Part shown: piece by piece, positions 1-47,781 of the stretch
Numbering within the stretch: position 1 is the first letter of the stretch
How the letters are laid out: the number at the start of each line of letters is the position of its first letter
Virus record (IMG/VR): IMGVR_UViG_3300032116_000342
Coordinates: 1-47,781 of that record
Strand: one strand, 5' to 3'
DNA from: a virus
DNA: 47,781 bases
Made by a program: the position numbers and the translations under genes
Notes under the pieces: model-generated
Database searches by the model: none
The model's input: only the letters and a program-made list of their open reading frames with translations
What the model was told of the DNA's origin: nothing

Positions 1-195
1 ACGTGTGGCCTAGCCGATGTCTCGGTCGGCGAAGCGAACCGGCGGGAGCCAAATACCCGCCGCCGGAATCTGGTAACCGGCAATACAAACGAAATCGAAG
101 TGACGCTACTGAAATCAGAGACAGACATCACCGCGTCCAGCGTTCGACCTCGCCAGTCGAAGGAGCCGGATGGCAAACACCGGATAGTCCGCTAA
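1..195 (+). CDS. C-terminal fragment of an unknown protein (5' end outside window)
   Basis: An open frame runs from the first base to a TAA at 193-195 with no ATG in it, so it looks like the end of a gene that begins upstream. The 64 visible residues end in RQSKEPDGKHRIVR and look protein-like, with charged and beta-prone stretches such as NEIEVTLLKSETDI. I do not recognise the family. The next small ORF begins with GTG directly after the stop, in the same frame, which fits translational coupling. The 71-aa frame that overlaps it here has a poor start and arginine/proline-rich composition, so I preferred this frame, with moderate doubt. Confidence 0.4.
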   Translation, partial: TCGLADVSVGEANRREPNTRRRNLVTGNTNEIEVTLLKSETDITASSVRPRQSKEPDGKHRIVR

Positions 196-351
196 GTGAC
201 CATCGAATACTGGGTTAGTGGTCAGCCCTATGTCGGCTCTTGCAGTCTGGGTGCGGACAACAGTGGACGCGGTGATGTTTTGACGCTACAGAGCGAATGC
301 AGCGCAGCCCGACCAGGGGGCGCGACCATACAGCGGCGAGGAAGCGCATGA
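196..351 (+). CDS. Small hypothetical protein, 51 aa
   Basis: The GTG start follows the preceding TAA with no gap and stays in the same frame, and the stop TGA (349-351) overlaps the ATG of the next small gene as ATGA. That stop-start chain is the main argument for it being real. The product starts MTIEYWVSGQPYVGSCS and has two cysteines. No ribosome binding site stands out, so translation would depend on coupling or on read-through of the TAA. I do not recognise the family. Confidence 0.35.
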   Translation: MTIEYWVSGQPYVGSCSLGADNSGRGDVLTLQSECSAARPGGATIQRRGSA

Positions 352-467
352 GCGACGAACTGCCAGACAGCAAGATTCCCTGGTGGGACAACGAATACGA
401 GGGCGTGTATTCGGACGATCCCGAAGACGGCTATCCGTACGACATGGGGGCGAAGGTTCAGGAGTGA
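348..467 (+). CDS. Small acidic hypothetical protein, 39 aa
   Basis: The ATG is preceded by GAGGAAG at good spacing and overlaps the previous stop as ATGA. The product is strongly acidic and aromatic: it begins MSDELPDSKIPWWDNEYEG and continues with YSDDPEDGYPYD. There is no transmembrane segment and no family I recognise. Its position just ahead of a small membrane protein and the head genes suggests an early member of the structural operon. Function unknown. Confidence 0.5.
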   Translation: MSDELPDSKIPWWDNEYEGVYSDDPEDGYPYDMGAKVQE

Positions 468-491
468 CGCTCGCTGGAGGGCGGCAAAAGC

Positions 492-635
492 ATGAGTGCA
501 TGGCTCATCATCGTGACCGGCTGCATCTACGCCTACGTGGCTGGTGAGCAGTTCTCTCGGGGGAACGTGGGCATGGGGATCGCCTACGCCGGGTACGCCT
601 TCTCCAACATCGGGCTGTATCTGCTGGCCCGGTAG
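492..635 (+). CDS. Small membrane protein, 47 aa
   Basis: The ATG has GGAGG about ten bases upstream. The product has a first hydrophobic segment at residues 4-18 (WLIIVTGCIYAYVAG), a short polar turn (EQFSRGNVG) and a second at about 28-45 ending in IGLYLLAR, so it would sit in the membrane as a hairpin. This size and topology occur in many phage accessory proteins, including some holins and superinfection-exclusion proteins. Nothing here decides between those roles. Confidence 0.55.
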   Translation: MSAWLIIVTGCIYAYVAGEQFSRGNVGMGIAYAGYAFSNIGLYLLAR

Positions 636-672
636 CGCCTCTCGCAGGCCATAAACCCCGTGAGGGAGTTTT

Positions 673-1632
673 ATGGCCGTACCGGGTATCAAGAGCGTCG
701 CTGGGGCCGCGTCTGCGGCTGGCGAGAAGGTCAAGAAGCTAAAGGCAGAGCTTGCCGGCATGCTCGGAGTCTCGCCGCCGAAGGCTCCCGATCCGCCCGA
801 GACGATGATTCCTGCCGGCGGCGTCCCGCAGCCGAAGAGCGCTGAGGGCTTTACGCTGGCGCCGCTTGAGGAAGGCGACCCAAGCGACGTCGATCAGCAG
901 CTTGAGGACTGGGGGTCGCAGTGGGAGAAGAGCAACGCCTACCAGCGCGTTGCAGGCGAAGGCGTACGGGATTACGTGGCTCGCCTCCGCAGCATGGCGG
1001 CCGACGACAAGCACAAGCCCGGAGTAGCGCGTGCGATTGGCGAGCTTGAGTCACGGTTTGCAAGACTTCTGGGCGAAGGCAAGGTCGGCCCGATCGAGGC
1101 CGGACCTGAGGACGTGCCGGCCGAAACGACACTGAAAGGCAAGGTTGATGCCGCAAAGCGGTACACAAGGAACCAGATCACCAGGGACTACACCGACTAC
1201 CTTGCGGCGAATGGCGTAGATCAGCGCACGATCGACGCCATTCTGTCCGGCGAACTCCCGATGAACCCCACCGCGCGTGCGGAGCGCGCCTCGATGATGG
1301 GGCTCGATCCGAATGCGGTCTGGCACCGCTGGGACTACCCACTCAAGACTCAATTCAAGGGCTATACAGGCGCCGCACTGTCGAAGCCCGAATACACGCG
1401 CTCCAAAAAGGGGGCTCTGTCGTTCGTCGACTTGGCGCCGTCCAAGGAGGGTCTGGTTTACGCCTCCCACAGCCCCGAATACGCAAAGCTTGGGGTGCAG
1501 GTGCCGAAGGATCAGATCGTCCAGTACCAGCTTCTCGCGCCACGCGAGGGAATCGCAGGGCTCGATCGGCTTCCGCCTGAGGCGTACGACGCATTCCGGG
1601 AGCGGCAGGTGGCGGCGGCGAAGGGGCCATGA
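673..1632 (+). CDS. Putative virion-associated protein with a divergent ADP-ribosyltransferase-like C-terminus
   Basis: 319 aa, with a GGGAG ribosome binding site just ahead of the ATG. The N-terminus starts MAVPG, shared with the proteins at 6526 and 25957. The middle is charged and helical. The C-terminal third contains RASMMGLDPNAVWHRWDY, which resembles the entry motif of ADP-ribosyltransferases found in polyvalent phage proteins (a methionine-glycine turn followed by a VYHG-like strand), and then GLVYASHSPEYAKLG, like the family's yFs..p..A..YA strand. The canonical YHGT is not conserved, so enzyme activity is uncertain. It sits at the head of the structural operon and could be an injected effector. 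Alternatively it is only a structural protein. Confidence 0.5.
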   Translation: MAVPGIKSVAGAASAAGEKVKKLKAELAGMLGVSPPKAPDPPETMIPAGGVPQPKSAEGFTLAPLEEGDPSDVDQQLEDWGSQWEKSNAYQRVAGEGVRDYVARLRSMAADDKHKPGVARAIGELESRFARLLGEGKVGPIEAGPEDVPAETTLKGKVDAAKRYTRNQITRDYTDYLAANGVDQRTIDAILSGELPMNPTARAERASMMGLDPNAVWHRWDYPLKTQFKGYTGAALSKPEYTRSKKGALSFVDLAPSKEGLVYASHSPEYAKLGVQVPKDQIVQYQLLAPREGIAGLDRLPPEAYDAFRERQVAAAKGP

Positions 1633-1676
1633 ATAGCGATAGCGGCTCGCTGCTCGATGGATTGAAGGGGCGCTGA
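1629..1676 (+). CDS. Possible 15-residue peptide between two genes
   Basis: An ATG overlaps the upstream stop as ATGA and opens a 15-codon frame (MNSDSGSLLDGLKGR) ending two bases before the next gene's ATG. Coupling on both sides makes it a plausible relay ORF that carries ribosomes across the short gap. There is no other evidence that the peptide has a function. Confidence 0.2.
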   Translation: MNSDSGSLLDGLKGR

Positions 1677-1678
1677 CA

Positions 1679-3043
1679 ATGGCCGAAGGTCTTACCGACG
1701 ACGAAGTGCTAGCCTACACGGCGATCCTGCCAGCCACCGCCCCTGAGCGCGATCCGCAGAAGCTCCGCGCGGGCGCGATCCAGAAAGACATCTACAACCG
1801 TCACGGCCTCACTCCGGACATGCCAGCCGACGAAGCGGCCGCAAGGATTCTGGCAAAAGCCATGCTCGCCGGGCAGATTGACGATAACCGCCAGCCCGCA
1901 TCCGGCTGGGCCAACCCAGAAGAAAGGGCCGCAGCCCGCGAGGCGTACGCGCGGAAGGGCAAGACGCCGGCCGAAGTGAAGGATCGGTGGGACAAGTCCG
2001 TCTACCTCATGGACCCCGCCACCTCCGACTACTACCAAAACCACCAGCGTGACGCTGACTTCCTGACGCACGTGGCGTCGGTTCCGAAAGACGCCCCATT
2101 CCCGTACCACTACGGCATGGGCGCCTCTGGCCCACAAACGCCTCCCAAGCTGGCCGACGCTCTCGAGTATTGGGATCGCAGCAACATGAACCCGCTGTGG
2201 CGGGATTCGTGGTTGCAGGCGAACTACCAGAATCAGTCCGGTGCGGGGAATGCCGCGCTAAACGCCGCATCGAACCCAGACGTTCCAGCCGGAAACTACC
2301 TGAACTTCTCGGAGGTGGTGCCGGATTTCCTCCGCATGCAGGCCAGCGGCGAGACTGACTCCGCAGGGCAATCGTGGGAGGCGGCTGCCGGCAAGCGGAC
2401 TGCGCTGAACAGGTACAGGCCGCTGTCTCCGTCGATGATTCTCGACCTTCCTGGCGGCGCCTCGCCCAGTGACGTGCGCCAGCGCGTGCTTGCGTTGCGC
2501 GACGAGCTGCGGCAGGCCGAGCTTCCCAACCCCGACCAGCGCTGGAAGCAGTGGTCGAAGCAGAACTTTGGAACGGAGTGGGCGCCGCCGAAGTGGGTGT
2601 CGACCGGCCTGGACATGGTCTTCAGTCAAGCCGATCCGAGCGCCTTGATTCCTGGCATGGGGCCGGCGTGGAAGGCGGCTGGCGCAGGAGCCAGCGCCAC
2701 GAAGGCCGCCATGACTGGGGCCAAGATCGCCGGCAAGGGATGGGTGGCGCCTGTCGTGAAGAACGCCGTCGTGCCGGTTGCGAAGGACGCGGCTTGGGAC
2801 CAGGGCGCCGAGCAGGTCGTCGGGCAGACGCTCGTGCATACGGCTGGCGGGCCACAGGACGGCGAGGCGAAGTCGCCTGACGAGATTGCGGCCGCCAACA
2901 GGGCGCGATCCGCCATCTACGACAGAACCGTGAATGACGGGGCTATCAAGAGCGCCGACGACGACGCATTCTTGCGGTTGCAGAAGGACGGGCTTCTGGG
3001 TGCCCACGACCAAGTGCGCGCGATGAACGCATTCGGTCGCTGA
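1679..3043 (+). CDS. Putative virion protein, 454 aa
   Basis: The N-terminal 60 residues are helical (AEGLTDDEVLAYTAILPAT). The middle is tryptophan- and tyrosine-rich (ALEYWDRSNMNPLWRDSW). Residues about 315-385 form an Ala/Gly/Lys-rich, weakly hydrophobic stretch beginning DPSALIPGMGPAWKAAGAG. A DP-S-x-G-A/G-rich stretch of this kind also occurs in the 1134-aa virion protein at 31422, so a minor capsid or ejected role is reasonable. It lies directly upstream of the scaffold and capsid genes. I recognise no catalytic motif and do not know the family. Confidence 0.6.
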   Translation: MAEGLTDDEVLAYTAILPATAPERDPQKLRAGAIQKDIYNRHGLTPDMPADEAAARILAKAMLAGQIDDNRQPASGWANPEERAAAREAYARKGKTPAEVKDRWDKSVYLMDPATSDYYQNHQRDADFLTHVASVPKDAPFPYHYGMGASGPQTPPKLADALEYWDRSNMNPLWRDSWLQANYQNQSGAGNAALNAASNPDVPAGNYLNFSEVVPDFLRMQASGETDSAGQSWEAAAGKRTALNRYRPLSPSMILDLPGGASPSDVRQRVLALRDELRQAELPNPDQRWKQWSKQNFGTEWAPPKWVSTGLDMVFSQADPSALIPGMGPAWKAAGAGASATKAAMTGAKIAGKGWVAPVVKNAVVPVAKDAAWDQGAEQVVGQTLVHTAGGPQDGEAKSPDEIAAANRARSAIYDRTVNDGAIKSADDDAFLRLQKDGLLGAHDQVRAMNAFGR

Positions 3044-3091
3044 CGCTCTGCCTGTGTCCCGCTAGGCCAAGAACCCATAGGGAATGAACCC

Positions 3092-4219
3092 ATGTCGGAA
3101 GATTCCGCCGTTATTGAGAGCGATGCAATCGTAGACAGCGCTCCCGAGTCCACCTCCACGCCGGAAGCGAGTGCCCCCAGTGCCCCTTCGACGCCGGAAG
3201 CTGCACCTGCGGCGACTCCTGCACCGGCTCAGCAGACGGTGTGGGACGCCTTCCGCTCTCTCCCTGACTTCAAAGGGCAGGACGACGTGGCGATTGCACG
3301 TCGCCTCTACTCCTCGATGGAGCGTGAGAAAGCAGCAACTGAAGCTCTTGCCCAATACCAGCAGTACATCCCCTACGCCCAACAGTACCTCCAAAACCGA
3401 GAACCCTTCGAGCGATGGCTCTCCTCCCAGCGAGAGCAGCCCGCCGCCCAGCAGCAGGTCGAGAAGACCACCGCAGCGGAGGCGGTGCGCAAGTGGTGGA
3501 ACCCGCCGGAAGTCCGCGAGTCGTACAAGCAGTATCTCGTGAGGGACGAGAACGGCCGGGAAGTCATCTCGCCCGACGCTCCGCTCGACGCCAAGCACTC
3601 CCTGTACGAGTACCAGAAGTACAAGGCCGACTTCGCCCAGAAGTTCCTCACCAATCCTGAGGAAGCGCTGGGGCCGATGATTCAGGAGATTGCCCAGCAG
3701 CAGGCCCAGCAGATCGTGCAGACGCAGTTCCAGCAGGTGCAGGAACAGCAGTTCGTCTCGTCGCTCGAGGAGCAGAACCGCGATTGGCTGTACGAGGCCG
3801 ATGGCAAGACGCCCACTGAGGAGGGCAAGGCCATCGAGTCGTACATCAACGAGGCCGCCAGCTTGGGCATTCAGAGCCCTGAGGCGCGATGGGAATACGC
3901 CACGATGAAAGTGGAATTGGAGCTGCACAACAAGGTGCGTGCGATGAACGCACAGAAGGCCCAGCGCAGTGCGTTTGAGGCTGGATTACCGCAGCAAAAC
4001 GCACCTGCGCCTGTCGCTCCTGCTGCGCCTTCTGCGCCTCCTGCTGCATCTCCGGATGCACCAAGTCAGGCTCAGAAAGACATAGAGTTTCTTAGAAGGG
4101 AAGCCTCTCGCAATCCGAGCAGGAGCGCGGGAACCAGCGACCCTCGAACACCACAGGCACCGATGACTTTTGAGCAGCGTCTCGCGAAGCAGCTTCAGCG
4201 AGACGGCATCTCTTCCTGA
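3092..4219 (+). CDS. Capsid scaffolding protein (probable)
   Basis: 375 aa directly upstream of the major capsid gene, the usual scaffold position. Residues 1-48 are acidic then Ala/Pro/Ser-rich and probably disordered. The body is helical, with a Gln-rich coiled-coil-like stretch around residues 195-225 (IAQQQAQQIVQTQFQQVQEQ). A second Pro/Ala-rich linker follows at about 310-335, then a short basic helical tail ending LAKQLQRDGISS, as expected of the capsid-binding end of scaffolds. No prohead protease is visible nearby, so the scaffold may leave intact or be cut by a host enzyme. Function rests on position and composition, not on a family match. Confidence 0.7.
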   Translation: MSEDSAVIESDAIVDSAPESTSTPEASAPSAPSTPEAAPAATPAPAQQTVWDAFRSLPDFKGQDDVAIARRLYSSMEREKAATEALAQYQQYIPYAQQYLQNREPFERWLSSQREQPAAQQQVEKTTAAEAVRKWWNPPEVRESYKQYLVRDENGREVISPDAPLDAKHSLYEYQKYKADFAQKFLTNPEEALGPMIQEIAQQQAQQIVQTQFQQVQEQQFVSSLEEQNRDWLYEADGKTPTEEGKAIESYINEAASLGIQSPEARWEYATMKVELELHNKVRAMNAQKAQRSAFEAGLPQQNAPAPVAPAAPSAPPAASPDAPSQAQKDIEFLRREASRNPSRSAGTSDPRTPQAPMTFEQRLAKQLQRDGISS

Positions 4220-4233
4220 AAGGGTAAAGCGAC

Positions 4234-5352
4234 ATGGCTTCGAGCGTTGACTGGGCGCGTTCTATTGGCACGACCCTGACCCTGCATCTGAAGGAAGAGG
4301 AACAAACCACCTTCCGGAAGTACAAGGTGTTCGCGGCCCTCCAGGCGAACGGCAACGTCGCCATGAATCAAGGAGGTAGGGGCTTCGACTGGCAGGTGCG
4401 CTATCGCGACATCCCTGTGTCCTCGTACACGGGTGAGTCGCCTCGAGTCTTCGCTCGGCATGCCCTCTGGCAGAGAGCCTACCTGCCCTATCGTGGCTAC
4501 AGCGTGACGGATCAGATCACAAAGCGTGAGATGCTCGAGAATCGCGGTCAGGCGCAGCTCATCGACGTCGCCGGGAAGATGGCGAACCGGCTCCGCGAGT
4601 CGATGGAGTCGCACCTCAGCAAGGAAGTGTTCATCGACGGCTATGCCAGCGGCAACGACAACCGCTGGATGGGCCTGGAGTCGATGTTCGCCGTGAACGG
4701 CACGGTCAACGTCGCCAACGGCTCGCAGCGTGCGGCCAATGCGGCTGACCCGTTCGGCTTCCCCGCCGACGAGTACGCCGGCCTGAAGACCGGGCTCGGC
4801 CAGTACGCTGGCTCGCAGCTGTCTGCGGGCTCGTGGCCCCGAGTGCCGGCCGATCCGGAGTACGACTTTTGGTCGCCCCTGGTCTGCAATTACACCAGCA
4901 CCTACTTCGGCGGCGCTACGGCGACGTGGAAGGATCAGTGCATCGAGGCGATCCGCGAGTCGGTCAACCACGCGAAGCGGAACGACACTCGCGAGAACCA
5001 GATCGACATGATCCTTCTGGATCGGTCGATGTACATCCAGTTCCTCAACCGGCTGGATGCTCGTGAGCGTGCCATCGTGTCGAAGACCAACGGCCTGAAG
5101 TCCTACGGCTTCGGGGACGTGGTCGAAATCGACGGCATCGAAACCGCGAGCGACTATGCCGTGCCGGCCGGTGTGGGGTACGCCCTGTCCATCGGCAACA
5201 TGGAGATGAAGGTGATGACCGGGCAGCTGATGGAAGCGGAGGGTCCGTTCTACAACGAGGAGCTATCCGCGTACCGCTACGCCGTGTCGGTCCTTGCCAA
5301 CATCAAGATGAAGTCGCCTCGCAACTTCGTGAAGTTCGCCGCCCTCGCCTGA
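4234..5352 (+). CDS. Major capsid protein
   Basis: 372 aa with AAAGGG upstream of the ATG, lying between scaffold and decoration protein. It starts MASSVDWARSIGTTLTLHLK. It then shows the pattern of phage coat proteins of the HK97-like fold: a strand-rich entry (GRGFDWQVRYRDIPV), a long helix (GQAQLIDVAGKMANRLRESM) before HLSKEVFIDGYASGNDNRW (an E-loop/spine-helix type arrangement), and a late segment with MILLDRSMYIQFLNRLDARE and YGFGDVVEIDGIETASDYAVP. The late 'DRSMY..... YGFG.VVEIDG' pattern is common in phage major capsid proteins. Gene order and high-expression context support the call. Fold assignment is by inspection. Confidence 0.88.
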   Translation: MASSVDWARSIGTTLTLHLKEEEQTTFRKYKVFAALQANGNVAMNQGGRGFDWQVRYRDIPVSSYTGESPRVFARHALWQRAYLPYRGYSVTDQITKREMLENRGQAQLIDVAGKMANRLRESMESHLSKEVFIDGYASGNDNRWMGLESMFAVNGTVNVANGSQRAANAADPFGFPADEYAGLKTGLGQYAGSQLSAGSWPRVPADPEYDFWSPLVCNYTSTYFGGATATWKDQCIEAIRESVNHAKRNDTRENQIDMILLDRSMYIQFLNRLDARERAIVSKTNGLKSYGFGDVVEIDGIETASDYAVPAGVGYALSIGNMEMKVMTGQLMEAEGPFYNEELSAYRYAVSVLANIKMKSPRNFVKFAALA

Positions 5353-5374
5353 CCCAGAAGGAGTTTCCTAGCAG

Positions 5375-5911
5375 ATGAGTACGTTGACTGCTGATCCCGG
5401 TTTCGCTCGCGGCCAGACGCTCGGCATTACGATGCCGGCGTATGAGGCCGACGTCGGTGACGGCTCGAACGTCGTGGGCACCCGCAAGGTGTTTCGTGAC
5501 GAAGACCCGAAGACCGGCGCCCTCAAGAGCAATCGGACGGTCGAGTGCATCGCCGTGAAGAACACGAGCGGCTCTGCCCTCCTTCCCGGTGCGGTTGCCA
5601 AGTTCAAGGACTCGGCGATCCTGTCGGAGGTGGACGGTCTGGCGGTGGCGGCTACTACGCTCATGGGCGTGGTGGACGAGTACCTCCCGGCTGCGGGCGT
5701 GCCGAACGGCGAAGTGTTCTGGCTCGTGGTGCGTGGTCCCTCGACGGTGACGAAGACTGCCACCAGCGTTGCTGCCGGTGCGGCCTACGGCCCGTCGGCT
5801 ACGGCTGGCTCGGCTGCTGCGCAGGGCGCCAACGCCCAGCTCGGCTTCGCCATCGAGACGAGCGCCACGACCTCCGGCCGGATTCTCGTCCGCACGAACG
5901 CTGGCTTCTGA
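5375..5911 (+). CDS. Capsid decoration / head stabilising protein (probable)
   Basis: 178 aa, immediately downstream of the capsid gene and just before a strong terminator. The product is rich in Ala, Thr, Val and Gly with short beta strands: NRTVECIAVKNTSGSALLPG, then LMGVVDEYLPAAGVPNGE and VFWLVVRGPSTVTKTATS. That matches the DUF2190-like decoration protein pattern, in which an 'actvkNtsg..l.pG.v' segment is followed by 'GV..e...aG..g.vwlVv.Gp.tv'. It probably binds the outer capsid surface at near-stoichiometric copy number. An AAGGAG lies eleven bases before the ATG. Confidence 0.72.
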   Translation: MSTLTADPGFARGQTLGITMPAYEADVGDGSNVVGTRKVFRDEDPKTGALKSNRTVECIAVKNTSGSALLPGAVAKFKDSAILSEVDGLAVAATTLMGVVDEYLPAAGVPNGEVFWLVVRGPSTVTKTATSVAAGAAYGPSATAGSAAAQGANAQLGFAIETSATTSGRILVRTNAGF

Positions 5912-5937
5912 TTCTCGTCATCAACGTCGCGACGTTT

Positions 5938-5979
5938 GGCCGCAGGAGGGATGGGACGCCCCCCTGCGGCCTTTCTTTT
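5938..5979 (+). terminator. Rho-independent terminator after capsid and decoration genes
   Basis: A GC-rich stem (GGCCGCAGG-A-GGG at 5938-5950 pairing with CCC(C)CCTGCGGCC at 5959-5971, one bulged base) encloses an eight-base loop and is followed by TTTCTTTT at 5972-5979. This is a textbook intrinsic terminator. It would limit read-through from the highly expressed capsid block into the terminase and portal genes. Confidence 0.88.
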
Positions 5980-5998
5980 GGACTCGGGGCTTTCTTCT

Positions 5999-6208
5999 AT
6001 GCCGCTCCCAAACCAACCTAGCCCGATGAGCCAGTTCGATCAGCCTGACCGGCAGGCGATCATGGCGCAGCTCCACAAGGCCGGCCTGCTCGACTTCCCG
6101 GAGCTTGAGGACTTGAAGGTGAAGCGGGAGGTCGGCGCCGGCAGCGTACCAACCTCGAAGGACGGCATGGCTCCGATGATTACCTCTGTACCGCAGGCAG
6201 ATCGATGA
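5999..6208 (+). CDS. Small hypothetical protein, 69 aa
   Basis: The frame is open further upstream, but that part runs through the terminator hairpin, so I start it at the ATG at 5999. A second in-frame ATG at 6026 is possible. The product contains RQAIMAQLHKAGLLDFPELE, a probable amphipathic helix, and ends in a disordered Ser/Thr-rich tail. It overlaps the next gene as ATGA. Family and function unknown. Its position between decoration protein and terminase suggests a small head-completion or accessory protein. Confidence 0.5.
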   Translation: MPLPNQPSPMSQFDQPDRQAIMAQLHKAGLLDFPELEDLKVKREVGAGSVPTSKDGMAPMITSVPQADR

Positions 6209-6522
6209 GCGAAAGAATTAGGCTTCTACAGTCATTGCTCAACAGGCCGGATTTTGACCGCGAGCGATTCTATCGCGGCCTTCACGCCGAACCGCCAGCG
6301 GGCGAGCCGGCCATGCCGCCAGCGTCCGACTACGACGCCATGCGGCAGATGCACGAGCTGCAACAGTTCTATGCACGACATGGCATGCGTGGCCTGTATC
6401 ACCGTGATCAAGACGGCGGGGATCACGTCGGCAAAAAGCCGCACGTAATGCCAACGCTCATCCTGAGAAAACTGCAAAGCGAAGGCGACCCTTACATCCC
6501 CGAGACTCCGGCAGACAGGTGA
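6205..6522 (+). CDS. Hypothetical protein, 105 aa
   Basis: It overlaps the preceding stop as ATGA. It starts MSERIRLLQSLLNRPDFDRE and includes a His/Met-rich helix (MRQMHELQQFYARHGMRG) followed by YHRDQDGGDHVGKKPHVMP. No signal peptide, transmembrane segment or catalytic motif is evident. The His/Asp content could bind metal, but that is speculation. I do not recognise the family. Confidence 0.55.
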   Translation: MSERIRLLQSLLNRPDFDRERFYRGLHAEPPAGEPAMPPASDYDAMRQMHELQQFYARHGMRGLYHRDQDGGDHVGKKPHVMPTLILRKLQSEGDPYIPETPADR

Positions 6523-6525
6523 CGC

Positions 6526-6606
6526 ATGGCAGTGCCAGGACGATCCGCCCTTGCTGTGCCCGGCGGCCCGGCCGCTGCGATTGCGGCTCGTGCCGCGCCC
6601 CTCTAG
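6526..6606 (+). CDS. 26-residue peptide with the MAVPG start
   Basis: A short frame fills most of the gap before the small terminase gene. The peptide is MAVPGRSALAVPGGPAAAIA followed by six more residues. Its first seven residues are identical to those of the 1239-aa protein at 25957 (MAVPGRS), and MAVPG also starts the protein at 673. No strong ribosome binding site is visible. It could be a real peptide, a leader, or the remnant of a larger MAVPG protein. Confidence 0.3.
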   Translation: MAVPGRSALAVPGGPAAAIAARAAPL

Positions 6607-6626
6607 ACGCAGATGTGTGGTGAGCC

Positions 6627-7304
6627 ATGAGCGACAAGACCTGCACCGACTGCGGCGAAGACTTCCCCCTCACTCGGGACCACTTCCGGGTCAAGAAGGA
6701 CGGGTCGTTCGACGCTCGGTGCGTGGTCTGTCGCGCAAAGGTGAACAGGGGCAAGAAGCGCAAGCAGAAGGCCACTGACATGAAGGCCATCGAAGAGGGC
6801 GCCCTCAGTGCCTTCACGAAGGCTGCTGGTCGTGGAGGGGAGAACATCCCGCACTCCAGCGAACTGCTTGAGCGGCTGATGGAATACTTCGGCGGGTCCA
6901 GCGGGTTCGCCGCGATGATGGTGAAGCAGTACTTCGACGCACCTCCAGGCGGCTCGCACCGCACCAAGCTACTGGAGGGCATCGTGCGGCTCGTCACGAA
7001 GAACACTGAGCTTGGCGGCGCCAAGAAGCCACTCACCCAGTGGTCGGACGAAGAGCTTGAGAGCGAACTCGATCAGCGGCTGGGCCGCATTGCCATGAGC
7101 ATTCAGGGAGGATTCCTCAATGTCCAAGTCGCGCCGGAAACCCCCGCAGATTTCGCCGCTGCCGTCCGTCAAGCGATTGGGGGCGTTCCAGCAGAGCGAG
7201 CTGAAGGAGATGCAGGCGGAGCTGGCGAGCCGCCGGATCGAAGCCTTGAAGCTCTACCGGCCGACTCCGCAGCAGGAGGAGATTCACAAGTGCAAGGCGA
7301 GTGA
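6627..7304 (+). CDS. Terminase small subunit (probable) with N-terminal zinc ribbon
   Basis: 225 aa directly before the large terminase. The N-terminus has two CxxC pairs (C6, C9, C32, C35) in CTDCGEDFPLTRDHF and ARCVVCRAK, a zinc ribbon followed by a basic stretch (KVNRGKKRKQK), consistent with DNA binding. The middle is helical (LLERLMEYFGGSSGFAAMMV) and is typical of small-terminase oligomerisation regions. It would recognise the packaging site and regulate the large subunit. The last 62 residues are coded inside the 5' end of the large terminase in another frame, because no stop occurs before 7302. Assignment rests mainly on position plus the DNA-binding look. Confidence 0.65.
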   Translation: MSDKTCTDCGEDFPLTRDHFRVKKDGSFDARCVVCRAKVNRGKKRKQKATDMKAIEEGALSAFTKAAGRGGENIPHSSELLERLMEYFGGSSGFAAMMVKQYFDAPPGGSHRTKLLEGIVRLVTKNTELGGAKKPLTQWSDEELESELDQRLGRIAMSIQGGFLNVQVAPETPADFAAAVRQAIGGVPAERAEGDAGGAGEPPDRSLEALPADSAAGGDSQVQGE

Positions 7305-8826
7305 GATTCTCGTACTGGGCGGCAACCGCTCAGGCAAGTCGCTCTGCACGTTCGTCGAGGATGCCCGTGCCGTCTGCGGGAAAGACCCGTACGGCAAGTA
7401 CCCAGAGAAGGACGGCATCCTGGCGATTGTCGGCAAGGACTGGAAGCACATCGGCCTTGTCGTCTACCCCATGCTGTTCATGGCGGGTGCGTTCAAGATC
7501 ATCAAGGACGAGCAGACCGGCGAGTGGCGGGCCTACAACCCGCTGACTGATTCGGCGCGAGAGAAGGAGGCCAAGCCAGCGCCTCCGCTGATTCCGCCTC
7601 GCATGGTGGCGAAGAAGTCGTGGATTTTGAAATCAGCGCGGTACATCCAGTCCTGCACGCTGACGAACGGCTGGCAGATTTACTTCTTCTCGTCTGAGGG
7701 AGAGCCTCCGCAGGGCTGGCAGGCGAACAGGGTCCACATCGACGAGGACGTAAACAACGGCGATGCGTGGGTTCCTGAGATGCAGGCTCGTCTCTCCGAC
7801 CGTCGCGGTGTGCTGTCTTGGTCGGCTATGCCGCACTCCCGGAATGACTCGCTTCAGTCGCTGGCAGAGCGGGCCGACAAGCTTGTCGAGCAAGGGGTCG
7901 AGAACCCGGCCATCGTCAAGTTCCAGCTGCGCTTTCTCGACAACCCCCATATCCCGTCCGATGAGAAGACCAAGCGCATCGAGGCGTGGGCTGCGCTGGG
8001 CGAGGACGTCTTGCGGATGCGCAGCGAGGGCGAGTTCATCAGCGACTCGATCCTCTGCTACCCCACGTTCGCCATGCACATTCATGGCTACGAGCGCACG
8101 GAGCTAGAGAACCTCACCGTGCCGCCCGACTGGTGCCGGTACGCGGCCATCGACCCTGGACACGCCGTGACGTCGGTGCTGTTTGCTGCCGTTCCGCCAG
8201 ACGAGTCGATGCTCTTGATCTACGACCAGCTCTATATCCGCAACTGCAACGCCATCATCTTCGGGGAGAAGATGCGCGAGAAGTGCATGGGGCAGAACTT
8301 CCACGCCTTCCTCATCGACATGCACGGCGGCCGCCTCCGGGAAATCGGGTCAGGCCGCCTGCCGGTCGAGCTGTACACGGAGGAGCTGAAGAAGCAGGGC
8401 GTGTCGAGCCAGACCACCGGGCACAGTTTTATTGCTGGCTGTGATGACATTCAGGCCCGCATGTCGGCCGTCCGCAACTACCTGCACATTCGCCCTGAGG
8501 GCAAGCCGACGCTGCGGGTGCTGCGGAGCGCCTGCCCCGACCTCGAGCGGGAAATGAAGCGCTACAAGCACAAGACCCAGCTGGTTGCCGGAACCTACGT
8601 GGTGACGGACCAGCCGAACACTCGGGGCGAAGTCCACGCCTGCCAGTGTCTTGAGTATTTGTGTGCCTATCGACCTCGATACCACAAGCCTAAGGTGGAT
8701 GCCGGTCCCGAACCCTGGTACGTCGACTGGATGCGGAAGCGCAAGAAGCGCATGGCCGCAGAGGCCGACGACTTCATCTTCTTAGGCCCACAGTCAGGAG
8801 CAAAATATGGAAGCCGAATCCTTTAG
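7120..8826 (+). CDS. terL: Terminase large subunit
   Basis: 568 aa, with a strong GGGAGGA ribosome binding site that fixes the start inside the upstream gene. The ATPase domain shows Walker A GGNRSGKS (67-74) and Walker B VHIDED (205-210). The nuclease domain shows YAAIDPGHA with the first acidic residue D345, and FHAFLIDMHGG with D400. It pumps DNA into the prohead using ATP and cuts the concatemer. Length and motifs match the Terminase_6-like large terminase group. It overlaps the next ORF by 20 bases. The portal follows, as in most tailed phages, but here the capsid genes lie upstream rather than downstream. Confidence 0.95.
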   Translation: MSKSRRKPPQISPLPSVKRLGAFQQSELKEMQAELASRRIEALKLYRPTPQQEEIHKCKASEILVLGGNRSGKSLCTFVEDARAVCGKDPYGKYPEKDGILAIVGKDWKHIGLVVYPMLFMAGAFKIIKDEQTGEWRAYNPLTDSAREKEAKPAPPLIPPRMVAKKSWILKSARYIQSCTLTNGWQIYFFSSEGEPPQGWQANRVHIDEDVNNGDAWVPEMQARLSDRRGVLSWSAMPHSRNDSLQSLAERADKLVEQGVENPAIVKFQLRFLDNPHIPSDEKTKRIEAWAALGEDVLRMRSEGEFISDSILCYPTFAMHIHGYERTELENLTVPPDWCRYAAIDPGHAVTSVLFAAVPPDESMLLIYDQLYIRNCNAIIFGEKMREKCMGQNFHAFLIDMHGGRLREIGSGRLPVELYTEELKKQGVSSQTTGHSFIAGCDDIQARMSAVRNYLHIRPEGKPTLRVLRSACPDLEREMKRYKHKTQLVAGTYVVTDQPNTRGEVHACQCLEYLCAYRPRYHKPKVDAGPEPWYVDWMRKRKKRMAAEADDFIFLGPQSGAKYGSRIL

Positions 8827-9166
8827 CCCGCCGACGGTCAGGATTGGCGACAGCGTGTACTGGTATCACGACCCGCTCACCTGCGCCGAGCCGGTGCTTG
8901 GGTGGATCGTGCAGCGGCCGGGCATCAACACGGTCTGCGTGCTGACGTTCAGTCCGCTCTCCGGCTTTCAGGAGAAGCCCTCCGTCCGGCACCGCGACGA
9001 TCCCGGTCTTCAGGAAAACCCCGACTGGCGGCAGTGGGGATGCTGGGAGTTCTCTCCGCAGACCGCACAGCTCAAGAAGCTCGACGGCTTGATGTCTCAG
9101 ATCGCCAACCTGACGGAACAGGTTGCCCTTGCAAGGAAGCAAAACGGTGGAACCAAGAACGGGTGA
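8807..9166 (+). CDS. Hypothetical protein between terminase and portal, 119 aa
   Basis: It overlaps the terminase end by 20 bases and the portal start by 20 bases. It begins MEAESFSPPTVRIGDSVYWY, with a beta-rich segment RIGDSVYWYHDP, then PVLGWIVQRPGINTVCVL and SVRHRDDPGL, suggesting a small SH3-like barrel. The C-terminal helix (KKLDGLMSQIANLTEQVALA) looks like a coiled coil. The same small-barrel-plus-helix design is common for proteins coded between terL and portal, whose function is mostly unknown. Confidence 0.6.
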   Translation: MEAESFSPPTVRIGDSVYWYHDPLTCAEPVLGWIVQRPGINTVCVLTFSPLSGFQEKPSVRHRDDPGLQENPDWRQWGCWEFSPQTAQLKKLDGLMSQIANLTEQVALARKQNGGTKNG

Positions 9167-11171
9167 GGATGCCCTGCGCTCGATTGCGCAAGGGTGGATC
9201 AAGAAGATCGAGCTGTCGCTGAAGCACAAGCGCCCCTTCACGGAAGACGCGAAGGAGGCGATGTGCTTCTTCGACGGTCCTCACAACTGGTTCTGGCGTG
9301 ACACGTACGCCCGGCACGAGTACGGCTACAACCGCACGATTGCGCCCCCCGCCTTTCGTATGCAGTGCAACCGTGTTTTCGAGGCCGTGAAGCTGTTCGG
9401 CAGCGTCATCTACCACCGCAATCCGGTGCGTACGGTCACGCCGGCCCGCTACCCGTTCGTCACGCCAGAGGTGGTTGGCGCCATGGACGACGCCAGCATG
9501 ATGGCGTACCAGCAGGCTGCCCAAGAGACGATGCGCCTGTCGGAGGTGCGCAAGGTGGCGGCCCTGCTGATGGAGCGATACTTGAACTACACCCCCAACG
9601 AGCTTGACCTCAAGACGCACAGTCGCCGCGTCGTGGACGAGGCCATCATCAAGGGGATGGGCGTGTGGTGGACGGAGCTTGTCCAGCTTCCCGGCACCAA
9701 CATGGCGCTCGTGGGGTCGTTCGCGGACAGCGTCGACAACTTTACGATGGACCCGGACGCCACCGAGATCGAGGACATTACGTGGTGCGCCCGCCGCTGC
9801 ACGCACCCGATCGACGTCGTGGCTCGTCAGTACGGCCTCGACCGGGAGCAGCTCAAGGGCCACCTCGAAGGCGTCAAGCCGATTGACGGCGATGCCGAGT
9901 CGCAGATTTTCAGCGACGACGACGCTCCCTACAAGGGGCGCCGTGTCGGCAAGAGTAATGAGCTGGTGACCTACTGGAAGATTTGGAGCAAGACGGGGCT
10001 GGGCGACCGACTCAAGGACATGCCCAAAGACCTCGTCGGCGCCTTCGACGGGCTGGGCGACAACTGCTACGTCGTGGTGTGCGAGGGCGTGAATTTCCCC
10101 CTCAACATGCCGCCGTCGATGCTGGAGGCTCCCGTCGAGGAGTCGGCTGGCGTGCCGCCGGACCTGTTCCGTGCGGTGCAGTGGCCGATCCCGTTCTGGG
10201 CAGAGGCGAATGGCTGGCCGTTCGTGCCGCTCGACTTCCACCGGAAGCCCGGCTACATCTGGCCCATCTCGCACATCAAGCCCGGCATTGGCGAGCTTCG
10301 GTTCATCAACTTCGCGCTGTCGTTCATCGCCCAGCGCGTTGCCGTCAGCTGCGAGACGCTGCTTGGCGTCAGCAAGGCTGCGGACCAAGACATCAAGGAT
10401 CAAATCCTTGCTGGCTCGGAAAAGGGATTCAAGGTCGTCGAGATCAGCGAAACGCTCGGCCGCAGCGTGAACGACCTCATCTCGGTCTTCCAGATGCCGG
10501 AGGTTTCTCCGGAGTTGTGGAAGATTTTGGAGGCCGTGACGGCGATGTTCGACAAGCGGGTCGGCCTGACCGAACTCGCCTACGCTATGACCTCCAGCCA
10601 GATACGGAGTGCCACAGAGGCGACCGTGAAGGCGGAGCAGCTGTCGGTGCGCCCAGACGACATGGCGAACCGGCTAGAAGACTCTATGAGTCTGCTGGCT
10701 CGCAGGGAGGCGTTTGCGGCCCGGTGGCTCTTGGAGCCGCAGGATGTCGAGCCGGTCATCGGGCCGCTTGGTGCCGCCGCATGGGCGCAGCACGTCAAGC
10801 CGCTGGACCCGGCGGTCCTGGCTCGGGAGTTCGAGTACCGCATCGAGGCCGGCTCGGCCCGCAAGCCGAACAAGGCGACCCGTGTCGAGCAGATGCAGGC
10901 CGCCCTCCAGACGCTTGGGCCGATCCTGCAAGGGCTGGTGCCGATGGGAGTCGTAGACCCGCTGAACGCCCTCATCACCGACTGGGCCGACAGCCTCGAC
11001 ATCGACGCCAAGCCGTACCTCATTCCACCCCCTCCGGCGCCGCCTGCGCCTGACCCATCCCAGCAGCCGCCCGCAGGCCCGGAGGGGGTGGGTGGGGGTT
11101 CTGAGGCTCCGCTGCCTCCAGAAGCCCCGCCGGCCGACATTCCGCAGGTGCCGCCAGAAATGCAGCCGTGA
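9147..11171 (+). CDS. Portal protein
   Basis: I start at GTG 9147, which has AAGGAAG seven bases upstream; a TTG at 9123 in the same frame has no such site. The 674-aa product begins MEPRTGEDALRSIAQGWIKK. It has a wing/stem-type layout: an early aromatic segment (HNWFWRDTYARHEYGYNR), NRVFEAVKLFGSVIYHRNPV, an extended beta-rich middle with ITWCARRCTHPIDVVARQYG, and a long helical C-terminal half with MTSSQIRSATEATVKAEQLS. It ends in a Pro-rich, probably disordered tail. Portals form the dodecameric DNA gate at the capsid vertex. Position after terL and length (typical of large podoviral or siphoviral portals) support the call. Confidence 0.85.
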   Translation: MEPRTGEDALRSIAQGWIKKIELSLKHKRPFTEDAKEAMCFFDGPHNWFWRDTYARHEYGYNRTIAPPAFRMQCNRVFEAVKLFGSVIYHRNPVRTVTPARYPFVTPEVVGAMDDASMMAYQQAAQETMRLSEVRKVAALLMERYLNYTPNELDLKTHSRRVVDEAIIKGMGVWWTELVQLPGTNMALVGSFADSVDNFTMDPDATEIEDITWCARRCTHPIDVVARQYGLDREQLKGHLEGVKPIDGDAESQIFSDDDAPYKGRRVGKSNELVTYWKIWSKTGLGDRLKDMPKDLVGAFDGLGDNCYVVVCEGVNFPLNMPPSMLEAPVEESAGVPPDLFRAVQWPIPFWAEANGWPFVPLDFHRKPGYIWPISHIKPGIGELRFINFALSFIAQRVAVSCETLLGVSKAADQDIKDQILAGSEKGFKVVEISETLGRSVNDLISVFQMPEVSPELWKILEAVTAMFDKRVGLTELAYAMTSSQIRSATEATVKAEQLSVRPDDMANRLEDSMSLLARREAFAARWLLEPQDVEPVIGPLGAAAWAQHVKPLDPAVLAREFEYRIEAGSARKPNKATRVEQMQAALQTLGPILQGLVPMGVVDPLNALITDWADSLDIDAKPYLIPPPPAPPAPDPSQQPPAGPEGVGGGSEAPLPPEAPPADIPQVPPEMQP

Positions 11172-11746
11172 CGGGACACAAACCTATGGGTGCCATGAGC
11201 GACGCTATCGACCTGCCGCCGGACATTGCCAACGCCTCGCACGAGGTGCGGTCGCACTACGTCCGCATGGTGCAGGACGGCCAGAGCCCCCGCTTTGCCG
11301 AGATGTGCGCTCTCCAGGCTCCTCCCGGCACGCGAGGCACAGATCGGGCCTTCATGCAGGGCCGCATGGCTGGCGAGTGGCTAAACGCTCTGCCAAAGAA
11401 GCAGGCGGCTTGGCTTATCAAGCAGGCGGAAGCAGCCGGGATCAGCACGACCGGCAAGTTCTACATGGGCGGAATCGCGGACAAGCGGGGCCACCTCGAC
11501 CCAGAGGCGTGGGTGGATTCGACCGCCGACATTCTCAAGGTGGCGAAGAAGCGCGACCTCGAAGTTCACGGAATCGTGGACTACGTGCCGCCCGAGAAAG
11601 GCCCACCGAAAGAGGTCGACATCAACCCCCGCATCCTTCGTGAGCATGTCCGCAAGGAGATGAAAGCCAACCCGAAGCTCAAGCGCGGAGAGGCGATCGA
11701 GAAGGTGAAGGACCGCATTGTGCCCCACTGGAAAAGGAAGAAGTGA
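11168..11746 (+). CDS. Hypothetical protein downstream of portal, 192 aa
   Basis: The longest frame starts with GTG overlapping the portal stop as GTGA; ATGs at 11186 and 11195 are alternatives. After a short N-terminus the protein has IANASHEVRSHYVRMVQDGQ, a helical middle (KKQAAWLIKQAEAAGISTTG) and a strongly basic C-terminus ending KVKDRIVPHWKRKK. The tract GKFYMGGIADKRGHLDPEAW is distinctive, but I cannot place it in a family. Helical, charged proteins at this position often serve as connector or scaffold-like factors. That is inference only. Confidence 0.6.
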   Translation: MTGHKPMGAMSDAIDLPPDIANASHEVRSHYVRMVQDGQSPRFAEMCALQAPPGTRGTDRAFMQGRMAGEWLNALPKKQAAWLIKQAEAAGISTTGKFYMGGIADKRGHLDPEAWVDSTADILKVAKKRDLEVHGIVDYVPPEKGPPKEVDINPRILREHVRKEMKANPKLKRGEAIEKVKDRIVPHWKRKK

Positions 11747-12078
11747 TGCCGAACAAGATCGAACGCCTGAACTCGATTGCCGGGCCAATCACGGTCACGG
11801 CCTCTGCTGCAACTAGCCCCAAGATTCCGTTCGGCCCTGCCGGCGGTGGCGTCATCATCGTGGACTCGCTGGCTGGGGGCGCAACCACGCTGGCGTGGCA
11901 CGTCGCCTTCGGTCCCGACCTTGAGGCTCGCCCGCTCTTCGACGGCACGACCGCTGTCACGACCAGCGTGACGGCTGGCCGAGCCTACGCCATTCCGGAT
12001 GCGGCCTTTGCGGCTCCGTACATCGTGGCCGTTGCCAATGCCGGCACTGCTTCCATTCGCATCAGCGTGAAGGGCTAG
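11746..12078 (+). CDS. Small beta-rich virion protein, 110 aa
   Basis: The ATG overlaps the upstream stop as TGATG. The product is short-stranded and rich in Ala, Gly, Thr and Val (PNKIERLNSIAGPITVTASA, then VIIVDSLAGGATTLAWHVAF and YIVAVANAGTASIRISVKG), like a small beta sandwich. It resembles the 119-aa protein at 46286 in size and strand pattern. Both precede a fibre or adhesin gene, so they may be fibre-associated or decoration-type proteins. No family is recognised with confidence. Confidence 0.6.
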   Translation: MPNKIERLNSIAGPITVTASAATSPKIPFGPAGGGVIIVDSLAGGATTLAWHVAFGPDLEARPLFDGTTAVTTSVTAGRAYAIPDAAFAAPYIVAVANAGTASIRISVKG

Positions 12079-12085
12079 ATCACAC

Positions 12086-15000
12086 ATGGCGCTCGTCAGG
12101 ATTCAGGTTCGTCGCGATCCGGCCGCCACATGGGCGGCAGCCAACCCGGTCCTCGCAGCTGGCGAGCCGGGCCTCGAGACGGATACTGGCAAGATCAAGT
12201 ACGGCGACGGCGTTCGCGCCTGGAACTCGCTGCCGTACTCGTCGGGCGTCAGCTTGGGCAGCAGCGTTCCGCCGGCGGCAGGGACGGCTGCGGCTGGGAC
12301 GAGCCAGGACGCTGCGCGAGCGGATCACTCGCATGCCCTGCCGACGAACCTTCAGGCCCAGACGATCCAGGCTTCCGGCAGTGCCTCTGTCGGCGGCACG
12401 CTGACCGTCACCGGGCAGCTTATTGGTGGCACGCACCGGCACAACGCTGCCGACATCAACGACCTTACGGCCGCCGTTTTCTCTCGCATCGTCTCGTCCA
12501 TCAAGGCCGGAGCGAACATCCAGGCGGAGGTCGACAGTGCAGCGCAGACGATCACGCTCAGCAGCACGTCCGCAGGCTCTGCACCACTGGTAATCACGCA
12601 GAATCCGATCGACTACGCAGCGACGAGCGGAACGGCCACCTTCTCTGCCACAGCCATCGGAGGCCGAGACACGCTTACCTACGAGTGGCAGGTATCCACA
12701 GACGGCGGCAACACGTGGGCCGCAGTTCCTGGCGCCAGCGGCTCTACACTCGTGCTTTCTGGCGTCACCGGCGCGATGAGCGGCAATCGCTATCGCCTTC
12801 AAGTGTCGTCGGGCACTGAGGTGGTGGTTTCAGCGCATGCCGTCCTGACTGCCGGCGGAGTGACCATTACCGCGCAGCCCCCCGACTCGACGGTCGACGT
12901 TGGCGGCACTGTCCGGTTGGCGGTGGCCGCATCGGCAGGGTCGACGGCCATCTCCTACCAGTGGCAGCAGTACAACGCGACATCCGACTCGTGGGCCGAC
13001 GTCCCAGAGGCCGACCTGCCCGTGTATTCGTTCATTGCCGCCGCCGCTACAGGCTCCTCTGGTAATCAGTATCGCGCCGTCGTGAGGGCGGCGGGCCAGA
13101 CGGTCGAGTCTCGCACTGCCGTCGTTGTGGTTCGCCCGGCGGCCGTATCGTTTCCGGTGCAGCCAGAGAGCACCACAGACGTTGCCGGCGCCGCCACGTT
13201 TGCCGCCGACGTTGTGGGTGGCACTGATCCGCTGGTACTGCGGTGGCAGAGGCTCGGTGGCGGCTCGTCTGCGTGGAGCAGCTCCAGTGTGTTTGAGGAC
13301 ATACCGGACGGGGCGTCTGGCGTGAGCGGCCAGGCCGCAGAGACGTTGTTGCTGACAAGCCAGACTGCGTCGCAGCATCTGCGCCGCTATCGCCTAAAGG
13401 TGACGGACGCAGACTCCCGCGTCGCCTACAGCGCAGAGGCCACGCTTCGCACGCTGTCTTTGGAGATAACCGCACACCCGGAGGACGTTTCAGCAACTTC
13501 TGGCGACACGCTGTCGGCATCCGCCTTCTCCGTGACAGCATCGGCCGACGGGGGCGTCACGTACCAGTGGCAGAAGTCAGTCAATAACGGCACGACTTGG
13601 TCGAACATCGCCGGAGCCACGTCTGCGACATACGGCGGATTTGCCGTCACGTTCCTCGACGACGGCGCGTTGTTTCGGTGCGCCGTGACTGGCGACGGCC
13701 AGACGCTGAACAGCGAGTCGGCCTCGCTGGCTGTAGCCGCGCCTGCGCTTACGATCACCACGCAACCCCAGAACGTCACCGCCACAGGATCGACCGCCAC
13801 CTTCTCCTTCGGCCACTCCGGCGGCCCGTCAGTTACGCCTCAGGTGTACTGGGAGTCGCGAACGGCCTCTACCGGGTGGGTGCGCATCCCTGGAGCCACC
13901 ACCACAACGCTCGCCGTTTCCGGCATCACGCCAGAAAACAACGGAACCGCATATCGTGGCGTCGTGCAGCGAGGCTCCGCCACCGCGTTCACCGACGCGG
14001 TCACGCTGACCGCTCCAGGCGCAATCATTTTCTTGCAGCCGCAAGACGCGACGGCAGCGTCCGGTAACGCCAGCTTCAGCGTGGACTTTACGTCCGTCGC
14101 TTGCTCTGCGCCGACAATTACGTGGCAGCTGCGCACCTCGCCAAGCGGCTCATGGTCTGCCGTTGCCGGCGCCGGGAGCGTCAAGACGCTTGAGATCGGA
14201 GGGCTGACGACATCGTTCAGCGGCTACCAATACCGCGCACTCGTGGCGTGCGGCGGAAGAGAGGTTGCGTCGAATCCAGCCACGCTCACGGTCCCAGTGC
14301 CTCCGGTCGTTATCACAACTCAGCCAAGCGACGCCACTGCCGCTCTGGCGCAGGCGACGTTTACGTTTGCCTTCTCCGGCGGCGACGGCTCTGCGCCCAG
14401 CATCGTGTGGGAGCGGGCGCTTCCAGGCGGCGCGTTTGCCGTCGTGCCCGGCGCCACTACGAACACGCTGGCGGTCAACGGCATAACGACATCCATGTCT
14501 GGCGCACAGTATCGTGCGACCGTGACTATCGGCTCTCAGTCCGCCACGACCCGCTCCGCAGTGCTGACCGTCGGCGGCGCCACGATCACGCTTCACCCCG
14601 TAGACGCCATTGCGGTCGATAGGGCCGCGACGTTCACCTTCGACTTCTCGTCGTCGTGCTCGTCGCCCTCAATTCAGTGGGAGAGCAAGCCGCCGACGTT
14701 CACCGTGTGGTCGCCGGTGCTCGGGGCCACTTCGCGCACCCTGTCTCTTACTAACCTGCTGCCGTCCGATTCCAACCGCCAATATCGTGCCGCCGTTGAG
14801 TGCGGCGGATCGGTTTCGTACTCCAGCGCTGCCACGCTGACCGTTCCGTCCTACGAGTTTTTTATCACCCAGCCCGGCTCTCAGAGCGTCAATGCCGGCG
14901 ACACCGTGACGTTCTCGTACCAGGGCATGTTCAATGTCCCGGATTACCAAGCGCGCTGGCAGATGCGGCGGATCGGCGGCGGCTGGTCTAATGTGGCTCG

Positions 15001-17068
15001 CGGTCAGTCCTACACCTTCAAAGCCAACGCTCGCGCGCACCACAACACCGAGTGGCGAGTGCAGGTTGCCACTCCTGGCGGCGTGCTGTTTAGTGCTGTA
15101 GCGAGGCTGACCGTTGGTAAGCTGACTTCGACCAAGCCAGTGGCGCTCGCCGGAACATCCGATCTCGTCGGCATCGCCTATGCGAAGGGTGCGTTCGTGG
15201 CGTTAGCATCTGACCAGACGGCCATCATTCGCCGATCCACAGACGGTGGCGACACGTGGCAGACGCACTGGCTTCCCGAGTCTCGCTACTGGGACGGCGT
15301 TACTGCCAGCCAGAACGGAGCGCTGTTCGCGTACGGCAGCGGCGAGAGCGGAACCGTCAACGCCGACTTTTCTCCACAAACCAACCCCAACACGCCGTTC
15401 AACTGGACGCCGACGTGGAGGGACGATCCCGACTCCCGCGTTGGCCCGAAGCGGACGGCCACTGTGGCGCGGAGCCTGGACGGCGGTAGGACGTGGGCAA
15501 AGCTCCAGCTTCCATTCTTCGCAGGCAACTGCCTGCGGATGTGGGGAACGAATTACAACAACGCGGTCGTGGCGTTCTTTTTCTCCGAGAGCCTGACGGG
15601 ACGGCGCAGCCGAGAGCACTGGTGGTTTGGGTCGCGCGCCGGAGCCGGCGGTGGGCGGCGTCGCAACGGACGGCTGAAGATGGCCGTGACGCTCAATGAT
15701 GGCGCCTCGTGGAGCGTCTTTGATTGGCCGCTGCCCCCGCAGGGTGGCGCCGTGTATCCACCTCCGCGCGCCCTTGTTCCAAAGCAGGTCGCCATCAGCC
15801 CGTCTGGGGTCATGGTGGTCGCCACTCGCGTGACAGACTTTGGCGCAGACAAGGAATACCCTGGCCTGCTGTTGACGAGAAACATAGCGGCAAGCGGCTG
15901 GGGCACGCCCACGACCGCATCGACGGCCACTATTAGGATTGCCACTAGTAACGGCAACTCAGCGCGCACCATCGCGACTGGCCTCCTTCGCACCGGCGGC
16001 GTGGTGGGCGACCTGACATACAGCCGCTCTCCGTCGCTGGCGGAAGGATTCAATGTGGGCCGCGCAATCACCAACCACGACGCCAATTCGGTCGAGTGGG
16101 TTCCCGGCGCCGGATTCATTGCTGCGCATGACAGGTATCGCGTGGCAATGATTTCTCAGGACGGAAACCTGTGGGGGGCCGTGCCGACCGAGCGCATCTT
16201 AGGCGAAGTGCCGCTGCACGTCGTGGGCAACGCGCTGTACGGCATCGACACGACGCTTCCCAATTACGAATGGGTGACGACAGCCACGTCTGAGTCGTAT
16301 CCCGACTTCGTCAACATGAATCTTGGCATCACGACCATCACGGACACGGTGAACTGCTGGGCGCACAGCCCGTCCGAGATCATGCTTCTTGAGACTGGTG
16401 GGTCGATTACGTGGATTCCTCGCGACGACGCTCCGAGCGCCAATCCCGGCGAGCTGGCCGACCCTGACTCGCCAGACGACCTCACCGTCGAATCTCGCTC
16501 ACAGTCCGCAGTCCTCTCTTGGACGCCGTCGCCGAGCGCGACCGCAAACCCACCGCAGCGATACGACGTGGAGTACACATCCGACGATGGCAGGACGTGG
16601 ACGACGCACACCGCTCCGGCCAGCACAGCTACTTCGCGCACGGTGTCGGGCTTGACGCGCGGCACGACGTACTACTTCAGGGTGGCGGCAGTGTTTTCGT
16701 CTGGGACAAAGGCGTACTCCGCGTGGAGCCCACCAGTCACGCCTGCCGCCTCGCCGCCTGGAGCGCCGGCGTGGGTTCGCGCCATGTGGAGCCAAGTGGC
16801 GCTGCCGGGCAATCCGCGAAGGATACTTGTCTCGTGGGGAGCGCCTACGGACGACGGAGGCGCTCCCATCACCTCGTACATCGTCCAGACGTCGGACGGC
16901 TTGGCCACCCTCGCCAACCATATTAACTTGACGCGGCTCACGGCGTTTATCGACCCCGCGCTTCTGCGCAGCCGTCCCGGCGGAGCCAACGCGGCGACGT
17001 TCCGCGTGCTCGCGGTCAATTCGGCAGGCATTAGCGCTGCAAGCCCCACGTCCGGTGTAGCCAGCTAG
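12086..17068 (+). CDS. Giant tail adhesin with Ig-like, propeller and FN3 domains, 1660 aa
   Basis: Residues 1-55 match the Mtd_N-type fibre attachment domain (VRIQVRRDPAATWAAANPVL, then AGEPGLETDTGKIKYGDG). From about 168 to 1010 I count nine Ig-like repeats, each with a strand like ITTQP..., a conserved YQW or WE core, a PGAT turn and a YR.V edge strand. About 1011-1460 is a BNR/sialidase-like propeller with repeats such as STDGGDTWQTHW, SLDGGRTW and LNDGASWSV. Two FN3 domains follow at about 1461 and 1560. It should project from the virion and bind host-surface glycans or proteins. The propeller may be an enzyme or a binder; I see no proven active site. Confidence 0.85.
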   Translation: MALVRIQVRRDPAATWAAANPVLAAGEPGLETDTGKIKYGDGVRAWNSLPYSSGVSLGSSVPPAAGTAAAGTSQDAARADHSHALPTNLQAQTIQASGSASVGGTLTVTGQLIGGTHRHNAADINDLTAAVFSRIVSSIKAGANIQAEVDSAAQTITLSSTSAGSAPLVITQNPIDYAATSGTATFSATAIGGRDTLTYEWQVSTDGGNTWAAVPGASGSTLVLSGVTGAMSGNRYRLQVSSGTEVVVSAHAVLTAGGVTITAQPPDSTVDVGGTVRLAVAASAGSTAISYQWQQYNATSDSWADVPEADLPVYSFIAAAATGSSGNQYRAVVRAAGQTVESRTAVVVVRPAAVSFPVQPESTTDVAGAATFAADVVGGTDPLVLRWQRLGGGSSAWSSSSVFEDIPDGASGVSGQAAETLLLTSQTASQHLRRYRLKVTDADSRVAYSAEATLRTLSLEITAHPEDVSATSGDTLSASAFSVTASADGGVTYQWQKSVNNGTTWSNIAGATSATYGGFAVTFLDDGALFRCAVTGDGQTLNSESASLAVAAPALTITTQPQNVTATGSTATFSFGHSGGPSVTPQVYWESRTASTGWVRIPGATTTTLAVSGITPENNGTAYRGVVQRGSATAFTDAVTLTAPGAIIFLQPQDATAASGNASFSVDFTSVACSAPTITWQLRTSPSGSWSAVAGAGSVKTLEIGGLTTSFSGYQYRALVACGGREVASNPATLTVPVPPVVITTQPSDATAALAQATFTFAFSGGDGSAPSIVWERALPGGAFAVVPGATTNTLAVNGITTSMSGAQYRATVTIGSQSATTRSAVLTVGGATITLHPVDAIAVDRAATFTFDFSSSCSSPSIQWESKPPTFTVWSPVLGATSRTLSLTNLLPSDSNRQYRAAVECGGSVSYSSAATLTVPSYEFFITQPGSQSVNAGDTVTFSYQGMFNVPDYQARWQMRRIGGGWSNVARGQSYTFKANARAHHNTEWRVQVATPGGVLFSAVARLTVGKLTSTKPVALAGTSDLVGIAYAKGAFVALASDQTAIIRRSTDGGDTWQTHWLPESRYWDGVTASQNGALFAYGSGESGTVNADFSPQTNPNTPFNWTPTWRDDPDSRVGPKRTATVARSLDGGRTWAKLQLPFFAGNCLRMWGTNYNNAVVAFFFSESLTGRRSREHWWFGSRAGAGGGRRRNGRLKMAVTLNDGASWSVFDWPLPPQGGAVYPPPRALVPKQVAISPSGVMVVATRVTDFGADKEYPGLLLTRNIAASGWGTPTTASTATIRIATSNGNSARTIATGLLRTGGVVGDLTYSRSPSLAEGFNVGRAITNHDANSVEWVPGAGFIAAHDRYRVAMISQDGNLWGAVPTERILGEVPLHVVGNALYGIDTTLPNYEWVTTATSESYPDFVNMNLGITTITDTVNCWAHSPSEIMLLETGGSITWIPRDDAPSANPGELADPDSPDDLTVESRSQSAVLSWTPSPSATANPPQRYDVEYTSDDGRTWTTHTAPASTATSRTVSGLTRGTTYYFRVAAVFSSGTKAYSAWSPPVTPAASPPGAPAWVRAMWSQVALPGNPRRILVSWGAPTDDGGAPITSYIVQTSDGLATLANHINLTRLTAFIDPALLRSRPGGANAATFRVLAVNSAGISAASPTSGVAS

Positions 17069-17083
17069 GCATGGAGGCGGTTG

Positions 17084-18004
17084 GTGTACTACGCAGCTCA
17101 AGACATCGTCGAGTACCTCATGAACTCCGTAGGCGGAGGCTCGCAGGACAGCGAGCATCGCCTGCTGCGTTCGGCGGCGCACCATGCGTACCGCGACTTG
17201 ATGCACTGCCGTGAGTGGCACTGGCTCTCGTCGGAGGCTCCGCTTCCGGCGGCCGTCTCCGGCACCAACGGCAAGGAGTACGTACTTCCTGCGAACGTGA
17301 AGACTGTGGACGGGCTCATCACGCCCGACCGCACGACGGCCGTGTCGTACATCACGCCGCGAGAATGGCGCATCCTCGAGTCCGAGAGCCTCGCCCCTGG
17401 CTCCGCCGTCTACTGGACTGTCGTACCGGACCCAACCAAGCCCGACAGGTGGAGGCTCAAGATCGCCGGCAATCCAACTCCGATTGAGAGCGGCAAGACG
17501 TACTACATCACCTTCCGGCGCAAGCCGCTGCCCCTGAAGTACATGGGGTTCGAGGAAATCTGTCGCAACGGAACTCTGGACGCCACTTCAGCGCCTGGCG
17601 CCGTCAAGCGGTATGGCACAGCTACGCATCATCCTGAGGGGCCGTCTGGAATCTACCCGTACACGGCCGAAGAGGTGCTCGGCGTAGCCGGAAGCTTGAT
17701 CGGCACGCCGCCGGCTGGCGCACGCACCGTCGTCAGCGATCGACTCGACGTCTCGGAGAGCATGTTCACGGCACTGCTTTCTGGGGCGGAGGTGTGGCTG
17801 GCAAAGATGCTCGGCAAGAACGTGGAGGGCGCATTGGCGGTCTACAATCGCGACCTGCGCATGGCATTCGAGGCCGACTCCCCCGCCCCGATCGCCGGCC
17901 GCCGAGAAGGCATTGGGCGTTATCCGGAGGTGGATGCTGTCTCGTGGGGAACGCCGCGAGCAATGGGGTACTACTCGCCCAGCCAGCCCGACACGGGGGT
18001 CTAA
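17084..18004 (+). CDS. Head-tail adaptor / connector protein (probable)
   Basis: I start at GTG 17084 because GGAGG at 17073-17077 is six bases upstream; TTG 17081 is too close. The 306-aa product begins MYYAAQDIVEYLMNSVGGGS. It has HRLLRSAAHHAYRDLMHCRE followed by WHWLSSEAPLP, the pattern 'l..a...a.reL...rdW.wL' seen in podoviral adaptor proteins such as those related to P22 gp4 and T7 gp11. The later part is beta-rich, then helical (ALLSGAEVWLAKMLGKNVEG). It would sit below the portal and receive the tail nozzle. The nozzle genes follow at once. Confidence 0.65.
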   Translation: MYYAAQDIVEYLMNSVGGGSQDSEHRLLRSAAHHAYRDLMHCREWHWLSSEAPLPAAVSGTNGKEYVLPANVKTVDGLITPDRTTAVSYITPREWRILESESLAPGSAVYWTVVPDPTKPDRWRLKIAGNPTPIESGKTYYITFRRKPLPLKYMGFEEICRNGTLDATSAPGAVKRYGTATHHPEGPSGIYPYTAEEVLGVAGSLIGTPPAGARTVVSDRLDVSESMFTALLSGAEVWLAKMLGKNVEGALAVYNRDLRMAFEADSPAPIAGRREGIGRYPEVDAVSWGTPRAMGYYSPSQPDTGV

Positions 18005-18007
18005 GCG

Positions 18008-18577
18008 ATGCGCGCAGACTCGTGGGCTGGGCTTGTCACCAACGCAAGTCCGTTTGCACTGCCTCCCGGCGCTGCTGTCGAGCAGGTCAACCTGAACTGC
18101 TCCATTCCGGGACAGCTTCAGTCTCGCGGAGGCATGCGGCCGCTTGCTGTCTCGCCAGAGGACAGGTCGTCCATCGTCCACTGCCACGCCGTGCAGCTTC
18201 CTTCAGGAACAGCTGTCATAGCGCAGCGGGTAGACGGAACGGTGATTGTGCTCGGTGGCATTGCGCCGGCCGCAGCTCCTTCCGTCGGATTTGAGCCGCA
18301 GCTGTCCGTCGCGTCAGGGCAGATTGCCACCTCGTACACGCACCGCTACGCCGACGGGAGGTACGGAGCCGCCCAAGACGCGCCAGAGCCGCAGCCCCGA
18401 AACCCGCTTGTCGAGGCGCTGGATGGCGGCGAGTCCGACACTGCTGAGTGGCCGTTCGTCGTCGATTCGGTTGCCGGGTGCCCGGTCAGCGGCAAGCTGT
18501 CTGTTGTTGATGGCGGTGTGGCTCGTGACGACGAGCTGCCACCCGACGTTCGCGAGTCGGAGCTGTGCGAAACATGA
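18008..18577 (+). CDS. Nozzle / tail stabilisation protein, N-terminal part (189 aa)
   Basis: The start of the protein (SWAGLVTNASPFALPPGAAV, then EQVNLNCSIPGQLQSRGGM) is the entry signature of podoviral tail nozzle or stabilisation proteins, where it leads directly into a long beta-propeller. Here the frame stops after 189 residues, and the next gene starts on the same four bases (ATGA at 18574-18577). The nozzle therefore appears to be made from two coupled polypeptides or split by a frameshift. The C-terminal third (LVEALDGGESDTAEWPFVV) is Asp/Glu-rich. Function: tail tube or hub below the adaptor. Confidence 0.6.
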   Translation: MRADSWAGLVTNASPFALPPGAAVEQVNLNCSIPGQLQSRGGMRPLAVSPEDRSSIVHCHAVQLPSGTAVIAQRVDGTVIVLGGIAPAAAPSVGFEPQLSVASGQIATSYTHRYADGRYGAAQDAPEPQPRNPLVEALDGGESDTAEWPFVVDSVAGCPVSGKLSVVDGGVARDDELPPDVRESELCET

Positions 18578-21573
18578 GCGTAGGTTCCTTCTCTCCGGAT
18601 CGGCCCATCTCGTGCGCTCAGGGGCGCTACGGAGAAGTCATTGTCGTTCAGGGCGGAGGCAAGAAGCCGATCCGCATTGACGGCACGACGTCCAGGCTGG
18701 CGGGGCTTATCGCTCCGGAGGCAGCCCCTGAGATTTCCACCATCTCGCCGGTGGCGTACTACATCGCCCGCGTGGACGTGACGCGGCCTGGAGCCGTGTA
18801 CTACTCAGCCCCCACCGTGACGTTCGAGCAGGCGTCCAGCGGGTTCAACGACCTAGTTCTCTTGCCGCCAGGAGCAACGCCTCCCGAGTTTCGCGCCGCA
18901 AAGGCGGCCGCGTACCTCAACCAGTCTGGCGTTTCCGAGATCGTCGTCAGCGATGGCGGCAAGGGATACGCCGCTCCGCCCAACGGGGTGCTCGGTGACT
19001 CGCACGGCAAGGGGGCCGTCCTAACTCCGATCACGACCGGGCCGTCCGTCACCGACCCAGCCAACAACCCATACACCGGCATCACGCAGTGGGAGGTCGT
19101 GTCGCAGCCAGCTGACACGAGCAGCGCCGCAGCGTGCGGTGGCGGAAACGAGCCGCGATTTGCAGCCACGAACTGCGTTGGCGTCGACTTGCCGATCACG
19201 GGCGACGGCACGTTCACTGTGCATTCCACGTACGGGTACGTGAGGACGCGGATAGGAAACGGGGCTGTGTGCTGCGGGTTTTGCCCGCCCCCTCGCGAGC
19301 CGGACTACACGCGGACCATCACGTATCGTGTTACTGGGGCGTCCGGCGGGGCTGGTGCTGTACTGCGACTCGTGTGGAATGGGTCGACGTGGGTGCAGTC
19401 GTGTAGTGGCGGCGGCGAGACGCCCCCCTGGAGTCGCTGGGAGGGAGCCACTCAGGTCGAGGCCGCAAGCCCTCACAAGATCGGGGCCGGATACTCCGAC
19501 GCACGCACAGTGCGCGTCGAGATCGACTCCATTGCTGGCGAGCAGGCCACCATCGTCATTGAAGGGTACACGGCCGGCAATCCAGCAAACACCGAGTCTC
19601 GAGGCTACAGCCTCACCGGCATCCGCATCGACAATGCCGGCTCTGGCTATGTCGTCGCGCCGCAAATCAAGATCACGAGCGCATCCGGCTTCGGAGCATA
19701 CGCCACGTGCCGCGTTGCCGGCGGCCGCATCGTGGAGGTCACGCTAGAGAACGGAGGCGGTGGATACAAGACGCCCCCCAAGATCGAGGCAGTTGCCGGC
19801 GGTGCGGAGGCGTTCGCTGTTGCGCGACCGCACCTGCGCGGAAAGTATCAGTGCTACTACAGATACATCGACGACACGCCGGAATCCGCTGGCGGGCCTA
19901 TTCCAAGCAGCCTTTCGCCAGTGCGTGAGGTGGATGCCGGCGAAGGAGTCGCTGGACTAGCATGGACCGTGCCGTCATTGACGCCCGGCGGACGAGCGAC
20001 ATCCGTCGAGCTGTGGCGAACGACCGGCAATCAAGCCACGACGCTCTACCGAGTGGCGACTCTCGCCGGCGGCCTGCACAGCGACACGTTGACAGACGAT
20101 GAGCTGCGCGACCCGGATAGGGCTGGCTATGCCGCCATGCCCATCGTGCTGCCGAACGGCGGCATCAACGCCAACCGATTCACGCCGCCTCCCAGCGACA
20201 AGGCTGTGGTCGTGCGGTTTCAGGACCGCTTTTGGTACGGCGTGGACACGGGAGGAAAGCAGCCAAACACCGTCCTGTTTTCTGGCGTCGACGAGCCGGA
20301 GAGCGTGCCGGACATCAACGAGATCATCCTGCAACAAAACACAGTCGATGCGGATGCCATCTCGGCGCTCATTCCCTTTGGCCCCACCCTGCTTATCATG
20401 CAGGCCCGCCACGCCTATTCACTGTCGTTCTCGAAGCAGCCGGTGCTGGACGCTCAGGTGGTGCCAATCGCCCACAGAGGCGCCCTGAACCAGCGCTGCT
20501 GGGGCATCCACGACGGCGTGTGCTACGTGCTCGACCAGTACGGCATCTACGCCATCTCGCCGGGAGGCCGCGTCGAAGGGCTGTCGGAAGCAATCGAGGA
20601 TATGTTCCGCAGCCGCATCGACTTTGGCAAGCGGACGTGGCCGTTCCTGACAATCGACCCAACGACCAATACGCTGCGGGCGTTTGTCGCATTGCGTGGC
20701 GATGGCTCGGACGGGTTCCCGACGGCGGCGCTCTGCTATTCGCTGGCGTCGAAGGCGTGGTGGATCGAGACTTACCCTTCCCGCATCCAGTGCGCAACGC
20801 AAGCGCTCCTGACGACTGGAGACTACAGGTGCGTCTTCGGCACGCCTGGAGGACTGTACACGCTCGACGACGGCCACCTTGACATGGCTCGCGGAGCCGT
20901 CGTGTCCGTCAAGATTACGAATCCCGGCTCTGGCTACACGTCGCCCCCAACCGTGACGGCACGAGGCGGGTCGTGCGCCAAATTCCAGGCCGTGTTGGAT
21001 GGCGACGGGAAGATAAGGGCCATCTGGATTCTGTCTCCGGGATACGGATACGCAAGCGGCTCTCTCGTCGTCTCCGATCCGGAGTCTGATGGTGGCGTCA
21101 CCGCTGTGGCGGAATACACGGCCACGACGAACTCCGCAGACACCCCGCTGCATCCGACCTACCGCTACAAGACGGGCTGCGCCGAGTACCCGTCTGACGC
21201 GCAGAACCCGAAGGCAGCGTCCGTGTCGTCGCGGAACATCAGCCTGCTTTACGCCCCGCAACGTCGGTCGTGCCCACTGTCGATGCGGCTCTACTACAAC
21301 AACTCGCCCGCTCCGCGCCGGAACGTCGCAGCCCGAAACAGAGGCGTCGGCTTCACGGCCGATGTTGTGGATAGCGCAGCCCGCCTCGACATGGCGGCCA
21401 ATACGCTCAAGCACGGCGAGGACACCGGCGTGGCGAGTGCCATGTTCGCCGGCCGCACTATCGACGACGTGGCCTCTGCCGACCGATACGTCGCCGTCGA
21501 GCTGGTTGGGGCACGCCGGAACACAGACCCGGTTGTGTTCTACAAACTTGACGTCATGGGGACCGCCGAATGA
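18574..21573 (+). CDS. Nozzle / tail hub protein, main part (999 aa)
   Basis: The ATG overlaps the previous stop as ATGA; the upstream in-frame ATG at 18565 is less likely. It starts MSVGSFSPDRPISCAQGRYG with EVIVVQGGGKKPIRIDG, which reads as a direct continuation of nozzle-type sequence. A long insert contains GxGYxxPP-like repeats (GKGYAAPP, GSGYVVAP, GGGYKTPP, then GSGYTSPP near the C-terminus). The body (FQDRFWYGVDTGGKQPNTVL, DQYGIYAISPGGRVEGLSEA, AALCYSLASKAWWIET) has the propeller-like features of T7 gp12 or P22 gp10-type proteins. It probably forms the short tail's hub and carries insert domains outward. Confidence 0.7.
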   Translation: MSVGSFSPDRPISCAQGRYGEVIVVQGGGKKPIRIDGTTSRLAGLIAPEAAPEISTISPVAYYIARVDVTRPGAVYYSAPTVTFEQASSGFNDLVLLPPGATPPEFRAAKAAAYLNQSGVSEIVVSDGGKGYAAPPNGVLGDSHGKGAVLTPITTGPSVTDPANNPYTGITQWEVVSQPADTSSAAACGGGNEPRFAATNCVGVDLPITGDGTFTVHSTYGYVRTRIGNGAVCCGFCPPPREPDYTRTITYRVTGASGGAGAVLRLVWNGSTWVQSCSGGGETPPWSRWEGATQVEAASPHKIGAGYSDARTVRVEIDSIAGEQATIVIEGYTAGNPANTESRGYSLTGIRIDNAGSGYVVAPQIKITSASGFGAYATCRVAGGRIVEVTLENGGGGYKTPPKIEAVAGGAEAFAVARPHLRGKYQCYYRYIDDTPESAGGPIPSSLSPVREVDAGEGVAGLAWTVPSLTPGGRATSVELWRTTGNQATTLYRVATLAGGLHSDTLTDDELRDPDRAGYAAMPIVLPNGGINANRFTPPPSDKAVVVRFQDRFWYGVDTGGKQPNTVLFSGVDEPESVPDINEIILQQNTVDADAISALIPFGPTLLIMQARHAYSLSFSKQPVLDAQVVPIAHRGALNQRCWGIHDGVCYVLDQYGIYAISPGGRVEGLSEAIEDMFRSRIDFGKRTWPFLTIDPTTNTLRAFVALRGDGSDGFPTAALCYSLASKAWWIETYPSRIQCATQALLTTGDYRCVFGTPGGLYTLDDGHLDMARGAVVSVKITNPGSGYTSPPTVTARGGSCAKFQAVLDGDGKIRAIWILSPGYGYASGSLVVSDPESDGGVTAVAEYTATTNSADTPLHPTYRYKTGCAEYPSDAQNPKAASVSSRNISLLYAPQRRSCPLSMRLYYNNSPAPRRNVAARNRGVGFTADVVDSAARLDMAANTLKHGEDTGVASAMFAGRTIDDVASADRYVAVELVGARRNTDPVVFYKLDVMGTAE

Positions 21574-22394
21574 GCTTCAGCCTACAGGGCAGCCAGATTC
21601 GTGCGTCTCTCGTGGGGGCTGGCCTTCCGGCCGACGCGGCCACCACGATCGCCAACGTGCTCAGCAATGCCGTGCAGACGCTGCGTCACGCCGGCGACGT
21701 GGAGGTTGATCGCACGCCAAGCAACCTGCGGCTCGTCACGCCGGACGACCGCAAGCACTCACTGAAGAATCTCGACTTCCGGGCTGGCGACCCAGACCAT
21801 CGCCAGACTCAGGCCAATGTGGCCGGCAGCGAGGGGAGGCGCGAGCCGGAGCCAGAGCCTGCCGTCCTTGTCGAGCGTTCGCCGCAACGCGACCAAGCGC
21901 CATTCCGCGTAGCTGGCGGTGCCTACACGGACACCAATGCGCAGGGCGACGCAGTGCGAGTGGACTTGCGCCTGCGTGGCAACGGCGACTGCGCCTTCAT
22001 CGAGCCTCGCGCCAACACGCTGATCGGCAAAAGCCTTCGAGCAGAGGCAGGCGGTGGCGATGACGGCCGGCTCCGGTTCTTTATCGAGCAGACCGAGCGC
22101 GAGGCCATCTGGAAGCTCCAGCTCATCAACGTGCAGAAAGTGCGGGTCGTGAGCGACATCCAATACCAGCAGGGGCGCGGCCTTGTCGTGAGCTATCGAG
22201 ACATCGAGACGTGGTCATACTCGAAGCCGTCCATCGAGGTGATCCCTGTGGTTAGCCAGCAGGTCATTTCCGGCGTCGTGCTCGGCGAGGACGGCATTGC
22301 CATCTCCAGCGCAGTAGTGGACGTGCTAGGGGCTGTCGCCGGGCCGGCCGGTCTAATCGAGACGGACGACTGCCCTGAGGAGCCACCAGCGTGA
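21570..22394 (+). CDS. Tail-associated hypothetical protein, 274 aa
   Basis: It overlaps the nozzle stop as ATGA. The first 40 residues are helical (IRASLVGAGLPADAATTIAN), a charged Pro/Glu-rich linker follows (REPEPEPAVLVERSPQRDQA), and the rest is mixed beta with FIEQTEREAIWKLQLINVQK. The protein ends in a hydrophobic Ala/Gly/Val stretch and a DDCPEEPPA tail. It lies between the nozzle pair and the Cys-rich protein and so belongs to the tail module by position. I recognise no domain. Confidence 0.6.
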   Translation: MSFSLQGSQIRASLVGAGLPADAATTIANVLSNAVQTLRHAGDVEVDRTPSNLRLVTPDDRKHSLKNLDFRAGDPDHRQTQANVAGSEGRREPEPEPAVLVERSPQRDQAPFRVAGGAYTDTNAQGDAVRVDLRLRGNGDCAFIEPRANTLIGKSLRAEAGGGDDGRLRFFIEQTEREAIWKLQLINVQKVRVVSDIQYQQGRGLVVSYRDIETWSYSKPSIEVIPVVSQQVISGVVLGEDGIAISSAVVDVLGAVAGPAGLIETDDCPEEPPA

Positions 22395-23395
22395 AGCTGG
22401 CAACGATAGGCGGAAAGCTGCTTAGGACGGCTGCGGGAGCGCTTGCAACCGCCTGCCGGTGCTGCGTACCGCCGCCGCCGCCGAAGTATTGGTGCTTCCC
22501 GGCCGGCCTTGATCCGTGCGGCAACCCGCTCTACGAGTGCCGCCAAGACGAGACAGGCGAAGGCGCGCATTCAGGGCCGTTCGAGTCATGCGAGGGGGCG
22601 TGCCCGCCTCCGCAGCCGTGCGAGTTTCCGTACTGGTGCTTCACGAACGGAACCGATCCGTGTGGGAATCCAACCTACGAGTGCCGCCAAGACGAGACAG
22701 GCGAAGGCGCGCACTCTGGCCCATTCGAGTCGTGCGAAGGAGCGTGCCCAACACCTCCGCCATGCCAGTATTACTGCTGCTACGACTCGGAGCCGAGCCT
22801 CGACCCGAACGCTCCGCTGCCAAGCAAGTCCTGCCAGCAAGGCCCGTGCTCGTCGCCGTCGCTGACGGCGGGAGGCCCATTCGCAACGGCGGCAGCGTGC
22901 GAGGAGCAGTGCGTGCCGCCGCCATGCTCAGGCCCGTGCCCCTGCCCGCCTGGGTGCGAGTGCGTGACAGAGTGGTATCTACACCAGGCAACTTGCGAAT
23001 ACATCGCGCTTCCGCCTTTTGACCCGCCGGAATGCAACGACCTCATCGGCAACGGCATAAACCTTGCGATTTCTGGACTCTACAATGTCGGCGGGGAAGT
23101 TGGGCCGTTTGAAACCTACGAGGAGGCAAGAAGCGCGGCGTTGGCAACTGGGTATGTGTCGTGGGAATCTCTTTACGGCGGCGAGAATCCAGATTCAACC
23201 GACGCCCCTTGGGTGGCCCCCGATGACGAGCCCGGCCTGTGCGTGCCGCCCCAGCACGGGCTAAGTATGAGCAACGATGGACGCCCGCAATTCCAAGGCT
23301 GCACTTGGGTTGGCGAACTATCCATGACCCTGCCGCCCCCGCTTATATGGGCCTTTACCAAGTCTCGGTGCGACAGCAGCAACCCGCTCCCATGA
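22391..23395 (+). CDS. Cysteine-rich repeat protein, 334 aa
   Basis: The GTG start overlaps the previous stop as GTGA and has GAGGAG nine bases upstream. After a short N-terminal helix the protein has a poly-Pro run and then two near-identical 48-residue Cys modules (YWCF...DPCGNP.YECRQDE..., ending GPFESCEGAC). A third diverged module ends GPFATAAACEEQC, followed by a dense CSGPCPCPPGCEC cluster. Dense paired cysteines point to disulphides or metal binding in a surface-exposed protein. A later GPFETYEEARSAA segment keeps the GPF motif without Cys. The GPF-x-C module type also occurs in planctomycete proteins as I remember them. Likely a virion surface or tail accessory protein; enzymatic role not evident. 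Confidence 0.7.
   Translation: MKLATIGGKLLRTAAGALATACRCCVPPPPPKYWCFPAGLDPCGNPLYECRQDETGEGAHSGPFESCEGACPPPQPCEFPYWCFTNGTDPCGNPTYECRQDETGEGAHSGPFESCEGACPTPPPCQYYCCYDSEPSLDPNAPLPSKSCQQGPCSSPSLTAGGPFATAAACEEQCVPPPCSGPCPCPPGCECVTEWYLHQATCEYIALPPFDPPECNDLIGNGINLAISGLYNVGGEVGPFETYEEARSAALATGYVSWESLYGGENPDSTDAPWVAPDDEPGLCVPPQHGLSMSNDGRPQFQGCTWVGELSMTLPPPLIWAFTKSRCDSSNPLP
22487..22774 (+). repeat. Two tandem 144-bp repeats inside the Cys-rich gene
   Basis: Copies start at 22487 and 22631, exactly 144 bases (48 codons) apart. A 38-base core (22532-22569 and 22676-22713) is identical, and the flanks differ mostly at third positions or in the variable loop. This indicates a fairly recent in-frame duplication with a constrained or gene-converted core. 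Confidence 0.85.
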
Positions 23396-23871
23396 TCTCC
23401 TGCGAACTCAAACACCTTGCCGCCCGCTGCCGCCAACGCGGCTACACGCTAGACGAAGTGCGGCCGTGCATCGTCAGCGAAGACGGCGATCAGATCACCG
23501 TAGACGTTGACCATCCGGCGTACCCGCGTGCGCCGAAGCCGGGATTCGTGCCATCGCAGCCGAAGCCCCTCGAACCCGCCCCCGACCTCACCCGCACCGA
23601 CGCCCCTTCGTTCCTGACGAAGGTGAAGAACTTCGCCGTCGCCACAGCTGGGCATGTTGCCGCAGGGATGCCGATGGCGAGTGACGAGGAAATCCTGCGT
23701 CGGCACGACATCTGCCGGGCCTGCGAGTTCCTGAAAGACAACGCCTGCACCAAATGCGGCTGCCCAATCGTCAGGGAGCGGCAGTACGTCTCCAAGCTCT
23801 CGTGGGCCGACCAAGAGTGCCCCATTGGAAAATGGGGGAAAGCGACCCCTTCTGGGCCGAGCAGGCCGTAA
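23392..23871 (+). CDS. Zinc-ribbon protein, 159 aa
   Basis: The ATG overlaps the upstream stop as ATGA; an open frame from 23239 is only a shadow of the Cys-rich gene. The N-terminus (CELKHLAARCRQRGYTLDEV, then PCIVSEDGDQITVDVDHPAY) is a compact Cys-containing domain. A linker precedes a Zn-ribbon-like C-terminus with C108, C111, C119, C122, C124 and C143 (CRACEFLKDNACTKCGC ... QECPIGKW). The CxxC...CxxCxC...CPxGKW pattern recurs in small phage proteins found in tail regions. It may partner the Cys-rich protein just upstream. Exact function unknown. Confidence 0.65.
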   Translation: MISCELKHLAARCRQRGYTLDEVRPCIVSEDGDQITVDVDHPAYPRAPKPGFVPSQPKPLEPAPDLTRTDAPSFLTKVKNFAVATAGHVAAGMPMASDEEILRRHDICRACEFLKDNACTKCGCPIVRERQYVSKLSWADQECPIGKWGKATPSGPSRP

Positions 23872-23887
23872 ATCGCCGGTCGGGAGC

Positions 23888-23918
23888 CCCCTCGCGGACA
23901 TAAATCCAGCGAGAGGGC
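23888..23918 (+). promoter_or_regulatory. Hairpin covering the ribosome binding site of the next gene
   Basis: CCCCTCGC (23888-23895) can pair with GCGAGAGGG (23909-23917) with one bulged base, enclosing a 13-base AT-richer loop. The right arm holds GAGAGGG, the only good ribosome binding site for the ATG at 23923. There is no U-tract, so I read it as possible translational control rather than a terminator. Confidence 0.4.
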
Positions 23919-23922
23919 ACCG

Positions 23923-24465
23923 ATGATCTTTCCGTCGCATATCACCAGCTACAAGGCTCCCGGCTCCAGCTCCAGCGGCAGCGAGAGCTACAGCCTGGAC
24001 TACAGCGGACTCGACGAAATCCGCAAGCGCCAGAACGAGGCGTCTGCAACGAACGCAGGCCGGTACAAGGCGCTCTACGACGGCAATCCTGGCGATGCCA
24101 TCGCGGCGGGGCAGCGCATCCGCGACCTGCTTGGCTCGCTCAACAGCATCGAGCCGGTGCGCATGTCGAGCTACAGCTCGAACTCCTCGTCGAACGCTGA
24201 CGGCCCGGTGATTGGCGGAGAGCACGCCGACCTCAAGTACCTCGAGGCTGCGACCAAGATGCAGCCGGCTGGTGGCAACGCCGGAGGCGGAGGCATGCCA
24301 GTGGCCCGGCCGATCGCCGGCGGTGCTCCGCAGAACCCAAATGCGGTGAAGCCAGACGTGCAGCTCCCGTCCGCTCCGGCTGCACGCAAGCAATCCAAAG
24401 ACGGCAAGCGTCCGGGCGCCCACGTGATTACCGGCGACCCGATGCGGGCTGATTACTTCGCGTAG
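23923..24465 (+). CDS. Small Ser/Ala/Gly-rich virion protein (probable), 180 aa
   Basis: It starts MIFPSHITSYKAPGSSSSGS, a Ser-rich low-complexity stretch, followed by a helix (GLDEIRKRQNEASATNAGRY) and GDAIAAGQRIRDLLGSLNSI. The C-terminal half is Gly/Pro/Ala-rich and probably disordered. It opens a run of five small helical or disordered genes that leads into the giant internal proteins, so a minor capsid or ejected role is likely by position. No family is recognised. Confidence 0.55.
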   Translation: MIFPSHITSYKAPGSSSSGSESYSLDYSGLDEIRKRQNEASATNAGRYKALYDGNPGDAIAAGQRIRDLLGSLNSIEPVRMSSYSSNSSSNADGPVIGGEHADLKYLEAATKMQPAGGNAGGGGMPVARPIAGGAPQNPNAVKPDVQLPSAPAARKQSKDGKRPGAHVITGDPMRADYFA

Positions 24466-24475
24466 GAGATGAGAG

Positions 24476-24718
24476 ATGAAGCAGTTTGGCTACACGCCGT
24501 ATGGCAACGTCGCCCGAATGTTGCAGTCCAACAATCCGGACCTTATCGCGCAGGGCGAGAACATCGCTGGCGCCTACGGGCGTGACCTGCAGCGCGAGAA
24601 CAACGAGATGGGGCTGCTCCAGCAAGAGCAGAAGCGCCGTCAGTACGACTCCGAAACTCAGCGCCAGAAGCTTGGCATTCTCGGCGGTCTTCTTGGTGCC
24701 CCCAGAAGGATCGGCTGA
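24476..24718 (+). CDS. Small helical protein, 80 aa
   Basis: AGGAGATGAG precedes the ATG. The protein is mostly a single charged helix (LQRENNEMGLLQQEQKRRQY) followed by a Leu/Gly turn (LGILGGLLGAPRRIG). The Gln/Glu/Arg-rich coiled-coil-like sequence resembles the next gene's middle part. It could be a virion rod-like protein or chaperone. I cannot assign a function. Confidence 0.55.
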   Translation: MKQFGYTPYGNVARMLQSNNPDLIAQGENIAGAYGRDLQRENNEMGLLQQEQKRRQYDSETQRQKLGILGGLLGAPRRIG

Positions 24719-25092
24719 TGTACCAGCAGGCAGTCGGTTTCAATCCGAGCGGTCGCCTTCTCTCCGGCCTGAGCCGGAAGGGAGATGCAGGGGCGTTTGG
24801 GTACGGCCAAGCAATGTCGGCGGCGGCCAACCTGAACCTCGACAAGGAGAAGCAGAATCAAGAGATGGGCGTGCAGCAGATGCAGGCCGACAGCCAGTTC
24901 CGCCAGCGGGACGCCCAGAACAAGGCCAGCCGGCTCCAGAGCGACGCCCAGATTCGCACCCGGCAGGGCGACATGCAGTCGCGGAAGAACGTGTTCGACA
25001 CGTCGATGGCCTTTGACTATGCCGCCCTCAACAAGCGCCGGCAGACGTCGCTGCAACAGGCGCTTCTGAACAACATGGCGAGGGACTTCTAG
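24718..25092 (+). CDS. Gln/Asp-rich helical protein, 124 aa
   Basis: The ATG overlaps the upstream stop as TGATG. A Gly/Ser-rich start (AVGFNPSGRLLSGLSRKGDA) leads into a long coiled-coil-like helix (NQEMGVQQMQADSQFRQRDA) and ends ALLNNMARDF. It is coupled to the genes on both sides and shares their low-complexity helical style, so it was probably co-selected as part of one virion sub-assembly. No family is recognised. Confidence 0.55.
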   Translation: MYQQAVGFNPSGRLLSGLSRKGDAGAFGYGQAMSAAANLNLDKEKQNQEMGVQQMQADSQFRQRDAQNKASRLQSDAQIRTRQGDMQSRKNVFDTSMAFDYAALNKRRQTSLQQALLNNMARDF

Positions 25093-25628
25093 TGGCTATT
25101 GGAGCCGACCTCTCGCTGCCGAAGTCGCAGCCGTCTCCGCTGCGTGGGCTGACTGCACGGCCGACTCGCCAGCAGTCTTCGCCATCGTACGGCTATCGCC
25201 CGCCGATGCTGAACGATGGAAAGGTGCAAGACGTCGCGAGCAATCAGCTCGCCTCGTCGGCCGGCGCCGGAAAGATGGCGATGCAGGACATGGATCGCGC
25301 GGGCGTATCGAGAGGCAAGGGCCAGCAATACCGTGCTGATATGGCGCAGGCAGGCGCTGACGTCCAGGCGCGCATGCAGGCTGCCCAAACGGAGATGGGC
25401 GCCTCCGCCGCCAACGCCAACGCACAGATGGCATACGACACAGCAATGCGAAACGAGCAGCTCAGCAACGCCGGCCTGCTCGACAACCTGCGCAACAGCG
25501 ACGCAATGGAGCGGCTGGCTCGACAGGGATGGCGACAAGACCTGAATGAGGCCCGCCGTCGCGGCCAGTTCGGACTCGACCAGATTCAGTTGGACTACAC
25601 CCCGCTTCTCGGCGGCTTGTTTCAGTAA
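25092..25628 (+). CDS. Helical virion protein (probable), 178 aa
   Basis: The GTG start shares its first base with the upstream TAG and has GAGGG eight bases before it. A disordered basic N-terminus (KSQPSPLRGLTARPTRQQSS) precedes an Ala/Gln/Met-rich helix (ADVQARMQAAQTEMGASAAN). The C-terminus is RRGQFGLDQIQLDYTPLLGG. Ala/Gln/Met-rich helices of this sort are common in internal virion proteins. Function inferred from context only. Confidence 0.55.
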   Translation: MAIGADLSLPKSQPSPLRGLTARPTRQQSSPSYGYRPPMLNDGKVQDVASNQLASSAGAGKMAMQDMDRAGVSRGKGQQYRADMAQAGADVQARMQAAQTEMGASAANANAQMAYDTAMRNEQLSNAGLLDNLRNSDAMERLARQGWRQDLNEARRRGQFGLDQIQLDYTPLLGGLFQ

Positions 25629-25639
25629 GGAGATTCGCA

Positions 25640-25957
25640 GTGGCAGACAGCAAGGACTCGAACGACCTCGACGAGAAGGTGCTCAGCAGCATGAACGCGC
25701 CGGCACTGCGGGAGTACATCCGCAGCTTGCTGTCTAAGCGCGGCAAGCCATCCGGCGACAAGGAAGCCGAGAAGGCCGACAAGGAGCGCGAGGCGCTGGC
25801 CGACCTGCACGAGGAGCACACCGGCAAGGCGAAGGGCGTGCCCGTCGAGAAGGACGACATCTCGTTCGATCTTGGCGAGGACGACGGAGAAGGCGAGGAG
25901 GACTCGCAGGTCAGCGAGGACGCTAGCGAGCCGGCCAAGAAGAAGCGGGGTGAGTGA
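25640..25957 (+). CDS. Acidic small protein, 105 aa
   Basis: GTG start with TAAGGAG at good spacing. The first half is helical (NAPALREYIRSLLSKRGKPS). The second is extremely acidic (SFDLGEDDGEGEEDSQVSED) and ends in a basic KKKRGE tail. Such charge segregation suggests a chaperone-like or DNA-mimic partner for the large basic-patched virion protein that follows at once. No domain is recognised. Confidence 0.55.
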   Translation: MADSKDSNDLDEKVLSSMNAPALREYIRSLLSKRGKPSGDKEAEKADKEREALADLHEEHTGKAKGVPVEKDDISFDLGEDDGEGEEDSQVSEDASEPAKKKRGE

Positions 25958-28900
25958 TGGCAGTCCCTGGCCGCTCAGTCGTTGGCGCTGCATTTCCGGC
26001 CGCTGGCCGGCTCGATCGCATCAAGCAGATGCAGCGAGAGCTGACCCGCGCAGCTGCGGAGGGCGGCATGGTCGCTCGGCCGACGTCTGCGGCCCCTGCC
26101 CCGCCCACGCCTTCCTATGGCGTCGTGCTCGATCCCGATCCGGTGGAGATTCCTGCCGATGTGCCGGCCGCTGCGCCCGCACTTGCTCCGGCCCCAGAGG
26201 GCATGCCGCAGCGCCCGCCACTTCAGGTTGGCGCCGGCCGATTTGCTGACGCCGAAGGGCGCCCTGCTGTTCGCCGTGACGGCCAGACGTTCGTCTACGA
26301 GGACGGCACCGTCGTGGACGTTGAAGGCAACGTCGTCGGCGTGGTTACTCCCGGCGACCTGACGGACACCTCTGCCGCACCAGCCGACAACCTCGCCGCC
26401 TCTGCGGTCGAGATCGAAGACGGCACCCCCAATCTCAAGCCGAACACAAAGAAGATCGACCCGCTGGAGAAGCTGGCTGGCGACATCTTCCAGGCAACGA
26501 CTGAGGCTCCGGGCGAGTCGCTCAGCCAGGGCACCGTTCGCCGCCTGTACCGCCAGTTCTCCAAGCTCTCCCCAGAAGAGCAGGCGATGGTTTCTGAGAT
26601 CATGCCTGCCCTTACCATTCCAGACCCCGATACTGGAAAAACGCGGCTATCCCGCTTGGCCGAGATTGCCGGCGAAGACCCGCAGTTCCGTGCCGCCCAG
26701 CAGATCGACAATGCGGCGCAGGCGGTCGAGGCATCGCAGGCGCCGGGCCGACGAACAGCTGATCCTGCCCTCGCAGCAGAGAACGTAGCCGTCGCTCGCT
26801 CGCTCATTGAGGGGCAGCTACCCGAAGGCGACTGGAATGCGCTGTCGCGTGTGTTTGGCGAGCTGCCTCCGGAGCAACGTGCCGCCGTGCTTCAGCGGCT
26901 CTCTGGGCAAGGCGCCGACGACCCCACTTCGGCGCGTGGATTCGTGTCACGAATGCTCGATGGCAACCAGGCCGAGCCGGTGTTTGTGCCGAATCAGATG
27001 GCGCGCGCGCTCGCTCCTGCCAATGACGTCGATGCGATGCTGATGGACATTGACGCCGCCAAGCGCGTCGGAGACTCGGAGCGACAGGCCGCCCTGAGCG
27101 AGCAGCTGCGGCAGGGCATTTCCAGCGGGCAGTTTACGTCCGAGCAAGTCAACGACGCCCGCTCGCGATTCCTGCTGCGACGGCAGGTCGAGCAGGAGCT
27201 TCGCAGGGCAATCATTGGCACTGACGAAACGTACAGCGCCGAGCAGGCTCAACTGCTTGAGGCTGGCCGTCCGGCCCCGCAGGCGCCGACTATTCCGCAG
27301 GGGGCTCGCACGCCTGAAATCTCGCCCGTCGTGCGCGACGAGTTTGACATGCCGAAGGCTCCGGACGGAGCCGACGCGACGGCCCTGCTTCGCGAGCGAC
27401 AAGAGCAGGCCGATGCCCGCGCTCCCGGCGCATTTCTGACTCGCGACCAACGCCTTGTAGCTGCTGGCCTCGACCCGGCCGACGAGCAGGCCGCACGCCG
27501 GCTTCCTCTCTGGATGAAGGGCAACAGCAGCAAGCCTGGAACGCCATTCGAGAGCCGCACTGCCGGCGATCGAGGCACGTCAACCCGCGACGATGCCGCC
27601 GTGCTTCAGGCCCAAGAGCTGAAGGCGGCGATGGACGAGGCGCAGGGCGAGCTGAGACAGGCCGTGTACGAGCTGCGTCTCGCCCAGATTGGACGCACGT
27701 CTGGCACGGCGCAAACCACTGCCGACGACGTCGCTGCGGCTGCGGCGCAGGTCGAGTCTGCGCGAAGTGTCATCCGGCGACTGGGGGAAATGGAAGACGA
27801 GCTGTTCCCGCCCCGAGTCATCAACGCCAGCACTGGCGCACTTGTCATCAACCCGTCCACCGGCCAGCCCGCCCGCGTGCCTAAGGAGTGGCTGCGCAAC
27901 CCCGACGCCGTGCCTGAGCAGTACAGCATTGAGCGCGGTTATCGCGGGCTCAGCGACTCGCAGCTAAATCGAGGAGGCCAGAGAGAGACGTACAACCAGC
28001 TGCTCGCCACCATCGCCGGCTTCCGGCCGAAGGCAGCCGACAATGTCGGGCGGGCAAACGCCGCGATGAACCCACTGGATGCCGCCGCTATCCGCGACGA
28101 AGCCATCGAGATGTTTGGCGACGACGCTGCGGAGCTGCTGGACGAAGACTTCCGGCCGAACTGGGCGGCTGATCCCGACGACTTGCGCCAGCCCGGCGCG
28201 CCGCTCCGTGACGGCCGACTTGGCGGCAATCCGCAGGACAGCCGCGTTCGGTCTGCCGTTCTGTCGCTGTTCAACGGCCCCAATCCGCTGACGCTCATCA
28301 ACCCAGCTACCGGCCGTCGATTCACGGCGGCGGAGGCTGTGGACGAGGCGATGAACAAGGGCGACATCTTTGGCCCTGACCCCACGAGTGCCGCCTACCA
28401 AGCCGCCAGAGAGCGCATCATCACGCAGGTTGAGCGCGAATTCGGGGACGCCGCGCGATCCGCACCCACCGTGCGTCTGGTGGAGACTGATGACGGCGTG
28501 CAAGTCCAGCCAGTGACCGGAGCCGATGCGGCCCCTGCCGCCGACCCTGCCGCAGAAGGCGTTGCCACTTCGCAAGACCCAAGCGCCATTCCGCGACAGG
28601 AAGGTGCATGGCCTGAGGGCACCATGAACCAAAAGGCCGTAGCTGGCCCCGACCCGCGCGACAACGTGCGTGGCGCTCAGCCGGCAACTACGTCGACCAA
28701 AGACTTCTCTGCCCCCGAGACGGTGCTGTCTCCTGAAGACGAAGCCCTGCTGGCGTCCAACATGCCGATTGAAGACCCCGACGTCATCGACGCCCCCGAC
28801 CGCACGCCTGCTGCCGCACGCAGTCAGGGGGGCGACTCTACGGCGGAAGTCGTGGACGCCCCCAACGACGCCGATGCGTACACGCCCCAGCAGCTTGAGT

Positions 28901-29676
28901 CTCTCTGGCGGGCGTGGTTTGCCAAGCAAAAGCCGCAGCGCATCCCGCACAACGATCGGGACGTCTGGATCATGGGCGTCCGTCCTGGCATGACGTTCGA
29001 GGAGTGGGCCGCCGAGACGCTCGATGGCAAGGGGCTGAGAAATTACGCTCCCGCCGAGATCGACGACGCCGGCCGCGTGGTGCGACCGCAGCGCAAGGTC
29101 AAGATCATTGGGGTCGATGGCGGCGAGGTGGTGGATGCGGCCGATGATGCGGCTGCCGCAACGCCTGCACCAGACGCGACCTCCCCTCGCTCGCTTGGGG
29201 CCGACGACGCAGAGGTCATTGACGCCCCTGACGACCCGCCGGCTGCGGCCAGACAAGCGGCCGACGATGCAGCGGAAACAGCCGATTCTGCCGATACCGC
29301 CACTCCAGACGGTGCGGCCAAGAAAGCGGACGCGCAGAAGGACGGAACCGACGCCAGAAAGAAGGACAAGTGGCGATTCCCATTGGGGCGTGTCGGGCTT
29401 GGTGCTGGGGCCGTCATTGGTGGTGCCACTCTGATTTCCAACCTGTCGAAGCCTGACCTCACTGGCCCAATCGACATTCCCGGAGGCGGGGGTCCAGGCG
29501 ACGGCGGTGGAGTGCCATATATCCCTGTAGGGGCGCAGGCCGGCGCTCTTGCGCCTGCGTCGGCCGTGTCGCCTGAGGACGCGATTGAGCGGGCTCTGGA
29601 GCGGATTCGCGGAGCGCGGGCTTCGCGAGGGGCTCCGGCCTACAACACGATGTTCAACTACACGTACCGGAGCTGA
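25957..29676 (+). CDS. Giant internal/ejected virion protein (putative), 1239 aa
   Basis: The ATG overlaps the upstream stop as TGATG and the protein starts MAVPGRSVVGAAFPAAGRLD; the MAVPG start is shared with genes at 673 and 6526. The body is helical, acidic and Ala-rich, with long runs such as AAAQVESARSVIRRLGEMED. Between nucleotides 28776 and 29262 four V(I/V)DA-type acidic repeats occur (DPDVIDAPD, AEVVDAPND, GEVVDAADD, AEVIDAPDD). Near the C-terminus is a possible membrane-active segment (GLGAGAVIGGATLISNL) followed by a Gly-rich tail. Size, low complexity and position match ejection-complex proteins of podoviruses. No transglycosylase motif is visible. Confidence 0.6.
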   Translation: MAVPGRSVVGAAFPAAGRLDRIKQMQRELTRAAAEGGMVARPTSAAPAPPTPSYGVVLDPDPVEIPADVPAAAPALAPAPEGMPQRPPLQVGAGRFADAEGRPAVRRDGQTFVYEDGTVVDVEGNVVGVVTPGDLTDTSAAPADNLAASAVEIEDGTPNLKPNTKKIDPLEKLAGDIFQATTEAPGESLSQGTVRRLYRQFSKLSPEEQAMVSEIMPALTIPDPDTGKTRLSRLAEIAGEDPQFRAAQQIDNAAQAVEASQAPGRRTADPALAAENVAVARSLIEGQLPEGDWNALSRVFGELPPEQRAAVLQRLSGQGADDPTSARGFVSRMLDGNQAEPVFVPNQMARALAPANDVDAMLMDIDAAKRVGDSERQAALSEQLRQGISSGQFTSEQVNDARSRFLLRRQVEQELRRAIIGTDETYSAEQAQLLEAGRPAPQAPTIPQGARTPEISPVVRDEFDMPKAPDGADATALLRERQEQADARAPGAFLTRDQRLVAAGLDPADEQAARRLPLWMKGNSSKPGTPFESRTAGDRGTSTRDDAAVLQAQELKAAMDEAQGELRQAVYELRLAQIGRTSGTAQTTADDVAAAAAQVESARSVIRRLGEMEDELFPPRVINASTGALVINPSTGQPARVPKEWLRNPDAVPEQYSIERGYRGLSDSQLNRGGQRETYNQLLATIAGFRPKAADNVGRANAAMNPLDAAAIRDEAIEMFGDDAAELLDEDFRPNWAADPDDLRQPGAPLRDGRLGGNPQDSRVRSAVLSLFNGPNPLTLINPATGRRFTAAEAVDEAMNKGDIFGPDPTSAAYQAARERIITQVEREFGDAARSAPTVRLVETDDGVQVQPVTGADAAPAADPAAEGVATSQDPSAIPRQEGAWPEGTMNQKAVAGPDPRDNVRGAQPATTSTKDFSAPETVLSPEDEALLASNMPIEDPDVIDAPDRTPAAARSQGGDSTAEVVDAPNDADAYTPQQLESLWRAWFAKQKPQRIPHNDRDVWIMGVRPGMTFEEWAAETLDGKGLRNYAPAEIDDAGRVVRPQRKVKIIGVDGGEVVDAADDAAAATPAPDATSPRSLGADDAEVIDAPDDPPAAARQAADDAAETADSADTATPDGAAKKADAQKDGTDARKKDKWRFPLGRVGLGAGAVIGGATLISNLSKPDLTGPIDIPGGGGPGDGGGVPYIPVGAQAGALAPASAVSPEDAIERALERIRGARASRGAPAYNTMFNYTYRS

Positions 29677-29679
29677 GCG

Positions 29680-31410
29680 ATGGCGATCATGTCTGACTTG
29701 CGAGCCGGCCAGAGGCGGGGTGGCGTTGTGGCCCGACGGCCCGAGACGCTGCCTGAGGACGCCGGCCAGCCGGTTGCCGCCGCTCCGGTGGTTCCTGCCG
29801 CCATGCCGCCCGCACCGTCTGGCGTCCTGCCCGGAGAGGAGCAGGTCACGACGCAGGACACGTTCCGCCAGCTTGCCCCTGAGGAGCAGGCTGCGCTTCG
29901 CCAGAAGTACGAGGGTGGCGGCCACTCCAGCACCATGTCGTACGACGACTGGCTGAGCGAGAACTTCGGGGAGCTTCCTCCGCAGGACCGGGCTGCGACC
30001 ATGCGTGCGTCCGCGAAGTCCACGCCGCGCATGCAGATCGGCCGCGACCCATCTCTTCCGCCGGAGACGAATAGCCCTCTTGCCCAGAACAGGCAGGCCG
30101 CTGGCAAGCCACTGCCCGAAGGGCGTGCCGCACGCCAGTACACGCCCGAGCAGCGGGCCACGATGCAGCAGAACGCCGAAAGCCCGGAAGTGCCGATGGG
30201 CCAGTTCGGCGGCAGCTTCTCGATGAGCGCTGATGGCTCGCAGGCCAGACGCGCCCCGAACCCAACGCTCGTTGCAGAGGCCGACAAGATCGCCGCCGAC
30301 CAGGGGCCGGGCTCGCCTTCGCACGTCGTGGCATTGGCTCAGGCGTACGGCATCGACGCCACCCAGTACGGCGACGACATGGACTTGCTCCGTGCAGATG
30401 TCATGCGCGAGAAGGCCAAGCACGACAAGCTGGGCCAGTATCTCGGCGTCCGCGACAATGGCATGGGCGGGTTCGTCTACGTTGAAGACGCCGCTCAGCG
30501 GCAGCGCGGGAGGGACCAGTTCGACGCCACGCTGACGCCACAGCAGCTGAACAACCAAGCGATCAGCATGCGCCGTGCATACGCGGGCGTGATTACGCCC
30601 GAAGAAGAGGCAGCCCTTTCCGCTGCTGTGCGCACTCCCGGCGGCATGGCGCATATTCGCGACCTCCGCATGGAGCTTCAGGCACGCCAGAAGCAGCAGT
30701 CGTGGAAGAACCATCTCGACCGAGTCGCCGGACAGGCGCTTGGGCGAGACATGGCGAACCCGGAGCGTGCTCGTGGTTTCATGATCCGCTCGCTGGCAGA
30801 GGCCGTCCGCAGCGGCGACCCGATGGCACAGGCCGCTGCCTACAGCATGATGGGCCAGCCGATGCTTGCCATGCGGGCCATTGACGCCGGCATGTCCGAC
30901 CGTCGCAGCGCCGCAGAGCTTGCTGGCATCCAGGCCCAGATGGCTGGGCAGGCTGGGAATGATCCGCAGACGCTGGCTGCGCAGATGAACAAGGAGATCG
31001 AGTCTGCGCTGGCGCTTGGCAAGCCGTCGCAGCAGGCGCAGCAGCTGACGCTCATCTTCCAGAAGGCTGGCTATCCTCCGGAGCAGATTCCGCAGGCCGT
31101 GAACGACGTGCTGGTTGAGCGGTTTGCGACAACCGACCCGAATCATCCTGCGGTAGCGACGGTCATGCGGGCGAAGCTGAAGGAGGGTCGCGGCGCTTGG
31201 TTGCAGTGGGCGCAGTCCGTGATGGGACTGACGGAAGATCAAGCGAATGCCGTGTACGACAAAGAGGTCGGCACGCCACAGGATGCCGGCCGTCGTTCCG
31301 CAGAGAACGCACAGCGGAATGTGGCCGGGTGGCTTGGGTGGGCTCAGGGGGTCGTTCAGGGGCTGACTGGCGGTGGCGTTCCTCCGCAGGCGTATGGCAC
31401 TGGCAAGTGA
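29680..31410 (+). CDS. Internal virion protein (putative), 576 aa
   Basis: GGAG lies eight bases before the ATG. A basic N-terminus (SDLRAGQRRGGVVARRPE) is followed by a Pro/Ala linker and then long helical segments, among them QLAPEEQAALRQKYEGGG and AAYSMMGQPMLAMRAIDAGM. The C-terminus has LGWAQGVVQGLTGGGVPP, mildly hydrophobic. It sits between the two other giant proteins and probably works with them in genome delivery or capsid interior structure. I recognise no enzymatic motif. Confidence 0.6.
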   Translation: MAIMSDLRAGQRRGGVVARRPETLPEDAGQPVAAAPVVPAAMPPAPSGVLPGEEQVTTQDTFRQLAPEEQAALRQKYEGGGHSSTMSYDDWLSENFGELPPQDRAATMRASAKSTPRMQIGRDPSLPPETNSPLAQNRQAAGKPLPEGRAARQYTPEQRATMQQNAESPEVPMGQFGGSFSMSADGSQARRAPNPTLVAEADKIAADQGPGSPSHVVALAQAYGIDATQYGDDMDLLRADVMREKAKHDKLGQYLGVRDNGMGGFVYVEDAAQRQRGRDQFDATLTPQQLNNQAISMRRAYAGVITPEEEAALSAAVRTPGGMAHIRDLRMELQARQKQQSWKNHLDRVAGQALGRDMANPERARGFMIRSLAEAVRSGDPMAQAAAYSMMGQPMLAMRAIDAGMSDRRSAAELAGIQAQMAGQAGNDPQTLAAQMNKEIESALALGKPSQQAQQLTLIFQKAGYPPEQIPQAVNDVLVERFATTDPNHPAVATVMRAKLKEGRGAWLQWAQSVMGLTEDQANAVYDKEVGTPQDAGRRSAENAQRNVAGWLGWAQGVVQGLTGGGVPPQAYGTGK

Positions 31411-31421
31411 GGTAGCGGTGC

Positions 31422-34400
31422 ATGGACTTGTTCGACCAGCCGCCCTCGCGAAGGCGTCCCGCCGGCTACATCCCGCTGTTCGATGAGGCTGCGCTGGCCG
31501 ACCAGCCGGCGAGCCAGATCGACGTCACGCCAGAGATGCGTGACTCCGTCCTGCGCGAGATCGGCGCCGTCACTGGCGGCACCCTATCCCGGATCGGAGA
31601 TGCCCTCTCCGCTCCTGGCGACTACTTTCGCGGCCTGCTGACCGGCAAGGCGGGAGAGCGAGTCACTGGCCGCGAGATGTTGCGAGACGCCGGGCTGATT
31701 TCCCAGCAGGACAACTGGGGCAACTTCGCAGCGGGCCTCGCCACCGACATCGTCACCGACCCGCTCTCGATGGTGACTGGGCCGACGAAGGCCGTGACCG
31801 CTGCCGGTCAGGCTCTCAAGAAGGCTGGCCTCGCAGATGCGCTCCCAGCCGCCATGACTCGCAAGGCTATCTCGACAGGTGCCGTGCGGTCTGGCGACAT
31901 TCCTGGCGTTGCCAAGCGGACGCTGAAGGCGCTGGAAGACTCTGGCCGCACGATCAGCACGATGGACCCGGCAGTGGTCGGCAGGCCGCTGTACGGTACT
32001 CGCACGTCGATGCGGGCTGGCACGCTTGACGATGCCATCCGTTACGCCGGAGACGACGCTGCGCAAAAAGCGGCAGAGGATGCACTGCTCGGCGTGCTTG
32101 GGCCTGACGAGCTGGCGCGGCTGCGTAACGAGCCGCTCGCCAAGACGGTCGGTTTCGGCCTGCCGCTCAGCCAGCCAAGCATCACAGCCGACATCTTTGG
32201 CAAGGGTTTCGGGGACCAGTACGCCAACGTCCTCGACACGATCGGGCAGGCCTACCGCTGGAGCCCGGTCGGCAGAGGCATGGCGGCGGCGTTCGACCAG
32301 CGGGTGTGGGGCAAGCTCGATGCCGAAGAGCAGCTGACGAACATCGCCAACTTCGAGGCTCGCCAGAAGGCCGGCGGCATTGCTACTGCGGCCCACACGT
32401 ATCACCTCGCCAAGCTCTACAAAGAGAATCCGGAGGTCTTCAGCGAGGACGGGAACCGGGCGCTTGGGAGATACCTCGAAGGCAGCGCCGCACGCACTGC
32501 TGATGACGTGGCATACGTCGAGAGCCGTCCGGCGCTCAAGGAGTACGCCGACTGGTGGGTGAACAACCGACAGGACTACCTTGCCGAGTCTCGTCGCATG
32601 GGCCTGTCGGCCGCAGAGCTGACCGACAAGTACGGCATCGACTACCTGCCCCGCCGGGCAGAGGCCGTCCTCGAGATGGAAGCAAGGCGGAACCGGAAGC
32701 TCGGGGAGGTCTTGACGACCTTCACGGGCGATATGCTGCGGCGTACGGACGCCATGCAACTGCCCGGCGGGCGGGACACGATCATCGACCTGTCTCGGGA
32801 CGCCAACGTAGCCGGCGCCAAACGGGCGCTGACAACCGACGAGGATGCAGCGCAGTATCTCCTCAACAAGCTCTCTCCGCTGGTGCAGCCCGGCCAGCCG
32901 CCGCTTGAGCTTGACCAGATGAAGCGTCTCGCCCGCGTGCTGAACAGACTTCCGGACGAGGTGACGCAGAAGTCTCCGCTGTTCGGCCAGCATCCGACGG
33001 AGATGATTGGGTCGTACATGCGTGGCAGGAACGAGAGCATGGCGACGGCCGGCGTCATGTACGACTCGCTGGCGTCCTTCGCTAAGGATGGGGCGTACGA
33101 CACGATCGAGGGCGGCCGGCACATCTCGATGCAGGAAGCGCTGAATCGTCTTGGCGTCAAGAGCTACGACGACGACGCCGTTGGCGCGGCTCGCCAGATG
33201 CGAGAGCGAATCGCCGGGCTTCGTGGTGTTGACCCAGACCAGATCAAGCTCTCCGAGATCAGCGTTCCAGAAGAGCACATCAATCGGCTCATGCGTGCCC
33301 GCGATGCGTTCGAGACTGGCGAGGCATCCCAATCGCTGCTCAACTGGCTCGATCACTACACGCAAGCTTGGAAGGGTGCAATTCTCACATGGCCCGCACG
33401 AGCAACACGCGATCTCTATTCAGGAGCCATCAGCAACTGGCTTGAGGGTGCGCTCGACTCCGACGCCGTGCTTGCCACTCGCGCTCTCATGCAGGAGGGG
33501 CCGCAGAGCCAACGCTTTCTGCGAACTCTGCAAGGCATTCCTCGCTACGCCGGCGACGACGGGCTGGAGCAGTTCTATGCAGACATCGCCGGCAACGGAC
33601 TGGTGGGCGCCCAGAACGGATTCGAGATCGGCGGCAGCGTCGTGGGGCGTGGTGCTCTTGGGCAGCTGCCGGGAACCACTCCGATCACGTTCGGCACCAT
33701 CACTGGCGAACTCACGAAGGGCTGGGGCTGGAACAACTTCCGGCAGTGGCGCTCCAATCTGCGCCCGTTGGCCGAAACGAAGAACCCAATCTTGCGTGCA
33801 GGCGAGCAACTCAACTCACTCTCGGATGGCATCAACCGCATCAGCGGGTTCCTTGCTCTCATGAAGCAGGGCTACGATCCGTCCGCTGCGGCAAAGGCGA
33901 TGAAGCGCGCCCACGTGGACCCATCAAGCCTTTCGCAGCTAGAGAAGACCGTGCTGCGGCGGATTTTTCCCTGGTACAGTTTCCAGAGCCGCATGTTCCG
34001 TGAGGTGCTGCGGCAACTGGTGGAGCAGCCCGGTGGTCGGTACGCCCAGCTGATCCGCACGACCGAGTCATTGCAGGACGAAGGCGACGACGCCTACATC
34101 CCCAGCGGATTGCGCTCGCGGTTTGCCTTCCCGCTGCCTGAGGAGTGGGGCGGCGTTCCGGCTCCCGGAACGCAGCGATACCTGACCGGCCTTCAGGTGC
34201 CTGGATTCACAGAGCTTGGGATGATCGAGACACCCGGCACGGTCGCCGGGACAGTGACTGGAACGGGGCGTCAGATCGGCATGCAGCTGCACCCCGCCTT
34301 GCGCACTGGCGTCGAACTGATGGCCGGAAAAGACCTTTTTACCAATAGGCCGATTGGAGAGTCCACGTCCACGCTCGACGCCATTGCGCGCTCCGTGACA

Positions 34401-34826
34401 GGCAACCCCAATGCGGACGTACCTGCGCTTGCTGAGAAGCTCGTCGAAATCCTTCCGTTCGCAGGTCGCCCGCTGTATGCGCTGCGCTCGTTGCTCGACA
34501 ACAGGGACGGGCAGCCGATTGCGTCTCGCGGCATCCGGACTGTATTCAATAGCACGACCGGAATGGCATTGCGTGATGCCACGAAGCGAGACGTCCTCTC
34601 CGACGCAGTGCGCCAGATCGAGGAGAGCATCGACCCGTACACCCGCGAGTTTACGCAGACCTACATCCCCGAAGAACTTATGCCGATGGTTCCGCAGTGG
34701 GCGCAGGAACGGCAAGCCGTGTCGCGTGCGCTTGTCCGCGAGAAGCGAGAGGACGACAAGCCCCAGAAGACCTCTCGCAAGAAGAAGCGCACGTCGGACA
34801 CTGGCTTCCCTCAGCTATTCGAGTAG
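31422..34826 (+). CDS. Giant internal/ejected virion protein (putative), 1134 aa
   Basis: The product starts MDLFDQPPSRRRPAGYIPLF. Several segments look membrane-interacting or amphipathic, e.g. DIVTDPLSMVTGPTKAVTAA and LTWPARATRDLYSGAISNWL. The motif RRIFPWYSFQSRMFREVLRQ resembles the 'fPw/fyt' signature I have seen in very large phage virion proteins that act during DNA entry. The C-terminus is very basic (KREDDKPQKTSRKKKRTS). Its 3' end overlaps the convergent integrase by 12 bases. Role in ejection is inference from size, position and composition. Confidence 0.62.
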   Translation: MDLFDQPPSRRRPAGYIPLFDEAALADQPASQIDVTPEMRDSVLREIGAVTGGTLSRIGDALSAPGDYFRGLLTGKAGERVTGREMLRDAGLISQQDNWGNFAAGLATDIVTDPLSMVTGPTKAVTAAGQALKKAGLADALPAAMTRKAISTGAVRSGDIPGVAKRTLKALEDSGRTISTMDPAVVGRPLYGTRTSMRAGTLDDAIRYAGDDAAQKAAEDALLGVLGPDELARLRNEPLAKTVGFGLPLSQPSITADIFGKGFGDQYANVLDTIGQAYRWSPVGRGMAAAFDQRVWGKLDAEEQLTNIANFEARQKAGGIATAAHTYHLAKLYKENPEVFSEDGNRALGRYLEGSAARTADDVAYVESRPALKEYADWWVNNRQDYLAESRRMGLSAAELTDKYGIDYLPRRAEAVLEMEARRNRKLGEVLTTFTGDMLRRTDAMQLPGGRDTIIDLSRDANVAGAKRALTTDEDAAQYLLNKLSPLVQPGQPPLELDQMKRLARVLNRLPDEVTQKSPLFGQHPTEMIGSYMRGRNESMATAGVMYDSLASFAKDGAYDTIEGGRHISMQEALNRLGVKSYDDDAVGAARQMRERIAGLRGVDPDQIKLSEISVPEEHINRLMRARDAFETGEASQSLLNWLDHYTQAWKGAILTWPARATRDLYSGAISNWLEGALDSDAVLATRALMQEGPQSQRFLRTLQGIPRYAGDDGLEQFYADIAGNGLVGAQNGFEIGGSVVGRGALGQLPGTTPITFGTITGELTKGWGWNNFRQWRSNLRPLAETKNPILRAGEQLNSLSDGINRISGFLALMKQGYDPSAAAKAMKRAHVDPSSLSQLEKTVLRRIFPWYSFQSRMFREVLRQLVEQPGGRYAQLIRTTESLQDEGDDAYIPSGLRSRFAFPLPEEWGGVPAPGTQRYLTGLQVPGFTELGMIETPGTVAGTVTGTGRQIGMQLHPALRTGVELMAGKDLFTNRPIGESTSTLDAIARSVTGNPNADVPALAEKLVEILPFAGRPLYALRSLLDNRDGQPIASRGIRTVFNSTTGMALRDATKRDVLSDAVRQIEESIDPYTREFTQTYIPEELMPMVPQWAQERQAVSRALVREKREDDKPQKTSRKKKRTSDTGFPQLFE

Positions 34827-35630
34827 CGACGGTGTGCAGGGAATGTCCCTCCTGACCTGCGACCAGTCGATGTAGAACCGCTCGGCCATGCCGGGCGTCT
34901 TGTGGCCGAGATGCACTCGGGCCTTTCCGGGCTGACGCATCTCGATGTGGGTGGCGCCCGACCGGCGGAGCCACTTGCCAGAGCCACGCATGCCAAGCGA
35001 CTTCAGGTACTTCTTCATTCGCTTGCAGCCGCCCACCATGCCGATGGCCCAGCTAAGGACTGTCCCGTCCGGAGACAGGGCCAGCATTTGCGTCACTGCC
35101 TCCCAGCAGGCAGGAGACAGCACCTTCGAGACGGGCTCTCCGGTCTTGTGCTGGGACCACTGAACCGCCCCATCCGTAAAGTCCTCCTCCCGCAAGGCCC
35201 AAATGTCAGCGTGCCTTGCCCCAGTTTCGTACCCCAACAGCATCCAGCACCGCAGGAACAGGCCAAGCGGGGCACCTGAACGGAGCTTCTTTCGCCCCAT
35301 CTGGAACGTACCCTTGACAGCCGTACAGCACTGTTCTAAAGTCCATGCCCGAGTTGGTTTGCGGGCAACTTTGATCTTGACCAATCCACGCGGCATGCGT
35401 TTCACTAGGCCGCGATCAAGAGCAAAAAGCCACAAGGACACGATGATGGATCGCTGCGGAGCAACGGTAACGGGAGCGGCTTGCGACAGCCTTCGCCGTA
35501 AAAACTCGTTGCACGACGCTACGTCCAGTTCCCGACACCCGTCCGCAACGGCACGCACCCGCTTGGCATAGGCGTCACACACGACACGTTCGCGAAGATA
35601 GTCCTCCGCAATGGCAGGAAGCCCCCCCAT
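34815..35630 (-). CDS. int: Tyrosine-family integrase
   Basis: 271 aa if started at the ATG at 35630, which has TTGGAG ten bases upstream on this strand; an ATG at 35681 would overlap the control region. The catalytic domain shows ETGARH with R139, the beta-sheet lysine in QHKTG (K162), a box II WLRRSGATHIE with R222 but lysine at the usual histidine position (K219), LGHKTPG with H243, and RFYIDW with the nucleophile Y253. It catalyses site-specific recombination between phage and host attachment sites. It is convergent with the virion genes and divergent from the recombination operon. It is the only - strand gene I accept. No excisionase or repressor is seen beside it. Confidence 0.88.
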   Translation of the reverse strand: MGGLPAIAEDYLRERVVCDAYAKRVRAVADGCRELDVASCNEFLRRRLSQAAPVTVAPQRSIIVSLWLFALDRGLVKRMPRGLVKIKVARKPTRAWTLEQCCTAVKGTFQMGRKKLRSGAPLGLFLRCWMLLGYETGARHADIWALREEDFTDGAVQWSQHKTGEPVSKVLSPACWEAVTQMLALSPDGTVLSWAIGMVGGCKRMKKYLKSLGMRGSGKWLRRSGATHIEMRQPGKARVHLGHKTPGMAERFYIDWSQVRRDIPCTPSLLE

Positions 35631-35790
35631 GATTGCTAGCTCCAACGTTGAAGCGCAAAAAACTGGGGGCCAGCTCGGCATGGTTGGTCATGGCGATAGC
35701 ATCGCTACAGCCCTTGCAACCGGACCCGACGGATCGGACATGACGAATGTCCGGTCCATCAGCACTCCCAGTGTTTTGCATGCGGACATA
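35631..35790. promoter_or_regulatory. Divergent control region with operator-like palindromes
   Basis: The 109 bases between the integrase start and the RecE-like start hold CAACGTTG (35643-35650) and the inverted repeat GCGAT-AGC-ATCGC (35693-35705). A second inverted repeat, CGGACAT-GACGA-ATGTCCG (35735-35753), contains the ATG start of the RecE-like gene in its left arm. A third CGGACAT half-site lies just inside the gene (35783-35789). This density is what one expects at a divergent regulatory switch. I cannot point to clear -35/-10 boxes. Confidence 0.55.
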
Positions 35791-36609
35791 CGTCGTGGAG
35801 AGGCAAACGACGCATATCACGCCAACGAAACGCACAGGTCATGCAGCCGAGCCAAAACACTCCTTGACTCGCCCGTCCTGTACTACCAGCGGTACATCGC
35901 CAAAACCCTTCCGCCATTCAGCAGCAGCGCCACCGATCACGGGACGCTGATGCACCTGTGGATGGAGTTTGGAGACGACTTCCTTGAAAGGCTGGTCGTC
36001 CCTCCATCTGAAACCCTAACTGCCACAGGGCTCGTAGGCAAAGAGGCGCAGAAATGGGCGGAAAACGAGGCACCCGCAGACGCCATCATCGTGTCGCCAA
36101 AGGAGCGGGCGCAGCTCCTGGCTGAAATCCGCGCCATCAAGGCGAATCCGGCCGCAGCCGAGCACATCGCCCGCATCGCTGAACATGAGATCAGCGTCTA
36201 CTGGACGGACGCGGACGGCAACAACCTCAAGTGCCGCTTCGACGCAGTGACGTCGGACGGTCTGGTGCTCGACCTCAAGACGACCCGCGAGGCTGACATC
36301 CTCTCCGGGTTTTGGAAGTCGGTGATCGACTTCAAGTACCACCTGCAAGATGCGTGGTATCGCAGGGGCATGGAGGCGTGCGGCATGGACCCCGCCCCGC
36401 TCCGCTTCATCGTCATCAGCACTTCGCTGCCGCACGACTGTCAGGTCGTGACGCTGCCAGACGCCGTCGTTGCCGAAGGGCAGCGGCTCATGGACAAGGC
36501 GCTGGCTGATCTTCGTCTTCGTGAATCCCTCGACTGGTGGTTGCCGGACACGCACGGCGAGGTGGTTGAGCTTTCGTTTCCGGCGCATGTTCTGGGGAGG
36601 ATGAGATGA
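35740..36609 (+). CDS. RecE/exonuclease VIII-like PD-(D/E)XK nuclease
   Basis: The frame is open from 35611, but I start at ATG 35740, where the family-like sequence begins (MTNVRSISTPSV, then SRAKTLLDSPVLYYQRY). Motifs in order, numbered from this start: DHGTLMHLWME with the family histidine near residue 72, CRFDAV with D168, and LVLDLKTT with D178 and K180. These are the PD-(D/E)XK active-site residues of phage exonucleases of the RecE/DUF3799 type. It would degrade one strand of double-stranded DNA ends to give 3' tails for the ERF protein that follows. The ERF gene overlaps its stop. Expression may be controlled by the palindrome over its start. Confidence 0.82.
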   Translation: MTNVRSISTPSVLHADIRRGEANDAYHANETHRSCSRAKTLLDSPVLYYQRYIAKTLPPFSSSATDHGTLMHLWMEFGDDFLERLVVPPSETLTATGLVGKEAQKWAENEAPADAIIVSPKERAQLLAEIRAIKANPAAAEHIARIAEHEISVYWTDADGNNLKCRFDAVTSDGLVLDLKTTREADILSGFWKSVIDFKYHLQDAWYRRGMEACGMDPAPLRFIVISTSLPHDCQVVTLPDAVVAEGQRLMDKALADLRLRESLDWWLPDTHGEVVELSFPAHVLGRMR

Positions 36610-37298
36610 GCAAGGTTATGGATATGTCGGTGTGGAACGCATGCAGCGACCACGTTGACGAGCTTTCGTCTGCAATGGCGAAGGCGTTCGGGCAGTTGCA
36701 GAACGTCGCGCGGAACAAGGTTTCGCACTTCGCCAAGAAGGGCAAGGACGGCAAGCCGAAACCGGACTACGCCGACCTCGCATCGTGCTTCGACTGCATC
36801 CGCACGGCGTACTCAGCCAACGGGCTGTCGGTCAGCCAGACGTTCCACCCGTACGGCGAGGACGGGACGATCCACCTCGTCACGACGGTGCGGCATTCCA
36901 GCGGCCAGTTTGAGCGGTCGTACCTGCCGATGCCTGGACGCATCCCGCCGCAGGAGTTGGCGAAGACCGCCACCTACCTCAAGCGGATCGCCCTGTGCGC
37001 CATCGCAGGCATCGCTGCCGACGATGACGACGACGGAGAGCAGGCCGAGAAGTCGGCTGCCAACGCTGCCGCAAACGACGAGGCCCGCATCGAGAAGGCT
37101 CTCGTGGCGAAGGTGCGTGCTTCACAGGACGCAGAGGCGATTGCCGCCGTGATGGATCAGGTGGCTCGTGGCGTGTCGTCAGGCCAGCTTTCGGAGGCGG
37201 CTGCCAGCCGTGTTCGCCTGCTGGGCGCTGACTGCGCCGCCAAGCTCGCGAAGAAGCAGACGAAGGAAGAGGCCAAGCAGCCCGCACTGGCGTCGTGA
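36606..37298 (+). CDS. erf: ERF-family single-strand annealing protein
   Basis: 230 aa with GGGGAGGATGAG upstream. The core SSAMAKAFGQLQNVARNKVS, then PDYADLASCFDCIRTAYSAN and GLSVSQTFHP, and finally KTATYLKRIALCAIAGIAAD with a following DDDDDGEQA run, is the hallmark of the ERF superfamily. These proteins form rings on single-stranded DNA and anneal complementary strands. The C-terminus is an Ala/Lys-rich helical extension (LGADCAAKLAKKQTKEEAKQ). Together with the upstream exonuclease it makes a two-component recombination system for genome circularisation or repair. Confidence 0.88.
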   Translation: MSKVMDMSVWNACSDHVDELSSAMAKAFGQLQNVARNKVSHFAKKGKDGKPKPDYADLASCFDCIRTAYSANGLSVSQTFHPYGEDGTIHLVTTVRHSSGQFERSYLPMPGRIPPQELAKTATYLKRIALCAIAGIAADDDDDGEQAEKSAANAAANDEARIEKALVAKVRASQDAEAIAAVMDQVARGVSSGQLSEAAASRVRLLGADCAAKLAKKQTKEEAKQPALAS

Positions 37299-37371
37299 AC
37301 TGAACACTCAGGTCGGGGAGTCCTCCTCAGCGGCACGCCGGATGCCGTCCCGCCCGTCCGGTAACTAAATC

Positions 37372-37644
37372 ATGGACGAGAAACTCATCGACTACACCCG
37401 CGTCGTCGCCCTCATGGCGCAGCAGGACTTGCTGGAAGAGAAGGCTGCCGTGCAGTTCTGCAAGGCCATCCTCCCCCAGCTGCTTGCCGAGCTTGAGGTG
37501 ATGAGCCGCGTTGCCCAGAGCGCTCACTCCTTCCTTGCGTCCCTGCCTGCCCCGACGCAGCCAGAGCCGCCAGCCGCCAAGCCGTCGCAGCCGGCCAAGA
37601 AGGCCAAGCCAAAGCGGCGCAAGGCGAAGGGGGTGCGCAAATGA
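37372..37644 (+). CDS. Small helical protein with basic tail, 90 aa
   Basis: The product starts MDEKLIDYTRVVALMAQQDL and has a helical Ala/Leu-rich first half (AVQFCKAILPQLLAELEVMS). The second half is Pro/Ala/Lys-rich and strongly basic (KPSQPAKKAKPKRRKAKGV), which may contact DNA. It overlaps the helicase start as ATGA. There is no strong ribosome binding site. It could be a helicase partner. Family not recognised. Confidence 0.5.
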   Translation: MDEKLIDYTRVVALMAQQDLLEEKAAVQFCKAILPQLLAELEVMSRVAQSAHSFLASLPAPTQPEPPAAKPSQPAKKAKPKRRKAKGVRK

Positions 37645-39191
37645 GCCGCCAGCAGATTCGCTCTGCGGTACGTGCCGCACTCCGCGACTACCAGCGGAAC
37701 GCCATCGAGGGCGTGTGCTCGTCAGCCAAGCGCGGCGACCGCAGGATCGTCGTGTGCCAGCCGGTCGGCAGCGGCAAGACGGAGGTTATGGCAGAGCTGT
37801 GCCGTATCGCACGGTATCCGCTCTCCATCGTGCCGCTCGTCGACCTCATGCGCCAGAACCGCGACCGGCTGGAGCTGCGTCTCGGCGAGTCCTGCGACAT
37901 CGAGCAAGGCGGGAACTTCGCGGAATCCATCGAGGGGCTTCGCAGCCGCGTCATCGTCGGCTCTCGCAACAGTCTTCTCAGCAGCGGCCGCTACAAGGCG
38001 AAGGCGTATGAGCGCGTGACGCTGGTGCTGGTTGACGAGTGCCACGTCGGCATGACGCCGCAGATGGAGGAGATGCTGCGGTGGTTCGAGGATCGCGGAG
38101 CCACAATCGTCGGCTTCTCCGCCACTCCGTACAAGGGCAAGGGCAAGGCGCTCCGCTACTGGCCTCGCCCGCAGGTCGTGTACTCCCTCATGGAGGGAAT
38201 CAACGACGGCTACCTCGTCGGCCCGACGTGCTACCTGTCGGAGGCTAAGTCCTTCGACCTGACGATGGTGGACGAGGTGTCTGGCGAGTGGAACAAGACG
38301 CAGCTCGCCGCCGTCCTGGCTGCCGAGCACTTCGCTCAGGAGGTGTCGAGCCTCGTTCTCTCGACCCACAAGCAGATGCCGTCAGTCGTGTACGCCGCCA
38401 ACGTGCGTCAGGCCAAGCTGCTGGTAGAGGTGCTTCAGCGGTACGGTGCGAAGGTCAGCCTTGTGTACGGCACGCAGAACCCGCTGGAGCGAAAGGCGAA
38501 CATGGACGCCTTCGTGTCGGGCGAGGCGAAAATCATCGTCAACGTCGGCATTCTCGGCTACGGCTGGGACCACCCCGAGCTGATGAACATCTACATGGCG
38601 GCGCCGACGCGCTCGCTTTCACGCTACGAGCAGCGTCTCGGAAGAGGCACGCGGACGTGGCGTGGCATCATCCATCCTGACATGACCCGCGACGAGCGGC
38701 TGGATGCGATCCGCAATTCCCCGAAGCCGACGTTCAACCTCTACGACATCACCGACTCGAGCCGCAGCCATCAACTGCTCTCGGCCCTCGACGTTCTCGA
38801 CGCCAAGACCCGCAAGAGCGCAGCCCGCAAGGAGCGCATGCTCGGCCAGCTGTCGATGGACGGAACCAACGCCGTCGATGCAATCCGTCAAGCCGACGAG
38901 TTCGACCTTGCGGAGCTGGAGGCGAAGGCCGCAGAGATGATCGAGAAGCGGAAGCGCCTCGTCGTGGGCGTGACGTTCGATCACAGCACTCGCGACCTGT
39001 TCTCGGAGCCGGAAGGCCCGAAGCGTCGTGGCTGGCGGATGCTCTACGGCAAATACAAGGGGCAGCAGCTGGACTCGATCCCGGAGAGCTACCTGTCGTG
39101 GGTCATGGAATCCACCAAGAAGGAGTCTCCGTTCAAGCAGGCCGTGCGTCGTGAACTCGGAAGGCGGCACAAGGAGAAGGCCGCCGATTAG
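37641..39191 (+). CDS. SF2 DNA helicase with C-terminal GKYKG domain
   Basis: 516 aa. Helicase motifs: the RDYQRNAI Q-like region, Walker A PVGSGKT (41-47), Walker B LVLVDECH (128-135), SATP (160-163), GILGYGWDHPEL and motif VI QRLGRGTR (331-338). After the helicase core a separate C-terminal module reads YGKYKGQQLDSIPESYLSWV (469-488), the GKYKG signature of a small domain found at the end of some exonucleases and in stand-alone phage proteins (DUF3820-like). The protein probably remodels recombination or replication forks, with the tail tethering it to DNA or a partner. It is preceded by the coupled 90-aa gene and followed by a nuclease. Confidence 0.9.
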   Translation: MSRQQIRSAVRAALRDYQRNAIEGVCSSAKRGDRRIVVCQPVGSGKTEVMAELCRIARYPLSIVPLVDLMRQNRDRLELRLGESCDIEQGGNFAESIEGLRSRVIVGSRNSLLSSGRYKAKAYERVTLVLVDECHVGMTPQMEEMLRWFEDRGATIVGFSATPYKGKGKALRYWPRPQVVYSLMEGINDGYLVGPTCYLSEAKSFDLTMVDEVSGEWNKTQLAAVLAAEHFAQEVSSLVLSTHKQMPSVVYAANVRQAKLLVEVLQRYGAKVSLVYGTQNPLERKANMDAFVSGEAKIIVNVGILGYGWDHPELMNIYMAAPTRSLSRYEQRLGRGTRTWRGIIHPDMTRDERLDAIRNSPKPTFNLYDITDSSRSHQLLSALDVLDAKTRKSAARKERMLGQLSMDGTNAVDAIRQADEFDLAELEAKAAEMIEKRKRLVVGVTFDHSTRDLFSEPEGPKRRGWRMLYGKYKGQQLDSIPESYLSWVMESTKKESPFKQAVRRELGRRHKEKAAD

Positions 39192-39199
39192 GGGGCTGC

Positions 39200-39610
39200 A
39201 TGAGCAATGGAATGCTCGCTGGAAAAGTCATCGCAGAGATCGGCGTGGCAATCGCTGTGGAGCGGCTCCTGCGGGCTGGCTTCGGCGTTGCCGTCCCGAT
39301 CGTCGACGACGGATACGACCTCCTTGCGTTCGCTGGAAGGCGATACTGGCGCATTCAGGTCAAGGCAAGTGAGTGCCGCTCTCGCCGCAACGGCAGCCGC
39401 ATACGAATCACGAGGGGCGGCCAGCGGAAGTGCCACCAGCGCTACTGCCCTGAGTCTGTCGACGCCTTCATCGCCGTCAACACACGAACACACGACGTCA
39501 TGTGCGTGCCCGTCGCTGCCACAAACGGCCGGGCTTGGCTCACGTGGCGGGAGGGCAGCAGGTGGTCCGACATGGGCGTCCTGCACCGCATCAAAACACA
39601 ACGCTGTTGA
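39200..39610 (+). CDS. PD-(D/E)XK endonuclease-like protein, 136 aa
   Basis: AGGGGG precedes the ATG. The motif layout KVIAEIGVAIAVERLLRAGF (E13), VDDGYDLLAF (D40), RRYWRIQVKAS (Q53-V-K55) matches the E...D...(E/Q)xK spacing of small phage and intron-type PD-(D/E)XK nucleases. The middle is very basic (CRSRRNGSRIRITRGGQRK), as expected for DNA contact. It lies directly after the helicase and probably acts in recombination or branch cleavage. It ends at a 279-base non-coding stretch. Confidence 0.65.
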   Translation: MSNGMLAGKVIAEIGVAIAVERLLRAGFGVAVPIVDDGYDLLAFAGRRYWRIQVKASECRSRRNGSRIRITRGGQRKCHQRYCPESVDAFIAVNTRTHDVMCVPVAATNGRAWLTWREGSRWSDMGVLHRIKTQRC

Positions 39611-39888
39611 TTTCCTCGTACCGACCAGCGTTTCAGAAATCAAAACGGTCGAGCCTAAACAAACCGCCCTGGACCGAATCGGGCGGCTGAGTGGTGTCAG
39701 CGCGAAATCCGGGCAACGGGCAGGTATTCGATCCTGCTGCAAGCCAGTCATGGCCCAAGCCGCTACGTCCCGGTGGTTTGCTGAGGACAGGGCCGAATAA
39801 GGCTGAACAACGCTACCCCGAACGGGGTTGCTGACGCAGGGCTCCCGGCCCTTCTCAGCACGGAAGCGGTCTAGACAGAGACAACCAA
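39611..39888 (+). ncRNA. Non-coding stretch with strong hairpins (RNA candidate)
   Basis: No credible gene occurs here. Hairpin 1 is ACCCC-GAAC-GGGGT (39815-39828). Hairpin 2 is nested: GCTGA (39830-39834) pairs with TCAGC (39855-39859), enclosing AGGGC (39838-39842) paired with GCCCT (39848-39852) around TCCCG. The two stems are one base apart, and the next gene's ATG follows 30 bases later. It could be a leader RNA, a weak terminator with TTCT after the inner stem, or an independent small RNA. I looked for a tRNA and could not fold one. Confidence 0.4.
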
Positions 39889-40158
39889 ATGCCAAAAGAC
39901 CTCGTACTCCTGCGCTACACCGACTCCACCGGCCGGCGTCTCGCCGCACTCTGCCGCCCAAGCGAGGGCGTCGAGACGCTGCGTCAGGTGGTGGGAGAGG
40001 AATCGGAAGAGGACCGGGAGTGGTACAGGAAGCCGCACAAGTCGGCCGTCGTCATCGACACGGATGGCACGCTGACGATCACGAAGGCCGACGACTTGAT
40101 GCTGCTGTCGTTCTGGTTCACGGTCGCAGCCAACTGGCTGCGTGAGCACGGAGGGTGA
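39889..40158 (+). CDS. Hypothetical protein, 89 aa
   Basis: First gene after the structured gap. It starts MPKDLVLLRYTDSTGRRLAA, includes ESEEDREWYRKPHKSAVVID and TDGTLTITKADDLMLLSFWF, and ends in WLREHGG. The alternation of short strands and a single helix suggests a small alpha/beta fold. The last hydrophobic run (LMLLSFWFTVAANWL) is short for a membrane span and may be a buried helix. Unknown family. Confidence 0.5.
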   Translation: MPKDLVLLRYTDSTGRRLAALCRPSEGVETLRQVVGEESEEDREWYRKPHKSAVVIDTDGTLTITKADDLMLLSFWFTVAANWLREHGG

Positions 40159-40159
40159 G

Positions 40160-40435
40160 ATGAACGGATTCACGAAAGGAGCGATCGTCATGTCTGGGTT
40201 GCTATCGCAGGCGCTGGGCGCCCTGTTCAAGGAGAACGAGCAGATCGTGGCTCCGGCAAAGGCGCTGGCTGGCGTGGCGTCGTGCCGCATTTCATTCAAG
40301 GAGTCGGCCACAGACCTTGCTACTGGGGAGAAGAAGTACCGCTGGTGCATCGAGTTCCAGAACGGCGAGGACTGCATGGTGTTTGACGAGGCAGTGCGCC
40401 ACATCATCGACGCCGTGACTGGAGAGGAGCAGTGA
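40160..40435 (+). CDS. Hypothetical protein, about 81-91 aa
   Basis: Two starts compete: ATG 40160 with GGAGGG four bases upstream, and ATG 40190 with an ideal AAAGGAG eight bases upstream. The latter gives an 81-aa product starting MSGLLSQALGALFKENEQIV. The rest (SCRISFKESATDLATGEKKY, then CIEFQNGEDCMVFDEAVRHI) is a plausible small alpha/beta domain. It is coupled to the next gene by GTGA. Unknown function; it lies among DNA-processing genes. Confidence 0.5.
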   Translation: MNGFTKGAIVMSGLLSQALGALFKENEQIVAPAKALAGVASCRISFKESATDLATGEKKYRWCIEFQNGEDCMVFDEAVRHIIDAVTGEEQ

Positions 40436-41136
40436 GCAATGGGCGTGAGGAACTATCGGCCTTCGCGAACGAATACCATTTCTGTGCAGTGTGCTGGTCG
40501 CGCACGGAAGCGTTGCACATCCACCACCTGCAACAGGGGGCGGGGCGCGTGCATGACAGAAGGTGCCTGCTGCGGCTCTGTCACTACTGCCACGACGGCC
40601 TTCACTTCGGAGGCAAGCACGACCTCACGAAGGGCATGTGCCTCACTGCCAAGCGAGAAGTCGACGACGAGAACTACGACCCTGCGTTCCTGGCTGAGCT
40701 GCGCCACAAGCGCCATCTCGGCTACGGCCCGGAGCGTTACCCGTTTCGTGTGTTCATGTGGCGGCGGAAGAACGGAGTCCCGCAGGAGTTAGTACGCATG
40801 GCAATCAACAGCAGAAACAAGGGAAAGCGTGGCGAGCTGGAGGCTGCGGCCGAGTGGAACCGGCTGGTTCCCAATGCCCATGCCCGGCGCAGTCAGCAGC
40901 ACAGCGGCACGGAGAGCGCCAGCGACCTCATCAGTCCCGGCACCCCGCACCTCTGGCTGGAGGTGAAGCGCGTCGAGCGTGGGCTGAACCTCGAGGCCGT
41001 GATGGAGAAGTCACAGGAGCAGTGCGGGGAGCTTGCGCCCGTCGTCCTGCACCGCAAGAACGACAGCGACTGGCTGGTCACGTTCCGGCTGGAAGACATC
41101 CGGCGATTCGTGCAGCAGGTGCAGGGAGCCATGTAA
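40432..41136 (+). CDS. HNH-like zinc domain fused to a PD-(D/E)XK resolvase-like domain
   Basis: 234 aa, GTG start coupled to the previous gene. Residues 18-58 carry C18, C21, H31-H32, C50, C53 and H58 (FCAVCWSRTEALHIHHLQQG ... RLCHYCHDGLH), an HNH-type Zn/nuclease motif. From about residue 123 a second domain begins (MAINSRNKGKRGELEAAAEW). It shows E135, D165 and E177-V-K179 (ASDLISPGTPHLWLEVKR), typical of phage Holliday-junction-resolvase-like PD-(D/E)XK proteins that usually stand alone. An in-frame ATG at 40798 has GGAG nine bases upstream, so the second domain may also be made separately. Likely roles: DNA branch or end processing. Confidence 0.72.
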   Translation: MSNGREELSAFANEYHFCAVCWSRTEALHIHHLQQGAGRVHDRRCLLRLCHYCHDGLHFGGKHDLTKGMCLTAKREVDDENYDPAFLAELRHKRHLGYGPERYPFRVFMWRRKNGVPQELVRMAINSRNKGKRGELEAAAEWNRLVPNAHARRSQQHSGTESASDLISPGTPHLWLEVKRVERGLNLEAVMEKSQEQCGELAPVVLHRKNDSDWLVTFRLEDIRRFVQQVQGAM

Positions 41137-41426
41137 TGCCAGAGAACCACTCGTTCCTCATCAACGGCGTCCGCTGGCTGTGGAGATACACACGGCTCAA
41201 GGGGCAGGCGGTTGGCTGGGCGCAGTGGCCCGACCAGCGGAATCCGCACCTCGACAAGAAGGTGCTGATCGACGAGCGGCTCAAGGGGCGCGCTCGCCTG
41301 AACACGGAGATTCACGAGTACCTGCACGCGGCCAATCCGACCCTGAGCGAGGAGCACGTCTCGCAGCAGGGCGATGACCTGAGCCGAATCCTGTGGGCGC
41401 TGGGCTACCGGCGCATGGAGGGCTGA
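41136..41426 (+). CDS. Minimal HExxH zinc-peptidase-like phage protein, 96 aa
   Basis: TAATG overlap with the upstream gene and GGGAG upstream. It starts MPENHSFLINGVRWLWRYTR and has a tryptophan-rich barrel-like first half. The second half carries NTEIHEYLHAANPTLSEEHV, with HEYLH as an HExxH zinc site, followed by LSRILWALGYRR. Very small phage proteins with this 'iHE.LH....lsEe....' pattern are widespread, but their substrate is not known to me. Clustered with nucleases and nucleotide enzymes. Possible protease, anti-host factor or simply a metal-binding protein. Confidence 0.65.
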   Translation: MPENHSFLINGVRWLWRYTRLKGQAVGWAQWPDQRNPHLDKKVLIDERLKGRARLNTEIHEYLHAANPTLSEEHVSQQGDDLSRILWALGYRRMEG

Positions 41427-41899
41427 TGCACGTCGCACTTGAGTGGTTCGAGGTGAGCCGGGCTGCGCTCGTAGGCGTGTCCCGCAACGTCGAGGCTCTT
41501 CGGAAGGGGTGTCAGAACCGCATGCCAATCAACGACGAGTGGAGCATCCACATACTCGGAGCGCTAGGCGAGTGTGCCTTCGCGAAGGCGACCAACCGCT
41601 ACTGGAACGGAAGCGTCAATACCTTCAAGGCCGGTGGCGACGTCGGCGAGTCGATTCAGGTGCGCACGAGATCGAAGCACAGCTACGACCTCATCGTCAG
41701 GCGCGACGACCGAGACGCCGACGTGTTCGTGCTTGTTACGGGCGGGCCTCACGACTTCGAGGTGCGAGGCTGGATGCTCGGCAAGGACGCGAAGGCCGAC
41801 AAGTACAAGGCGAACTATGGCAACTACGGCGAGGCGTACTTTGTTCCCAGTCGGGAGCTGCGCTCTGTCGCGGACTTGGTTCTCGGAGGTGGGCAATGA
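41426..41899 (+). CDS. PD-(D/E)XK-like fold protein, 157 aa
   Basis: Start at ATG 41426, TGATG overlap. IHILGALGECAFAKATNRYW (E49), FKAGGDVGESIQVRTR (D72, Q78-V-R80) and DADVFVLVTGGPHDFEVRGW follow the order of a PD-(D/E)XK fold, but the usual catalytic lysine is replaced by arginine. It is therefore either a variant or an inactive nuclease-fold protein. This is the fourth nuclease-like gene in about 6 kb. No partner motif is obvious. Confidence 0.5.
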   Translation: MHVALEWFEVSRAALVGVSRNVEALRKGCQNRMPINDEWSIHILGALGECAFAKATNRYWNGSVNTFKAGGDVGESIQVRTRSKHSYDLIVRRDDRDADVFVLVTGGPHDFEVRGWMLGKDAKADKYKANYGNYGEAYFVPSRELRSVADLVLGGGQ

Positions 41900-42411
41900 A
41901 TGCCACGACGATGCAGACGTTCAGCGGCCGGCTCATAGACCTTTCTGCGTTCTCCGTCGAGGACGTGCGCATAGCCGACATTGCGCACGCCCTGTCGATC
42001 ATCAACCGCTTCACCGGCCACAGCAAAGTCCCGTACTCGGTGGCGCAGCACAGCGTCATGGTGAGCCGTATATGCGAGCCGGAGCATGCGCTGTGGGGGC
42101 TGCTGCACGACGCCAGCGAAGCATATCTGGGCGACATGGCAACGCCGCTCAAGACCCTGCTGCCTCAGTACCGCGAGCTAGAGGAGCGCGTCCAGAGGAC
42201 GATTGCCCTGGCGTTCGGATTGGCGTGGCCCATGCCGCCTGTCGTCAAGGTCGCCGACCTGCGCGCCTTGATGGGCGAGAAGCGCGACCTCGTTCCTGGC
42301 TCGGCCGACTGGGGGATCGACATTGAGCCGGCATGCGGGCCGATCAACCCGTACTGCTGGCGCGAAGCAAAGAAACTTTTTGAGGACCGTTACAAGGAGC
42401 TAGTTCCATGA
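41896..42411 (+). CDS. HD-domain phosphohydrolase (YfbR/DatZ-like)
   Basis: 171 aa with GGAGGTGG upstream, ATGA overlap. The HD site is complete: SIINRFTGHSKVPYSVAQHS (R38, H52), LLHDASEAYLGDMATPLK (H71, D72, E75, D80) and VKVADLRALMGEKRDL (D121). These residues define YfbR-type 5'-deoxynucleotidases, and the same fold is used by DatZ, the dATP triphosphohydrolase of 2-aminoadenine phages. It should remove phosphates from deoxynucleotides in the cytoplasm. The next gene, overlapping by four bases, is a dATP/dGTP diphosphohydrolase-like protein, so the pair likely edits the nucleotide pool. Which nucleotide is used cannot be read from sequence. Confidence 0.82.
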   Translation: MNATTMQTFSGRLIDLSAFSVEDVRIADIAHALSIINRFTGHSKVPYSVAQHSVMVSRICEPEHALWGLLHDASEAYLGDMATPLKTLLPQYRELEERVQRTIALAFGLAWPMPPVVKVADLRALMGEKRDLVPGSADWGIDIEPACGPINPYCWREAKKLFEDRYKELVP

Positions 42412-42770
42412 TGATGAAGGTATGCGAAGAGAAGGCGGTTCGGTATCAGAGCGGTGCGGTGCGGTCGAGCGACGCAGAGGCGACGCGCTACGACCTCATC
42501 ACTCCGATTGGACTGGCGGCTGTAGCTGCCGCTTGCGCGGAGGGTGCCGCTAAGTACGGCGACTACAACTGGGAGAAGGGCATGCCGGCGAACGACATGC
42601 TGAATCACGCACTGCGCCATATCTATATGTTCCTCTCCGGAAACCGGGACGAGGATCATCTCGGACACGCAGCGTGGAACGTCATGGCGGCGATCCACTC
42701 CCTCGAGGTTTGGCCGGAACTGAACGAGGGAACACTTCGCAGCGGCTATTGTGAGGCACCGCGACACTAA
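42408..42770 (+). CDS. DUF5664-like dATP/dGTP diphosphohydrolase-type protein
   Basis: 120 aa with AAGGAG eight bases before the ATG, coupled to the HD gene. The body QSGAVRSSDAEATRYDLITP, then AACAEGAAKYGDYNWEKGMP and NHALRHIYMFLSGNRDEDHL, with GHAAWNVMAAIHSLE, is the full signature of the DUF5664 group, which Pfam labels a dATP/dGTP diphosphohydrolase N-terminal domain. E/D/H residues sit on MazG-like helices (EGAAKYGD, HALRHI, DEDHLGHAAW). Together with the HD enzyme it may clear selected dNTPs for phage synthesis. No PurZ, and no PurA-like gene, is visible in the window. Confidence 0.78.
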   Translation: MMMKVCEEKAVRYQSGAVRSSDAEATRYDLITPIGLAAVAAACAEGAAKYGDYNWEKGMPANDMLNHALRHIYMFLSGNRDEDHLGHAAWNVMAAIHSLEVWPELNEGTLRSGYCEAPRH

Positions 42771-43343
42771 ATGATTGCCGTCGCCGTAACGGAATACGAC
42801 GACGAGAACATCGTTGAGGAATGCGAGAGCGGCTGGAGGAGGTTCTGTGCAGAGGTTCTCGTTAGGACGCACTACCACGTGCGGGAATTGTGTAATCGCC
42901 ATCGTCGGCTGGGGTGCGCACGGATGCAGCCCTCCAGCCGGAAGGAGTGGGAAATCCTACGCCGGCAGGTAGCCGCCTACCGCTGGGTATTCGAGGGCAC
43001 TGGGGAGGGCTTTACGTTTGCCCAGACGTGCCTGGATTTGGGCCTTTGCCCGGTGGTTGTGCGCCGGAAGCTGCTGTCTCTGTGCCGCCCAGAGCGGGAC
43101 ATAAACCTCTTAGTGGGCTGGGTCCGCAGGCAAGAGGAGAGGCAACGTGGCAACCATCGCGCAAAAGGTAAAGCAGCTCGTGGAATGGGCGCCAGCATTG
43201 TCGCTGCTGTCCGAGATTTCCGCAGCCGACACGGCGAAAGAGAGGGTCGACGGGGCGCTCAAACTCATGCGGTTTGTCGCTACCAAAACCCAGACGCCAA
43301 TCGACGACGAGCTTCTGGAGAGGCTGGAGGCAGTGCTCCTTAG
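42771..43343 (+). CDS. HTH-like regulatory protein (putative), 190 aa
   Basis: No strong ribosome binding site precedes the ATG, which directly follows the previous TAA. The trusted part is residues 1-127. It includes QPSSRKEWEILRRQVAAYRW and VFEGTGEGFTFAQTCLDLGL with CPVVVRRKLLSL, a pattern like helix-turn-helix regions where a 'pF.f..vC..LGl....lR..L' segment recognises DNA. From residue about 127 the frame runs for 197 bases inside the next gene in another frame and becomes Arg/Gly/Ala-rich, probably disordered. It sits where late-gene activators often lie, ahead of the lysis region, but this function is inference. Confidence 0.45.
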   Translation: MIAVAVTEYDDENIVEECESGWRRFCAEVLVRTHYHVRELCNRHRRLGCARMQPSSRKEWEILRRQVAAYRWVFEGTGEGFTFAQTCLDLGLCPVVVRRKLLSLCRPERDINLLVGWVRRQEERQRGNHRAKGKAARGMGASIVAAVRDFRSRHGEREGRRGAQTHAVCRYQNPDANRRRASGEAGGSAP

Positions 43344-43419
43344 CTCGCAGGGCCAGGAGCTGTTCGAGTACATCGTCACCCTGGTCACGGCGGTGTCGTT
43401 CACGGAGATCGACGAATGA
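43147..43419 (+). CDS. Small helical protein, 90 aa
   Basis: GTG start with AGAGGAGAGG just upstream. It begins MATIAQKVKQLVEWAPALSL and is almost entirely helical (VDGALKLMRFVATKTQTPID, then LEAVLLSSQGQELFEYIVTL). Its 5' 197 bases are also the 3' part of the preceding gene. The strong ribosome binding site and the ATGA coupling downstream support it as a real gene. Small helical phage proteins of this kind are common next to holin-like genes. Function unknown. Confidence 0.6.
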   Translation: MATIAQKVKQLVEWAPALSLLSEISAADTAKERVDGALKLMRFVATKTQTPIDDELLERLEAVLLSSQGQELFEYIVTLVTAVSFTEIDE

Positions 43420-43661
43420 CCCCCGCGATGGTGGCGATCGTAGCTGCGCTCGTGGCTGGCGGGGCGTTTGCCCTGCCGTACATTCCTTTCCCGGCCCGGT
43501 CGGCCGGACTCTCGTCTTCCGACCGGGCCGGATGGGTGAACCGCCTGTTTGCGCTGGCCGCTGCGGCTGATGATGCCGGCGAGCCGCACGTGGCGGCGCA
43601 GGCCCGTGCGCTCATCGCCGCGCTTGTGAATCAGCAGGAGCCCGCTAAGAGGGGGAAGTAG
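43416..43661 (+). CDS. Small single-TM protein, 81 aa
   Basis: ATGA overlap with the preceding gene. Residues 5-22 form one hydrophobic segment (MVAIVAALVAGGAFALPY), followed by a cytoplasmic or periplasmic helical domain (WVNRLFALAAAADDAGEPHV). Membrane topology and position suggest part of a lysis or membrane-remodelling cassette. Several other short TM proteins follow within 3 kb. Confidence 0.55.
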   Translation: MTPAMVAIVAALVAGGAFALPYIPFPARSAGLSSSDRAGWVNRLFALAAAADDAGEPHVAAQARALIAALVNQQEPAKRGK

Positions 43662-43662
43662 C

Positions 43663-44091
43663 ATGGGCTGGGTTCGTGCCTCCGTCATCGCTGCGTGCCT
43701 GCTTGTGTGCGCTGGCGCAGCCGGCGTGAGCTGGGTGCAGTCTGTGCTGCGCCCTGTAGATACGCGCCCGGTTGTTGTTCCCGCCTCCGTCCTGGCTGGC
43801 GTGGGTTCGGCCGACGCCAAGCAGCTTCGCGACTTCTACGCCGCGATGGCCGACATCGTGGTGCGTGACGGGCAGGCGAAGGAGCCGGTGTGCAAGACGA
43901 CGCTCGACCTCCGCAATCGGCACAAGGCTGCATTGCAGATGGCGTTCGCAATGACCGGCATGGTCGGCAAGTATCCGGGTCTTGGCGAGCGGCTCGACGC
44001 CTATCTGCTTGATGCCATTGGCGGCACGGATGTTCCGCTGACTTCGGCTATTCGAGAGTCGGCCTCGAAGGCGTTCGCGGCGATCCGATAG
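43663..44091 (+). CDS. N-terminally anchored helical protein, 142 aa
   Basis: GGGGGAAG precedes the ATG. A signal-anchor or signal peptide occupies residues 3-22 (WVRASVIAACLLVCAGAAGV), then a likely periplasmic domain follows with ADAKQLRDFYAAMADIVVRD and LRNRHKAALQMAFAMTGMVG. The charge and helix content are consistent with a membrane-bound spanin-like or accessory lysis protein, but there is no lipobox or recognised spanin signature. It lies one gene ahead of the papain-like protease. Confidence 0.55.
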   Translation: MGWVRASVIAACLLVCAGAAGVSWVQSVLRPVDTRPVVVPASVLAGVGSADAKQLRDFYAAMADIVVRDGQAKEPVCKTTLDLRNRHKAALQMAFAMTGMVGKYPGLGERLDAYLLDAIGGTDVPLTSAIRESASKAFAAIR

Positions 44092-44100
44092 GGAGAGGCG

Positions 44101-45036
44101 ATGGAAGACACCTACTCCCCAGAAGAGATCGTGCGGCTGTACGAGGATGGGCTTGTCGGGTCGGTCTGCGACCCAGAGGCGACCGCCCGTCTGGCCGCTA
44201 CCCTGCCGATGCCGTTCTTTGGGTTCACGCTGCACGGCAGTGGAGCCGGCAAGTTGAGCCTGCCGTTCAAGGCCGTCGTCGAGTTCGAGAAAGCGACCGG
44301 CCGGAAGCCATACGACGAGGCGCAGACGACTGGCGACTGCGTGTCCCATGCCGTCCGCAATGCCATCGACATTGCGAGAGCCAACGACCCTGACATCCAC
44401 TCCACAGAAGACTGGGTGGACCGCACCGCAACTGAGCCTCTCTACGGCGCTCGCGGCCATTCCGGGCAGGGCGCTATCTGCTCCGACATCGTGGGCTGGG
44501 CGCACCGCACCGGCGGCTGCATGCTCCGCAAGAAGTACGACGAGCTGGGGCTCGACCTGTCGCAGTACAACGCATCTGTCGGCATCCGGTGGGGCGGCAG
44601 GGGCGTGCCGGCGAATGTCACTTCCGCAGCGGCGAAGCATCGCGTCGGCACGATCAGCTTGATCCAGTCGTGGGAGCAAGCTCGTGATGCACTGGCCAAT
44701 GGGTATGGCGTGCTGGCGTGCTCGAGCGTCGGCTTCCAGCACACCAGAAACTCGGAGGGCGTGGCCCGGCCTTCTGGGGTATGGCAGCACGCGATGGCCT
44801 GGACGGCGGCGGATGACACCCGTCCTGGCGACTGCCGCTTTTGCGTGCAGAACAGCTGGGGCTATTCGTGGATCAAGGGAGATAGGGTTCACGGCCAGCC
44901 GGAGGGCTCGTTCTGGGTTACGCAGGACGTTGCCAAGCGGATCATAGATCACGGTGGCACGTGGGCCGTGAGCAACGTGGACGGCTTCCCGCGCCGCCAG
45001 CTCAAGGACTGGGGCGCGAAGGAGGTGCTCGGGTGA
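44101..45036 (+). CDS. Papain-like (C1A-type) cysteine protease
   Basis: 311 aa, GGGAGAGG upstream. The catalytic triad is readable: EAQTTGDCVSHAVRNA (Q75 as oxyanion residue, C80), GVWQHAMAWTAADD (H230) and CVQNSWGYSWIKGD (N251 in the classic NSWG). Spacing C-to-H and H-to-N is close to papain's. A long N-terminal segment (1-70) could be a propeptide-like or targeting region. There is no signal peptide. Papain-like enzymes are uncommon in phages. Among single-TM genes here it could be a lysis enzyme acting on peptide cross-bridges, a virion maturation protease, or a defence/anti-host protein. Confidence 0.82.
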   Translation: MEDTYSPEEIVRLYEDGLVGSVCDPEATARLAATLPMPFFGFTLHGSGAGKLSLPFKAVVEFEKATGRKPYDEAQTTGDCVSHAVRNAIDIARANDPDIHSTEDWVDRTATEPLYGARGHSGQGAICSDIVGWAHRTGGCMLRKKYDELGLDLSQYNASVGIRWGGRGVPANVTSAAAKHRVGTISLIQSWEQARDALANGYGVLACSSVGFQHTRNSEGVARPSGVWQHAMAWTAADDTRPGDCRFCVQNSWGYSWIKGDRVHGQPEGSFWVTQDVAKRIIDHGGTWAVSNVDGFPRRQLKDWGAKEVLG

Positions 45037-45275
45037 AGATCAGCGTTGCGACTGTGGCGGTGTGGCTGGCGTTCGCGCCTGCTGCCGTGTCTCCCAAGCC
45101 AGAGCCAGCCCCGCAGAAGTGCTGCGGTGCGTGCAATGGAACGGGGATGGTGTGGACCGGCGATGGTCTGGCGCGGGTGCATTGCCCGTGCCCGTCTACC
45201 TGCCCGTGCGCTAAGAACCGCCCAAAGATGACGCTCTCCGGGACGTGCGTCGGAGGCCAGTGCAATGTCCGCTGA
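45033..45275 (+). CDS. Secreted small Cys-rich protein, 80 aa
   Basis: GTG start coupled to the protease stop. A cleavable signal peptide is evident (KISVATVAVWLAFAPAAVS). The mature part is Cys-dense: QKCCGACNGTGMVW, then VHCPCPSTCPCAKNRP and GTCVGGQCNVR. The C..CNGTG motif resembles one turn of a DnaJ-type zinc finger. Exported, Cys-rich and next to a cysteine protease, it might be an inhibitor, partner or envelope protein; this is speculation. Confidence 0.6.
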   Translation: MKISVATVAVWLAFAPAAVSPKPEPAPQKCCGACNGTGMVWTGDGLARVHCPCPSTCPCAKNRPKMTLSGTCVGGQCNVR

Positions 45276-45546
45276 CAACATCCGCAAGCTGAAGGAGGAG
45301 CTGGAGCCGAACTCCCCACGCCGCACGCCCAGTCATCCGACGAAGAGCCACGTCGTCCTGGCGAAGCGTGGCGGCGAGGAGCGACTCATTCGGTTCGGCC
45401 AGCAGGGCGTCGAGGGTGCTGGCTCCGACCCGAAGACCGAAGAGGAGAAGGCCCGGCGCCGCAGCTATTACGCACGACACAACGCCCAAGACTCTGATCC
45501 TGACATCTTCTCGGCGCGTTACTGGTCGCACAAGGTGAAGTGGTAG
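45265..45546 (+). CDS. Small conserved phage protein with ARYWSxKVKW C-terminus, 93 aa
   Basis: GGAGG lies upstream, and the start overlaps the previous gene's end by 11 bases. The order 'HPTKSHVVLAKRGGEERLIR, FGQQGVEGAGSDP, RRRSYYARHNAQ, ARYWSHKVKW' matches a widespread family of small phage proteins of unknown role that end in 'aRyW..k.lW', probably structural. It is not membrane-bound. It is embedded among small TM genes, so co-expression with the lysis or late set is likely. Confidence 0.68.
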   Translation: MSADNIRKLKEELEPNSPRRTPSHPTKSHVVLAKRGGEERLIRFGQQGVEGAGSDPKTEEEKARRRSYYARHNAQDSDPDIFSARYWSHKVKW

Positions 45547-45548
45547 GC

Positions 45549-45887
45549 ATGGAAGAACTAAAGGAATACGTCCGCTCTCGCGTGCCGGTGCGTGCTGCAC
45601 TGGTCGGCCGGGCCGGCCTGGACGGGCTGGTCGAGGACGCCGTTGCGGAGTGGCCCATCTCGCCGCTCATGGAGTGTGCTCATGGAACTTCGATGGAGCG
45701 CAAGGTGCTCGACGGGCTGTCGGGGCGGGTTCGTCGTCGACGCCAGCGATACGGCTTTATCTGGTCGCTGCTGCTGGCATCTGCCCTGTCGGCGGTGATT
45801 CGCATCATTCTGGAATGGTGGCTATCCAGACCGGCCAATCGGGTGAAGCTGGCTGGGTGGCAGTGTGCGTCGAGAGGTGAGTCGTGA
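45549..45887 (+). CDS. Protein with C-terminal transmembrane segment, 112 aa
   Basis: I start at ATG 45549 rather than the in-frame GTG at 45540. The first 70 residues are soluble and helical (EELKEYVRSRVPVRAALVGR). A strong TM segment is FIWSLLLASALSAVIRIILE, after a very basic RVRRRRQRYG, giving a positive-inside signal. The short C-terminus is WQCASRGES. Holin-type or accessory membrane role is possible. Family not recognised. Confidence 0.55.
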   Translation: MEELKEYVRSRVPVRAALVGRAGLDGLVEDAVAEWPISPLMECAHGTSMERKVLDGLSGRVRRRRQRYGFIWSLLLASALSAVIRIILEWWLSRPANRVKLAGWQCASRGES

Positions 45888-46147
45888 GCAGCGTAGAGGT
45901 ATACGAGACAGCGCTTCGCATGCTTGAGCGGTACGGGTTCGGAATCATCCTGGCCACCGCCGTGCTGTGGTTTGTGCGAACGGACCTTGTGCTGCCGATG
46001 GTCGAGGCACACAAGTCCTTCCTGCATGAGATGGCTCAGACCCAGCGAGAGATTACCACTGCGATCCGCGAGCAGACCCAGTTGCTCTACGCCTTGCAGC
46101 CGAAGGTCAGTGCGACTGGCACCGATGCCGGGCGCGACCTGAACTGA
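45884..46147 (+). CDS. Holin-like small membrane protein (probable), 87 aa
   Basis: GTG start overlapping the previous stop (GTGA). A hydrophobic segment (GFGIILATAVLWFVR) near the N-terminus is followed by a hydrophilic coiled-coil-like tail (HEMAQTQREITTAIREQTQL). One N-terminal TM helix plus charged coiled coil is typical of BhlA/UviB-type holin-like proteins. With the TM proteins and protease upstream it supports a lysis module. Confirmation would need a pore-formation test. Confidence 0.55.
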   Translation: MSSVEVYETALRMLERYGFGIILATAVLWFVRTDLVLPMVEAHKSFLHEMAQTQREITTAIREQTQLLYALQPKVSATGTDAGRDLN

Positions 46148-46175
46148 CCTTACATCCCTACAGTAACGCCGCGCT

Positions 46176-46283
46176 ATGTCCATGAATCCTCGCCTCCTTC
46201 GTCCTCTGGCTCGCCTTGCGGAAGAGGTTTCAGCATGGTTTGCGAGCCTGTTTGATCCGACTTTCTGGCACTGGAGTGAATGA
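46176..46283 (+). CDS. Possible 35-aa amphipathic peptide
   Basis: A frame from ATG 46176 (a second ATG lies at 46182) gives MSMNPRLLRPLARLAEEVSA, then WFASLFDPTFWHWSE. It is short and Trp/Leu-rich with no good ribosome binding site, so it may be chance. If real, the amphipathic helix and aromatic end would fit a membrane-active peptide. It fills most of the 138-base gap after the holin-like gene. Confidence 0.3.
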   Translation: MSMNPRLLRPLARLAEEVSAWFASLFDPTFWHWSE

Positions 46284-46285
46284 CA

Positions 46286-46645
46286 ATGGCTGCACCGAAC
46301 CTGTTCCGCCCCGCTTCTGTGACCGCGAAGAATGCCAAGGCGGCGATCACCACATCGTCCACTGCGATCATCAGCAACGCTGCCGAAAGCGGCAAGACGC
46401 TGCGCGTGACCTCGCTCTACATCTCCAACATCGACGGCACCGATTCGGCTGCTGTTACCGTCGATATTTTTGATGGCACACACGCCCGCCATCTGGCAAA
46501 GACGGTTGCTGTCCCGGCCGACGCCACGCTGACGGTTATTACCCGAGAAGACGCCGTCTACCTGACGGAAGGCGACTCGCTGCGGTTGTCAGCCAGCGCG
46601 GAAAATGACCTTGAGGCAGTCGCCAGCTACGAGGAGATCGCTTGA
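46286..46645 (+). CDS. Small beta-rich protein, 119 aa
   Basis: I start at ATG 46286 with GGAG nine bases upstream; ATG 46280 is too close to it. The sequence is strand-rich (GKTLRVTSLYISNIDGTDSA, then AVTVDIFDGTHARHLAKTVA and VPADATLTVITREDAVYLTE). It has the look of a small beta-sandwich and resembles the 110-aa protein at 11746. Both lie next to fibre-type genes. Probably a fibre-associated or decoration protein. Confidence 0.6.
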   Translation: MAAPNLFRPASVTAKNAKAAITTSSTAIISNAAESGKTLRVTSLYISNIDGTDSAAVTVDIFDGTHARHLAKTVAVPADATLTVITREDAVYLTEGDSLRLSASAENDLEAVASYEEIA

Positions 46646-47658
46646 TGACCCGCTGCAACGGCTCCATCATCGGCCCAGCCAACGAGCCAACGAACACCGT
46701 TGCCGGTGGCGTGTGGCGGCTGCGTGAGGCTGCCACCTACCTCCAAGCCGACGAGTGGCCGTCGCAGCCAGCGGTGCCGCCTGCGCCTACGGCAGTGGCA
46801 GGCAACGCGCGGGTGTCGCTGTCATGGACGGCACCTTCAGGTGGTTCTCCTATCACTGATTACGGCATTGAATACAGCAGCAACAGTGGATCAACATGGA
46901 CTACTTTTGCGGATGGAGTTAGCACTTCCACGTCGGCCGTCGTCACTGGGCTGACGAACGGCACGGCGTACATCTTTCGCTTGGTGACAATCAATCCGCT
47001 AGGAGAGGTGTACGGCAGCGCGAGTGCGAGCGTGACGCCCGAGCCGGCTGTTATCGCCTTGCTCCTGCACTTTGACGGCACCAATGGCGGAACGACCTTT
47101 ACAGATTCCTCTCCGGCAGCGTTGACTGTGACGCGAAACGGAGACGCAGTGATTAGCACGGCCCAGAGTAAGTTCGGCGGGGCGAGTGGCTATTTTGATG
47201 GCGCTGGCGATTACCTGACTGCTCCGTCGTCCGCGCTGAGCGGATTAGGCGACGGCGACTTTACGATTGAGGCATTTATTCGCGCGGACGCCGACAATCT
47301 GAACGCCATCTGCACCGTAGATTATGACGCCACTGGGTCGTTTTGGCTTGGGCTATATCAGGGTCAAGTGGCCTGCTTTGGCAACGGCTCGCAAGTCGCA
47401 GCCGGCGGCGACGTGCAAACTGGACAGTGGCATCACGTCGCTGTAACTAGACTCGGCGGCGCGGTAACGCTTTGGCTTGATGGCGCAAGCGTTGGCACAG
47501 GAAGTTTTGGCAGCGGCATAACCTTAGAGAACGCCATTGGAATCGGCGGCGGCTACAGCGGGACGTATCCGTTCTCTGGCTACATTGACGAACTCCGCAT
47601 CGTCAAAGGCAATGCCGTCTACACCGGCAACTTCACGCCGCCGACTGCGCCGTTCTAG
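46645..47658 (+). CDS. Second tail fibre/receptor-binding protein with FN3 and LamG domains
   Basis: 337 aa from ATG 46645, which has GAGGAG eight bases upstream. The N-terminus CNGSIIGPANEPTNTVAGGV, then WRLREAATYLQADEWP, is the 'nGgiiGp.n.pt...asGvW.l.e...y....WP' entry motif of many fibre proteins. An FN3 domain follows at about 45-130 (VSLSWTAPSGGSPITDYGIE). A LamG or concanavalin-like module follows at about 135-337, ending with SGYIDELRIVKGNAVYTGNF, the classic LamG tail. It likely binds host-surface glycans. The gene looks more AT-rich than its neighbours, suggesting a recent arrival. Confidence 0.85.
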   Translation: MTRCNGSIIGPANEPTNTVAGGVWRLREAATYLQADEWPSQPAVPPAPTAVAGNARVSLSWTAPSGGSPITDYGIEYSSNSGSTWTTFADGVSTSTSAVVTGLTNGTAYIFRLVTINPLGEVYGSASASVTPEPAVIALLLHFDGTNGGTTFTDSSPAALTVTRNGDAVISTAQSKFGGASGYFDGAGDYLTAPSSALSGLGDGDFTIEAFIRADADNLNAICTVDYDATGSFWLGLYQGQVACFGNGSQVAAGGDVQTGQWHHVAVTRLGGAVTLWLDGASVGTGSFGSGITLENAIGIGGGYSGTYPFSGYIDELRIVKGNAVYTGNFTPPTAPF

Positions 47659-47661
47659 CGC

Positions 47662-47686
47662 TGCGCTACACCCACAGCCTAGCGCA
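47662..47686 (+). promoter_or_regulatory. Perfect 7-bp inverted repeat after the fibre gene
   Basis: TGCGCTA (47662-47668) pairs with TAGCGCA (47680-47686) around an 11-base loop. It lies just after the stop at 47656-47658. There is no run of T after it, so it could be an RNA-end or processing hairpin, an operator or a weak terminator. Confidence 0.4.
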
Positions 47687-47719
47687 CTGAAGGCATTGAG
47701 TTGCGAAGGAGAGGATTTA

Positions 47720-47781
47720 ATGCTGACGACTGAACAGAAGGCGACAAACAATGACACCTTTCGCCACATTGAGCGAGTTCG
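47720..47781 (+). CDS. N-terminal fragment of a gene cut by the window end (DUF5662-like?)
   Basis: AGGAGAGG precedes the ATG. The 20 complete codons read MLTTEQKATNNDTFRHIERV. Starts of this type ('T...HI..V' after a short polar lead) are common in phage proteins of the DUF5662 type, but the fragment is too short to be sure. If the window were joined end to start, this frame would stop within about five codons, so the window is probably not a closed circle at this point. Confidence 0.4.
   Translation, partial: MLTTEQKATNNDTFRHIERV

Follow-up and report, generated by a model that had tools for sequence, protein, structure and literature searches.

The best match to the protease described here, both by sequence profile and by fold, is xylellain (Xylella fastidiosa, PDB 3ois), a C1-type papain-like enzyme. 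The two proteins share ~15% identity, and the active-site spacing is Q-x5-C in xylellain versus Q-x4-C in the phage protein. Xylellain is a bacterial enzyme and not a phage gene, and we know of no comparable gene cassette for it. Papain-like domains are nevertheless already known in phages. The fold is found in tailed-phage proteins annotated as peptidase C1A in the BFVD structure library (uncultured Caudovirales, Streptomyces phage Shady), which share 14-18% identity with our protein and are likened to it by fold alone, and the papain-family N5 domain occurs in the LysA endolysins of mycobacteriophages (PMC3314691). The initial annotation of this DNA had treated papain-like enzymes as foreign to phages, a view that these examples do not support. 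LysA is moreover a phage lysis enzyme; its N5 domain is one module, usually combined with an amidase, muramidase or transglycosylase domain and with wall-binding motifs, whereas the protease studied here is single-domain and has no partner hydrolase.

Two further described systems are similar in gene arrangement. The lambdoid lysis cassette (holin, endolysin, Rz/Rz1) resembles the present locus in its position upstream of the terminase, seen in several of the related prophages, and in the small membrane proteins flanking an enzyme, and the SAR endolysins resemble it in the N-terminal membrane anchor present in most protease relatives. The locus differs from both in the papain-like enzyme, in the Cys-rich/thioredoxin-like partner and in having a holin or spanin as candidates only. 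A survey of the lytic proteins of prokaryotic viruses, published in 2025 (PMC12596118), does not use the words papain, cysteine, thioredoxin or Planctomycet anywhere in its main text. What is new in the locus is a papain-like enzyme that stands alone, in a conserved cassette of lysis-like character that has no recognised peptidoglycan hydrolase, together with the Cys-rich/thioredoxin partner and the tie to Planctomycetota.

The window (the whole stretch of DNA analysed, 47,781 bp) corresponds to bases 11148-58928 of a 65,377-bp IMG/VR phage contig, at 100% identity. The protease ORF starts with ATG, encodes 311 aa and has a ribosome-binding-like sequence, GGGAGAGG, on its 5' side. The dN/dS values against six orthologues were 0.09-0.21, and the gene is thus under purifying selection. 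In the window it is located after the replication genes and before a gene for a LamG/fn3 protein, far from the terminase and ~39 kb from the capsid gene.

Several other features of the contig were recorded. A 1660-aa protein (12086-17068, plus strand) has an Mtd_N domain, the N-terminal domain of phage major tropism determinants, together with Ig, fn3 and BNR repeats. The 334-aa ORF at 22391-23395 contains a 120-bp segment in two copies (22486-22749, plus strand), which are 82.5% identical and 144 bp apart. Near both ends of the 65-kb contig, AAA/MoxR-like ATPase genes were recognised by eye on the minus strand (contig positions 3-914 and 61481-64392), one of them adjoined by a VWA-domain-like gene, also by eye and on the minus strand. 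At 41899-42770 (plus strand) of the window, a gene resembling HD-domain phosphohydrolases, DatZ/YfbR-like as judged by eye, is directly followed by a MazZ-like dATP/dGTP diphosphohydrolase gene (PF18909, E 3e-20), and genes similar to these two are also found upstream of the protease cassette in several relatives. A Z-genome (2-aminoadenine) reading of this gene pair was considered and rejected: a PurZ-type gene was found in none of 12 phage records, and a 2-aminoadenine genome is therefore not supported.

The AlphaFold model of the window protease, built with 61 aligned relatives, reached pLDDT 88 and pTM 0.88; the 61-sequence alignment was needed, the single-sequence prediction giving only pLDDT 35. 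The top Foldseek match of the model was xylellain (E 2e-8, prob 1.00), followed by many cathepsins, and the sequence profile detected the same structure in the PDB (E 2.4e-7) with the Q, C, H and N residues aligned. The catalytic order Gln, Cys, His, Asn is that of papain family C1 (MEROPS clan CA). The N-terminal 70 residues are helical in the model. When the window protein alone was searched against Pfam, PHROGs and PDB, nothing significant was found; Pfam PF00112 did not match it and matched 3 of the 61 relatives (best E 3.6e-4). The Gln75-x4-Cys80 spacing is one residue shorter than the Gln-x5-Cys of papain and xylellain and appears as a one-residue gap in the 3ois profile alignment. Since PF00112 misses the window protein and this spacing is short, formal C1A membership is not claimed.

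The residues Q75, C80 and H230 are present in 163/163 distinct relatives and N251 in 160/163 (Gln in the other three), a count that is partly biased because some loci were fetched by patterns that include active-site residues. The clade-A patterns, PYDE[AT]QT (which includes Q75) and [TS][TI]EDWVD, are unbiased for C80, H230 and N251; Cys and His were found without exception in the clade-A loci and in 12 prophage proteins detected by profile and not selected by motif. All four residues are invariant across 26 phage orthologues, and N251 is in a QNSWG context. The three proteins in which Gln replaces the catalytic Asn are prophage homologues (L082, L087 and L088), and their activity may differ. 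The initial annotation had placed the four active-site residues at these positions and had proposed a papain fold; the positions were right, the residue conservation across 163 relatives is far beyond chance, and structure prediction and fold search bear the fold out. Judging from sequence and model, it is nearly certain that the gene encodes a papain-like cysteine protease with protease chemistry.

Scans with the window protein and with its alignment detected 55 loci with 67-100% identity to the window protease. Beyond these loci, the first relative to be found was encoded on the Planctopirus limnophila plasmid pPLIM01 (WP_013112484.1, annotated as hypothetical; 27-30% identity). Genes for terminase, portal, capsid, tail and integrase are annotated on this plasmid (complete, 37 kb), which is therefore a phage-plasmid. 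Profile search of 392 Planctomycetota genomes gave matches in 14, or in 13 after removal of L075 (genome G309), an ordinary bacterial C1-type protein outside the family; several of the remaining loci are clearly prophages. When viral contigs were scanned with prophage members, the patterns of one clade returned at least 600 stretches, at least 567 of them confirmed, and two more such scans added 56 and 4 viral loci. Most viral records carrying relatives are fragments. No relative was detected by tblastn with three family members in 50,697 GenBank phage records, plasmids beyond pPLIM01 gave one insignificant match only, and a genome-wide pattern scan with A3 gave no match.

The members in cellular genomes all belong to Planctomycetota, in a profile search that was confined to Planctomycetota genomes and so does not prove a restriction to them, and they are found on either side of the family tree's midpoint. 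The clade of the window protease (34 distinct proteins, support 1.0) contains no member from a cellular genome, and we therefore infer the host of this phage. Its terminase has one relative with 38% identity in a planctomycete genome, and the terminase relatives in phage isolates are only 22-23% identical. The phages of the family most likely infect Planctomycetes, and the window phage would share this host group.

Gene calling and iterative profile searches were performed on 191 viral and 13 prophage loci. The gene order is a small protein, in some loci a short membrane protein, the 142-aa-type partner, the protease and the secreted Cys-rich protein (Table 1). Among 19,092 ORFs of the loci, none of the cassette families scored away from the cassette.

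Table 1. Genes of the protease cassette in the window and the evidence for each
Feature	Position	Strand	Evidence
90-aa small protein, first in the cassette, in holin/regulator position	43147..43419	+	ORF call
81-aa protein with N-terminal hydrophobic segment	43416..43661	+	relatives in 49 loci, upstream of the protease in all
142-aa membrane-anchored or secreted helical partner	43663..44091	+	relatives adjacent upstream in 166/181 viral loci
Predicted papain-like cysteine protease (Q75, C80, H230, N251)	44101..45036	+	model, Foldseek, profile, invariant catalytic residues
80-aa secreted Cys-rich protein, CCxxCxGTG...GDG...CPCPxTCPC...CxxGQC	45033..45275	+	
93-aa protein	45265..45546	+	PHROG 7595 (unknown function), E 3.9e-27; 17 loci
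115-aa protein, single hydrophobic segment close to the C-terminus	45540..45887	+	relatives downstream in 73/166 loci
87-aa protein in which a charged helix follows an N-terminal hydrophobic segment	45884..46147	+	45 loci, all downstream

The 90-aa protein has a weak PHROG 402 match (E 6.5e-6) and relatives in 45 of 167 loci, each time immediately upstream of the protease. In 105 others of the 167, this first place is filled by a second family that has a C-terminal hydrophobic segment, and the two families together account for 150. The 81-aa and 115-aa proteins are holin-like candidates, the 87-aa protein is a holin- or spanin-like candidate, and the 93-aa protein, present only in close relatives, is probably accessory. 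Comparison of the small membrane proteins with known holin and spanin families gave no match. The 142-aa partner matched DUF2749 weakly, below the cut-off, and some of its prophage relatives have lipoprotein-type signals. The upstream partner is fused in the pPLIM01-type prophages (L090 21-1133, L081, L083, L085): a hydrophobic N-terminus resembling a two-segment holin is followed by a lipobox-like motif, a region similar to the L080 protein (itself a weak PKD match) and a C-terminal helical domain.

The Cys-rich gene likely starts at GTG 45033, which overlaps the protease stop codon, and so the two genes are probably translationally coupled. A secreted Cys-rich protein is found downstream of the protease in 141/166 loci, and the Cys-rich and/or thioredoxin form in 148/166. 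The downstream partner has or adds a Pfam thioredoxin domain with CxxC in four loci, prophage and viral (L077, L079, L086, L175); the window's own partner keeps the Cys-rich part only, without the thioredoxin domain. The protease itself has an N-terminal hydrophobic segment in 0/50 members of the window's clade, whereas in the other clades 76/78, 44/52 and 4/5 have one. The large terminase gene is just downstream of the cassette and on the same strand in L077, L078, L079, L080 and pPLIM01. Such a place upstream of the terminase is that of the lambdoid lysis genes.

No CHAP domain was detected in 15 records, and the other six hydrolase families, Amidase_2, Phage_lysozyme, SLT, M23, Amidase_3 and NlpC/P60, were not found in 29 records (the 65-kb parent contig plus 28 related records, the complete pPLIM01 included). 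The lysin-family searches gave matches in control genomes. Known lysin domains were found neither among 20 unannotated pPLIM01 proteins nor in the scanned window proteins, and reading the remainder of the 65-kb contig by eye revealed no lysin. These negative results hold for the known families tested, and a lysin of another family or fold could be encoded among the many unannotated proteins. The lysis-like neighbourhood described in the initial annotation, with flanking short membrane proteins, a secreted Cys-rich protein and no canonical lysin in the window, is therefore supported, and for the tested known families the lack of a lysin extends to the parent contig and the 28 related records; the planctomycete and thioredoxin links had been missed. 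As no ordinary wall-digesting enzyme was found, planctomycete phages may burst their cells by an undescribed route.

From the predicted fold and the gene context, we consider it fairly probable that the protease serves planctomycete phages as the enzyme of the lysis cassette that degrades the envelope, and that it acts with a thiol-type helper. The small membrane proteins of the cassette would release or anchor the protease: the window protease has no signal and would therefore need holin-type release, and most relatives would use their own N-terminal membrane anchor. Beyond the inner membrane the protease would cut load-bearing peptide bonds, more likely in the protein-rich layer that has been reported in the planctomycete envelope, otherwise in peptidoglycan peptides. 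The Cys-rich/thioredoxin-type partner may reduce the disulfides of the layer or keep the catalytic cysteine reduced. The planctomycete protein layer is rich in cystine, and a protease with a thioredoxin-type partner would fit a protein layer held by disulfides.

According to PMC3422733, which cites Koenig 1984, Liesack 1986 and others, Planctomycetes have been described as having protein walls that resist SDS. A lysozyme-sensitive, DAP-type peptidoglycan sacculus is also present in these bacteria (PMC4432640), and a purely proteolytic lysis therefore needs explaining. We propose only tentatively, as a possibility with the balance against it, a reductive-proteolytic lysis in which the protease and a secreted disulfide-reducing partner would dismantle a disulfide-linked protein wall without a peptidoglycan hydrolase. 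Such a lysis would, to our knowledge, be unlike any mode described for tailed phages.

The substrate is also the point at which a strict endolysin would differ from the envelope-degrading lysis enzyme, a reading with which it otherwise overlaps: the papain fold would act on peptidoglycan peptides, as it does in NlpC/P60, CHAP and the N5 domain of LysA, and the host protein layer would be irrelevant. The DAP-type peptidoglycan of Planctomycetes (PMC4432640), the papain-family domains of LysA (PMC3314691), and the presence of phage lysins and of a protein annotated as peptidoglycan binding-like among the fold matches are consistent with such an enzyme. We nevertheless regard it as rather unlikely, since the protease retains all four residues (Q-C-H-N) that mark true papain-type proteases, its nearest solved structures are cathepsins and xylellain and not NlpC or CHAP, and no wall-binding domain was recognised.

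The conservation of the cassette across very distant phages and phage-plasmids, as expected of an essential function, its location among late genes by the terminase in several prophages and the failure to find another lysin candidate make it unlikely that the exported protease serves a surface conflict (superinfection exclusion, removal of receptors or inactivation of host proteins in the periplasm) and that the true lysin has another fold, although the membrane anchors and the lipoprotein and secreted partners would fit such a role equally well and the family's phages have many unannotated proteins. Phage proteases mostly mature heads, and the window clade has no export signal. A role in virion processing (maturation of the prohead or tail), perhaps as a packaged enzyme, was also considered. 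This role is very improbable: pPLIM01 is annotated with its own ClpP-type head maturation protease and the prophage L078 has one by PHROG, most relatives have membrane anchors and look exported, secreted, Cys-rich or thioredoxin-like partners would be odd for a cytoplasmic assembly factor, and the capsid gene is distant in the window. Among the three roles initially suggested (replacing the endolysin, processing virion proteins, acting on host proteins), the replacement of the endolysin is now the best supported, and virion processing has lost ground.

The protease and its cassette are candidates, at the level of genes, for the means by which viruses burst Planctomycetes, bacteria in which the nature of the wall, protein or peptidoglycan, has been a matter of dispute for decades. 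Relatives are common among contigs of uncultivated viruses, and standard annotation misses the family because it is absent from the searched GenBank phage records and is not recognised by Pfam. Planctopirus limnophila DSM 3776 with its phage-plasmid pPLIM01 offers a direct test system, and if the reductive-proteolytic model holds, there would be a real chance of something categorically new.
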